In this document: one piece after another, positions 1-64,000 of the stretch
How the letters are laid out: every line of letters starts with the position of its first letter
How positions within the stretch are numbered: the first letter of the stretch is position 1
Source of the DNA: Pleodorina starrii
Lineage: Eukaryota > Chlorophyta > Chlorophyceae > Chlamydomonadales > Volvocaceae
Assembly: GCA_030267565.1 (NCBI GenBank)
Contig: BRXU01000020.1
Coordinates: 671,501-735,500 of the forward strand
Length of the DNA: 64,000 nt
Reading direction: 5' to 3'
Notes under the pieces: generated by a model
Databases searched by the model: none
Seen by the model: the letters and a program-made list of their open reading frames with translations, nothing else
What the model was told of the DNA's origin: nothing
Program-made: the position numbers and the translations under genes

Positions 1-1805
1 TTTGCAGCAGACAACAGGGCCTTGTACGAGTAAGCGCAGAGCGTTCGTTGGGTGATGTGGCTGCTGGCTGCCGCTTACACATGCATGTGCGCCCTCGCCG
101 GAGCTTGATTACCCTTTTGCTTGCTTGCGCGTGACATTGGCAATCCGTGTACACGTACATAGCTCCTGTTTATATCCCCGCGTCGATGCGATGGATGGCT
201 CGATCCATTACCTGTGTACGGCATACATATGACGCGGTACGGCAGATTGTGTCGGTCTTTGACGCAGCGGCGGACGCCGCCGCATGCAGCATCCTCGAGC
301 GGGCTTTAGCGCACCTTGATGGCAGCGGATGGGAGACGGCTGTGCGGATGTAGGGAGGCGCGGCGGGATGGGCGGTGAGGGCCGTGAGGGAGAAAGCAGG
401 GAGGGACGGCAGGGGCAGGGGGAAACCCACCATGCGCGTGGGTGCGCATGTCCGGCAGGGTCACTTGGAGGACAGAACTGCGGCAACCGACCCTCTTAGC
501 TTGACGTACACCAAAACCCCATGTAGAGTTGTGGCGCGCGAGGGTTGCCTGGCGAGTGAGCGGGGGGGGAGAGTGGGGGGCCCGGAACACATACAGATGC
601 CTTGGGACGAGGAAAGATGTGTAGCAGAATGTGTCGCTGGCCTCGCTGGCTGCGGGCATCTTCCTTCCGGCCTTTCCGCCGGCGGGTGTAATTTTTAGCC
701 CAAATGTGGGCGTTTGGGGTTTCAATGCCGAGGGTACCGACTGCTGGACTTGGCACACGACGCACGCAGCAACGCTATATCTTCGGGGCCATGAGACATA
801 GAAGGGCAGTGAGCCGCATGAGTGGTAAGGGGGCGCCAGCCGTGAGGTCCCCGATTCTTACTATTCTGGAGTCCCATTGCTTCCATTAATTCTCTACTGT
901 CCCATAAGGTTCGATGTTCGTAGAGTCTGTGGCGAATAGGAAAGATTGCAGAGGTCGTTTGCGGACAAATCTACTCTAACGGTCAACAACTTCGAACTAA
1001 CTACCATACTACCTGGTTTCAAAGCTCAGTGGTAGCTACTAGCTAACCCTTCCCGTTGGTGGGGACAGCAAGCCCTGGGCTGCGACCTGCTATCACTATT
1101 AGATGTGTCTCGCATGGCAAAGATTTTGGAAGACGTTTGGCACGGTTGCATGCGTTTTTTGTGGCAGACACAAACCGTAACTATGTGAGTAGCTCCGTAG
1201 CACGCGTGGCACGTATTAAGGAAGACGGGCCGCTCCCATCTCAAGTCGTATCCTCGTATGCAATATTGTGCCTTTGCCACAAGCGTACAACAGCGTTGCC
1301 ACGGGAGTCGCGAACAGTTCGCCGCTGTTAGCAGACTCGACATCTGAGGCGAAGCGAAAGGTTCGCCCAACGGTTGGTGGTGGTTGCTGTCGGAAGATGG
1401 AATGAGACGGCTTTGTGGGTCCAGGGACCCAAAGCATGATCCTTATTCGGTTTTTAGCTATATGCCAAGGAAGCCTTGCCTGTACTTTGCAAATCGCGCT
1501 TTAGCCGAGAACTCGGTGCGATCAAATCCATATTACTATCGTTAGGAATATGGAGTTGATCACTTCACGTTGAACTATTGTAGCACGTGTTCTGTGCTCA
1601 CAAAAGGCTGTCGTGTCCAACTGTCGTACGCCGACCGTTAGAAACGGGCGCAAGCGTGCTAACGATCCAAGAGAGAACGCTTGAAGCTGCTATCACCTTC
1701 CTTATAATCCATACGTTACTTCTTCTAACGATCAAACTTTTGATATCCTAGGCCTCAGCGGGGGCGAGGAGATCATCTACCGCAGCACTCACATCGCGGG
1801 CCACG
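1..1805. other. Upstream region with no supported gene
   Basis: I see no exon series, tRNA or recognisable repeat here. The open frames are short and lack family similarity. A TGTAA pentamer, the usual chlorophycean polyadenylation signal, lies at 687-691 and could mark the 3' end of a gene starting outside the window, but nothing upstream of it reads as coding. The last part presumably holds the promoter and 5' UTR of the gene starting at 1806. Confidence 0.4.
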
Positions 1806-4800
1806 ATGGCGACTGGATGGTTGCGTGGCGTGGTGAAGGAGGTGGTGTCTGGTGACACGCTGGTCATTGCGGGCACCACAAAGGGTCCTGGCCCGGCGCC
1901 GGAGAAGCGCATTACCCTTTCGTCACTTATCGCGCCGAAGCTGGTGAGCGAAATTGTCGCTATTGCTATGGAGGATCTCCGTTAGATCGGCAAGCTCGTT
2001 ATTGGAAGGAGTAGGTACCGAACCAGTTTCGCAATGATCTGACGACTGGCCGGGCTTGCTCTACTGCGCAGGGTAAGCGCGATGGCAGCAGCAAGGATGA
2101 GCCTTTTGCTTGGGAGTCTCGCGAGTTCCTGCGCAAGAAGTGCATCGGTCAGGTACGCCAGGCGACCAATGCCGCGGTCCCATGCCACTGCCCCCGTTGC
2201 GTAGCCAAACGCGCTCGTCCCATCAATCACAATTTGTGCTCGGGTTGTGTAGTCCAGGGGCTTGCTCCCTTGTTGCGGGTTCTATCCGCCCTGCCACGGG
2301 GCAGGCTGAGAAGCGGGTTTACGAACTGAGGTTCTCGCATGGCCTTCTCGACTAACCTCCTGATCTACGCAGAACACCCGCCGCACGCACGCACATGTCC
2401 AGGACACACCTCTGGCCCCTCCCCTACCAGAAAGGCGGAAACCGACGGGGTGTAGACGAGAAGCGCCCATTCCTCCCTCCGCTCTCCTCCCTGTCCCATG
2501 TCCCAGTGCCTCTAAGGAGATCCTGAACCCCCCCACATTGTTTTATAAAGGAGCATACCGTATCACTCCCTGCCCCCCCTCTTGTTTCCCAACTCTCTCC
2601 CGCCCCCTCCTCTGATACGTGGATAACCCCTCCTGCAGCCCTGCGTGTTCCGTGTGGACTACGTGGTGGAGGCCATCGGCAACCGCGAGTTCGGCTCCGT
2701 GTTCCTCAACCAGCAGGACAACGTGGCCATCGCAGTGGTGTCCAACGGCTGGGCAAAGGTGCGCTGCCGCCGCATGCTCGATGTGCGCGATGTGGGTTTG
2801 TTGTGTGGATGGCCGCTGCCGCATGCCCGATGTGGGTTTGCTGTGGCCGCGCGCTGTCGCATACGTGATGTGGGTTTGCGTTGTGGGTGCGCGCTTCCGC
2901 AGGCCCGATGTGCGTTCATGGCGCGGGGTCCGTAGCCGCATGCACGATGTGGGTTGCTGGCTTTTAGCGCTCTCTCCTTTTTGAGCTCTTGTGTTGGCGG
3001 CATGTGCGCTGTGTCCTGTGTCGTGAGGCCGCCTGTCACGCATCCTAACCCGTCTTGGGGTTTTCCAACGGCCTCCCGAAACAACCCAAAAAGCATAAAA
3101 ACCAACCCTTCCCCCCCCCCCTCCCAACAGGTTCGCGAGATCGGCAAGGAGCAAAGCCCCTACCTGGAGGACCTGAAGCGCGGCGAGGAGGCGGCCAAGA
3201 GCGCGGGGCACGGCATGTGGTCCAAGGACCCGCAGCGCACCGCCCGGGCGGTCCGCGAGACGGTCGGCCAGGTAGGTGGCGTTAGTGGTGGGTGGGTTAA
3301 TGTGCGCGGCGGTGCGTGGGTTACGTGCGGCGGTGCTTGGTGTAGCAGTCCGCGGCACGGCCTCCTGCAGCACTCCAAACCCTACTTCACCGTCAACCCG
3401 ATCTGCACTCCCAACCCCACTGATGCCATCCCCTCCATCCCCCTCCCGCCCCGTCCCGTCATCCCGCCTTCCCGTTCCCGCCGCCACCAAACCCTAAACC
3501 CCTGAAAACCCTTCATCCCGAACCTCAGGAGGACGACGCCGCCGGCGCGCTGCTGGCCCGCGTGGGCAAGGGCGGCATGGTGGATGCGGTGGTGGAGGCG
3601 GTGCTGGGCGGGTCCAGTCTGCGGCTGACGCTGCTGCCCAACGGCACCATCTCGCTGCTAGTCAACCTGGCGGGAGTGCAGTGCCCCTCCGTGGGCCGAA
3701 GGGTGAGGCGGGGGAGGGAGCTGCGCATGTGTGTTTGTGTGGGGGGGTGCGGTGGGCGGGGGGGAAGGGAGGGCGGGTAGCGGGGAGACTGGGCCAAGTG
3801 GGGTGGGGATTGGAAGAGAGGGAAACGCACTCGGTGGGTAGGCTGGCCCGCTGGCTGCGTGGGGCGGGTGAGTCAGATGCGTACTGTGAGAGTTGAGTGG
3901 GGAGGGGAGGGAGGCATTTAGGGGGGGCGCATGAACTTCGAACGAACGAGAGCTGTCAATGCGATTACCGAAATGTGGGACACAGCTTTTGGGTGCACAA
4001 GGCTAATGGGCGGGCGTGGGCGGGTGGGTGGTCGGGCGCTTGGTTGCTTGTGGACGAAGGGCTGTAACCCCGCTGTGGCGCCACGCTTTTACGCTGATGA
4101 TGCGCGCGTGTCGGCCGCCCCGCCCCGCGCACGCAGGCCGCTGCCCCCGCCGGCGGCGACGCCGCCGCCACCGCCGCCGCCGCCCCGGGCGAGGACGGCG
4201 CCGCCGCCGCCCCTGTTGCGCCGACGGCGGCCTCCATCGCCGCCACCAGCGCTGCGGAGCCCTACTCTCGTGAGGCCAAGGCCTTCACTGAGGCGCGTGT
4301 TCTCAACAGGTGGGGTGGGATGGGATGGGGGCGTTGGCTGTGGCCTGTTGCAGTGGCACACATTTGAACCCTAAGACCACTTTTCAAAGAAACCTGTACC
4401 ATGATGAATGCTTTCTTTCACTCAACAGCCCGCTCCCCGGTCTCACCTCTACCACCCACCCCCCCCCCACCGCCACCACCGCCACCACTGCCACCCTCCC
4501 CCCTCCCACCACCACCACCCTCCACCATCACTGCTACCACCACCGCCTCTCTCAACACCACCACTACCACCGCTACCACCACCCACCACCACCCACCACC
4601 GCCGCTACCACCATCACCGCTATCACCACCGCCTCTTATCAACACCACCGCTACCACCACCACCACCGCAACCACTGCCACCACCACCGCCTCTGTTAAC
4701 ACCACCACTTCCTCTTATCAACACCACCACCGCTACCACCACCGTCAGGGACGTCAAGCTGGTTCTGGAGGGCGTGGACAAGTACGGCAACCTGTTTGGC

Positions 4801-7800
4801 ACCGTGCTGTACACCCCGCCGGCGGTGCTGCCCGGCGCGCCCGCTGCCGCCCCGGCTGCTGCCGCCCCCGCTGCTGCCGCCCCCGCTGCGGGTGGCGAGC
4901 AGGAGCACCTGGCGGAGCAACTGCTAAAGAACGGACTGGCCAAGGTGGGAACAAATGGGCGGGTTTCGCTGTTGTGATGTTGTGAAGGGCAGACTGGCCA
5001 AGGTGGGAACAAATGGGCGGTTCTGCTGTTGTGATGTTGTGAAGGGCAGACTGGCCAAGGTGGGAACAAATGGGCGGTTCTGCTGTTGTGATGTTGTGAA
5101 GGGCAGACTGGCCAAGGTGGGAACAAATGGGCGGTTCTGCTGTTGTGATGTTGTGAAGGGCAGACTGGCCAAGGTGGGAACAAATGGGCGGTTCTGCTGT
5201 TGTGATGTTGTGAAGGGCAGACTGGCCAAGGTGGGAACAAATGGGCGGTTCTGCTGTTGTGATGTTGTGAAGGGCAGACTGGCCAAGGTGGGAACAAATG
5301 GGCGGGTTTCGCTGTTGTGATGTTGTGAAGGGCAGACTGGCCAAGGTGGGAACAAATGGGCGGTTCTGCTGTTGTGATGTTGTGATGTTGTGCCGTTGAA
5401 GGGCGGAGTGGCCAAGATGTGGATACACGGGCTGCTTTGCTGTTGTGATGTTGTGTTGTTGTGCTGCTGAAGGGCGGGCTGGGAATGGGTTGGATTGACG
5501 GCGGTTTTTATGAAAGGACAGACAGACGGGGTTTTTGGGGGACAGAAAGAGGAAAGGCGGGGTGGGGAGTGGCGAGTGGCGAGTGGGGTCCAGTAGGAAC
5601 GGCGGATCAGCTGCTGAAAGAAAGACCCTCCCAGCTGCTCGCTGCTCGCACCCCCAAGCCCCCACAACTCACGGTCGTGTTGTGGGTGTCATGGTTCTCC
5701 AACGTCGCCCCCCCCCCGTCGCCCTCCGCTGCGCTTCGGTATCCCCCTCAGTCCGTTCGCTAACGCCGTCTCCGTCACCTCTTGCGGTATCTTCTTTTAC
5801 CCCCTCTACACATCTCCCCCTTCTCCCCGTCTCGCCACGTCAGTGCGTGGAGTGGTCTCTGGGCCTTATGCCCATCACCGCCGCCTACAAGCTACGTGAC
5901 GTGGAGAAGGCGGCCAAGGCGGAGCGCAAGGCCATCTGGACGGGCTACGTGGCCGCACCCACCAACCAGACCAAGCTGTCGGACAACTTCACCGGAAAGG
6001 TACTTGTGGGTGTGTGTGTGCCGGAGTGTGCGCGTGTGTGCCTACTAGGTACGTGGTTGCCGGCGTGTGTGCGTGCGTGTGTGTGTGCGTGTGCCTACTA
6101 GGTGTGTGTGTGTGTGTCTGTCTGTGGCTGGGCCTGGGCCCGACCCACCCACCCACCGACCCACCCACCGACCTGCCTGCGTGCCATGGCGCCTTCCGCC
6201 GCGCTTATTTCCTGCCTGTCTGTCTGTCCGCAGGTGGTGGAGATCGTGAGCGGCGACTGTGTGGTGGTCAAGGACTCCGCCAACGGCTTGGAGCGCCGCA
6301 TCAACCTGTCAAGGTGGGGGAAGGAAAGGAGGGGGCGGAGGGCGAGGAGGGGGAAGAGGGCGATGAGGGGGAAGAGGGGGAAGAGGACGAGGAGGTGGAA
6401 GAGGGGTTCAAGAGTGGTGAGATCGCAGCGGTAGGACGGTTTTTTTTGGGGGGGGGGGCTGTGACAGGGATGTTCCGATACCGGCTTCGAATACTTCTAC
6501 TACTATTGTTACTATTATTCCAGGGCCAAGCTGTCAGACGGACAGGCTGACAGGTGGCCGCGGCGTCCCGGCGGCGGGTTACGTCGTCGTTCAGCGTGTG
6601 CAGCTTGCGGGGTCGGAATGATTTTTAGCGAGGGGGGAGGGAGCAGCGGAAGGCCGACGGAAGGCCGGCGGGCGCTCAGCGTCGGGTGGCAGGCTGGCAG
6701 CGGCGGCGGCGGCGGCTCGGTCGGGGGCCCAAGGGCAGTGCGATCTCACGCGCAAGCAAAGAAAAGGAAAGCGGCTGGATGATGCCTAAAAATATAATCA
6801 ACCAATTTTAACCGTATGATCGGCGCTATGATGCCGTACAAGTATTCGTACTGTCTGACAGCCGTGCTGCGCGTGTGGCGCCGCCCAAGCCCCAACGGCC
6901 CCCGACCAGCCGCCCGCCCGCCCGCTTTCCGCCCGACCGCTTTCTGCCTTCCGACGCCCTTCACCACGTGTTGCTTGGCCGCTGCCATCAACCGGCCGCC
7001 CGCGCACCGCAGCCTCTTCATCCCGACCTCCGCCTCCACCCTCTCCGTCCCTCCGCTGCGTTATCGTTTTTCTTAACACCCCCACCCCCACACCCCACAC
7101 CCCCCCCATACACACAAACACGCATACACACCCTCCCTCCCCCCCGGCAGCATCCGCGCTCCGCGTCCGCCCGCTCGCGACCGTCCCGCCGAGGCCTGGG
7201 CCACCGAGGCCAAGGAGTTCCTCCGCAAGCGCATCATCGGTCGCCCCGTGGAGGTCAAGATGGAGTACAACCGCAAAGTACTCACACGTGAGTACCGGGG
7301 GGACCGCTGGCTGCCGCTGGGGTAACTAAAACGGCCCGGGACGAGGGAACGCAACGCAGTTACCTGGGATGTTACCTGAGGATGACCTGATATGTCCAGC
7401 AGAAGTAAAACGAGCGCGCGGCCGCGGGTGGGGGATCCGGTGGGGGGAGGGGGGGTTTGGAGTAATCGGGTGCCGGTGCTGGACCCTACTCCGGTTATGG
7501 ATTCCTGCAATGCACTCCGGGCTCCTGATTCCTGATTCCTGTACTGCGCTCCGGTTCCGGATTTCTGTACTGCACTCCGGTTCCGGATTCCTGTACTGCG
7601 CTCCGGTTCCGGATTCCTTTACTGCACTCCGGTTCCGGATTCCTGTACTGCACACCGGTTCCGGAACCCTGTACTGCACTCCGGTTCCGGATTCATGTAC
7701 TGCACTCCGGTTCCGGAGTCCTGCACTGCAAGTCTTGAACCCCTCTGTCTCGCACCCTCTTTCTCTCCCTGGTTGTGTCTGTCCCCCCGCAGCGGAGATG

Positions 7801-10800
7801 CAGCTGGCTGGGGAGGGTGAGCGCGTCATGGCGTTCGGAAATGTGGAGGTGGTGCCGGACAAGGTGTGATCAAGCCTTTTTATGAGGAGAGGGATTTGGG
7901 GGGGGGGAGATGGGGGGGGGGGTAAGCAACCGACACGCCTTCCCTCTTTGAAGGTTGAGAATAGGTGAAGGATGTTTCATCCCACGAACCTCTAATCATT
8001 CGCTTTACCCGATAAAACTGATCAAGCTCCAGCTATCCTGGGAGAAAGGTGGCGGGAGGAGGTGTTTGAAAAGGGGGACGTGAGAAGCGGGTGGGTTCCA
8101 TCTCCGTTCCTTCGCTGCTGCGGAATACCGGTATCTGTCTACTTACCCTCGCCTCCCCCCTCTTCCCCCCTTTCCCCCCTCTTCCCCCCTTTCCCCCCTT
8201 TCCCCCCTCTTCCCCCCTTTCCCTCCTCTTCCCCCCTTATCCTCCTCCAGGGCGAGGAGAAGCAGAACGTGTCGGAGATGGTGGTGGCTCGCGGTTTCGC
8301 CACCGTCATCAAGCACCGCACCGACGAGGAGCGCAGCTGCGTGTACGAGAGGTACGGCTTGGTGTACGGCCGTACTACGTTCCATACGGCACACGCTCTC
8401 CCTCTCCCCACCTCTCCCTGCCTGCGAGACGGCCTTCTTCTGTTACTTTACCGTTCACGGGCTCCGGCCTGTACGTGGATAGCCCCCTTTCTCCCCTTTC
8501 TACCTCCAGCGTTCTTGGTTGCTGCAACCCTTCCCTTCCTACTTTTTGCGCATTATTGCGCTCTGAAAGCACCGTTCTTCCCCCTCCCACCCTTCCACCG
8601 CCACCACCACCTCACACACACACACACACTCTCCGCCCCATCCCACTCCGCCCCATCCCTCTCCGCCCCCATCCCACTCCGCCCCATCCCACTCCGCCCC
8701 ATCCCACTCCGCCCCATCCCACTCCGCCCCATCCCACTCCGCCCCATCCCACTCCGCCCCATCCCACTCCTTCCCCTCAGGCTGGTCGCCTGCGAGGAGC
8801 TCGCCCGCTCCTCCAAGCGCGGCGTCCACAGCGCCAAGGAGCCCCCCGCCAACCGGGTCAACGACGTCAGCCAGCCGGGATCGGCGACTCGGGCCAAGCA
8901 GTACCTGCCCTTCTTCCAGCGCGCGGGTGGGTGCTGTGCGGCTGGGTGGGACCGGGCTGGGCTACTGAGTGGGGCTGGGTATGGGTTAAAAACCTACCTC
9001 CACCGTTGAAAACCTACCTTCCGGGTCCGTTCTCGCTGACGCCCCGTCTCCGTCTCTCCGCTGCGGTATCTTCTAAACTTCCTACCCCTAAACCCCTCCT
9101 CCCCTCCCTTCCTCCTGTCTCCTCCCAGGCAAGATGACGGGTGTGGTGGAGTACGTGCTGAGCGGCCACCGCCTCCGGGTGCACATCCCCAAGGAGGGAG
9201 TCACAATCGTGTTTGCGCCCTCGGGCATCAAGACGCCATCGCGGCCGCAGCCGGCGGGCAACGGCAAGCCAGCCGTGCAGGTAAGGAATAAGGAGCGGGA
9301 CGGAGGGCGGTGCAGGGGAAAGGGGGCTGCGAGGCTGCGGGGATACGAGCGCGGGCGGGTGCGGGGCAGCCGGCGGGCAACGGCAAGCCAGCCGTGCAGG
9401 TAATGAAGGAGCGGGTACAGGGGTGTAGGGTTGGGTTGGGTTAGCCAGGAGCAGGGGGAGGGGGGCGCAGCACGGAGGGAGGGGGCCGCGTGAGGGCGCT
9501 GCTGCATTGTGGGCTGATTACAATTATGATCGAATCCCGGAACTACCAGGAAAGGGTGGGTCACACACACATACACACACACGCCCTCCTCGCCCCAACT
9601 GCCTCTTCGAGACGCCTCCTTACACCCTTAAGGACGACCATTGTACTGAGCGCCCTACTCCACTCGCCATACTCCAACAAACAAACCTAGATGTCCACAC
9701 TCAATACATACACACTCACAGATACACACTCACACATACACACTCAACACATACACACACGCGCGCTCGCACGCACACGCACGCACGCAGGGCGAGCCTT
9801 TCGCGGAGGAGGCGCTCGCCTACACGCGCGAGGCGATGATGCAGCGCGACGTGGAGGTGGTGGTGGAGACCATGGACCGCGGCGGTACCTTTCTGGGCAC
9901 CGTGGTACTGGTGCCGCAGCCGCAGGCGGGAGGCGCTGCCGCCTCTGCCGCTTCTGCGCGGCCGTTCAACCTGGCGCTGGCGCTGCTCAGTAAGGGTCTG
10001 GCCCGGCTGCAGCCCAATGTGGACCCCTCCCGGCTGCCGGAGGGCTCCGAGATGGTCCGTCTGCAGCAGGCGGCCAAGGAGCAGCGGCTCAAGGCAAGGG
10101 AGGGAGGGGGACGAAAGAGGGGCATGTACTGCTGCATGTACGGCATGTACTGCATGTACGGCTTGTACAGCATGTACTGCCTGGGGCGGAAGGCTTAAAA
10201 GAGATGGCAGGTTGCTGGTGTGGAGGCGTTTCCTGGGCAGGTGGTTTCTGGTTCCTGGTATATCTCCACATTTCATGCAATAAGCTGAAGTTCCCGGGGT
10301 CGGGCGCCTCGGGCCCTCGGCTCTCCCCACGTCCCGCAGTGACTCATTGTTTTATAATTATAAAGGAGCATATCCCTCCCTGACCCCCCACCCCACCCAC
10401 CCTATCCGCCCAGATCTGGGAGAACTGGACCCCGGACATGGACCGGGAGGAGGGCTACGGCGACGAGGAGGGCGGTGACGCCGGCGCCGCCGGGGGGCCC
10501 TCCACCTCTGCCGCCAACGGAGCCAGCAACGGACACTCAGCGGCCGGCAGCGGCGGCGCCGCCGCGGGAAGCTTCGCCGCGGCCGCCAGCGGCGCCGCCT
10601 CCTCGTCGTCGTCTGCGGCGGCGGCGGCGCGGCCCGCCGGCGGCGGCGGCGGTCGGAGCCAGGAGGTGTTGTCGGTGACGGTGACGGAGGTGGTGGACGC
10701 GAACGAGTTCTTCGTGCAGGTACGGATGTACGGCATGGCGTGTGGCGGTTGGGTGTGGTACGGCGGTACAGGGAGAGGTGTGACGGGTTTGTGCTTGTGG

Positions 10801-13631
10801 GTGTGCGTGGGTGTGTTGGGGCTAGGCTCCATCAACCCCCCTTTCCATCACATCGTATGTCTTTGTTATCCTCTCCAAGCGCTCTACTCTTCCTCTAGTT
10901 CTAGAGTCTTGTTTGTACTCTTTTTTAGTCTGGAGCCCACAGTAACAACCTGCACACACACATGCTCCAACCTATCCCTCCTGCTGTTGTCGTCCCCACC
11001 CCACCCTACCACCCTACCAACCCCACCCACCCACCACCCACCCTATCGCCCTATCACCCAACCTCCACCTACCCACCAACCCCACCTACCACCCTCCCTC
11101 CCTCCCCAGGTGGTGGGTGAGCCCCGTGTGGCCTGGCTGGCCGAGCAGCTGTCCGCCGCCTCCCTGTCGGAGCCCTGCCCCATCCCGCCGGAGCTCAAGA
11201 CGGGGCAGATGTGCCTGGCGCAGGTGAGGGGGGGGGGGGCGGGGAGGGGAGGGGCGGGGGGTAAAAAGTAAAAAGAAGATACCGCAGCGGAGACGGAGAC
11301 GGCGGGGGGGGGGCGGGGAGGGGCGTGGTGTCGCTGGGGCACCGGTGGGAGTCGGAGCTGGATGGTGCGTGTGCATGTATGGGGGGGTGGGGGAATGCGT
11401 GCCGCCTCATTGCTCTGGCTTCTCCGAGCGGGGGAGCGAGTGAAGACCCGCAGACCCGCATAGGTTCCCGCACGCGTCCCCCCCTCCCCGCGTTGTTGAT
11501 GAGTATCGCATTCCCTGCCGTCCCGTCTCTACCGATGTACCGATAACCCCGTCGCTGTCCTTGGCTGGTTGTTTGTCTGGCTGGCTGGCTGGCTGGCTGG
11601 TTGTCTAACTGGTTGTCTAACTGGTTGTCTAACTGGTTGTCTGTCTGGTTGTCTGGCTGTGCTCCCGGGCAGTTCTCTCTGGACAAGTGCTGGTACCGCG
11701 CCTACGTGGAGCGAGTCAACCGCTCGGAGCCAATGTACGACGTGTACTTCATCGATTACGGCAACCGGGAGCGGGTGGCCAGCGACAAGGTGGGTGGGTG
11801 CGTGCGTGCGTATGCGTGGGTGGGTGGGTGCGGGCGTGGTGCTCGGTGAGGGCCACAAAGGGTCCCGGAGCGACGCGAAGGGCCGAAGGGTCACAGTGCG
11901 ATGTGATGCGACGTGATGTAATGCGACGTGAGGTGTCGGCGGGGGGTAGGGGTGCAAGCCGCACCCTCCCCCTCCTCCATCCCCCCTCAACCCACCATTC
12001 CGGCTGTCCTGTTCTACCCTACCCTACCCTACGCTACCACACTCCACCCCACCCGGGGGCGATGTCCGGGCTGTGTGTCTGTGTTGGTCTCGTGCTGTCG
12101 TGTGCCAGTCCGTCTGGGGTTGGTCGGCGGCGACGCGGCCGCGCGCTCGCTTTATTTCTGCTGGAGATAACAGTTAATCCTCTAGTTAATCCTCAGGTAA
12201 TATTCCAGGTAACTGCGTTGCGTTCCCCTCGCCCCGGGCCGTTCTTATTACACCCAACCCTACCCTACTCTACCCTGCCCTCTTCCGCTCAGCCCTCTCC
12301 ACCCTCTCCACTGCCCCCCCACACACACTCACACTCACGCACACACACCGCCGCTTCCCCCCTCCCCCGATGCGCCGCCACCTCTGCAACCCCGCTGCCC
12401 CGCTACTTCTGTAACCCCGCCACCTCTGCAACCCCGCTGCCCCGCTACTCCTGTAACCCCGCCACCTCTGCAACCCCGCTGCCCCGCTACTCCTGTAACC
12501 CCGCCACCTCTGCAACCCCGCTGCCCCACTACCCCTTCAACCCCGCTGCCCCGCTACCCCTGTAACCCCGCCACCCCGCTACCCCTGTAACCCCGCTGCC
12601 CCTGCAAACCCGCTGCCCCGCAGGTTCGCACCATCGACGCGGCCCTGTCGGCGGTGCCCCCCCAGGCCATCGCCTGCTGCCTGGCGCACGTGAAGGTGCC
12701 CGAGGCGGGAAGCGACTGGGCGGCGGATGCGCGGGCGTGCCTGACGTCGCTGCTGGGAGGAGGGCGGCCCATGTTGGCGCACGTGGTGAGTGAGGGTGTG
12801 GGTGCGAGTGTGTGGTGTGCGGTTGGGGTTGGGGTTGGGGGAGCGGTTCCTGGATTCGCTCCTCTGTCTTGTAAGGAGGAATGCAGCGGCGTGGCGTGGC
12901 GTGTGCGGGGCGCGGCGGGAGGGAGGGAGCGTCCGCCGCTTTCATTCCCCTCCTCCACCTCTTCTGTTACATCCCACCCACCCCTCGCCCGCTGCTGCTG
13001 CTGTTCCTGCTGCTGCCAGGTTTCCCGCGAGCGGGCTGACCCCAAGGCCAAGCACCCCAAGTCCCGCACCGGCAAGATCACTGCCGTGCTGGTGGAGCCG
13101 GAGACCAACACCAACATCGCCGTGGAGATGCTGCTGGGTGAGCGATGGGGAGGGGGAGGGGCTGGTATTAGTGAGGGGTTGGGATGAACCTTTTTTGGCG
13201 GCACCTTTCCCTTCCTCCTCTCCCCTGCCACATCAGAAGTCTGCGCTATCTCACACTCTCACCTCTCCTCACCTTGCTCACCACTTCACCCCTCCCCCTA
13301 TCCCCATACCCTTTTTTTCTGCACTTAACCATCAAACCACCTCGCCACCTCACACCCCGCCCTCGCCCTCCTCCTTGCTCTCGCCCCCCTCGCCCCCCTC
13401 GCCCTCCTCGCCCTCCTCCTCCCAGCCGGCATGGCCCGGCTGCCCAAGCTGCGCAAGGTCAAGGAGGCGGGGGCCCGGGAGGCCATCCAGGCGATGCAGG
13501 AGTACGAGGAGGAGGCGAGGCAGGCGCACCGCGGCATGTTCGTGTACGGCGACCCGGGCGACTCGGACGACGAGGAGCCGGCGGCGGGCGGGGGCCGCTT
13601 CGGGGGTGCGCCGCGCGGGGGCCGCCGATGA
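1806..13631 (+). CDS. SND1: Tudor staphylococcal nuclease (Tudor-SN / SND1), 21 exons
   Basis: Exons: 1806-1943, 2072-2152, 2639-2758, 3131-3271, 3529-3702, 4137-4309, 4749-4944, 5844-5999, 6234-6313, 7151-7287, 7793-7863, 8251-8351, 8781-8926, 9129-9280, 9791-10093, 10414-10719, 11110-11223, 11673-11789, 12624-12785, 13020-13137, 13426-13631. All phases agree and give 1063 aa; animal and plant homologues are about 900-1000. The order is four SN-like (OB-fold) repeats, a Tudor domain and a partial fifth SN repeat. Telling segments are VVSGDTLVI and AWESREFLRK (repeat 1), VVEIVSGDCVVVKD and EAKEFLRKRIIGR (repeat 3), and VYFIDYGN in the Tudor domain (about residues 830-905), whose aromatic cage binds methylarginine in relatives. 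The family acts in RNA stability, stress granules and RISC. Odd points: a Gly/Ala/Ser-rich stretch between SN4 and Tudor (10450-10650), and a GC-AG intron after 10093. The start is the first ATG that leads into the conserved repeat. Confidence 0.93.
4440..4745. repeat. CCACC/CACCAC-rich low-complexity tract in SND1 intron 6
   Basis: Almost pure C/A/T sequence made of CCACCAC and CTACCAC variants fills the 3' end of this intron up to the acceptor at 4748. It yields long Pro/His/Thr open frames in all three forward frames, which are artefacts of composition. Confidence 0.75.
4934..5385 (+). repeat. 57-bp minisatellite starting inside SND1 exon 7
   Basis: About eight head-to-tail copies of a 57-bp unit, almost identical. 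The unit contains GACTGGCCAAGGTGGGAAC, which is the end of exon 7 plus its 5' splice site (CCAAG|GTGGGA at 4944/4945). The array therefore amplifies the donor site. Degenerate copies continue to about 5480. Confidence 0.9.
5751..5802 (+). repeat. Dispersed intronic repeat family A, sense copy in SND1 intron 7
   Basis: The full unit reads roughly TCCGTTCGCTAACGCC, then GTCTCCGTCTCC, then GCTGCGGTATC, then a T-rich run and ACC. This copy sits about 40 bp before the acceptor of exon 8. Related sense copies lie at 7043-7078, 9021-9080, 24790-24840, 28787-28840 and 63924-63961; a minus-strand copy in the minus-strand gene is near 53065-53100. Confidence 0.75.
7321..7426 (+). repeat. Dispersed intronic repeat family C (full copy), SND1 intron 10
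   Basis: This roughly 105-bp element runs GGTAACTAAAACGGCCCGGG, ACGAGGGAACGCAACGCAG, TTACCTG... and ends near AAAACGAGCGCGCGGCCGC. An inverted copy lies at 12132-12250 in intron 18 of the same gene, and a truncated copy at 45511-45563 in WDR82 intron 2. A short reversed remnant is at about 36098-36118. Confidence 0.8.
7485..7735 (+). repeat. ~27-bp minisatellite in SND1 intron 10
   Basis: Roughly nine diverged copies of a unit containing CTCCGGTTCCGGATTCC followed by TGTACTGCA lie between family C and the acceptor of exon 11. Confidence 0.8.
8443..8490 (+). repeat. Dispersed intronic repeat family B, SND1 intron 12
   Basis: The core reads TTCACGGGCTCCGGCCTGTA followed by CGTGGATAGCCCCC, preceded by TTCTGTTACTTTACCG. 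Other copies lie at 2616-2638, 48901-48940, 56260-56286, 59620-59645 and 60098-60145, always in the sense orientation of the host gene. Confidence 0.8.
8641..8770 (+). repeat. 15-bp tandem repeat (CCCCATCCCACTCCG) in SND1 intron 12
   Basis: About nine near-perfect copies run up to the polypyrimidine tract before the acceptor of exon 13. Confidence 0.85.
9363..9402 (+). repeat. Duplicate of the end of SND1 exon 14 with its donor site
   Basis: About 37 bp matching 9246-9283, the last coding bases of exon 14 plus GTAA, recur 119 bp downstream in the intron (GCCGTGCAG|GTAATG, donor at 9400). Using this copy would lengthen the exon by 119 nt and shift the frame, so I treat 9281 as the true donor. 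Confidence 0.8.
10335..10387 (+). repeat. Dispersed intronic repeat family D, SND1 intron 15
   Basis: The core reads CCGCAGTGACTCATTGTTTTA, then TATAAAGGAGCATAT, then CCCTCCCTGACCCCC, ending just before the acceptor of exon 16. Other copies: 2537-2575, 48081-48130 and 61349-61395. Confidence 0.75.
11261..11305 (-). repeat. Repeat family A, antisense copy near the donor of SND1 intron 17
   Basis: The reverse orientation reads AAAAAGAAGATACCGCAGCG then GAGACGGAGACGGCG. It lies about 40 bp after the donor at 11224. Other antisense copies, at 35227-35280 and 55331-55380, are likewise close to a donor. Confidence 0.75.
12132..12250 (-). repeat. Dispersed intronic repeat family C, inverted copy, SND1 intron 18
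   Basis: The reverse complement matches the element at 7321-7426 over almost its whole length, including the GCAACGCAG and ACGGCCCGGG blocks. It is slightly longer because a GTTAATCCT block is repeated. Confidence 0.75.
12370..12610 (+). repeat. ~41-bp minisatellite in SND1 intron 18
   Basis: Tandem units of CCGCTGCCCCGCTACTCC, TGTAACCCCGCCAC and CTCTGCAACC recur about five times and degrade toward the acceptor at 12623. Confidence 0.8.
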
Positions 13632-16000
13632 GGGGCGGTGAAGATGTGGTGGTGTAAAAAGGGCGGTGATGAGGGTGTGGTGGTGTTGGAAGGGCGGTGC
13701 CCGGTGCGGTGCCGTGTGGTGTGGTGTGAGGAGAGCGGCGCTGCGGTATGGGGTGGTATCGCGGGGCAGGCGAGGGAACCGCCGTGGAGGTGGTGGAGGA
13801 GCTGGCGGTGGTGTTGGAGGTCGGCGTGTGTTGAAGGCGCCGGTGTCTGGAGTGGCAGGAATTGCGCTGCCCGCCGGGAGGTATTGGAGGTGGTGGAGGT
13901 CGTGGCGGTGGTGTTGGAGGAGGACGACGACGACGACAACTCGGAAAAAAGGGGCACTGCGGGTGGGCGAGGAGGATCGATTCGTGTCTTCTCCGACGAA
14001 GCAGCGGCGGTACGCTCCCGCCGGACCGCGCCCGAACCGGAACACATTTGTTGCAATGCCTGCCGCGCTCACGGCAGATTTTGTGTTTTGGAATGTGTGT
14101 GTGTTCTTCAGGGTTGCAGTTTTTCGTTGACCAGGGTAAGGTGGGGCTGGAGGGTTGGCCTGAAGCAGGGCGCGTAACGGACAAACGGCGCGGGAGTCGT
14201 AAGTGGGCCGTAAGTGGGCCGGAAGTGGCGCGCGCGCGCCGGCCTCGGGAGGGCCCCCGGAGGGTGCGGGGGGTGGCGGAGCGAGGCTATGGATGGGGAA
14301 GGGGGTGTTCCCAAGTGGTCCGTGCTCACCCGTGCTCAGGATAAGCAAGAGAGGAGGAGAGGCGCCGCCTTGGCGGTTGGAAGTTGACAAACACAACCCC
14401 TGGAGTCGTGTCTGGGCAAGGGGGAGGGGAACAAAAGCGGATGACAGGAGGGGGTGTGGTTGTGGGCGTCTGTGCGAGTGAGCCTGAGAGAGGGTTGGGG
14501 CTAGACGGGGGGGGGATGCGCAGCAGCAATGGATCCGTTATCCTCCGTGTGCGCCGTTTGGTCGGTCGCTCGCGGTGAGGTGGGAACCAATACAGGTGTA
14601 TTTAAGAGGGTATTGATATAACCCGGTGTCGGCTCATCTGGCAGCTGTCGGTGCCTCCTGATACCGTAGTATCATCGGTCCGTCGCCGCCTCTTTTCGCC
14701 GGGTCGCAAGTCAAGCTGATCCGTCAGCGGTCGATCCGTCACCAGTCAATCTGCCCCGCAGGACCCCGCCCGTTTCATTGAGCGCGCCAGCGCGCTGTGC
14801 CGCCCCAGATGCTGCTACAGCTACTGCTGATGCTGCTGATGCCAGTCTCAGCGCGTAGCAGCGGGCGCCTCCTGTCCCCGTCCCACCCTCCACCGGTCCG
14901 CAACCGGTCCCCTCAGGTGCCCTCTGTCTGTCTATTGTGATTGACCGGTGGACCGTCACAACCGTCAGGAGGGCACCTGTCACACCTGATTGCCCGCACT
15001 ACACCAAACATGGCTCGCATACCTTACACATCGGCGTGCCCCACTGCATTAGCAAACACAGCAACCGCATCAGCGTCAGCGTCAGCGGGAATTCTCCTGG
15101 GGGCGACCGGGTCGAGAGCAGCATTCCTTCCCGCGCACAGACCACCGCAGTTCGCGCAAGACTGTGGGCCTTCTTAACCACACTCCGACAGACGGGAGTG
15201 TGCCGGGACGCAGTAAAACTCGACTGCAAGCAGCAGGACTTGCGGTTTACACATAGCAGCAGCAGCAGCTTGCAATCGTTTAGAGTGGAACCTTCACCCC
15301 GCCCCGCCCGAGCAGTCCAGGAGAAGGAACCCCAAAACAACCTCCATAACACCGGACGGAATGCCGAGCGCAGGAATCGGGGTGACCCACGGGTCACAGT
15401 CGAACGAAGCCCCGCATTTCGGCGGCCGGCCGCCCGCGGTGGGGCTGAGCTTGCCGGCGGCGACGGCGGCTTCGAGCGTAGAAGCCGATTGGATACCCAA
15501 CCCAGGTCTGTCTGGCAGAATCTGGAGATCGCGCCAAGATGACCTGCGAAACCTGCGGAACGAAAGCGCATGGGGCCTCGGAACGGACGTACGACGAATT
15601 ACGGTTGGCGTCATGGGCGTGGCGACGTGGAGAAATCAGAAATAATTCAGAACAATCTGTGCAAACGTCTTTGCTCTTCCTGCACTTTCAAAGGTTCACG
15701 TAAAAACAAGGATGTGTCTTCCGATACTCAAAGTCGTCGGCAGGAAACATCGGCGGCTGAAAGCCGTTTCGGCAACCTCCGACAAATGCAGCCAGCGCTC
15801 CGTCCTCCGTCTCATGCGGTGCCTTTAAACTTTTTAAATCCACGCAATCTGAAAGCGGCCGGTGTTGGTAGCGGCCATCATTTAGAAGAGAGAGACAAGA
15901 ATCTCAAGGCTCCACCTTCGCCTCGCAGCACAACGCATCTGGTCCCGCGCGCTAGCGGCATTTCTTCCGCCTTCTTCCGCCAACTTTAAACACGATACCC
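13632..16000. other. SND1-kinase intergenic region
   Basis: This holds the 3' UTR of SND1 and the 5' flank of the kinase gene. I see no exon with family similarity. A TGTAA at 13651-13655 lies only 20 bp after the stop and is doubtful as a polyadenylation signal. The last 200 bp drop in GC and probably include the kinase 5' UTR. Confidence 0.4.
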
Positions 16001-19000
16001 ATGCAGTCAGGCCAGGCACTTCGGCCGCAGCAGCAGGGCGAGGAAGCGGCTGCCGCCGGCGCCGCGAGTGGAGGCATGGCCTCCTCGCCCTTCCTGTCCC
16101 GACAGCAGCAAGTCGCGCTGTCGCCCGCGGGCGCAGCCTCCCCCTCCCCCTCCTCAGATCCTCCACAGCAGCAAATAAACCTCGAACAGTACCAGCAGCA
16201 GCTACTGCAGCAGCAGCAGCTACTGCAGCAACAGCAGGCATACCTGCAGTTACACCATCAACAGCAGCAGCAGCAGCAGCAGCTCTTATCGCAGCAGCCG
16301 CAGCAGCAGCCCGGCGCAACGTGGGCTTTGCTGGCCGACCCGCGGGTCATTACTCCACAGCAGCAGCAGCAGGAGCAGAGGCAGCAGCAGCAGCAGAGGC
16401 AGCGAGAAAGTCCGCCTCCCGCGAGGCCTGTCTTCGCGCCTTCTTCGGAGGAACCCGCGAGCAAATGGCCGGTAGGGAGCAATGGTGTCTGTGTGTGTGT
16501 GTGAGAGAGAGAGAGAGAAAGAGTTTGAGAGGGGGTGTGTCAGGTGTGCGGCGTGTTTGGTTGATCGCCCTGCAGGTTGTGCACTACCGTATGCCCTCGG
16601 GGGAACCGCGCATTCGCCGGGCCGAAGGTTCGGGAGCTGTGCCGTGCTGCGCTGCGCTGTGCCGTGCTGCGCTGTACTGCGCTGTGCTGCGCTTTGCTGT
16701 GCTGTGCTGTACTGTGCCAGCGCCACCACCTCCACACACCCGTCTGCCGCTCTGCCCGTGTCCGCCGTTCGGCCCCCCAGACCAATACCAGCGTAGCGCA
16801 ACTCCCCGGGAGCGCCTCCGTCGCCGCCGCTGCCGTGGACGCCGCCGACTCCTCCGCCGCCACCTCCGCCGCCACCTCCGCCACCTCCGCCGCCACCTCC
16901 GCCGCCGCCCCGACGACGCCGGTCGCCACCGACCCGCCCGCCACCCTGCCCTCCCTGTCATTGCTGCCGTCCTCCCTCCGCCCGTCGCCCTCAACTCCTC
17001 CGTCGTCGCCGCCGTCGTCGTCGCTACCGCCGCCGCCGCCGCAGCAGCAGCAACCATCCAACGCCGCCGCTCTGCCGGCGGCGCCTGGGCCCAGTGGTCC
17101 CACCGCCGTCGCGGCCGCGGCTGCGGAGGACGCGGTACGTACGGCAGCTGCCGTACGGCTCGGCGGCGCCCAGCTGGCGCTTGAGGCGTCGCTGGCGGCG
17201 ACGGCGGCGCCGCCGCCGCCGCCTCCTACGACGACTGCGCCGGGTCCCGGCGGGCCACTCCAACAGTCAGATCTGCCCCTGCAGCCGTCGCCGTCGCCGC
17301 CGCCGCCGCAACAACAGCCATCGTTGCAGCAGGCGTCGCCGCAGCAACAGCAACAGCAGCAGCAGCAACAGCAACATACCGTCCTTACGGGTGCACTGGT
17401 GGGTCACATTCACGGAGAGATGCGTCTCATGGTCGATGGTGACATGGTGGCGGCGCTGACGGCCGGCGGCGGCGGCGGTGGCGGCGGCGGAGCCGGCGGA
17501 GGCCGTGGTGGTGGCGACGTGGTGCCGCCGCCAGCGGAGGGGACCTCCCTGGCTGCGCCGCCGCCACCGCCGCCTGCCGCCGCTCCGCAACCGCCGCCGC
17601 CGCCGCCGCCGCCAGGGCAAGCCCCTTCACAGCCACCGCCGCCGCAGCAGCAGCAGCCCCTGCAGCTGCAACAGCAGCAGCAGCAACAACCCTTTCCGCA
17701 GCTGCAGTTTCAGCAACAGCAGCAGCAGCTCCTGAACGCAGTGCTTGGGGCCGCAGCCGCCGCCTCCGGTGCACCGCACACGCCCCAAGCCCAGCCCCAG
17801 CCCCAGCCCCAGCCCCAGCCCCAGCCCCAGCCCCAGCCCCAGCCACAATCCCAGCCACAGATGCAGTTCCATTCCCAACAAGCCAGGGACATCGCCGCTG
17901 CCAGCGCCACCGTCGGCGGCGGCGGCGCCGCCGCCGCCGCCGCGCCCGTTGCAGGCGTCACTCCCACGCCGTCGCCCGTCGCGGCCCTGCCGGGTGCCGG
18001 TACGGCAGCTGCGGTACATGGAGTCCCCGCGTCGGCGACGGCCCTGCCGGGCGCCGGTACGGCAGCTCCTCCGGGAGCTGTTTCACCGCCGCCGCCGGTG
18101 GCCCTGGTGCGCCCGATCCCCACCGCCGCCGTCGGCACAGCCGCCGGCGCCTCCGGCGGCCCTGCCGTTCCTGGCTCCGCCGCCGCGACGCCGCCGCCCT
18201 TGGTCCTGTTGCCGGCGTCGGCGCCGCCGCCGCCGCCTCTCGGCGCAACGGCGGCGGCGGCGGCGCCCGCCCTTGCTACAGCCGCCGCACCTTCGCCGAC
18301 ATCTGCGTCTGCCCTGCTGGGTACAGCCGCCGTGCCAGTTGCCACAGCCGCGCGCTTGATTCCCATGCCCTTGGCCGGTGCAGCCGTGCCAGGGCTGGCG
18401 GCGGCGCCGCCCTACGCCCCCGCTACGACGACCGCCGCCGCTGCCAGCCCCGCCGCCGCCGCAGCTGCCATCCCTGCAACCGCCGCCGCGGCGAGCCCGC
18501 TACTGACACTGTTGTCGCCGTCGGCCGCGGTGATGGCGGGGGCGCCGGTTGGCCCTGCGAGCCATGGCGGCGACGGCGGCGGCGGCGGCGGCAGCTCGGT
18601 ACTACTGCCAACGGCGTACGGCACAGCTCCGGCCGCCGTCTCATCCACCGCGACCTCGAGCGCCGCGGGGACTGCCGGAGCGTTGCTGGCGGCGGCGGCA
18701 GCTGGCCTGCGGGCTGGCCTGACCGTGCCCCCACAGCTGGCCGCGGCGGCGGCGGCGCCGCCGCCGCCGCCACTCCCGGCGGCGGGACTGGCGGGTGTAC
18801 TGCAGCCGAGTGGAGCTGTCGTCGGTCGTACATCCCTCGTGACGCCGGCCAGTGGGCTGCTGACGGCGACGCCCGCCGCCGTCGTACTGCCCTCTTCCGC
18901 TTCCGCCGCCGCTGCGCCGCCGCCGCCGCCGCCGCCGCTCGTCGTTCCGCCGACGGCCGCCGCCATCGCTATCCAGCAGGCCGCGCAGGCGCAGCAGGAG

Positions 19001-19303
19001 CCGCAGCAGGCCGCGCAGGCGGCGGCGCTGGCGCAGTGGCAGCAGGTACTGGCGGCGCAGCAGCTTCAGGCGCAGCAACAGCAGCAACAACAGCAGCAAC
19101 AGCAACAACAGCAACAGCTGGAGCAGCAGCGGCGGGCTCAGGTCGCTCAGGCACTGCAGCCGCCGCTGCCGCCACGGCCCAGGCCCCAGTCTCCTCCGCC
19201 GCAGGCGTGGCCGCCGCCGATGTTGCCTCGTATCGTGCTCAAGTCGGCCAGCCTGAGCTCCGCAGCGACAGGCGGTGGCGGTGGCGGTGGCGGTGGCGGT
19301 GGC

Positions 19304-19341
<38 letters not shown>

Positions 19342-19368
19342 CGGCGTCAGCGCTGAGGCCCTCGCGGC

Positions 19369-19399
<31 letters not shown>

Positions 19400-22300
19400 G
19401 CGGCCGCTGCCCAGACACAGGCCCAGGCGCAACTTCAACAAGTCGTGATGCAGTACAATCGATCCCTCGCCGCCGCCGCCGCCTCCTCCGGCGCCGCCAC
19501 CGGGTCCAAGTTGTCATCCCTAGCACGGCCGCCGGCCTTTGGCTTCGGCAGCGGCGGCGGCGGCGCCGCCACCGCGGCACTCGCCGCGCCGCCGCCCGTC
19601 GCGGCGACGACGGCGGCGCTACCGCTGCTTCCGGCGGCGGCGGCGGCGCTAGGCGGCGCAGCAGGCGCCGTTTCGCCGGCGGCGCTTCAAGCTGCACTGG
19701 CTGCCTCGGGCCTGACGGCCGCCTCGCCGTCGCTGCTGCCTGCGTTTGGCAGCAGCACCAGCGCCGCCGGCGGCGGTGGCGGCGTCGTCGGCGGGGGCCT
19801 GGAGGCGTTCTTTCCGGCGTCAGGCACGGCCATGAGCAGCGGCGGCAGCACCTCCGCCATCGCGGGCCGCGGCGGCGGCGGCGGCAGCTTCACGTCGCGC
19901 GCCAACCAGCCTCGAAAGGTAAGAGAGTGCGAGAGATGCGTCTTGGGACCTTTGCTCGAGTTGCTGTTTTTGTGGTTGTGGTTGTTGTTAGGGTTTAGGA
20001 CACAAGTGGGAGATGGCGGCTGCCGCGGTTTCGCGGTTTCGCGGTTTGGCTGTTCTGCGGTTTTGCGGTTTTGCCGTTTCGCTGCTGCTGCGACTCCCTA
20101 GGGCTGATACAATTGATTTTAAATCTTATATTATTCTTTATCAGGGGTTTGCTCTGCCGTGCCTGGGTTTGTGCTCTTCTCCCTGCGCCCTGCCAGATCA
20201 AGATCTTGTTGTCCTTCGGAGGATCTTTCAGCTCGTGCAGGGCCACTGGTGAGTGTGTGTGTAGGGGGGGGGGGCTTGGGAAGGTCGGGAGGATTGGCAT
20301 GGCAGGGAGGTGTGTGTGTGTGTTGGTAAACCCACAGTTGGAAGACGTTAGAGCAGCGGGAAGGGTAAAGGGAACGCAGCAAAGGGACGGATGGCAGCAG
20401 GGAAGGGAAGGGCATGGAAAGGAGGGGAAGGGAAGGAGGGGAGGGTAGGTGTTGGGATAGAGAGAGCAGCCCCCGCGGGCCTAGAAGGAAAAGAGTGGGT
20501 GGGTGGGCCGGGGTGAGTGTGAGGAGCGGATGGAAAGTGGGGGGGAGGTTACGCATACACACACATGCACACACGCACGCACGCACACGGACACACGCAC
20601 ACGCACACCGCTGTTTCCAACTCGCCTCCTTGCCACTCCTTGCCTCCTTTGCCAGCCAACCTACGCCCTTCTGTCCCTCCTCCTCCTCCTCCTCGTCCTC
20701 CTCCTCCTCCTGCTCAGGCCACTGGGACTATTCGGGCGGCGAAACGAGGCTGGTGGCGGTGGAGGAGTGCGACAGCTTCCTCGCACTCAGGTGGGCGGGA
20801 GCACCACGAATCAGTCCTTCAGTCGGCTTGCCAACGGCATTCGGACAGGTTTATTTCCCCTAACCTGCCCCCGCCCCTCCACATCACACTCCCCAACACA
20901 CACCGCCACAGATACCCACCTCCTCCGCCCCTCGGTGTGTAGGGACAGCGCCTTCGCGGGCTGTAAGGGCAGGGTACGCTCGCCGGACGAGGTACGGCGG
21001 TAACGAACGGCGCGGGCAGTCGCAGCACCATGGGTCGGCGTCGGGATGGGTCGGGCGGTTGGGATCCGGCGGTTGGGATCCGGCCGCGAGCCGCCGCAGT
21101 GTGACACTGGCCGCAGTGGCGAGCGAGAAAAAAGATGCCGCAGTGAAGGGATGGAGACGGTGCAATGGCACTGCTACTGCTGCTGGTAGTGGCAGTGGCA
21201 ATGGGGAAGGGGGAGCACTTCCAATGGCGGCGCCGCGGGGCGCGACACACATCCCATGAATGCCGTACATACACATACACACACACGCACGCAGGCCTCA
21301 TTACGGTACGAGCTGCCCAGCGCCCCCGGCATCCTGGTGGATCTCCGTACAGATGCTGACGTGGCCAACATGTGGGAGGAGCTGCACGAATTTACCGCGG
21401 TACGACACTTCGGCAGTACGGCAGTACGGGATTGCACGGGGGTTGCGGCTGGTATGGAATGTACCAATACACGAAACGCATGCTTGTGGGCAGCAGGCCG
21501 AGGGGTTTGCAACACAACGTGTTGCGGATGGTAGCAATGGCCTTTCTCTGTCGTACATCATAAAACTGACTGATATGTCGTACTAGAAGCCACGCTCCCA
21601 ACACACCCCTCCGGAACCCCGTCCGTTCCCGTGACTGTCGTACGTACGACTGTCTGTACGACACTCCAGGCCGCTGGCAAACCGTCGTACAAGTTGCACC
21701 TGTACGTAGAACATCACATGATGCCGTCGGACGAGGGGAGCGGCGCCTCACACAATACCGCCTCCGACCCCTCAGGACGCACTTTTGGTGATGCCTCGGG
21801 GGGTGGCGGCGGCGGCGGCCTGGCGGCCACGGGAGCCGCCTCCGCCGATGCAACAACCGCTGGCGGCGGCGGCGGCGGCGGTGAGCCCATGGCGGCTTCG
21901 CAGCATCCGCAGTCGAAGCAGCATCAGCAGCAGCACCCTAGCTCGTGAGTACGGCAACGGCGGGCGGCCCCCTGGAGGAATGGGTGCCGAAGAGTGTCGT
22001 GTTTGCTGTGTGGTGTAGGACGTGCGTGTGTACCGGCTCCCTTCGCCCCGTCGTACCTGTGGGTGTACGGCACCGTGAAGGTGCCGTACATCTACAACTA
22101 CACCAGATCGGCTCATACCTAAGGTACTTCCTAGCCAACAGCAGCCACCCACCCATAGCACGCAGTTCAGCGGCTAAAATTTCCTGTTCAATGACTGGGT
22201 ACGACATGCACATGTACGGCATGCTTAGGTGTACGTATACGGCATGGGATGCCGTGCAGGGGAAGCGAATCGGTGGCATCACCGCGGGTGGGTGGCGGCA

Positions 22301-25300
22301 CGACAGCCATCCACGGTAGCAGCGGCGGAGGCACCTTTGGCCCTGGCGGCGGCGGCGGCGGCGGCGGCGGGTCTGCCGGCGGCGCCGTACCTTCAGTGGC
22401 GGGGCCGCTGGCGGGTTCACGAGGAGTGGCGGTGGCGCCATCGGGACGACCCACGGGTCCGAGAATGTCCACGGGCGGCAATGGTGGTGGCGGCAGCAGC
22501 GGTTGGGTCAGCGGCGCGAGTACCATTACGCTAGACCTCACGGGTGGGTTTTGTAGGTCGGTGGGTCGGTGGGTCGGTGGGTCGGTGGGTGCCTGCCGCA
22601 GCGTGCGCCCGCCCTCTTGCCGTTGCTCTCCACCCGCCCGCCCTCTTCCACACACTGCGCGGCCCCCCTTTCCAATACCGCCGCCGCCGCCGCCACCGCC
22701 ACTGCTGCCGCCGCCGCCGCTACTGCTACTGCCCCGCAGCGCCCGCCAGTGCGCCCTCCCTGCCGCGCAGCGTCGCACTGGAACAACTCAGTGGCCGAGT
22801 GGAGGTGAGCGGCAGAGAAAGGGGAGGGGGAGGCCATCAGGGCCATAGGGATGAAGCCGCAGTGATGGAGGTAAGCAGCAGAGAAAGGAAGGGGCAGGGT
22901 GGCTACGGTATCTTAAGATATAGGAGTGGGCCATCTTAAGATATGAAAATATACGGGAGAAAAGCCACCCTGGAAAGGGGTTGCCCAGAGGGATGAAGCC
23001 GCAGAGGTGGAACAAAGGTAAACAGGTGATGCAAGCAAACTCAGCAGTACCTGTTAGCTTACCGTCCTTACCGTCCTGACTACCCCCAGCTGATGTACCA
23101 CCCATCACCCAAGCCGCCCCGAAACCGCCCCAAAACCGCCTTTCCTGCTCCAACACCCCTTCATCACCCCAACCGCATCAACCGACAGATCGTACGGCCC
23201 TCCGAGCTGACGATCGTGCGGTTTCTGGGCTCCGGCGGCAATGGGGACGTGTTTCAGGCGCGCTGGCACGGCACCGATGTGGCCGTCAAGTGCCTCCACA
23301 CCGCAACCGGCCTGGATGAGGTAGGTGACCCATGGGACGGGGTGGCCCATGGGGCGGGGTGACCCATGGGGCCGGGATGACGCGTGGGACGAGGGCGTTG
23401 ACAAATGGGACGAGACGGTGACATATGGGAGGGTGACCCGTGGAACGGTGTGGGACGGTCTTGGGGGGGCGATCCTTACAGGAGACGGTGTGAGGGGTGG
23501 TTGGGTGTCAGTAAGTGGCTAGCACTGCGCCCGCCCTCATGCCTGACCTGACGAATGTTCTTGCCGTAATCTCCATACCCGTGCTGCCGTACATACAGAT
23601 GGCCGTACTGGACGAGCTGTTGGCGCAGTCGCGGCTGCTGTGCCGCCTGCGCCACCCAAACATCGCCTGCCTCTACGCGGTCGTCATCCCAGACCATCTG
23701 CTGGACCAAGCCACTGGCGTGACGGCGCCGCTGCCGCGGGCGCCAGAGCCAGCAGCGGCGCCGCCGCCGGCGGCGGCGCCGGAGGCGGAGGCCGCCGCCG
23801 CCGCCGCCACTGGCCATGGTGTCTCGCCGCCACCGTCGCCGTCGTCGGTGCCGTCGACGATCCTTCTCAGCGAGTACGAGCCCAGCAGCGGCGTCCACGA
23901 GGGACTGTCGTTGTACGGCAGTCGTACAGTCAGCGCCGCCACGCCGGGGCTCAGCCGCGCCAGCACGCACGCGGGCGGCCTGGGCAGTACTGGTAGCGGT
24001 GGGAGCAACGGCAACGGCGGCGGCGGTGGCGGTGGCGGTGGCGGCGGCAGCGGCCAGCCGCCGCCGTACTCGCCGCCACCTCGCCGCAACGGCCCCGCCG
24101 GCGCATCGGCGCTGTCGCCCTTGATAGAGGGCGGCGGCGATCTGGATTTGGATTCGTCGGCAGCGCCGACGCCGGCGGCGGCGGCGGCGGCGGCGCCGCC
24201 GTCGCTGCCGACGGCGGCGGCACCGAGCGCTTCCGGTCCCTCCGCAAGTCGGCCCCAGTCGGTGTTTTTGGGCTTCGCGCCGCTGATTGGGGATGAAGGG
24301 GACGCGACGGCGGAGGACGAAACCGGCGGCGGCAGCGGCGGCGGCGGCGGCGGCGGCGGTGACGGCCGCGGCCGCGCCTCGACGCCTTCCGTGTTATTCG
24401 CTGGTTTGGAGCGCAGCGGGCGGCTTCCCTCGATCCGGGAGCGCCCGTCACTAGGTACGGCATTGCACTTTGCTCTCGTCATTGGGTACGGCATGCACTT
24501 TGCTCGAAACTGTATGAACTTACGCTTAATGTGTACGGCGCTACGGCCTGCACTTTGCTCGTCCTCCAACTACCTGCCCTTACCTGCCGTATGTACCGGG
24601 GCAGCTGGCAGCCGCCGTGCACTCTTAAGCTTCGCACAGCATCAAAAAATGCAGCCAGCATGCCTCCCCCTCCTCCTCCTCCTCCCCTTCCTCCTCCTCC
24701 TCCGCATGGCCCACAATGCACAAACAAACCCCTCCCTCTCCCGTTCTCTCCTCTCACGCTCCCCACACGGCACCCTCTCCGCACCCCACTGGCCGTCTCC
24801 GTCCCTTCGCTGCGGTGGTACCTATCGTTTCTCTTTTCCCGCCCCACAACACCCACGCACCGTAACCAAACCGATGCACCGAAACCAAACCGGGACGACA
24901 CCGCATTCCAGACGACGAGTCGCAGCAAATCTCCCTGTCTCTGCTACAGCAAGAGCCACCGCCGCAGCCCCAGCCCACCCCCCAGACACCGCCCCAGCCA
25001 CCGCGGCACGAGGCTACCGGCAGCGGCCACACCAGCGGCAACAGCAGCGGCACGTCTGCCAACCCCACTCCCACGCTCGCTCCGGAACCCGCAACAACCG
25101 AAGCCGACGTCTCTTCGGATTCGGATCCTGAGGAGGAGGAGGAGGAGGAGGAGGAGGAGGAGGCAGCTGGCGGACGACACCCCAAGCAGCAGCGGCGGCG
25201 GTTCCGGTCACAGCAGCAGCAGCAGCCGTGGCAGGGAGGTGAGGAGCAGCCTCGGGAAAAGCCTCAGGAAGGGGAGCGGGAGGGGGAGCGGGAGCGGGAG

Positions 25301-28300
25301 CAGGAACACTCTGGCCGGCGGAGGGCGATGGAGTGGTTGGAGGTGCGTGAAACAACACCAGAGCCGCAACCCGAGAATGCGGCGACGAACGAGGCGGAGG
25401 CGGAGGCAGGGGCGGAAGCGGAGGCGGGACTAGACGAGCTGCGCGGCGTTGCTGCGGAGATGGACGAGAGCAACAGCAACGCCACCGGCGGCGAGGAATC
25501 GGTGGAACGTGAAGCCGCCGCCGCCGCCGCCGCCGCTGCTGGGGGCATCCTACACCGTTACCACCACCGCCACCCCCACCCCCACCGCCAGGACCATCAA
25601 CATCATCATCGACACTATCCCCTTCAGCCAGGCGGCGGCGGCGGCGGTGGCGGTGACGGTGGCGGTGACGGTGGCGGCGGCGGCGGCGGCGGCGGCGGCC
25701 TCTCCGTGCGCTTCTCCCTGCCGCATGACCAACACCCCTGGCATCCTGACCCCCTGGCGGCGGCGGGGCCGGCGGCGGCGACAGCTATCAAGGGCGGACC
25801 CGACGTAGTACCTGCTACAATCGCCGCCGCCGCGCCCAGCGGCGGGCCCTGGAGGGCCCTTCTGGACGCGGTTTCGGAGCCCAGCGGTGGTGGTGCCGCC
25901 GCCGCCGGCCCCGGCAGCGGCGGCGGCCGTCATCTGAAGTATCACAGTGACGAGTCGTCGTCGGAGGAGGAGTACGAACGGTACGACAGCGCGCTGGGGT
26001 CGTTCGGCGGTTTGGGTAGCGGCGACGGCGGCGGCATGCGGCGGTGGAGCCGCCGCCGCGGCGGCAGCGCGGCGCTTTCGTCTGGCGCCAGTGGCGGCGG
26101 TGGTGGCGGCGGTAGCAGGATCCACGGCAGCAGCAGCAGCGGCGGCGGCAGCTCCGGATCTGATGCGGATTCGGATGTGCTGTATTGTACGGCACATGGA
26201 GATCTGATGGATGCGATGTACTACACAGCCCGGGCGTCGTTACCATCCGAGGTGAGTTTGGTGGGATGCTGTCTGGGAGCGTGTTTGGTGTTTGGTGGTT
26301 CTGAGGGGTAACGAAGCCGAAATTGCATGCCGCACTGCCGCACTGCCCCAGCGCCCTCGTAAGCGTTTTATGATTTTTTTATCCTTTTCATTATTATGCT
26401 TCGTATGATTTCGCTCTCCGCCTGCCCGTACCGCATCCGTTCACAGGCGGGACCGACCGCCGACCGCTCCCACCCGCCGCCGTCGGCACTCCCCGCCGTC
26501 GGTACGGCGATACCGGAAGAGTCTCCGCCACCGCCGTCGCCGCCACCGCCGCCGCCAACGTCAACGTCAACGTCCACACCCGCCGCCCCAGACGTCGAAA
26601 ATGCCACCGGCAGCGATGGAGCCACACCGACTTCCGCCGCCGCCGGCCGCGCCGGCGGCAGCGTGGCGGCCAGCGCCTTCGGCGCCGCCGCCAGCATCCC
26701 AGAGGCGCCGCTGGCGCCGTCGCCGCCGCCACCGCCGCCGTCAGCGGCGGCGGCACCTGCGGCGCCACCGGCCCACGGGTCGTTCCTCCAATCGCCCTTT
26801 GCGCCTCTCAGTCAGCGTCAGCTCACACAGCGGGCGGCCTCCCTGGAGAGTCAGCTGCAGGCGCTGCTGGCGGCGCCGTCAGCGGCGGCGGCGGCGGCGG
26901 CAGCGGGGCCTGCCGGCGACGGTGCACCGTCGGCGGCGGCGCCGTCGCTGCGACCGCAACCGACCCGTGGGGCTTCCGACGGCGCCGTCTGGCCACCGCC
27001 CAGCGGCGGCGCCGGCGACGCCAGCGCTGCGGCCGCGCCGCCGCCTGGAAGTGCTGAAGCGGGCGCATCTGCGCCGTTTCAGCGGCAGCGGCCGAAGCCA
27101 GAGGGCCAGGCGGCGGAGGCGCCTGCCTCGGCCTCCGAAACCACGGGCGGCCCGCCGTACACTTTCGGTGCCTCCCAGCAGCCGTCCTTCAAAGTCTTCA
27201 CGGCCGCGAGGAAACCGGCGCCGCCGCCGCCGCTGCCATCCGCAACGTCGCCACGTAAGCGTGGCCAGGCAGCGTCGTCGTCGCCGCCGCCGCCGCCGCC
27301 GGCAGCGATGTCGCCGCCACTGACTCGTCGCAGCAGCTCTGCGCTGCTCCGTTCGCCTTCCGGGGCGCTGATACGGCGGTTGGGCTCACAGCAGGCCCTG
27401 CTGGCGTCAGCGCCCAGTCTGTCGGCAGCGGGCAGCTCGGGGACGGGCACTGAGGCGGCGGGGCTGGAGAACAGCAGGTCCGTACGACTTCACGCGGCCG
27501 TACTGTCGTACCATAGGAATTAAATGCGCTGGATCGATGGATGTGGTGGATGGGCTGGTATGGGCGATGAGGCTGCATCGCACCGTCGTTAACGTTCTAG
27601 ATGTTTTATGATCTAGAATGTTCTGTGCCTTCTTTTCTACAGCTACATCCTACATGTTGTCGGTGGTGCGGTGTTGTTGTTATTGTCGTTGTTGTGTGGG
27701 CCCTCAAAAGGGTGCAGCCAGGGGACCGTGAACTGCGGGAACGGCTGGGTGCTATATCCTGGGTGACACTTGTCCTGGGTGCTTTGTCCTGGTCAAGATT
27801 CCCCGCTTTCCACTTCCCACTTTCGGCTGTCCGCGTCTCCTCCGGACGGTTAGTAGACCCTTCCCTTCCCTTCCCAACCCAACCCCTTCCCCTTCCCAAC
27901 TCAACCGACCCACAGATTGGTCGCCTGCCACGCCATCTCGGGCCCTGCCCTCATGTCCGAGTACCTCTCGGGGAACTCCATTCGATCAGCGCTGAGGCGA
28001 CATTCGGACGTGGTGAGTGGGCTTATGTGGGCTTATGTGGGGTTGTGGGCTTGCGAGGGGTGCGAGGGGTGCGAGGGGTGCGAGGGGTGCGAGGGGTGCG
28101 AGGGGTGCGAGGGGTGCGAGGGGTGCGAGGGGTGCGAGGGGTAAGGGTTATAAAGATGATATAGCAAGAACGGGTGAACGGGTTTGGAGGGCGAGTGGGG
28201 GCGAGGAGGCGAGTGGATGGAACGGACGGTGGGCAGGAGGGTGGTCAGATTTAACGCGTGACAAAAAACGATAACCTTTGCACCTTAGCACCGTTAGAGG

Positions 28301-30858
28301 CGGGCAGGTGGGTTGGAGCCGTCCGGGTAGGTGTTGCCGATAGATTGCATCCCTTCCATCCGTTGTCTGTTTTACAAGGTGAAAATAACCACCAAAGTAA
28401 CTGAAACTAACCATCCAACCAAGTAACTGAAAACGGTCTTCATGCATCCGCAGGTGAGATCCCCGCTGGCGCGGATCAAGGTGGCGCTGGATGCGGCGCA
28501 GGTGAGTGGGTGGGTTGGCGGTTGGCGGTTGCTGGTTGGCGGTTGGAGGATAGCCACCCTGGAGTAGTTCTACTATAGATATCTATACATCCGAGTGCAG
28601 TAGCTTCCCGCGCCTCTCTCAACTGCATAATTTAAATCTTCCGGCAACCTCTCGCTCCTAAGTTCCTCTGCCAGCTAGCTGCGGCCTCATCTCTTCATTA
28701 CAACTAACTCTCTTACTGCCAAATCGACATCTTGACTGACGCTTGCATGCTCACCCACCCCACCCCACCCCACCCTTCGGGTTCTGGGTCCGTTCGCTAA
28801 CGCCGTCTCCGTCTCCGCTGCGGTATCATTTTTTTTACCCACCCCTTCGTTCTCGCTCGATCGCTTGCTGGCTCATCAGGGGATGGAGTACCTGCACTCC
28901 CGGGGTGTCGTACACCTGAACCTCAAGACCGGCAACCTGCTGGTGGGCTTTTCGGAGAAGCAGCCCGCCTGCAAGGTACGTACGGCGGTGGCGTGCATAC
29001 AGCGAGAGTACGGCAGCGCAGCACTGGAGTAATAAACGGAGAGCGAGGCTCGATTCATGGCTTTTTTTTGCATGTTTGGGGCATCGTCATGCGTTGTGGC
29101 GGTGGCAGGCTATGTGGCTTCTGAAGGGCGCACACACACACGCTCTACTTGTGGGTTTCCTTAATGAGTCGGTTGACGATGGACTGCTTGAGCGAGGGAC
29201 CGCTCCCACGTTTGCTCGAGTTTGGTTGCCTGGTAGGTCTGATTCTCTGGAAAGGAACAAGGAGACATGGCTTACCATACTGTGCATGCATGCCCGGTGT
29301 TCTCAATTTTTCCGCATGGTTGTTAGTTAGTTGACACCACACTACGTACCACTGCGTGTGTGCCGTACTTACACATGCCGTACCAACCCCCTGTGTGTGC
29401 CAACGCAGGTATGCGACTTTGGACTTCGACGGCCCACTTTCCTGACGGCGATGTCGTCGAGGACGGGTACGGCAGCGGCGGCGTCAGCGTCAGCGTCGGC
29501 GGGGCCGCCCGGCGGCTCCATTACTGCCACCGCTGGCGGTCTGTCGTACGCTACACCGCCGTCGCCGCCGTCGCCGCCGCCACCACAGCCGCCGCCGCCG
29601 CCGATGGCTCTGCTGGCTCGCAGCCTTCCCTGGACTGCACCCGAAGTGCTGCGGACGCCGCAAGAGGTCACGGAAAAGGTGGGTTGTGGCTGGTGGCTGA
29701 TGAGTCGGTTGCACCGTGCCGTACGGTTGGTTAGTGGGTGGGTTGGCTGACTTTGCAACAACCGCCATGCACACACGCACGCACACCATTTAAGTGCAAC
29801 AGCACGCACGCACAACCACACACATACAACACCACACACGCGTCCCGCCCGCCACCCTCCCCCTTTGTTACTTCCCGAGTCTGGAGCACACAGCTGTAAC
29901 AAATAAACTCATCAACGAACACCACACACATACCGCCCCACCCAAGCAACGAAAGCAATGCAAGCACGCAAGGCATCGAGTCTGCCAACATTGTTACGTA
30001 AAACACATCTATCGCAGAACCGTGCTTGCTCGCCGGGCAGACTGACAGACCGCCAGCAGCCTGGTCTGCATGCTGAAATCTGCAGATATACCGGTACATG
30101 CCCCATCTGTTATGTTATGTTACAGTGTGGGGGGCTTTCCGGGCCCATTCTAGGGTGATGGCACATGCCCCTTCTATCATCATCTCCATCCCTCGCTCCC
30201 ACCACCGCTTGCTCCGTACTTCGTACGTACGGCAGGCCGACGTGTACTCGTACGGCATGATCATGTGGAGTCTGTGGACACGCGCGGAGCCGTGGGCGGG
30301 TGCCGACATGCGTGCGCTGCTGTCGGCGGTGCTTTCGGGGGCGGAGCCGAGACCACCTGCACCGGGTACGTATGTCAGTACCATACGTACCCCAGCCAAC
30401 TAATGGTACATACATACATACGCTGATACGCATATGTATGCACATGTATGTGTGTATATATCGATGTGCCAGCCAGCCAGCCATTTCATTGATTCAAACA
30501 ATGTATTAGGATGCCCTGCTGCGTGCTGTATGGCCGGCATTCATGCATCATGCATGCAGGCGACCCCGACTGGCCGGCTTCGGAGCCGCCACCGGCGGAG
30601 CCGGCCCCCGGCTGGGCCACCCTGATGCGTCGATGCTGGGCTGCCGACCCATGGGACCGTCCCACGTTTAGTGAGGTTCTGGAGCAACTGAGGGCCATGT
30701 TCCAGCAGGTCAAGAGCCAGCGGCGGGCGGCCAGGGCAGCGGCATCGGCATCGGCAAGGGGTGGTGGCGGTGGTTCCACTACTGCTGCTGCCGGCGGTGG
30801 CGGCCACGGTGGCGGTCATGATGATGGTGGGGGCAGAGGTGGCACTACTGCTGAATGA
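16001..30858 (+). CDS. Giant PB1-domain Raf-like (TKL) protein kinase, probable pseudokinase
   Basis: Exons: 16001-16471, 16781-19918, 20197-20248, 20718-20790, 20943-20973, 21295-21399, 21670-21944, 22260-22543, 22740-22804, 23189-23320, 23599-24454, 24912-26251, 26447-27477, 27916-28012, 28454-28501, 28880-28975, 29409-29678, 30236-30365, 30560-30858; phases agree, about 2930 aa. Residues 1-1200 are polyQ/A/P/G. A PB1 domain follows (about 1204-1310: IKILLSFGG, GGETRLVAV, RYELP, DADVANMWEEL). The kinase has a Gly loop GSGGNGDVF, VAVK, CDFGL and WTAPEVL, but the catalytic loop reads HLNLKTGN, so the HRD Asp is Asn (AAC, 28919-28921). About 1040 low-complexity residues separate the LRHPNI strand from SEYLSGNS. 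Plant group B4 Raf kinases also carry PB1. An extra 63-nt exon at 16576-16638 is phase-compatible but unproven, and the N-terminus is the least certain part. Confidence 0.82.
16472..16780 (+). other. Intron 1 of the kinase gene, with a possible small exon
   Basis: It begins GTAGGG and ends CCCCCCAG. It contains a (GA)n tract at 16503-16525 and a GCTGTGCTGCG-type simple repeat at 16636-16720. The segment 16576-16638 has an acceptor (CCCTGCAG), an open frame beginning VVHYRMPSGEPR and a GTGCCG donor in phase 0, so it may be an extra exon. Confidence 0.4.
22805..23188 (+). repeat. Kinase intron 9 with short direct repeats and an AAGATATA palindrome pair
   Basis: GGGATGAAGCCGCAG occurs twice (about 22848 and 22990), GCAGAGAAAGG twice, and the palindrome ATCTTAAGAT twice (about 22911 and 22934), just before the kinase N-lobe exon. 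I cannot assign it to a known element. Confidence 0.5.
28048..28141 (+). repeat. 9-bp tandem repeat (GCGAGGGGT) in kinase intron 14
   Basis: About ten perfect copies lie just downstream of the exon 14 donor at 28013. Confidence 0.9.
28787..28840 (+). repeat. Repeat family A, best-preserved sense copy, kinase intron 15
   Basis: It reads TCCGTTCGCTAACGCCGTC, TCCGTCTCCGCTGCGGTATC, then a run of T and ACCC. The acceptor of exon 16 follows 40 bp later at 28879. Confidence 0.8.
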
Positions 30859-31248
30859 GCAATCAGTGTATGTCGTACTGGGTGGATGGATGGATGGATG
30901 GATAGGTATGCGGCTCGCTTGCTTATGAGTGCAAGCTGGCGACCCGTGGGTCCATCCGTGATTATTAGTTAATCCGTCCGGTCCGTCAACCAGCCACTGG
31001 AGTGGATCAGCTGCTTTATGATACACGCGTCGTTAGTTCGTTTGAACACTACTGCTGCCGTGAGCGACAAGCAAGAAATGTGTGCGTGGGCATGTTCACT
31101 GCTAGATAGTCGACAAACTTGCTGGTGTAAGCAACAATGAAAGGTCATCATCATCACACTCACGAGTGTATGTGTGTTTGTGGAAATATGTCTAGATGTG
31201 GATGGTTTTGGACCAGCTACGTACGGACCTGCTGCTACATCGTATGTA
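30859..31248. other. 3' flank of the kinase gene
   Basis: TGTAA at 31126-31130, about 270 bp after the stop, is a plausible polyadenylation signal. A GGAT tetranucleotide run lies at 30890-30903. Nothing else is recognised. Confidence 0.45.
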
Positions 31249-32120
31249 TACGCTGCTGCTGCCCGACAGCCCCAGGCGTTACGAACTTAAGATTCGGTCA
31301 TATTTGCGGTGGTGCATTTTGGCTAGGTGTTGGCTGATCTTCAGACACTGCCAATTTCTTGCTGTGACGGCGGGAATAATAAACCTCCGTAATGTCCGTG
31401 CGTGCTTTTGCTTTGGTACTTAAAAACCGACTCGAGCGCCTCGTATAGCAACAGGCCCACGTAAGGTCCTGACCTTCACAGGGTCAGGTAGCGCCCGAGG
31501 TGAAAGTATAACGGGTCCGTAGATCGAACTCGCAATGTTCGTTGGCAGCGGGGTAGCCAGGGGTAGCCCGACGACCTGTCGAGGTGTCACGGCCACTCTG
31601 TCAGGAACAGCCTTGGCACCAATACGAGCACAAATGAGGGCGGTGCTTTACACTGTTACGTCGTTCTCAGTCCCGCTGAATCCCTACGCTGCTGCTGCCC
31701 GACAGCCCCAGGCGTTACGAACTTAAGATTCGGTCATATTTGCGGTGGTGCATTTTGGCTAGGTGTTGGCTGATCTTCAGACACTGCCAATTTCTTGCTG
31801 TGACGGCGGGAATAATAAACCTCCGTAATGTCCGTGCGTGCTTTTGCTTTGGTACTTAAAAACCGACTCGAGCGCCTCGTATAGCAACAGGCCCACGTAA
31901 GGTCCTGACCTTCACAGGGTCAGGTAGCGCCCGAGGTGAAAGTATAACGGGTCCGTAGATCGAACTCGCAATGTTCGTTGGCAGCGGGGTAGCCAGGGGT
32001 AGCCCGACGACCTGTCGAGGTGTCACGGCCACTCTGTCAGGAACAGCCTTGGCACCAATACGAGCACAAATGAGGGCGGTGCTTTACACTGTTACGTCGT
32101 TCTCAGTCCCGCTGAATCCC
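31249..32120 (+). repeat. 436-bp tandem duplication (31249-31684 and 31685-32120)
   Basis: Two head-to-tail 436-bp copies look identical by eye. Each contains a short frame beginning MFVGSGVARG (31535 and 31971) and a perfect 7-bp hairpin, CCTGACC-TTCACAG-GGTCAGG. Outside that hairpin, CCTCG and CGAGG can pair to form a larger arm. The left border (TACGCTGCTGCTG) has no extra homology upstream. It could be a duplicated non-coding RNA gene or a recent segmental duplication; neither is shown. Confidence 0.9.
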
Positions 32121-32564
32121 CTGAGCGCACCTGCACCGCGAGCCTCGGACCAGCAGTCTCGGACATACCCACGACAGTTCTGAAGCTGCGTACAGCAACT
32201 AATGCATAAAAAATTCTTTTGAATAATCTAAATTTCCTCATTTTGTAATCGGCTTTGCGTGTGGCTTACCCACGGGTGCAGGCGCTACGGCGGCTTTGAC
32301 CGTCTCAGCGGAAGTTCTTGTTGGCCTCGCGGCGTGCGTAGCAAGTACCGAAGACGTGTAGACTGAACCGTGTTTTCCAAGTTCACTTGCCGCTTGCGAT
32401 GCACAAAATTCGCTCCACCGGCTTCCGATTTACGACAGGCGGGTTGTACCTCTCTATTTTACTCTGAAAACTTTTGAAACTACCTTGGGACAATAATTAA
32501 ATCTTTACTTTCAGCGGTATATTTATTCTGCATTTATCTTTCAGCAGGCGTGCTGCTGGCGACC
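32121..32564. other. AT-richer flank upstream of the ADP-ribosylglycohydrolase gene
   Basis: Locally low GC (AAAAAATTC, CATTTTGTAATCGG, ATATTTATTCTGC) suggests a promoter and 5' UTR. No coding exon is seen. Confidence 0.4.
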
Positions 32565-35500
32565 ATGGGAGAACAGTTTATTGGGCGGACCCGAGCGGCG
32601 TTGCTGGGCTCGTTTGTAGCTGATGCTGCAACTTCATCGCTACATGTGAGTCAGCTATGGTTGGCTCTCCTACAATACGTCTCGGAAAGTCACAATCAAG
32701 AGCGGCTATGATAGTCACTTACAAAGAGCAGCCCTTGGTAGCCATCTGCCTATATACTGAAAGATGAAAGCCACACGAGCGTTAGCATGCAGTTCCTGTG
32801 TCCACGGGCTTCATCCTGGGGCCCCGACCGGGCACCTGCGGGCGTCATCGCTAACGTCCAAAATGCGCTGTGTGGACAGCTTTGCCAGCAGTCGTTGATT
32901 TAGCTGTTCCAGATCATATACGACGTGACTCGCTCTCTGGCGGCGGGGATGCGACGTCACTCTTCTAGAGGCAACGCCTCTCGGTGCGTGCGTGGACGCT
33001 GCCCCAACGGGCTTCTGCTATGCCTCCGATGCCGCCTCGCAGTGGATATACAATCGTAACAAAATGCGGGAGAAGCTCACCATCCCGGTGGACCGTACTG
33101 CGGAGCCGGAGTTCTTCGACCCCCCCGCCTGCCCTTTCTACACCAGCTCCGTTGGCGACCTGTCTCCCTACGGACAGGAGCTGCTGCCCCTGGTCAGATT
33201 TCTGGCCTCGACTGGCGGCTGCGAGCCGCAAGCATGGGCCAAGGTGCGCGCGTGAGGCGGGGAGTCGGGTCGGTGGCGGGTTAAGGCCCCCACGGTGCCC
33301 TGGGGCGGGACGCGTGCCTAGGGGGGGGAAAGAGGGGCGCGACTGCACACTTCTCCCAACTGAACCGCGAAATCCACCCACCGGTTTGTACTAACCCCAA
33401 CGAACCCGACCCAACCCACAACCCACCCCCGATCCAACCCACAACCCAACCCACGACCCAACCCACAACCCAACCCACAACCCACCACAACCCACAACCC
33501 AACCCTCACCCCAACCCACGACCCACCCACAACCCAACCCAACTCATCCCAACTCAACCCAACGCACCACGACCCACCTCGGCTCTTCAGTTCCTGGCGG
33601 CGCACTACGCCTCGTCCGACCCTCCGCTGGCGTACATGAACCACAGCGCCAAGTCGATGCGCGACGCGGTGCTGCAGAACGGCAAGCCCTGGCCGGAGTG
33701 CGGCGACCAGATGGACTCGCAGGTAGTGGGGGAGGAGGAGGGGGTGGGGGTGTGTCGGGCTTAGATTGGTACGGGTCGTTGGATCTGGTTGTTGGATCTG
33801 GTTGTTGGATCTGGTAGTTGGATCTGGTTGCAGCGGCCAGCCCCCTTAGGTGGGAGAGGGCCGGTGGGCGGGGTGGGGATAACCGGGGCGGGCAATGAAG
33901 ATGGAAGGGGAAAGAGGGCGAGGGAGGGCACATGGGGATGTGGCTAAGGGAGGGAAGGGGGGAGAAGGCATGCAGGGAGGGGGTTGGGCGGGTGAATCAG
34001 GCAGGTCTCCGGGTTGGCAGGGCAGAGGGGCGGGTGCTGGGAAGGGCGGCCGGTGTCAGGCGCACCCGCATGCGAGGAGGAGGTGAGGCAGCGGGGCGGG
34101 GCGGCTGGTGGGGCAGCTGGGGGTGATGTGGCAGGCCGCTCTAATGCTGACGTGGAAGGAAGGTGATGGAAGGTTGCTGCGGCCAGCCGGAGTGCATTGC
34201 ATTCGGTGGGGTGGGAGATGAGCGCTTTCCGTGTGGTTGGCAGAGCCGCCAATCCCATCCCACACCGCCCCGCCTCCCATCCCATCCCAACCCATCCCGC
34301 CGCCCGGTCTGGTCCCGGTCTGGGGGGCCCGGGGCTTTGCTGGGGGGAGGGGTTTGCTGCAACCATATCCAAGTTCAGATCCAGATCCAAATCCAAATCC
34401 ATAGCCAGATCCAACAAACACTAGATGCTGCAAATGCAGCATTTTACCACCATCTCAAAAACCCCGTCCCCTTGCTCTCGCTCGACCCCGTCGGCTCGCT
34501 CGGCCTGGCGCTCTCGCCTGATACCGTTGTTTGCGCAATCGGGTCCGGTGCCGCTCGGTCGATGCGCCCACCCCCGCAGGCCAACTGCTTTGTCAAGTCG
34601 CCAGCCGTGGTGGCGCTGTACGGCGGCCAGTCTGCCGAGGGAGCGGCGCTGCGTGCGGCGGTGGACTCGGCGGTGCGGGCGCAGCAGAACAACGACACGG
34701 CGGTGGAGCTGGCGTGGTGCGCGGCGAGGGTGCTGGAGCGAGTGCTGACGACGGTGGGTGCGGGTGTGGGAGCGAGTGTGGGTGAAGGAGCAGCGCACTG
34801 ACAACGGCGCGGGTGGGTGCGCGTACCCTCGTTACGACGACGGCGGGCAGGAGAGGGCGGCGCGCCGCTAGGTGCTCCCTCCTAATGCGCCAACGCCGCC
34901 CGCAATCGTAATGCCGACCACCACCACCACCTACATACATCCTGGATGTGCTGTCGCCCTCTGCAGGGCGGCGACATGGAGTCGGCGCTGCTGTGGGTGG
35001 TGGGACCCGAGGGCGGCCTGGCGGACAAGTCCAAGGCGCGAGAGGCGGTGCAGGAGGTGCTGGCTAACAAGGACCTGGACCCGCGGGGTGAGCGGGGGAG
35101 CGCAGAGGGGCGTGACGCCGCGGGAGAGCGCAGAGTGGGGCCGGGGCAGGGAGCCGGGCAGGGAGCCGAGCAGGCCGGGGCGGGGCGGGGCGGGGTCGGC
35201 CGGGAGCGGGCGGGGCCGGGGTGGGGTGAAAATGATACCGCAGCGGAGACGGAGACGGCGTTAGCGAACGACCCAGAACCCAGTAATACTTACCGAATAT
35301 ACCTGTAACCTTACCGAGCTGAAAATACGCTGTGACCGCGTCGCCGCGGTGGGATGAGCGTGGAAGCGCTGGCCGAGCGCGTGGTGTTGGCGGCGGGGCC
35401 AAGGGACGGGGACGGGGGGCGGAATTGGGGACGGAGACGGGGACGGGGGGGGTGTGTTGAGCTCCGAATGCGCTCCTCCTCCTCAGGTCTGTCTTGCTGC

Positions 35501-38500
35501 GCCGCATCCCAGATCCCTTTTCCCCTCTGCGCGACGTCCTTCCTTTTAAACGCAACCAGCTATGTCCTGCTGTCGCTCTTTCCCTTTCCCGCTCTTTCCC
35601 GCTCTTGCCCGCACTCTCATCCCGCTCTCTATCCCGCACTCTCATCCCGCTCTTGCACGCTCCCTTGCCCGCGCTCTATCGCACGCGCTCTCCCTCGCCC
35701 TGCAGCCCTGATGTACCAGGACGGCCCCGACGTGAAATTCGGGCCGTGGGGTGCGGGCTGCGGCAACCCCGGCTGCCTGAAGGCTGCGCTGCTGGTGGCG
35801 CTGCAGGTACCCTACGTAGGCGACTGTGTGGGGGGATGGCGAGGGACGGGTGCTGCTGCTCCTGTGGCGCGGGTCTCCCCCTGCACACAAGAGCGCCTGG
35901 ACTGGGGTTTGATGGAGGACGGGAGGAGGGAGGGATGAGGGAAAGCTTGAGGGAGTCAGGGAGTGATGTGCTCCTTTATTTTCTTGGCGTCCGCCTTTCA
36001 CCGCCCACCCACTCCGCCTCATGTCGCCTCTCTGTTCCACAGCTGCGCAGTCTCGTACAGTAAAACCCCTGCCGGCCCCGCACCCACCCCACCCCCCCGG
36101 GCCGTTAATTACACCCACCCACCCCCACACACACACACACCTTTGCCTTGGGATTGATAACCCTTCTTCTCCGCCGTGCGCAGGCTCCCGACTACGAGTC
36201 GGGCGTCCGCAGAAACATTCTGCTGGGCGGGGACAACTGCTCGCGGGCCATCCTGGTGGGGGCGCTCCTCGCGGCCAAGGTACGGCAGTACAGCAGTACG
36301 GCACGTTGCAGTGAAATACACGGATGCAACGTACGTCACTGCAACGAGTGTCTGGTGCTCCGCTCTGAGCGCGGCCGGGGCTCCGCGCATCGAGCCACCT
36401 CCGTCTCTACATACACACACACACACAAAACCTCTCTGGAGCTCCCAACCCTCCCTCCGCCCCTCCCTGCCTCCGCCCCTCCGTCCATTCCGCTGCGGCG
36501 CAGGGCGGCGTGTCCTCAATCCCGACGGCCTGGATCGCCAACACGCGGCAGTACGACCAGCTGGCGCTATCGGTGGAGGCCCTGGTCAGGACGCGGTGCG
36601 TGCGGTCTGTGTGTGTGTGTGTGCCTGTCTGTGTGTGTGTGTGTGTCGTTACAGTATCTGACCGGGCCCTGACGCTGGCCAGGGGCTGCTAACCCAGCCC
36701 CGACGGAAAGACCGCCTAAGCACTCTCCCCCTTGCGGTGGGAGAAGGGCGTGAGGGGCCGCTACCCCCTCCTGCTCGACGCAGAGCTGGCTGCGTCATAC
36801 ACCCCATATACGGGTGTACGGCGCAGCGGCTCCCCAAAGGCTTGAGCTCACAGCCTGCCTTATACGGCAGCTGGGCCCTTCGTCCGCACAAACAGCAGTC
36901 GCGCCGGCGCACTACGCGGCGCCCGCGCTGTCCTGCCCGCCCTGAAGTCCTTGCAGCGCCGGGGCGCCCGGCCGGCCTGCTACCGGCTGGCGGTGCTCCT
37001 CTAGGCGCGAAAACAAAGCGCTGAGAACCTGCCCCGAGCTTGGTCCGGCTCGTGGGCGGTCAGCACCAAAGGAGAACCCAAGACAGCGCGCGCCCTACCC
37101 CTGCTACTACTCCTACTACGACGGCCCCGGAGAGGCCGGGGGGTGGCCCCTAGAGGCCGAGCTCCAGAGCGCCGCTTGGCCTCGACGCGGCAGGAGGTCG
37201 GGAGCGGGCCTTGCGGCAGCGGGCTAGGTGACGGAGCTATAGTTCGCACTAGGCGGCACCTCGCCGACTCGCCTCACTCTCGCTATACCCGCTCCCTAAA
37301 GCCTCCCTCGCCTACAAAAGGCAGCCCGCGGCGGTCTCTGCACCCTAAGTCCTCTCGGACCCAAAGGAGCCCCCCCCTCCTCCTCCCCTCCTCTCACGCC
37401 TCCCTGCCTCGACGCCCTAAGTTCCCTCCCTCACCCCTAAAGCCCCTTCATCCCCTCACTCCACGACCCCTCCCTCTCCCTCCATACCCATCCCTGCGTG
37501 CTGCACACACTGAAAGTGGCCGTTGACCACCGCCAGGATGGGGTGGTCAGGCCCTACCCCCTCCCATCCCCGCCTTGGCACGTCTAGCTCCGCAAACCCC
37601 CGCACACGCTGCCAAAAATCTAGCGCTGCGCGCGCCTTGGCCACCTCGACTGGGTCTGGGGCGTCCGGGGCGGTGGGTGAGTTCCTGACTGCCCACAGCC
37701 CCACGCGCGCCCGTTCCATGGCCGTGAGTGCCGCCAGGCAGATCACGTCCCACACGCACTGCTGCACGCCTGGCGGTGGCTCCGCCAGCCACACGTTTGC
37801 CCGGGTGATGGGCCCGGGCACGTGGGCGGCGATCTGTGTGTGTGTGTGTTTGTGTGTGTTGGTGTCTGTGTGTGTGTATGTGTTGGTGTCTGTGTGTGTG
37901 TTGGTGTCTGTGTGTGTGTATGTGTGTGTCGTTACAGTATCTGACCGGGCCCTGACGCTGGCCAGGGGCTGCTAACCCAGCCCCGACGGAAAGACCGCCT
38001 AAGCACTCTCCCCCTTGCGGTGGGAGAAGGGCGTATGTGTGTGTGTGTGTGTGTGTTTGTGTGTAACTGTTTGTGTGTAACTGTGTGTTTGTGTGTTTGT
38101 GTGTAACTGTTTGTGTGTGTGTCGTTACAGTATCTGACCGGGCCCTGACGCTGGCCAGGGGCTGCTAACCCAGCCCCGACGGAAAGACCGCCTAAGCACT
38201 CTCCCCCTTGCGGTGGGAGAAGGGCGTGAGGGGCCGCTACCCCCTCCTGCTCGACGCAGAGCTGGCTGCGTCATACACCCCATATACGGGTGTACGGCGC
38301 AGCGGCTCCCCAAAGGCTTGAGCTCACAGCCTGCCTTATACGGCAGCTGGGCCCTTCGTCCGCACAAACAGCAGTCGCGCCGGCGCACTACGCGGCGCCC
38401 GCGCTGTCCTGCCCGCCCTGAAGTCCTTGCAGCGCCGGGGCGCCCGGCCGGCCTGCTACCGGCTGGCGGTGCTCCTCTAGGCGCGAAAACAAAGCGCTGA

Positions 38501-38690
38501 GAACCTGCCCCGAGCTTGGTCCGGCTCGTGGGCGGTCAGCACCAAAGGAGAACCCAAGACAGCGCGCGCCCTACCCCTACTACTACTCCTACTACGACGG
38601 CCCCGGAGAGGCCGGGGGGTGGCCCCTAGAGGCCGAGCTCCAGAGCGCCGCTTGGCCTCGACGCGGCAGGAGGTCGGGAGCGGGCCTTGC

Positions 38691-38724
<34 letters not shown>

Positions 38725-41526
38725 TGTGTTTGTGTGTGTTGGTGTCTGTGTGTGTAACTGTTACATATCTGCCGGGCCGACACTGGCCGGGGGCGCTAAC
38801 CCGCCCACATACGGGAGACCGCCGAAGCACTCCTCTGTTGAGGAGGGGCGTACCACCTTGTCTGCACACTGCACCGGCAAGTGCTAACCGCTGCGCCGTA
38901 ATCGTCACAGGACAGCGTCCACCTGATTGTCCATGTGCCAGCTAAGCTAGCCCCAGGCGCCTACTGTCCTCGGTCCACCGAACGCATGCTCTACAGCTGC
39001 GTAATCTACCAGGGCACTCACACCGGTGCCATTGCCACCTCCTATATCCTTCGGAAGCCTGCCGCCGCCCGATCTTAGTTATCCAACCACCACCTGCTAT
39101 GCAGTCTGGTCCAGGCCCTATGCAGACTCATTCCTCCACCACTGCTCTGCGGCAGCGTTGTAGTCTTCATGGTGGCATCCCACTGTGTGTGTGTTTGTGT
39201 GTGTGTGTGTCTGTGTGTAACTGTTACATATCTGCCGGGCCGACACTGGCCGGGGGCGCTAACCCTTATTGTGTGTGTGTGTCTGTCTGTGTGTGTGTCT
39301 GTGTGTGTTCGGGGCCGGGTCGAGCTGGGTTGGGATGGGCTAGGTTTGGTTTGGGTCGGGTTGGTTTGGGTAAGGGTTGGGTTGGGTTCAATTGGGTTGG
39401 GTTGGGTTGGGTCTTGGGTCGGAGTAGCGCAGCCGAGGCTTGGGCTTGGGGGTTGGGGCGGCGGTGGGGGCCGCAGCATCGGCAGTGACAGTGACAGGGG
39501 ATGTCACAGGCAACTGACTGGCAGGAAAACTCCAAACCCGACTGATTCCGACGGACTCCCTGGGGTGCTCTTCCAACTCGTTTCCGACTCGCTGCAATGC
39601 GCAGAATGGTACAGGACGGAATGGATGTCCTGGAGAACGGCGCCGCCACCGCCGCGGCGGCCGCTGCCGCCAGCGCCGACGCCGCGGTCGCGGCGGCGCA
39701 GACGAAGGTCGCGGACGCGGAGGCGGTTGTGCACGACGCCGAGGCGAAGGTGCACGACGCGGCCGCGGCCGCGAAGACAAAGGTGCTGGAGGCCCAGCAA
39801 GCCGCCATCAAGGCAGCGGACTCGACGACGGATGTTGCCCTGGAGGTGGCGGCGGGTAGGGTGGCGGCGGCACAGGCGGCCGCCGCCGGCGCCGTCGACG
39901 CCGCGCAAGCCAAGGTCGTCGCTGCACAGGACGAGGTATGTGCCAAGCTGGCGGAAGCGGAGGCGAGCGTGGCGGCGGCGCAGGACGCGGCGGCAGCGAA
40001 GGTGGCGGAAGCGGAGGCGAGCGTGGCGGCGGCGCAGGACGCGGCGGCAGCCAAGGTGGCGGAAGCGGAGGCGAGCGTGGCGGCGGCGCAGGATGCGGCG
40101 GCAGCCAAGGTGGCGGCAGCGGAGGCGAGCGTGGAGGCGGCGCAGGACGCCGCTGCAGCCAAGGTTGACGCAGCACAGGACGCGGCGGCGGCCAGGGTCG
40201 AGGCGGCGCAGGATGCTGTGGAGGCGAAGGTGGCAGAGGCGCAGGCGAGTGTGGCGGCGGCGCAGGAGGCGACGACGGCCAAGGTGGCGGCGGCGCAGGA
40301 CGCCGCAGAGGCTGAGCTGGCGGCCGCACAGGCCAAGGTCAACGAGGTAAGCGACCTTTGTCCGGATGTGGCCGCCGTCAGCGCACCCCACGGCCTTGGT
40401 GTTACCGGGCGGCCTTGCCGCCGCATTGCCGGACCCTAGCGGAGACGAGAGCGTGAACCTCGCCCCCGTGTATGTGTGTGTGTGTGTCCGGCTCAACCTG
40501 CTACTGCTGCCGCTGTCGCGAACCCCGCAGGGACAGCAGGCGGCGGCCGCCGCGGCGGCGCAGGCGCAGGCTGCCGCAGACGCGGCGGCCAGCCAGGCGC
40601 AGGCGGCGGCAGAGGCTGCTCAGGAGAAGGCCTCGGCGGCAGCCACAGCCGCAGCAGACAAGGCGGAGGAGGTGCAGGCGGCGGCCGCCGCCGCAGTGAG
40701 CGACGCGACGGCGGCGGCGGCGGACGCGCAGGCGCGGGCCGCGGCGGCGGCGGAGGCGACAGTCGCCAAGGCACAGGAGGCGGCTCAGGAGAAGGCGGAC
40801 GAGGCCGCGGCGGAGGCGCAGGCGGCGGCGGAGGCGGCAGCGCGGGGGGTGCAGGAGAAGGCGGCGGCAGCGCAGGCAGCCGCCGCGGCGGCCGCGGCGG
40901 AGGCGCAGGCGGAGGCAGATGCAGCGGCGCGGGGGGCGCAGGAGAAGGCGGCGGCGATGGAGGCAGCGGCGGCGGGGGCGGCAGCCAGGGCGCAGCAGGC
41001 GGCGACGGAGATACAGGCCAAGGCGCAAGCGGCGGCGGCGGACGCTGCGAGTGCGGCGCAGGAGCAGGCGGCGGCGGCAGAGAAGGCGGCGGCGGCGGAG
41101 GCTGCGGCAGCGGCGGCGGCGGTGGCCGCGGCGCAAGCAAAGGCGGCAGACGCGGCGGCGGCGGCGCAAGCCCAGGCGGCGGCGGCGGCGGCCGCGGCAC
41201 AAGCCAAGGCGGCAGACGCGGCGGCGGCGGCACACACCGCCGCGGCGGACGCCACGGCGAATGCCAGGATGGCGGCCGCCGGCGCAGCGGCGCATGCCTC
41301 TGAAATTGCGGCGGACGTGCAGGAGGGCGCGACGGCGGCGGCGGCGGCGCAGGCTGATGACATTAAGCTTCAGGTCGCGGGGGCGGCTGCCGGCGCGCAG
41401 AAGGCGGCGGCGACGACGGTGGGCGGTCTCACGGCCGCAGCAAACTCGGCGGCGGCAAGGGCGGCGGCGGAGGCGGGCGACAAGCCCCAGGACCAGCCCG
41501 GGTGCGCCTGCTGCGTCGTCATGTAG
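32565..41526 (+). CDS. J1-crystallin-like ADP-ribosylglycohydrolase fused to an Ala-rich helical domain with a CaaX box
   Basis: Exons: 32565-32645, 33043-33243, 33591-33722, 34580-34753, 34967-35087, 35706-35806, 36184-36279, 36504-36595, 39605-40346, 40531-41526; phases agree, 911 aa. Residues 1-333 match the ADP-ribosylglycohydrolase/J1-crystallin family: LLGSFVADAATSSLH joins WIYN at the first junction, then CPFYTSSVGDLSPYG, WPECGDQ, ANCFVKSPAVVALYGG, RRNILLGGDNCSRA and SIPTAWIA. Usual enzymes have GGDxDT where this has GGDNCS, so metal binding may be altered. Residues 340-895 are Ala/Gln/Lys/Glu-rich repeats (AAAKVAEAEASVAAAQD-like), probably long amphipathic helices. The C-terminus ...GCACCVVM is a CaaX box (CVVM) with upstream Cys, suggesting farnesylation and membrane anchoring. 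The join across the 3-kb LINE-filled intron is inferred; the helical part could be a separate gene starting at 39606. Confidence 0.75.
33400..33570 (+). repeat. AACCCACAACCC-type low-complexity tract in an intron
   Basis: Imperfect repeats of CAACCCAACCCACGACCC lie between exons 2 and 3 of the ADP-ribosylglycohydrolase gene. Confidence 0.8.
35227..35280 (-). repeat. Repeat family A, antisense copy in ADP-ribosylglycohydrolase intron 5
   Basis: It reads GATACCGCAGCGGAGACGG then AGACGGCGTTAGCGAACG on the plus strand, 140 bp after the donor at 35088. Confidence 0.8.
36607..39308 (-). mobile_element. Head-to-tail array of five truncated LINE-type 3' ends separated by (GT)n
   Basis: Within one intron, five fragments share a minus-strand 3' terminus and are cut at different 5' points: 36647-37833, 37930-38033, 38123-38692 (first subfamily, starting CGTTACAGTATCTG on the plus strand) and 38756-39183, 39219-39267 (second subfamily, AACTGTTACATATCTGCC). 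A (GT)n tract precedes each one and follows each break. The first and third copies are nearly identical over about 560 bp. 5' truncation with a shared 3' end is typical of LINE retrotransposition. Confidence 0.75.
37456..37821 (-). pseudogene. C-terminal fragment of a LINE-type ORF
   Basis: A 121-codon minus-strand frame (CVWDVICLAALTAMERARVGLW, spaced Trp/Cys, ...FWQRVRGFAEL) lies in the longest LINE copy, in the orientation expected for the end of ORF2. It resembles the region after the reverse transcriptase in algal LINE elements, though I recognise no full domain. It is cut upstream by a (GT)n tract at about 37834 and so cannot be functional. Confidence 0.5.
39310..39420 (+). repeat. GGGTTGGGTT-type tract before exon 9
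   Basis: Imperfect repeats of GGGTTGGGTTGG and relatives follow the LINE array in the same intron. Confidence 0.7.
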
Positions 41527-44500
41527 ACGGCGCACGCGACAACGGCAGCCGAAGCTGCTGCCATGGGATGGGACCATGGGGTGTGTGTAGGATGGCAGAG
41601 GGATATGGATGGATTGGGAGCACGGGCTTGAGAGGCGGCGGTGGGCTGGGAGTGCCGCTCAGGTGGGGTTCGCCCGCTGCCGCCAGCCATGGTTGCGCAG
41701 GTCTGCTGTTTCTTGGGAATGGGCGGCGGGTTAGGTCGCGGGTAGGAGGCGGGTTAGGTCTTAGGTGGCGGGTAGGAGGCGGGTTAGGTGGGGGGGTGTG
41801 GCTCGGCGTAATAGCAGTCGAGCCCCATCCGGCGCACCGTTGGGGGCGCACCGTTGGGGATGAGGAACGATGTCCGGGCCGTAGACGCGTCGCGCGGGGG
41901 CCTGCGTGTGTCTCTGTCTGTCCGTCCGTCTGTGTGTGTGTCTGTACGCCCCTGGGTGTCCGTCTGTTGTTGCCGCTGTTGTTAAAGCGGGATCCAGTAC
42001 CCTCGGAACGGCCGAGCCACGGTTTGCGTATGTGTGTGATATGTCTGTAGATGTGTATGATTGGGTCTCGATGCATGCAGGTTAGGGTAGGTGCGTGGCG
42101 CCGGGCGCGCGCGCGTGATGGTGTAGCTTCGCCCTACGGGAGGCGAGCATCCCGACCGCTCGTCCCCTCTCGTCTCGTCTTGGCGCAAGATGGGGGGCAC
42201 CCTAGACCCGCAGGTGTGGTCATGTCATGTTGCTCATGTCATGGGGGGTGGTAAAAAGAAGATACCGCAGCGGAGACAGAGACGGCGTTAGCGAACGGAC
42301 CCGGGGGGGGATGCCTGGGTGCAGGTGGCAGTCTGTCCCGGGCCGCGCGGACAGCCGTGCATGGCGGACAGCCGTGGCGCCGGCGCCGGCGCGGTTGGGA
42401 GGGGGAGGGGGCCGCGGCAGCATCCGAGGCAGCGAGGCGGGGAGAGGTGCTAGGCGTCAAGAATGCGGTACCGGTATTCGAGGTGAATTTGAAGCACAGG
42501 ACCCCCGAACTGCGGCATCGGGGGCCGCGGCAGCATCCGAGGCAGCGAGGGCGGAGGCGGCCACAATTGGCGGTCCATAGGAGGGTGGGCAGATTGCGTA
42601 GGTCAGTGCATGCGCTGCTGGTAATGGTGGTGGTGGTGGTGGTGGTGGTAATGGTAATGGTGGTGGTGGTGGTGGGGCGCTCCGCTGCTTGTATTGGGGG
42701 ACACCGCAGGGCATCGCAGGCAGCGCCGGGGGGCACGGCACGGCGGCTTGGTTTGCAGGGACCAGGGAGGGCCGCCTGCGGCGCCGCAGCAGCAGCTGCG
42801 CGCTTTCCCGTTTACAGAGATGAGGGTGAAGGTGAAGGCAGGTGGCTGCAGACTCGTCACTTCGCACTTTGGTGTGTGTGTGTGTGCTGGGGGGGAAGCG
42901 GCACCGCGGGTACGTCTGCGCGCTGTCGCTGCTCTCCCGAGCAGGGAAGCGCTGGCTTAGAACTTGCTCTAGCTGCAACTGCTAGCCACAATGCTCCTAC
43001 AAACTGCTTGATGCAGCTGCTGTCTACAGCTGCGCTAGTTATTAACGATTGCCACGGTGGCCGCGCGGGCGTGGACAGCAGCAAGACGGCGCGTGGTGGT
43101 TTGGCCGATGTTGTGTGTGTGTTCTGCATGCGTTGTGCGTTCGAGGAGGAATCCCCAGGGGCCGCCGCACCCCCCCTGAAAATTTTAGGTTGGTTAGAGC
43201 AGGCAGCCCTACCAGGCTACACTATACCGTATACACGATATCGCTTATCGCGCAGAGATTGCCGCCGCGCTATGGTTCTATGGAGCAGGCCTGCCGCCCT
43301 GCAGTCTCACGGCGCAGGGGGTCTGCCGCCCGCCCCTGACATGGAGAGCGCAGGCTGCCGCGACGCGGCCTCCCCCGGCGTGTGGGGGCGCGTGTGCAAG
43401 ATCGATTATTTGCAGGGATGGTCCGGCGCGGCGCTGCAGTATCGCCGGCATGGCCAGCCATGTGGGTGGTTGGGGTTACCGTAGTTGCGGGGGCCTCTTT
43501 TTGACCGCGCAGCGCAGGTTTGGCGTTTGGCGGTGTATCGAGGTCGCCGCGTGACGAGGTCGCCGCGTTACCCCCACGTTCGCAACCCGCGCCCCTGCCG
43601 CAGGCTTGGCTGTGCCTTGTGTCCTGTGTGTGTGTATGCCAGCATGCGTGTGTATGTGTGTGTGGTGTCCCCGTGCTACTCTGTGCTGCATCAAATGCAT
43701 CCCTGCCCGACCCCCGTGCGCCGTTACGCCTCTCACCCCCCGCGCTTAGGCTACGACGCATCATCAGCATTATCATCATCTTGGTTTCTGTTCACGTGCA
43801 TGGTGGTGTGCTGAGCGCGCTGTGGCGGCGCAGCCTGCTTTTTTGGTTCGGTAGACAACTGGCTTGCTGTGGAGGAGGTTGGGGGGCTGTAGGAGAGAGC
43901 TAAGCGCCCGTCAACGAAGGTATCATGGGGCGCTTTAGGAGGGCTTTGGGCGCTGTTGGGGGGCAAAGCGTCCGTCGCCTGTCGTTGGTTCGCGGGAATG
44001 GGAGCACAGTGCAGGTGAAAGAGGGAAAACAGGCTGTCGGGGGCTGTCGACACTGCGCGACAGCTTTTTGGGTTTTCGGTTCGCACCTTTGGGTGCGCCG
44101 TCGCGGCTTTGAACTGCTTGAGACACTCGATGGCCTCTCGCTGCTGTCCTCCGAAACCAAGCATGTCCCCTCCGAAACCAAGCACTTACTCGGCCGGGCG
44201 GCTCTTGCCTCCCAAGCTCCGATGCAACGGGACTAGGACACTAGGTGCCTCGCCTGTGGGGGAGGGAAGGATGACCGGACCGAGCGTCGGTGTCGCCCAT
44301 CATGACGGGCTAGTGACTGGCTCTTCTATGAGGCTGTGAGTCGTAAGGGATTTGACGCGGCCAGCGCGGCCTGCAATCCTGTCGACCGCCCACGCTGCTG
44401 CACCCTGCCAGCCTGCCAGCCTGCCTGGCGCCAGCCACCCCCAAACGCCCAAAGTATGCCGGAAGTCCTCACACCCAAGTAGCCCTGCCCCCCACTTCAC

Positions 44501-45030
44501 TTCGTGGTATGCCGGTAGACATCCCGCTCGCCTGCTGCGTTTGTGGCGCCCTACCAGCAGCCCGTCTGCTGTAGTGCGACAGCGCAACCTCGTCAGGACG
44601 TTCAACACACCCACAACGGTGGGACGGGCGGTTCGTTGTAATGCCAGCAAAGTCAATTGTTTGGGAGAAAAGGGAGACGGATGGCAGGTTTGTTAACGGG
44701 ATCCGCACGGTACGTCCTGCAGAGCCCGCCAATGAGCGTTGTACGACTAACCGTCTGCTGAATGCTGACCACTCCGCTTCGCACAACGCCGGCAAACGCT
44801 GGCACGACGCTCTTCTCCACGCGGACGTAGAGTGCGTTTGGGGCTGATAGGATTGTCTAGCTGCGTTTCATCACACATTGCCAGAGCACACACTGTAGTT
44901 AAGCGTAAAACGGAGCCTGCGGACATTTAAAGCGTGGCAGTGAGAGTTCAATGCTTACCTCGCAGCATTTGAGATGTTAATTATTGGCTGTTTTAGGTGA
45001 AGCATCGCCTGAACTGGGCGCCTATCTGAA
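41527..45030. other. 3.5-kb intergenic region, no supported gene
   Basis: It contains a GGTTAGGT repeat cluster (41728-41790), an antisense-type family A copy at 42250-42303, a direct repeat of GGGGCCGCGGCAGCATCCGAGG (about 42408 and 42519), a GTGGTG run (42625-42672) and a duplicated CCTCCGAAACCAAGCA (about 44148 and 44168). Long open frames here are compositional. No tRNA or domain is seen. Confidence 0.4.
42250..42303 (-). repeat. Repeat family A, intergenic copy
   Basis: It reads AAAAAGAAGATACCGCAGCG, GAGACAGAGACGGCG, TTAGCGAACGGACCC. It is the only clear copy outside an intron in this window. Confidence 0.75.
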
Positions 45031-48000
45031 ATGGCCCAGCAGTTAGCTCTGGACGACCGCGTGCTGCGGTCGATGGGAGTAGGGAAATGTTTCAAGGTAA
45101 ACATGAGCTCTCACTTGTGCAAGCTTACGCGTTTGCATGGAGCTGACAAAGCGCCGCCCGGTTCCTGCTTGTTGACCGGTTACCTGATGATATACAAGGA
45201 TGGACACCAAAGGATCAATTCCATGGACTTCTGCCGGACTGAGGACCTTCTGGTGACGGGCAGCGACGACGACTCGATTCGCGTGTACGATGTGGCCAGG
45301 GGCGTGGCCGTTGACACGCTCCACAGCCGCAAGTACGGGGTCCAAAACGTGTGCTTCACACATGACCCGACGTGCATAGTCTACGCCTCGCGAAAGGTGC
45401 CGAGCCGCTGCGCATACGCGCGGCGTTTAGGGGGGGGGGTCGCGGGGCCCGGATGGAGGGGTTTCGCCGGAGAGGGAGGGAACGAAGACGATAACGTAGC
45501 GGGAGAGGGGGGTAATTAAAACGGCCCGGGACGAGGAGACGCAACGCAGTTACCTGGAATATGGGGGGGCGCACATGGGGATGGGGATGGGAGGCTGCAA
45601 CGGCTCCAGTTATGCTGTCCAGCGCCTTTCGCCGTCTGTCGGACGGCGGCGACTCCCGCAGGTGGTGTTGGGGGTGGGGGTGTTGGCATCAGAGCGGGTC
45701 ACTTGAAACGCACCAAGCCATGATGGGTATTGCTGTGTGTGTGTATGGGCTGTCGCCGGTGTATCCCTGCTACGCCCTTGCGTTCGCGGCCGGGCTCCTT
45801 GGGGACCGCTGACGTTCCCGCAGCACCCTTGCCCCCCACCCCCCCCCCGCCCGGGGCTTTAGCAGCGGTGGGACCGCGGCCCGGTGAAACGGAGGCGACG
45901 GTGGCGAGCGTATCCAGGATCCAGCAAATACCTAATTTACTTTCCACACAGATCGGTCACTTTGCCACTACCGCGACGTGCTGCGACACCGCCGGAGGGG
46001 CCCTACCTGCCAATCTTGTTGATAACGTTGCATGTTAGCAGGGGGTTGGGGCGCGCGCGGCGCCTGCCCCCCCCCCAAATACACGGACTGTCATACTCCG
46101 AACCCCCCCTACCAATTGTCCAACCCCCGCGTGTTCCCCCTCCCTTCCACGGGGCTTCTTGTTTCGTTTCTGCAAATTCACTCTTCGCCCTTCTCCCTCC
46201 AACACGCACACGCATACAACCAGTCCACGGGCCAGCTCAAGCCCACGGAGGCCCACGCGCTCCGCTACCACTCCCTCCACATGAACCAGTACCTGAGGTA
46301 CTTCATGGGGCACACGGCGCAGGTGGGCGGACCCGTGGGTCGGTGCCTGTGGGTGGGTGGGTAGCTTGATGGCTGTGTCGGGGTTTCCCGGAGTTTGGTG
46401 CACGCTCCGGGATGGGTGGTTGGGTGGGGGAGGACCTGGCTGGACTGAGGGTGGGTGGGTCGGTGGCTTGGTGACTGGAGGGAGGGAGGGAGGGAGACGG
46501 CCGCCAGTTGTCGCCGTCACCATCCCCTTGTCCTTCGCCGCCCTGGCCCGTCCCCCTGCCCCTCAGGTCAACTCGTTGTGCTTCTCCCCCAAGAACGACA
46601 CCTTCGTTTCAGCAGCGCAGGTACGCCGGTGTGTCTGTCTGTCTGTCTGTTTGTGCGCTCAGCGCGTACCGGTATCGGCGGGTGCGTGTGATTGCGTATT
46701 TGCATTCGCCTCCGGAACTCGGTCAACCTCAAGCCAGCGAGCTGCGCGGTGTTCCTACAAGGATGTGCGCGCGTGTGTACCCTGCGTGTGCGTGCGCGTG
46801 TCTCCCCCCCCCCCGAGATGGGCTCGTGCCGGTGCGGTACGGTACGGTACTCCGCCCTGACCACACCGCCGTCTTGGGGCTCCATATGGCCTTGGTGCTC
46901 CGTACCGTATCTCGAGGCTCCATTACGGTACTCTTTTTTCAAGGAAGAAGAGACCCGTGCCTAAGAAGTCGGCGTCCCCGCTCCCTGCCCCCCTCTGCCC
47001 CGCACCGCCTCCCGCAGGACAAGTCGGTTCGGCTGTGGGACGTGCGCACCAACATCTGCCAGGGCTGCTTGCAGGTTGGATGGTGGGGCGGGGCGGGGCG
47101 GGATTGGGGAGAGGTGCAACATATGTACCCAGGAGCGTGTGCTGTGCTCGCGGGCGAGCATGGATTGTGGGCAAGCTTAAAATGTCGATATGATGTTTAA
47201 ATTGAATTAGTATATCATCTCCGCCCTTCGAAGAGATCAGTTGGGATCTCCCGCACAGGTTCGAATCCTGTCGACTGCGATTCTACCCGGCCTTGGCAGT
47301 CGTGCCCGAGTGGTTAAGGGGACTGACTAGAATCAAGGGAGGACTCTTTTGTTTGTTATTAGGCGCTTTTCCGTGGCTTATCACATCCCCCCCTCCCCCG
47401 CGTTTCCTACGGCTCCTTGCAAATTATTCTCAACCCTCCGCCCTTCCCTCCCGGCGTCTGTTCAGGTTCCCGGCAACCCCACCGCCACCATCGACCAGCA
47501 AGGGCTGGTGTTCGCAGTGGCAACAGAGTCTGGCGTCATCAAACTGTACGACTTGAGATCGTACGATAAGGGGCCCTTTGACACGTTCATGGTACGTACA
47601 CGTACGACACGTACGACACGGGCAAGAAGATGGCGCTGTGGCGATCGGTACACGGCCCAAGGCTGAAGGGGGGAGGGTGGCGCGTGGGGGCGGAGTCGCT
47701 GCGGGTCATATTGATTTATACCGCACAGCCAAGCCTTCCATGTCGCATCTTTTATTGATAATGATATAGTGTAGTTTTGTGTTATTTTATCTGTTTTACC
47801 TACCGTATTTACTTTTGTGCTGCTGCATTTCCCCCGCCCTCTTTTCAGGTGGAGGAGGAGAAGGGCAACCCCACGGGCTTCGCCGACATCAAGTTCTCAA
47901 ACAACGGCAACCTGCTGATGGCGGTGGTGGAGGGCCGCATATACCTGATGGACGCGTACAAGGCGAGGGAGGGAGGGAGGGTGTGGGGGGGGGCGGGATT

Positions 48001-49141
48001 TCGACGAGGGGGGCGCGGGTTTCCCTTCCCCCACCCCCTTCCCCCACCTCCTGTTACGTCCCTATCTTTCAACCCCCCCTCCGCAGTGACTCATGTTTAT
48101 ATAAAGGAGCATATCACTCCCTGACTCCCTCCATCTGTCAGCCCATCAGATTGCCCTTTTGGACTTCCCCCCTCCCCTCCCCTCCCCTCCCCATGTGCAT
48201 GTCACCGTCGGTGTAGCGCATGACATTCCCTACCCCTCAACCCCGACCCCCTACTCCCTAACCCCCTAATCCCTAACCCCCTAATCCCTAACCCCCTAAT
48301 CCCTAACCGGTATTTTCTTTTTACTCCCTAACCCCCTAACCCCCTCCGCCTCCGCCTCCGACGCCTGACAGGGCACCGTGTTCAAGCGCTTCTCCAACGG
48401 TATCCCCGAAATGGGTTCCGCTGTGGAGGCGGCAATCACCGCCGACAACCAGTACCTGCTCAGCGGTAGGGGGGGTTGGGGTGAGGGGGAGGATGCGGTG
48501 CGGTGCGTTGCGGGCAGCGGTTGGGGATGGGGTGGGGGGCCGCGTGTGGTGTGGATGCGCCGGTGGTGAATGGAGTGTGTGGGGGTGGGAGGGAGGGTGA
48601 AGTTGCGTGCGTGTGTGCGTCCTTTGGGTGGGTGGGGGGGCCGAGACAGGGGAAGAGGAGGGGGAGGGGGTGCGCGCGCGTGTTTGCGTGTGTGCAGCTC
48701 ACCTCATCACCGCAGCTCACCTCATCGCACCGCACCGCACCAGGTCGCACCTCCGACCTCCGACCTCCGGCTCCTGTGCACTTCATCCTCTTCGCCTCTC
48801 AACCAACCTCCGCCCACCTTTCCACCCCACCTTTCCACCCCAGCCTTCCGCCCACACCTTCACCCCTCCCTTTCCCTTTCCCTTTCCCTCCTCCTCCCCC
48901 CACCGTTTACGGGCTCCGGCCTATACGTGGATAACCCCCGAGCGAAACGAAAGGCTGTGACGACCGGGCCATCCGCGTGTGGCACATCGACAGCGGTCGC
49001 GAGGTGGCGGTGTGGCAGGGCCACGCGCAGGTGCCCGCCTGTCTGCGGATGTCCAACCGGCGGGTGCTGCTGGCGTCGGCCTGCACGGCGCTGGTGCTGT
49101 GGATACCCAACCTCAAGATCCTGGAGCAGATGCCGCCGTAG
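45031..49141 (+). CDS. WDR82: WD-repeat protein WDR82/Swd2, nine exons
   Basis: Exons: 45031-45096, 45199-45396, 46224-46322, 46567-46620, 47018-47074, 47466-47591, 47849-47962, 48372-48465, 48954-49141; phases agree, 331 aa (animal WDR82 is 313). The protein is a seven-blade WD40 propeller. Marker segments are GSDDDSIRVYDVARG, RYFMGHTAQVNSLCFSPKND, DKSVRLWDVRTNICQG, VIKLYDLRSYDKGPFDTF and CDDRAIRVWHIDSG. In other eukaryotes WDR82/Swd2 is a subunit of the COMPASS/SET1 H3K4 methyltransferase and of a PNUTS-PP1 termination complex that reads the Pol II CTD; the nuclear role here is inferred from family. The intron after 47962 begins GCGAGG, a GC-AG intron, and that choice preserves the conserved DAYK/GTVF join. 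Intron 5 hosts a permuted tRNA gene. Exon 2 follows an in-frame readable intron, but the FK|DGHQRINS join fits the family. Confidence 0.92.
45511..45563 (+). repeat. Repeat family C, truncated copy, WDR82 intron 2
   Basis: It matches the first half of 7321-7426 (GTAATTAAAACGGCCCGGG, GCAACGCAGTTACCTGG) and stops at GGAATATGG. Confidence 0.75.
47236..47332 (+). tRNA. Circularly permuted tRNA-Ser(AGA) gene: 3' half 47236-47279, 16-nt linker, 5' half 47296-47332
   Basis: The 3' half lies upstream of the 5' half. Joined in mature order they give an 81-nt tRNA-Ser: acceptor GCAGTCG/CGACTGC (7 of 7 pairs), discriminator G, D stem CCC/GGG with loop GAGTGGTTAA, anticodon stem ACTGA/TCAGT with loop CTAGAAA (anticodon AGA, 47329-47331), long variable arm GGGA-TC-TCCC typical of Ser, and T arm ACAGG-TTCGAAT-CCTGT. 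The break falls exactly at positions 37/38, the canonical eukaryotic tRNA intron site. The outer flanks 47220-47228 and 47335-47343 can pair (8 of 9), and C32 can pair with G at -3 of the 3' splice point, leaving a 3-nt bulge as the tRNA endonuclease expects. A TTTT Pol III stop is at 47347-47350. The B box precedes the A box. It lies in WDR82 intron 5 on the same strand. Confidence 0.88.
47280..47295 (+). other. Linker between the halves of the permuted tRNA
   Basis: Sixteen bases, ATTCTACCCGGCCTTG, join the 3'-terminal discriminator base to the 5'-terminal base of the tRNA. In known permuted tRNAs this segment is removed by RNase P and tRNase Z after circularisation. No CCA is encoded. Confidence 0.8.
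48081..48130 (+). repeat. Repeat family D, WDR82 intron 7
   Basis: It reads CCGCAGTGACTCATGTTTAT, ATAAAGGAGCATATCACTCC, CTGACTCCC. This is the best-conserved copy. Confidence 0.8.
48235..48355 (+). repeat. CCCTAATCCCTAACCC-type tract, WDR82 intron 7
   Basis: Imperfect 14-bp units of AACCCCCTAATCCCT recur about five times. They resemble degenerate telomere-like sequence, but the CCCTAAAA unit itself is absent here. Confidence 0.65.
48901..48940 (+). repeat. Repeat family B, WDR82 intron 8
   Basis: It reads CACCGTTTACGGGCTCCGG then CCTATACGTGGATAACCCCC and ends 13 bp before the acceptor of exon 9. Confidence 0.8.
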
Positions 49142-51456
49142 GCAGGGACCAGGGCCATCCAGGGGGGCCTGCAGGGCGCCAGGGGGGCCTGCACAGCGCC
49201 ATCCAGGGGGGCAGGCGCCAGGGCCAGGGGGCCAGGCGCCAGGGTCACTTGTACTGTTGATGTTACTGATGCTGATGTTGCCGGTGGTGGGGGTGGGGGT
49301 GGGGGTGGCGGTGGTGGTGATATCTGGCTGGTGGTGGTGACGGCGAGGGTTGCATCTGGTGGTGGAGGCCGCGCCGGCGTAAAAGGCGCCGAAGCACCTT
49401 TGCCGGCTGTTGTGTGCGCTCTTTCGCTTTGCAGGCAGGCAACCCTGGCCAAGCAACCCTGCTCCCTTCCCAACCCTAACTTAGCCCCTGGCGTCCGTAA
49501 TGTAGATAGGTCGCTGTGTTGAGTAGCTAGGTGCTGTCGTTGGGGAGACGGTGCTGGGATGGCAAGTTTGATGCGAGGATGGAGTGGCATCAATGCATCA
49601 CTGAATAATACGACGCGTCATGTGCGTAATGTGTCAAGAGGCGTTGGGCCCGGCTTGGGGGGCGGGGGGTTGCCGCCCCCCATCCCCCCACACAACCCCT
49701 TCCCCCCGGGCACCCCGAATTGCAGTGTCCGTTCCAACCGTGTTTCAATGGAACTGACAGCGGTCCGGAATATGCAAGGTGCAGCCATTTACATTGCGCA
49801 CTAGGCGCACGTCCTGAGGCCCATGGCAGTGGTGCGTCAGATCGTTATACCCTATGATTGGAAAAGAAAGGGATGGCGTCATGGCGACCTCGGTCTCTAA
49901 ACGTTCATTGCATCCGATGACGGTAACCCTCTCAGGGAAGTAAGGGGGCGGAGGGGTACCGACCTACCGAGCCCTGCTCAGCACGAAATAACTCATGTGT
50001 GTTACATCTTACCAATGTTCAATCTTGCAAAGAGCCTCAGCACCGTTCCGCAGTTACACATAAGTTAAGGGTCCTGTCGTCTGTGTACGTACTTGCGCGG
50101 GAGACCCAAATGGGGGCAACAGCTCTCCAGCAGCTCTTGACAGCAGCACCTCGCTCCCGACAGCCATGACTTGGATCCGTCAGTATCCGTCCCTGGTGGA
50201 ACCCGTACGGTCCGGCCTTCCCAACTCCAACCCCGCCGCATGCCGTCATCAGGTTTACATGAGAAGTTCAAAGCCGTCGCGACTTATGACGTAATGGTCG
50301 TGTGTCGCCAATGGACATGGAAATGACCGTACATTGAGCAGGCTGAGGTGCAAAGAAGCACAGCGGAATTTATTTGCGAGGGTCGCGACGTGCACATGCC
50401 GACGATAGTGCAAGGCTTCGCTACAGGTTCTCGCGTAGAGACACTTGCCAGCTTTAAAATTAGTTCGGGGCATGTGTATATACGTCCTCTAGCGTTGGGC
50501 GGAGAACCCGCATAAGACGGCATCGTGTGTGCATTCGAGGCGGCTTGGCGTCCAACAACCAGTTTGCCCCTCATAGTTTGTCCCTTGCCATCTATGTAAA
50601 TCTATGTATTAGTAATATGCGTCAAAGCGGTTGGACCGGCTAGCAGAACTGTGGTGTGGTCACCTGTGGTCACGGGAACAAATGTCCGCTCTGCAAATAT
50701 GTTTGGATGTCGAGACGACGAGACGCCGTCATGTAAAGATTTATATATAAATTAAACGGTACAATATGGAATGAACAGAAGTTCTGGATGCGTTGGAGCG
50801 AGTGCGGCCTCGGACCATGGGCTCCATGTTAACATCTTTCATACTGATACATGCACTATTGTCTATGAAGGTTGTTGTAAAGTGCTACGAGTGTTAAGGG
50901 CTATTAACCTTGCTTTACAGCGTATCGATTCATCAAGGTTGGTCGTCACTCAGCCGGGCAGGCAGGCAGCCAGCCAACCAGGCAGCCACGGACAGGGCCT
51001 ACGCCCTAAAACCACAGGCATTCAAATTCCACATTAGATCCACTGCTTAGGACCTGGCCAGGTCGTTTGGATGTGTCAAATCGTTATGCGTTCAGACGTG
51101 CAGTAGTGTCGCCCTACATTACGGCCGGTTCCCCTTGTAAACATCGAATCCTAACAAGGCAGGGCTTCGCTTTTGGCACCCCTTCGCGGGTGCCCCTTGG
51201 GTAGGATGAACAGTCGGTCTAGCCTGTAAGGCTAGCAACCGGTGTGAAAACCGGTTCCCCTTGAAAACATCGAATCCTAACAAGACAGCCAGCTAGCCAG
51301 CCAACCCCCGCCCCTGTCGGCTCGAAAGCCTAACTGGGCAATCCAGTCCATCCAGACGCGGTCCCCGGCCACCCAGCGCGCACAGACAAGCGCACGCCCA
51401 TGCGTGGCCAAGTGTGTTTGTGTCATATATCTAACAATATCCCTAGTGTACATCGA
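49142..51456. other. WDR82 3' flank and intergenic region
   Basis: A GGGGGCC/CAGGCGCCA repeat lies at 49160-49245 and a GGTGGGGGT run at 49283-49318. From 49800 to 51100 GC content falls. No exon, domain or RNA gene is recognised before the repeats at 51120. Confidence 0.4.
51121..51300 (+). repeat. Cluster of palindromic, organelle-like repeats
   Basis: CCGGTTCCCCTTG followed by AAACATCGAATCCTAACAAG occurs twice (about 51125 and 51253). Between the copies are strong hairpins: GGCACCC-CTTCG-CGGGTGCC (51174-51194), CTAGCC-TGTAA-GGCTAG (about 51220-51236) and AACCGGT-GTGAAA-ACCGGTT (about 51237-51257). The style matches the short dispersed palindromes of volvocine plastid and mitochondrial genomes, so an organelle-to-nucleus transfer is possible. 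Confidence 0.6.
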
Positions 51457-51529
51457 TTCGCTATAGTCTAGGCGGTCAGGATACGAGATTCTCACTCTCG
51501 AGACCCGGGTTCGAGTCCCGGTAGCGAAA
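51457..51529 (+). tRNA. tRNA-Glu(CTC)
   Basis: A 73-nt cloverleaf: acceptor TTCGCTA/TAGCGAA, anticodon stem CGAGA/TCTCG with loop TTCTCAC (anticodon CTC at 51491-51493), T arm CCGGG-TTCGAGT-CCCGG and discriminator A. There is no intron. The nearest TTTT downstream is at 51577-51580, rather far for a Pol III stop. Confidence 0.95.
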
Positions 51530-52618
51530 TAACCTTATGCTCCCAGGAATCGATGGATAGTGTGTTCGTGCATTTGTTTTGGCTGTTACTTGGTCTACGG
51601 GAAGAGTGAAGCCAACGGTCCAACTGGCCGTGCATTGAGCCGGAGACCAGGGCAAACCGAAAGCACATCCAAAGCACGCAGGCAGGCAGGCTGGAACGAG
51701 TGGACCCGGGGGGACGAGTCCCAGAAACCCGCGGAAGAACTTACCATGAGGCTTCCCCAACCGGCAACAGCGATTTTGGGATACCGTCACCGTTATACCG
51801 TCTGGGCAACTGTTCGCATCTGTGTGTGTACGTGTTGATATTGTTGTACATGTCTGTCTGGTTACTACGCTCGGTACCGTGTGTTGTGCCACCTCTCTTG
51901 CCCTCCACTTGTTTGTCTTGCACCCCCTGGTCTTTGGTCTTTGGTCAGCTGCGATAAGAGGTCTCTCCGCGCATGAACACCTTTGAGCCGTGTCTGCCGT
52001 GTCGCTGTGTTTTGGCCACCCGGGTGAGAGCCAGTCGGCCACCCCCAGGGCTACAGGGATACAGCCTCAAGGGCACCGCACCGTCCCGTCCCGCCCCGCC
52101 CTGCACCGCACAATCACAGCGTACCGGCCAACAATAGTCACCCCCAGTCGCCGCCCTGCCTGGAGCCGAAGGCCGAGGGCCCGCTGGCCGGCTGGACTGG
52201 GCTGGGCTGCTTGCGCATTACCGTATGAGCAGAGGCCGCTGGCGCAGCCATCCCCCCCTCTCTCTGTCTCTCTCTCCACAGGGCATGCTCGCCCCGACCG
52301 ACCCGGCGGCCCTGCGCCTTGCCGAGAGTCTCACTGAAGCGCGTCCCGCTGTACGGTATCCATAACACCAACGACACCAACGACAGCCGCCTACGCCTGC
52401 AAGAACGGACGTGGGCGCCTGGGAGTGCCCTCCACCTCCACCTCCTCCTCCGTCCGCCTCCTCAAAGTCACCGCGCTCATCCTCATCCCCATGACCACCC
52501 TCACCCCCCCACACACACTAACCATTCGCCACCGCCACCGCCACCCGCACCGGCCCCTACCACACCACACCACATCACACCGCACCCCACCATACCACCT
52601 CGCATCACATCGCATTAA
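51530..52618. other. Intergenic region between tRNA-Glu and CFAP221
   Basis: This includes the 3' flank of the minus-strand CFAP221. I see no gene or clear repeat. The ACACAACC/ACCACACC stretch at 52500-52610 is low complexity. Confidence 0.4.
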
Positions 52619-55600
52619 TCACAGCTGCAGCGCAAAGTAGCAGGGCCGCCTCAGCAGCGCATTGTACTCAGCCAGCCGCTGCTCCAACGCGGACAGCGAG
52701 TCGGACCGCGCCGCCTCCTTGGCGCCCTCCAGCCGAGAAACGTGGCGGTCGCGGACCAGCCGGTAGCGCCCGGGGGCGTCGGAGGCGGCGGCGGCGGCGG
52801 CGGAGGCAGTGGTGGTGGTGGTGGGAGCTGGGGCCTGCGCCGCCACCGCGGCCGCAGTAGCCGGGGAAGAGTTGGAGGTGGAGGTGGAGGTGGGGGCCCG
52901 GGTCGGAGGTGCCAGTTCGGTGCGGCTGTTGGAAGGGAGGTACTTGGCGAGCTGCTCGTCGGTGGGGACGTGGGGGGAGATCTGGGAGGCAGGATGGATT
53001 GAGGCGGGGGGGAGGGAGGCGGGGGGAGGGAGGGGGAGGGGGGAGGGAAGGGGGGGATGGGTAGGTAAGAAGATACCGCAGCGAAAAAGGACGGAGGTAA
53101 GGCAAGAGGGATCGAAACTGAGGCGGCGCCCCGCGGGAGAGGGAGTGGGGAGAGGGAGTGGGGGGACGTAGACCTGGTAGCCCGTGACTAAATCACCGTG
53201 CACGTGTACTTGTACTTTTGTGTGTGTTAGGGAGAGAGTGTGTGTGTGTTGTTGTTGTGTATGCTGTTTTACATCCCACACGGGCCCGATGCTGGCCAGA
53301 GGACTAGATCCCAACTCAACCCAACCACGCAACGCGTTTCTTATACATGGCAGCGCATCAACGTCCCGAGTCTCCTCTGCGCTGCCCCCCTCCCTCCCTC
53401 GTGCTGTAGTGCTCCGTCCAAGATCCAAAACCCAGTCTAGGTGCTCGCCCAACCCGCCGTACATATACAGTCTGCCGTACGTGTCTGCCGTACCTACCTT
53501 GGGTTTGTCGTCGTCCTCCACCCGGTCCTCCGGCAGGTCCTCCGGCTCGGGGCCCGACATGAGCGGCAGTACAATCTCCTCCCCCAGCTGTACGGCCCAC
53601 GTGTCCTGCCGTACAAGCCACGAGTCCGACAGCGCCGGCCCGCCGCGCAGCGCCCGCACGCCCCCCGAGGCGGGCGCCTCGTGGCCCACGCTCTCGTACA
53701 TGTCGTACAGCCGCGGCTGGATAACGTAGTCCATGTCGTACCCCAGCTCGTACGATGGTTCCGGCGCCACGTAGATCCGCTCCGTGCCGTACCGGGATCC
53801 AATCTCCAGCGTGATGTACGGCATGTTTTTGCAGGCGTCGGGCAGCGGCGGGTAATCGGACAGCGCTGGCACGAGGCCCGAGGGTTCGAGTCGCTCCCCC
53901 GCCGCCGCGACCTCCTCGCACGCGCCCGCCAGGAGCGGTTGGTCTAGGAGCGGGGGAAGGTACGGCGTGAGGCCGGGGAACTCCTCGGGGGCGTAACCCA
54001 GCAGGCGGTACTCCAGGGGGGTCTGTCGATAGGATTGGGGGGGGCGGGTTGAGGCGGGCGGGCGGGCGGGAGGGGCGGGGTGTGGAAAGGGGGATTGGGG
54101 GTTAATGGACGGGGCGGGTGGGAAGGGGCAGAGGATAGCTGAAGGTGGAGTGTGAGAGGGAATGGCCAACAACCAACAACCAACCAACGGATTAACCAAC
54201 CAACCAACCGGTCCCCACCCGCACCTTAAGTTGGAAGGGCGCCAGTTCGTCGAAGTCGGTGTAGTGACTGACCTCCAGGGGCGGGTACGACTGGAGGGGG
54301 GGGGCGGTACAACCACAACCACAGGGTGTAACAACCACAACCACAACCACAGCCGCAACTACTCAGCCACAACCACAACAACAAGGGACCAACCCCTAAA
54401 ACCCTAAAACCCTAAAACCCCGTATGGCCTCATCTCACCTGGAACAGCACGTCCCTGTACAGCGGCAGCGGCCGCACCCGCACCATCTCCGGGCGAAGAT
54501 ACCTGAGGGAGGGCGGGAGGGAGGGAGGGAGGGCGGGAGGGAGGGATGGACACAAAGAGATAGGCAGGCAGATAACGGTAGGCAGACAGATAGGCAGATA
54601 GATAGATAGATAGATAGATAGATCGCCCCCCACCCCCCCCACCCTCCCTCCCTCCCTCCCTGCCTCACCGCGTGGGTGCGGTCCCGGGTCGGTCGCTCTC
54701 CTGCACCAACAACACCGGATTAGCAGCCTCCTCCGCAAGTCGCTGCTTGTCGTACCCGAGGTGGGCTGTGCCGTACAAAGACGAGAGGGAGAGGAGAAGC
54801 GGGCACGGTACACGGGGAGAGGGGGGCCGGTGGGAGTTGCACTGCGGGCCATGCTGCTGGTAGGGTTGGGTTGGGGTTGGTGCGTGTGTGTGTATGTGTA
54901 TGTGTTTAGGGGAGGGGAGGGAAAGGGAGAGGGAGAGGGAGAGGGGGGATATCTTGCGACACTGCAGAGGACCGAGGGGGCCAGTTCCCTATCCCCCGCC
55001 CCCCCTTCGCGATGTCCCCTCCCCCCCTTTCCCCCTTCAACTTCCCCTTCCCCGCGACCCACCATTCACAATTTCCACACACCCCCGTCAAAGCCCATTC
55101 TGTCCGGGTCAAAGCCTATCCACAGCCCCCAGCCATACTCCCCCACTCCCCCAGCACCTCCTTGATCCTCCCCTTGTGTGCTTAACCCACCTGCCCCACC
55201 TCCCCCACTTCCCCCACCTCCCCTACTCCCCCACCTCCCCCCCCACTCCCCCACCTCCCCCACTCGCCTTATGCCCCATAACCCCACCCCTTAACCCCAC
55301 TACTCCCCCCCTGCTCCCTTCCCCCTCCCCTGTTCGCTAACGCCGTCTCCTTCTCCGCTGCGGTATTTTCTTTTTACTCCCTCCCCCCTGCCCCCCCCCA
55401 CTCACCCAACACCTCCTTGATCCTCCCCAGCCGCTTCTGCATCCGCAGGTTCTGCACCACCCGCCAACACGCGCGCATAAACAGGTCCCGAGCCCGGGTG
55501 CGTTTCAGCCAGTCGCTGCCCTCTATCAGCCGCCACTCGGGGCGGAAGGGGGCGGAAGGGAGGGAGGGGGAGGAGGGGGAGGAGGTGGGGGCTGCGGCTG

Positions 55601-58600
55601 CGGCTGGGGAGGAGGTGGGGGAGGAGGTGGAGGTGGGGCTGTCAGCTCCGGGCGCGGCGGCTGGGGAGTGCTTGGGCGGCGGGGAAGGAGGGGGAGGGGG
55701 AGGGGGGAGGTACAGCGCCCCACCAGCCACAATCTCCGCCTGCGAACACGTGTGTGAGTGAGGGGGGATGGGGTGGGGTGTGTGTGGGGGGGGGCGTGGG
55801 TTGTGTGTGAGTGGGCGTGCGTGTGTGCGTGTTGGGGGTGAGGGACGGGGTGAGGATGGCGACGTGGAGTGGAACGGCCCCAACTCCAAACTCCCTCTCA
55901 CTTGCAGCCTTCTTGTCTTGCCTTGCTCTCCTCCCCAACCCTCTCCAACCCCGCCCTTTTTCATAAATCATACATATAACGAATCAGAAGCCCCAGAGCA
56001 GTTTCCCACCCCCACCTCCCCCACCTGCAGCCTCCTGGTGGCCTTGCTCTCCTCCCCCTGCTGGTGCCTCCGGTGCTGCTCCGCCCTCAGCCTCTGCAGC
56101 CGGGCCACCTCGGAGCGGCTCAGCAGCGTCTGGCCGATGCGGGGGCCCGACCCGAGGGTCACTTTGCGGGAGGACTCCTCCGCGGCAGCCAGCTGCATGC
56201 GAAAGAGGGCGCTCTGCATGGGGGAGGGCATGGGGGAGGGAGGGGGGGAAAAGGGGGAAAGGGTTATCCACGTATAGGCCGGAGATAGGCCGGAGATAGG
56301 GAGGGAGGGATGCGGGAGGGGGGAGGGAGGGGGGGAAGGGAGGGGGGTAGGAGGAGAGAGGGTGAAGGCGGGTGGGAGGGAGAGGGGTAGGAGGATAGGC
56401 CCTATATACGGTAACCCCTGTCACCCCTTCCCTCGCCCTCCCTCCCACCGGCCAACCCCCCACGCCCTCACCCCGGTGACCGTCGGCCCACCCTCTCTCT
56501 CTCTCTCCCCTTCGCTGCGCTGCCCTCTATCCCCAACCCACCCTGACCCTAAACCCTCGCCCCTCACCCCTCTCACCCTGACCCTCGCAACCCCTCTCTC
56601 CCCCCACCCCCCCTTCCTCTGGGCCACCCCCACCCCCCCTACCTCCCTACCCCCCTTAGCCCCCCCTACCCCCCCTACCCCCCCCCTCACCTTGACCTCC
56701 GCGGGTATGTCCGGCCTCTCCAGCGGGTGCATCCCCTCCTCCCCCCCACTGGCCGCCAACACCTCAGCCAGGGCCGCCTGCTGACGGGACAGAGCCGCCT
56801 TGCGGGTCTCGATGGCGCTGCGGACGTCCTTGGTGCGCAGCCTGACATGGGGGGGAGGAGGGAGGGGGGGGAGAGGGAGAGGGAGGGAGGGAGAGAGGGA
56901 GAGAGGAGGGGAGGGAGGAGGGGATATGAGGGGAGGGACGAGGGGAGGGCCGAGGAGAGGGAGGGAGGAGGGGAGGGGATATGAGGGGAGGGAGAGTGCG
57001 CCAAAACAGCTGTTGGAAAAAAGCCTGACGCGAGACCCCTGCGGCAACCCTCTTTCCCCCATCCCTCTTCCCCGCTTGGCAGCTTGGCAGTTTGGCACCG
57101 CGCCGCACGTCTCCCTCCACACACACATACACCCCCCTCCGCCCCGACCCCCGACCCCCGCCCCCTACCCCCCCTCCTTCCCTCCTACCCATCCTTCCAA
57201 CCCCCACCCCCCGTTTCCCCCTCACCCCTCTCCCCCCCTCCCCTCACCCCCCTCACCTTCCTGGCGACTGCCCCAGCACATACCCCACCTCCGCCGCACT
57301 CAGCAGCAGCGAGTTGGGCACAAACACCGCCCCGCCTCCGCCTCCGCCGCCTCCTCCTCCTGCACCGGCCCCGCCGCCGGCCCCGGCCCCAGCCGCACCC
57401 CCTTCCTCCTCCTCCTCCTCGTGCCCCAATCTAACCAGCGTCTCGCCCGGCCCTGGCGGCGGCGCTGGGTAGCGGGCCCGCACGGGGCCGTCTGTGCGGC
57501 AGTCCCGAGCCGCCATCCGCTCCCGGCGCTGCGTGTCCAGATAGGCGGTGTAGGCGTCGCCGTTGCCGGCACCTGATTGGTTGGAGGAGAGAAGAGAAGA
57601 GAAGAGAAGAGGTAAGAGAAGAGAAGAGGTAGGAAGGAAGTTATGAATGTAGGGTGGTGAGGGGGGGGAGGAGAGGTGGGGAATGGGTAGAGTATATGTC
57701 TTAAGTAAATTGAATACAGATCAAATTTCCAATCTGACAAGCTGAAAGGGGGGAGGGGGAGAGGGCAGCGGGGAGAGGGGGAATCCCCGCCCCGCCCCGC
57801 CCCGCCCGCCGCTGCCACACACCCCCCCTTCGCCCCCCCAAACCCCTTCCCCCCTCTCCTCGCGCTCACCTCCCCTCAGCGCCCCTCCCCCCCGGTTGAC
57901 CGGAAGCGATGACTTGAGAAGCTGCTGGGTGGCCTGCGGTGGGGGGTGGGAAGTGGGGACCCCGGGGGGGGGTAGGCGGAGGTGGGAGGCGGGGCCAATC
58001 CCCGAATGAAACCTTGCACGTCGCCCGCTGAGCAGGGCCCTCGCCTCCCCCCTCCGGTCCCTCCCTCCGCTGCGGCCTCATCTTCATCAACCCCCCTCCC
58101 CTCCCCTCCCCTTTGCACCCCCCTACCCCCTACCCCCAATCCCCCCCCCCAGCCCCCAACCCCCAATCGCACCCACCATCGTGCCATCCAGCTCCTCCAT
58201 CGTCATCGGCCGCCGTCGCCAGAACCCGTTGCCACCACCACCGCCGCCACCACCACCACCGCCGCTCCTCGCCCCCGGACCCGACCTTGCCGGCTGCACC
58301 TCCTCCGCCTCCTCATCTTCCTCCTCCTCCTCTTCCTCCTCTTCCTCGTCCTCGTCATCGTCCTCCCCTCCTCGCCGGAACCCGCCGCCGCCGCCGCGGC
58401 CCCGCCCCGCCGCTCCTGCCCTCCCATTACCCTTTGTCGTTCCTCCCCCGCCTCCGCCTCCCCTGCCTCCTCCGCCTCCCCTGCCGCCTCCTGTGCCCCC
58501 TCCGGCCCCCGCTGCGGGTGCGGGTGCGGGTGCCAGCGCTCTGTCCCTGGCCGCCCCCGGCCATCCGGATCCGGTGAGGACGCACTGCACCGGACGGGAA

Positions 58601-61600
58601 TTGAACTCGGCTATGCGGACCTGATTGTACAGGGCAGGGAGAGGGAGAGGGAGAGAGAGGAAAGGAGGGTGTAAGGGTGCCGTGCGAAAGCGGTACAATT
58701 TGGTTGGGGGCACCGTACGTGCCACGTACCGTCGTGCAGCCCCATCACCGCACCCCCAATGCCCCTCCCTCCCTCCTCTCCCCCAACCCCCGCCCCAATC
58801 TCAACATCCCCCCCACACCCACATACACACACAATCCCCCGCCCTCTGCCCCTCCGCCCCCCGCCCCCGGCCCCCACCTCCCCTCCTGCCCCACCTCAAT
58901 CACCGCCTCCTCCGTGGTCAGTCCCAGCGGACAGAACGCCAGCCGCACCTCCACACATCCGTGTCCCGGCACCACCCCCCGGACCGGCTCCACTTTGAAA
59001 CACCGGTTGGGGCGGGTCTCAACGATCTCAAACTCAAAGTCGACCGGGACCTGTGGACGGGGGTGGGGGGTCAGGGGAAGGGAGTGGGGGGAGGAATGGG
59101 GCGGGGGGTGGGGAGAGAATGGGGCGGAACAGGGGGGGAAGGGGGGCGTTGAGGAGGTCGTGGGGAGGGGGGTCGCGGGGAGAGGGATGGGCCGGGGGCC
59201 CTGTTGATGTGTTTCTGGAGGGTCGCCGTTCGCCAACGTCGCCACCCATTCCCTCCGCTGCGCCAATACCCGTCCCCAGAACCCGTCCACATGACCACTC
59301 CCCATTACCCCTCCCCATTCCCGTTCGCCTATCAGCGTTCCTCCGCTGCAGCAGCATCTTTCGCACCCCCCCCACAACCACACCCAGCCTCTCTCCCCCT
59401 CCCTCCCTCCCCCTCCCCCCCACCCTCCCTCCCTCCCTGCCCCCCCACATCTCTCACCTTGCACTCGAGCGTGTGTGTCCGCACCATCTCCTGCCCCACC
59501 GCCCCCCGGCCAAAGTCCACTCGGGTGGGGAAGAGCGTCTCGTTGGCCACCGGGTAGGCGTGGATGGGGATCAGCAGGTTCTCGTCCTGAGGGTGTGTGT
59601 GTGTTTGGGAGGGGGGGATGTTATCCACGTATAGGCCGGAGCCGGGCGTGTGTGGGGGAGGACGCGGGGGAGGAGGAGGAGGAGAGTTGATGTGCGTGAA
59701 GGGACGTGATGAGGAAGAGACGCAGCGGTGGATGGAGAGAACGGGGCAATACCCGCACACAGTCCCCACCTCGCTGTGTACCCGCACACAGTCCCCACCT
59801 CGCAGTCCCTTCCCCCTCCTCCGCAGTCCCCACCTCACTGTGCACCCGCACACAGTCGTAGTAGTAGCGGTGGTGCGAGGGACAGAACTCCACTGTCACC
59901 TCCTCGCTCATGCCGGGGGCCAACAGACCCTTCTTGTTGGAGCATGTGGCCTGGAGGGGGAGGAGGGGGAGGAGGAGGGGGAGGAGGAGGGAGGGAGGGG
60001 AGGGGGGGTGCACGGGCGGGTGGGTCGTGATTTGTGAGCCGGCGTGATGGGGTAAGGGAGGGGCACGGGAGGGGTAAGTCGGGGGTTGGGAGGGGAATAT
60101 CCACGTATAGGCCGGAGCCCGTGAACGGTAACGTAACGTAACAGAAGAATTCCGTCGCATCTGCAAAAGAACAGCGAGGTAAGCTGGCAAAACAGCAGGG
60201 GACGTGATATACAAACCGAGAGGGTGTAGCAAGTACGAGCGGAGCCGCCGCGGTGTCGAGGCGCGATGACGACGAGCTGAGGCTGGTAAAGAAGTGTAGG
60301 AAAGTCGCGGAAGTGGCTGAGCGACGTGCTGTGAAGCGGTCCGAGAAAGTGCGGCTGGGATGCAAGGAACGTCCCAGCCCCCGAAGCCCGCGGGAACCCA
60401 ACTCACCTACAGCAGGAAAAGAGGGCACAGAGCAAGCAAAGGGTACGTGAAGCAACGGCAAGAACAGCGGGGAGGGGAGGGTTTGGCCAGGGACCCGGGA
60501 GAGGCGTCTGCAGAGTGCGCGGGTCTGCAGAGGGATGGACGTGGACGGACGCACAGACGGTCTGCGCCCCTGTGCTGGCAGATGGGGGCGTCGAGGGAGG
60601 GAGGGAGGGAGGGAGCAGCCGAGCGCCTCCTTCTACCCGCGCCTCTCCCTCTCCCCGCCCCTCTCCCTCTCCCCGCGCCTCTCCCTCTCCCCGCGCCTCC
60701 CCCTCTCCCTGCTGGCTGCCTCTCCCTCGCTGCAACTGTTAGCCTGGCAGCGGCTGCTGCTGCTGCTGCTGACAAAGAGAGCCACTTCTCCGCCGTTGTC
60801 TGTCTACATACACATTGGCCCCCCGCCCGGTCCCCGCCTCTCCGACCCCGCCCCGCCCTTTCCGCCTTTGCCAACCTCTGCGGCATGTGGCCGGCGCATG
60901 CCGCCGCCGCCCTGCCCTTCCATCTTTCGACAGCCCTCTGCAGCCCACGGCGCACTTCGGCCCTCGGGCACAGCCAGTAGGTCAGCCAGGCCAGGCCAGG
61001 TCAGGTCAGGAGAGATCTCAGGCCGGGTCAGGGCTGAGGGTGGCCACCCGACCTGTTCCCTCCCCTCCCCTCCCCTCCTCTCCCCTTTTGTTTCTTTCTT
61101 GCAAATTCACTCTTCAAACTCCCCTCCTCTCCCCCTTCGAGCTCCCGCTCCCGTCTCCTTGGCCTCCTCCTCGGCCTCCTCCTCCTCAGGTCCCGCACCC
61201 CATCCCCACCACCACCACCACCACCAGCCACCACTGCCCGGCGTTCGTCCGGCGGCGCCAGCCACGTCCGCAGCGTCCGGGCGGGAGAGCCATGGGGGGG
61301 TGGGGTGGGGGGAGAGCGCGTGGGTGCCTCCTTTCCCCCCCCCGCGGTCCGCAGTGTCTCGTGTTATGTAATGGAGCATATCAGTCCCTAAACCCCCTCG
61401 CTGTGCTTTCGTTGCACCCCTGCCCGCCTCCGCCCTTCCCCCGCCAGGTGGCCCGGTGGACCCCAGGAGGGCAGAGCGGCGCGGTGGGCCCTACGTCCTG
61501 GGGCCGGCACATGGCCCAGGATCCTGAGCTCCCCTCCCCACCGGGGTTCTGGCTTCTGGGTCGCCTACGTCTCCCTCCGCTGCGGTACCGGCATCTCCTC

Positions 61601-62491
61601 ATTCGTTACCCCACCCCCCAACCCCCGGGGAATCGCTCGGCTGCCCGTCCCTGGAGCACTCGACCCTTACCCCCCTCCAGCGCCCCCTCCGCCCCTCCAG
61701 CCCCACCGCCTCCTCTCTTGGCCCGCCTCCGCCTCCAGTTCGGACTCCAGCTCCGAAACACGCGCGGAGCTGCGCGGAGAGTGCCCTGGCGCTGCGTTTC
61801 TTGGCAACACCACGGCTCCCACCACCACCACCACCACCACCGCCACCATCTCGAGCCCGTGCGTGTGCTCGTGGGCTGGCATCCGGGAGGGCTGCATCGC
61901 CCGTGTCAGCTCGGGCCCTCCCACCCCCACCCCCTGGCCCTACGGCCCCCACGCAACCCCACGCAATGGGTTCTCGGTCGCCTTCGTCCCTCCGCTGTTG
62001 GTATCGTTCTCCTTACCCCACGCAACGCAACCCCCTGGCCGCCCCTTCCTCGTCGCCGCCCCCCTCCCCCTCCCCCACCTCGAGAACCCACCTTGAAGAA
62101 CGGCGTGCTGGGGGCAATTATGATAAAGCGCGTCCCCCGCGCTCGCACGTTGCGTATGCGCAGCGTCTGGCTGTAGACCTGGCCCAGGCTGAAGCCGCCA
62201 AAGTTGAGGACGGCAGGTTCGGCCTGCAGCACGCGCGTGCTGCCGATCTTGCTGTACACCTGGTTATACGTCAGGAGGTTTGGGTTTCGCAGCGGGACGT
62301 CCTCCACCAGCCCCTGTGGATGCAGAGCGCGGGCAGCGAGGCGGGCCAGGCGTGGCAGGAGTCGCGGGATGGCGGTCGGTCCGGCATGTTCGCGTCCCGC
62401 TGCGGTCCATTTGCGGGGCTGACCGAGCGGCCGCGGGCGGCCGTACCTCCATGGCTGGTGGAAGGTCCGAGGTGGCGAACATTGTCGCCAT
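52619..62491 (-). CDS. CFAP221: CFAP221 (PCDP1/FAP221), ciliary central-pair protein, 16 exons
   Basis: Exons in transcript order: 62491-62447, 62313-62092, 59950-59834, 59586-59458, 59050-58895, 58620-58177, 57933-57870, 57572-57257, 56841-56691, 56213-56025, 55739-55406, 54765-54669, 54502-54439, 54290-54225, 54022-53498, 52981-52619. All phases agree and give 1093 aa. The N-terminal third is an ASH/HYDIN-like Ig-fold array diagnostic for PCDP1: NQVYSKIGSTRVLQAEPAVL, NFGGFSLGQ, RYYYDCVRVH, LLIPIHAYPV, VDFEFEIVE, FNSRPVQCVLTGSG. Gly-rich and acidic (poly-Glu) insertions lie at 58200-58550. A later RVRPLPLYRDVLFQ segment and the C-terminal residues also fit. In Chlamydomonas FAP221 belongs to the C1d central-pair projection, binds calmodulin and supports motility; that role is inferred from family. 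Human CFAP221 is about 840 aa, so this one is longer, largely through low-complexity inserts. Confidence 0.93.
54394..54420 (+). repeat. Interstitial telomeric repeat (CCCTAAAA)3
   Basis: Three perfect CCCTAAAA units plus CCC lie in CFAP221 intron 13. TTTTAGGG is the telomere unit of Chlamydomonas and relatives. Confidence 0.85.
54592..54623 (+). repeat. (GATA)n microsatellite, CFAP221 intron 12
   Basis: About seven GATA units follow an imperfect GGCAGATA run and a GGGAGGGA tract. Confidence 0.85.
55331..55380 (+). repeat. Repeat family A, antisense to CFAP221, next to the donor of intron 11
   Basis: It reads TGTTCGCTAACGCCGTCTCC, TTCTCCGCTGCGGTATTTTC, TTTTTACTCC and lies 25 bp from the donor at 55405. 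Confidence 0.8.
56260..56286 (-). repeat. Repeat family B, sense to CFAP221, intron 9
   Basis: On the plus strand it reads GGGTTATCCACGTATAGGCC then GGAGA. It lies about 47 bp before the acceptor of exon 10 (56213). Confidence 0.75.
59620..59645 (-). repeat. Repeat family B, sense to CFAP221, intron 3
   Basis: On the plus strand it reads GTTATCCACGTATAGGCC then GGAGCC, about 34 bp before the acceptor of exon 4 (59586). Confidence 0.75.
59951..62091 (-). other. 2.1-kb intron 2 of CFAP221
   Basis: This is the largest CFAP221 intron. It contains a family B copy (60098-60145), a family D copy in antisense (61349-61395), family A-like antisense remnants near 61568 and 61978, a TCTCCCTCTCCCCGC repeat (60640-60715), and no credible exon. 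The join FFK|ATCSNKKG across it matches PCDP1 homologues. Confidence 0.7.
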
Positions 62492-63461
62492 AGCGCGCTG
62501 CGCATCACCCCATCGTCTGGGCTGGGCTCCTTAGTCCACAGTGTCCGACAGAAGCGCGCCTCTTTTAGAGTTTGCTAAACAATCGGGTTTAGACTGTCGA
62601 ATATTGTGCAGTATAAAGAGTATTATTTGTATTTGAGCAAGACGGAAGCGGTTGAGTCTTGCCGCGCTGATATAAATACTTTACAAATTTGTCTAGTGCT
62701 TGCAGGGTAAACGTGACAGGGTGCACTTGAACACAGGCTCTAGCATGCCCGCAAGGGTCGCCGGGTGAATTTCCTTCGATACTACGGCAAATGCCGTACG
62801 GAGTGCTTCCGCGAAGTGCAGGGTTACGCAGAGATCTCAACAGGTGCGGATGATACACTTAACAAGTTTGGCATCGGTTGTTGTGCCTCTCTGTGGACAC
62901 TCAGGTTTACCTTTTTAACCAACTCGGGCTGTTTCATGCAATGTGCAACTCAATCTATGCTGCACAATAATTAGGGACATCAAAAAATATCGTAGCACCG
63001 GTTGTGGGCAGAGCTTCCTTGGCGCCATCGGCAAGCACACGACGCGCTTGCTGGCCGATATCGCATCCTGGGCGCACGGCTCACCTGTACAGAATATTTG
63101 ACCTGGTTACGCGTAGCGGTAGGTGACCGAACGGGGTTAAACGTCGCAACGCGGGCGTCGCCGGCCCGTGGGCCAGTGTCCCCTTATTATTACTCATACT
63201 TCCAACCCTTCGGAGTTCGGACCCGCCTCGTCGCCTGTTCAAACGCGGGTAGCCCGATCCCGATCCATTTAAATCGGCCACGTCCCTCCGCCGCGGTATA
63301 TTGTTGCTCAGAAACGTGGCGCGAAAGTCCGGAGCAAGCCCGTCCCCCGGTCCCCGTCGTTGTGGAGGTCGCCCGCGCCTTTTTTTATGGCGTACATGAG
63401 CTGCATGGGCTGACGGCCCGACGCGCCTCGTCAGTCGGCAAGCGCGCCGCGCCCAACCCAA
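62492..63461. promoter_or_regulatory. Putative bidirectional promoter region
   Basis: CFAP221 starts leftward at 62491 and another gene appears to start rightward at 63462. The AT-rich core at 62580-62690 is a likely promoter segment. I cannot place a start site. Confidence 0.35.
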
Positions 63462-63620
63462 ATGAGCCGACCACCGCCGCCGCCGCCGCCGCGAGGGGGC
63501 GGCCATCATGGGGCCGACTCCCGCGCTTCCCAGCAGCCGTACACCCAGCAGTCGTACAAATACAAGTACCGGGCGGAGGAGGTGCGGGAGGCTTACCTGA
63601 GCGACAAGGAGTCCGGAATG
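63462..63620 (+). CDS. First exon of an unidentified gene (partial, continues past the window)
   Basis: The ATG at 63462 opens a 53-codon exon: MSRPPPPPPPRGGG, a His/Gln-rich linker, then a charged segment, YKYKYRAEEVREAYLSDK, ending ESGM just before a GTGCGT donor (phase 0). The change from low complexity to an ordered, Tyr- and charge-rich segment ending at a donor suggests a real exon. I do not recognise the family. Confidence 0.5.
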
Positions 63621-64000
63621 GTGCGTTGATCGGTTGGTTAGTTGGTTGGTGGGTTGGTTTGAACGGTTAGTTGGTCGGTTGGTGGCCTGGCACGGCACTG
63701 TTGTGGCGAGGGCTTGTTTACCTGGTAGCACGCTTGGGGCGGGTGCCCACATTCCACAACCCGGCTGGTTACCGCTTTGCGCCACCTTTCGCCCTTTCCC
63801 GCCCTTTCCCGTTTTTTTCAAAATTTCGCCCTTCCCGCCCTCTCCCGCCCTCTTCCGCTCGTTTCGTTCCATTCGGTTAATCTGCAACCCGAAACACAGC
63901 TTAATGGGCGGACTGCACCGCAACATCTCCGTCCCTTCGCTGCGGTATCTTCTTTCTTACCCCTTCCCCCCGCTTCCCCCCCCCCCCGCCTTCCCCAACC
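63621..64000 (+). other. Intron of the unidentified gene at the window edge
   Basis: A GGTTGGTTAGTTGG repeat lies at 63628-63680, TTTCCCGCCC repeats at 63795-63850, and a sense family A copy (CCGTCCCTTCGCTGCGGTAT, CTTCTTTCTTACC) at 63924-63961, then a C tract. The acceptor is not in the window. Confidence 0.45.

Follow-up and report, generated by a model that had tools for sequence, protein, structure and literature searches.

A tRNA-Ser(AGA) gene with swapped halves in an intron of WDR82

The window, by which we mean the whole 64-kb stretch of Pleodorina starrii DNA analyzed here, carries at 47236-47332 on the forward strand a complete tRNA-Ser(AGA) gene whose halves are swapped (Table 1). 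The 3' half, reading ATCAGT...CTGCG from A38 to G73, comes first and is separated by a 16-nt linker, ATTCTACCCGGCCTTG (beginning ATTCTACCCG), from the 5' half, which reads GCAGTCG...CTAGAA from G1 to A37. After re-ordering, every stem closes, with 7/7 pairs in the acceptor, 3/3 in the D, 5/5 in the anticodon, 3/3 in the variable and 5/5 in the T stem, and ARAGORN calls the result tRNA-Ser(aga). With A37 ending the 5' half and A38 opening the 3' half, the junction is 37/38. In its half order, cloverleaf, 37/38 junction, 16-nt linker and lack of an encoded CCA, the window copy shows the features of a type II permuted tRNA gene. A sequence-only reading of this stretch had proposed just such a gene, and its account holds up well: the halves lie to the base where it had put them, the pair counts are complete for the stems that it had said would close on swapping (including the seven-pair acceptor and the variable arm), the AGA anticodon is seen both in the sequence and in the ARAGORN call after re-ordering, and the 37/38 breakpoint, the pair between C32 and G(-3) and the TTTT terminator that it had reported are all found. 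Additionally, ATTCTA, within ATTCTACCCG, is complementary to TAGAAT, which runs from U33 to the first trailer base.

Table 1. Features of the permuted tRNA-Ser(AGA) gene and its host intron (positions in the window)
Feature	Position	Strand	Basis
WDR82 exons flanking the tRNA-bearing intron	47018-47074 and 47466-47591	+	reading by eye
WDR82 (Swd2-like) intron holding the tRNA gene, phase 0	47075..47465	+	gt..ag ends, exons read by eye, protein match
AT-rich stretch (TTTAAA 47196-47201, TATAT 47211-47215), candidate Pol III upstream promoter	47196..47215	+	AT content
Leader arm, predicted to form 8 pairs and one G x A mismatch with the trailer arm at the splice junction	47220..47228	+	sequence
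G(-3), candidate partner of C32 (47327) in the anticodon-intron pair	47233	+	sequence
3' half of tRNA-Ser(AGA), A38 to discriminator G73, variable arm and T arm (B box)	47236..47279	+	sequence
Linker, 16 nt, no CCA encoded	47280..47295	+	sequence
5' half of tRNA-Ser(AGA), G1 to A37, D arm (A box) and anticodon AGA	47296..47332	+	sequence, ARAGORN after re-ordering
Trailer arm, predicted pairing with 47220-47228	47335..47343	+	sequence
T4, candidate Pol III terminator	47347..47350	+	sequence

The gene lies on the same strand as the mRNA of WDR82. The protein spliced from the exons that we read shares 98% identity with PLESTB_001271200 of Pleodorina starrii, lower-ranked protein matches carry the names WD repeat-containing protein 82 or SWD2, and a search of the PDB with WDR82 returned many WD40 proteins; the placement in a WDR82 intron of a volvocine host, also put forward earlier, is backed by the exon reading and the protein match. 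Among the serine codons in the WDR82 exons (n = 20), six are TCC and one is TCT. The leader arm CTCCGCCCTTC (47219-47229) recurs exactly at 47436-47446, in the pyrimidine tract before the 3' splice site of the intron, and this second occurrence could compete for the trailer arm. Elsewhere, the peptide FTGSGLYVD recurs in unrelated frames of the window, at 8070-9137 (+), 48570-49340 (+) and 59835-60632 (-), as well as at L003:2587-2898 (-), which points to an interspersed repeat.

Run on the 64-kb window as it stands, ARAGORN and Rfam gave no match at the permuted gene, the sole tRNA found being a normal tRNA-Glu(CTC) gene at 51457-51529, 4 kb downstream; Rfam also gave no match on six other loci of the family described below. 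ARAGORN recovered a tRNA in 0/56 unaltered family loci and a tRNA-Ser (aga or cga) in 10/10 of the distinct re-ordered sequences that represent these 56 loci, a set drawn up with a stricter pattern and from less DNA than the count of 81 halves given below. With both programs blank at the window gene and Rfam blank at the six family loci, it follows that standard tRNA annotation can miss a whole isoacceptor. The rest of the 64-kb window holds neither a second 3'-half core nor a fitting 5' half.

Dispersed and tandem copies in two architectures

Beyond what the sequence-only reading could show, the window copy has relatives: its family amounts to at least 80 permuted tRNA-Ser copies, 59 with an AGA and 21 with a CGA anticodon. 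Counting was restricted to the stretches that hold the family, with C28:1627701-1634237 left out, and gave 81 5' halves: four dispersed copies (the window copy on C20, C26, C2:7582171 and C2:7958519), 59 in an array on C28 and 18 in another on C31. A 3' half stands directly upstream of 80/81 of these, and within 100 nt downstream of 0/81. The 60 AGA 5' halves comprise 58 permuted ones with A37, one permuted one with T37 and one that is truncated, with none in normal order, while the CGA 5' halves in the same stretches are permuted in 21/21 cases. A single suspect 5' half, C31:46913, is a truncated unit at the edge of its array; the 3' half 143 nt downstream of it is that of the next unit.

The C28 array (C28:1596010-1639624, less the part left out) is built of tandem 575/567-bp units with one permuted tRNA-Ser each. 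The anticodon is AGA in some units and CGA in others, and there is further variation at acceptor base 4, at T-stem base 61 and in the leader. Several units have acceptor-stem changes, and the one at C28:1606071, which carries base changes, is still counted as permuted under the corrected pattern. Truncated halves mark one edge of each array, a 3' half at the end of the C28 array and a 5' half at the start of the C31 array. All stems also close after re-ordering in C26, C2:7582171 and one array unit, while C2:7958519 has one mismatch in the anticodon stem. Altogether, 28 copies encode the exact tRNA of the window: C20, C26, C2:7582171 and 25/59 C28 units, with 0/17 C31 units doing so. In 52/53 C28 units the spacer has a second GATTCTACCCGAT that runs straight into GTGCCCGAG, a piece of the D arm, as if a shorter permuted remnant lay there. 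An identical GC-rich insert (TTTTTGGGCGGGGCCCCAGCGCGAAGCGCC...) immediately follows the T-run in two C31 units, near C31:42063 and C31:44962. Pfam, applied to ten of the 65 reading frames listed around three other copies, recognized no family, and an exact scan of viral and prokaryote contigs with a 22-nt piece returned 0 matches.

The copies fall into two architectures. Type A (window copy, C26 and C2:7958519) combines a 16-nt linker, ATTCTACCCGnnnTTG, with a leader of the form CATCTCC...AAGAG, the linkers of C26 and C2:7958519 differing from that of the window copy. In type B, which comprises C2:7582171 and the arrays, the linker is 7 nt long and the leader is GCGGATTCTACCCGAT, or in many units GCGGATTTTACCCGAT. 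The element ATTCTACCCG (47280-47289 in the window) lies in the linker of type A but in the leader of type B; because the TGCG before it is common to both types, this exchange suggests a jump at a short repeat.

Flanking signals and predicted folds

Between -80 and -21 of the 3' half, the AT content is 0.68 in the window copy, 0.60 in C26 and 0.73 in C2:7582171, these loci overall having 0.38-0.42 (0.39 for the 3.1-kb window locus), and all three copies have both the upstream AT-rich or TATA-like element and a downstream T-stretch. In the same interval C2:7958519 has 0.50 and one array unit 0.38, both without a TATA-like element. Six normal-order Ser genes have 0.52-0.70 at -60 to -1, an interval slightly different from that used for the permuted copies, and the upstream AT content of two normal-order tRNA arrays is 0.45-0.48; as these normal-order arrays are likewise not AT-rich, a missing AT stretch alone is no mark of a dead array. 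A T4 within 22 nt past the 5' half is present in 4/4 dispersed copies, 47/59 C28 units and 10/17 C31 units (57/76 array units), and absent in 12/59 and 7/17 units of the two arrays, respectively. The window tRNA might be cut either from the WDR82 intron or from a Pol III transcript of its own, and the AT stretch and T4 around it speak somewhat for the latter.

The earlier reading had the flanks of the gene pair with each other, and here its coordinates stand, with the amendment that the helix contains an internal G x A mismatch that had gone unmentioned. When pairing was left unlimited, the fraction of random local 20-mer pairs at least as stable as the actual flanks was 0.06-0.33, which is ordinary in 5/5 loci (0.22 in the window copy), and the C26 control of this test has a numerical outlier in its mean. 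With the register limited, by limits chosen post hoc, p_local was 0.045 for the window copy, 0.033 for C26, 0.011 for C2:7958519, 0.074 for C2:7582171 and 0.039 for an array unit; these five values are left uncombined because the limits were set after the pairs had been seen and the loci are related. The best helix between leader and trailer, a candidate BHB/hBH-like motif at the junction, has a different register at each locus, and the pairing of the flanks exceeds chance by no more than a modest margin.

The minimum-energy fold of the linear transcript contains the full cloverleaf in 0/5 copies tested, the window copy reaching -45.1 kcal/mol as against -42.9 kcal/mol with the cloverleaf imposed. 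The deficit of the cloverleaf in the linear precursor is 1.6-2.8 kcal/mol in four copies and 6.2 kcal/mol in C2:7958519, and the linear window transcript has no extra stability over shuffles (z = -0.41). For the circle, the predicted minimum-energy fold is the cloverleaf in 3/5 cases (the window copy, C2:7582171 and the array unit), the best folds of C26 and C2:7958519 being other structures.

Conservation of the mature part and sources of tRNA-Ser(AGA)

Over the 81 nt of the mature part, the window copy, C26 and C2:7582171 show 0/81 differences, and C2:7958519 differs at 1/81. The linker, leader and trailer of the first three copies, by contrast, differ at 15/56 (C20-C26), 31/55 (C2:7582171-C26) and 33/56 (C2:7582171-C20) alignment columns (Fisher p = 4e-7 to 6e-17 for the mature part versus these surroundings), and past approximately 25 nt the flanks show no better alignment than shuffled sequence. 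Alternatively or in addition, gene conversion between copies could account for the identical mature parts. In the C28 array (53 units), diversity is 0.011 and 0.024 in the tRNA halves and 0.012 in the spacer; since the halves vary as much as the spacer, this array as a whole is without sign of constraint.

A normal-order tRNA-Ser query against the genome assembly found no Ser(AGA) among the best 40 of 87 candidates, which were scored. The full-length or nearly full-length genes that it returned are four intronless Ser(CGA) genes together with a Ser(CGA) and a Ser(TGA) gene that by manual reading have an intron at 37/38 and that ARAGORN labels Gly(ccc) and Ser(tga), respectively. In a search with the 5'-half pattern, allowing up to two mismatches, all 59 exact AGA places among the 100 listed of 102 places belong to the permuted family; four more Ser-like halves in that list are normal-order CGA or TGA by manual reading (ARAGORN: two Ser(tga), one Phe, one uncalled). 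Querying the genome with a plant Ser(AGA) gave nothing beyond the four intronless Ser(CGA) genes already named, and where a normal-order gene fits the 5'-half pattern of the family (five cases), it is always Ser(CGA). By manual reading, the loci L013, L014 and L070-L073 are normal-order genes for Ser(CGA) or Ser(TGA), each interrupted at 37/38 by a short intron, L070 being a degenerate Ser(CGA) that ARAGORN leaves uncalled. On this sequence evidence the permuted copies are apparently the sole tRNA-Ser(AGA) genes in this assembly, where sole means the only ones found in 95 contigs with possible gaps.

Queries for Ser(GCT), iMet, Cys and Leu match across 37/38, and in their contexts the order is normal for Ser(GCT), iMet, Cys(GCA) and Leu(TAA); as these are normal where read, permutation is not general in the P. 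starrii genome, as far as tested. Long tandem arrays are formed in this genome by normal-order Ser(GCT) and initiator-tRNA genes as well (561 and ~1137 bp; C20:995960-1033841 and C36:434054-518727), and there are tRNA arrays on C2 and C3 with a spacing of ~1425 and 1780 bp.

Working genes, remnants or repeats

The best reading of these loci is that they are functional circularly permuted type II (37/38) tRNA genes, for which transcription, circularization and end-trimming are assumed by analogy with known cases. For the window copy, we hold with considerable confidence that the stretch 47236-47332 is a tRNA-Ser(AGA) gene with its 3' half first, the transcript of which is predicted to undergo cleavage and joining at 37/38; the mature tRNA would then likely arise when the resulting circle is opened in the acceptor stem. 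One might instead regard it as a dead rearranged copy, unexpressed, being either the remnant of a tandem tRNA pair without its outer halves or a stray copy from an array. There is indeed decay in the family, as the tRNA halves of the C28 units are unconstrained, with several acceptor-stem changes, and an anticodon-stem pair is broken in C2:7958519. However, the total lack of changes in the mature part of the window copy, C26 and C2:7582171, set against the 15/56 to 33/56 changed columns outside it, the presence of the AT-rich upstream stretch and the T4, and the finding of no other tRNA-Ser(AGA) source in the searches made leave a dead copy unlikely. A related proposal, that the locus is just two pseudogene halves, was rejected on the identical mature part in diverged surroundings. 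The sequence-only reading had itself named two truncated tandem pseudogenes unlike the real tRNA as the outcome that would speak against it; what we find is the same mature sequence kept at three sites with unrelated flanks, which tells against such a pair, and no normal-order Ser(AGA) gene elsewhere, a possibility also considered, in the genome searches made.

The high copy number, the tandem period of 575/567 bp and array halves that vary like the spacer might also bring to mind a tRNA-derived mobile or satellite element of the SINE kind, which spreads as a unit and has no role in translation. Against this, the direct repeats around 4/4 dispersed copies are 5 nt or shorter, no more than in shuffles, the dispersed copies have only the gene and its junction flanks in common, and normal-order tRNA genes are arrayed similarly in the same genome, so that we deem such an element very improbable; a mobile element in particular was rejected on the lack of target-site-like repeats and on the unalignable flanks of the four dispersed copies. 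Less probable still is that the array units are really normal-order genes with an intron of ~487 nt and a gap of 7 nt between neighbors, their permuted look arising from the phase in which the array is read. Phase is ambiguous in any head-to-tail array, and the truncated 3' half at the end of C28 and the truncated 5' half at the start of C31 would accord with such a reading. Yet the four dispersed copies are isolated, with no second half in the DNA read around them, and one of them, C2:7582171, has the architecture of the arrays; moreover, 57/76 array units have a T4 no more than 22 nt past the 5' half. The window copy, with no second half in its 64-kb window, would in any case be left untouched. 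Returning to permuted genes, we consider the window copy, C26 and C2:7582171 most likely to be working genes, while the tandem arrays may be mostly idle.

A predicted route through a circular RNA

For the window copy, RNA polymerase III would start near the upstream AT-rich stretch and stop at the T4, whereupon the leader and trailer would form a helix next to the anticodon stem. Cleavage after A37 and before A38 would fall to the tRNA-splicing endonuclease and the joining of A37 to A38 to a ligase, yielding a 97-nt circle still with its 16-nt linker. RNase P and RNase Z would remove this linker from the circle, CCA would be added thereafter, and A34 would be converted to inosine, with the resulting tRNA expected to read UCU, UCC and UCA. 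In the genome of P. starrii we found two matches to tRNA-splicing endonuclease and one to PRORP. In Cyanidioschyzon and green algae, according to a review, transcripts of permuted genes are cut at the junction and ligated to a circle, and RNase P and tRNase Z are the probable enzymes of its opening (PMC3978253). By analogy, the same cut, ligation and re-opening are likely in P. starrii.

In eukaryotes, decoding of UCU and UCC requires an anticodon with A34/I34. We think it probable that the normal gene for an essential isoacceptor, the tRNA-Ser(IGA) of UCU/UCC, has been lost in this colonial alga of the multicellular volvocine line and wholly replaced by permuted genes, which were later amplified to at least 80 copies (59 AGA, 21 CGA), both dispersed, with one in the WDR82 intron, and in tandem; the reading of every UCC codon would then depend on the processing of a circular RNA. 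The same review associates permuted tRNA genes with the small genomes of algae and nucleomorphs (PMC3978253). The presence of many permuted copies in a 136-Mb volvocine genome, where they are apparently the sole source of a needed tRNA, argues against genome reduction as the only driver. The line from Chlamydomonas to Volvox has good genetics, and volvocine algae offer a group in which the switch from normal to permuted order could be dated.

Comparison with known permuted tRNA genes

Within the same genome, the Ser(CGA) gene at C17:1668279 (L013) has halves very similar to those of the family, an anticodon stem ACTGA/TCAGT and, by manual reading, an intron at 37/38 (ARAGORN calls Gly with another intron site); unlike the AGA genes of the permuted family, it has normal order and a CGA anticodon. 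Among other green algae, Auxenochlorella belongs to the Trebouxiophyceae. Its strain UTEX 250-A has permuted nuclear tRNA genes and a tRNAscan-SE set that is incomplete (PMC12636532 / PMC12633428). For C. reinhardtii, the review relays the statement of Maruyama et al. 2010 that it is without permuted tRNA (PMC3978253).

Type II (37/38) permuted genes were reported from prasinophytes and the nucleomorph of Bigelowiella natans (Maruyama et al. 2010, as tabulated in Soma 2014, PMC3978253), and these include permuted Ser(AGA) genes in Micromonas pusilla, with an intervening sequence of 64 bp, and in the B. natans nucleomorph, with one of 5 bp. For permuted genes at large, the same source gives a range of 1-74 bp for the intervening sequence and no encoded CCA in eukaryotes. 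The P. starrii genes resemble those of the prasinophytes and B. natans in having the 3' half first, the break at 37/38, a short stretch between the halves (16 bp in the window copy, against 5-64 bp in those genes) and, in some, an AT-rich upstream region; they differ in the volvocine host, the many copies of one isoacceptor both dispersed and in arrays, the site in a protein-gene intron and the two architectures, as far as that table goes (PMC3978253). With Cyanidioschyzon merolae (Soma et al. 2007, 2013, per PMC3978253) they share the half order, the upstream TATA-like element and the T-stretch, and as that alga has 43 genes for 42 anticodons, permuted genes are the sole source of their tRNAs there too. 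However, C. merolae has four junction types, whereas only 37/38 is seen in P. starrii, and it has eleven permuted genes with at most two per tRNA, in contrast to the at least 80 copies of one family here (PMC3978253). In the literature searched, which lies mostly outside the subscription journals, we found no report of permuted tRNA genes in a volvocine alga. As far as the sources covered go, the working of the P. starrii genes is that of a known kind of permuted gene, and what is new is the volvocine host, the copy number together with the arrays, the occurrence of two architectures and the location of one copy in an intron.
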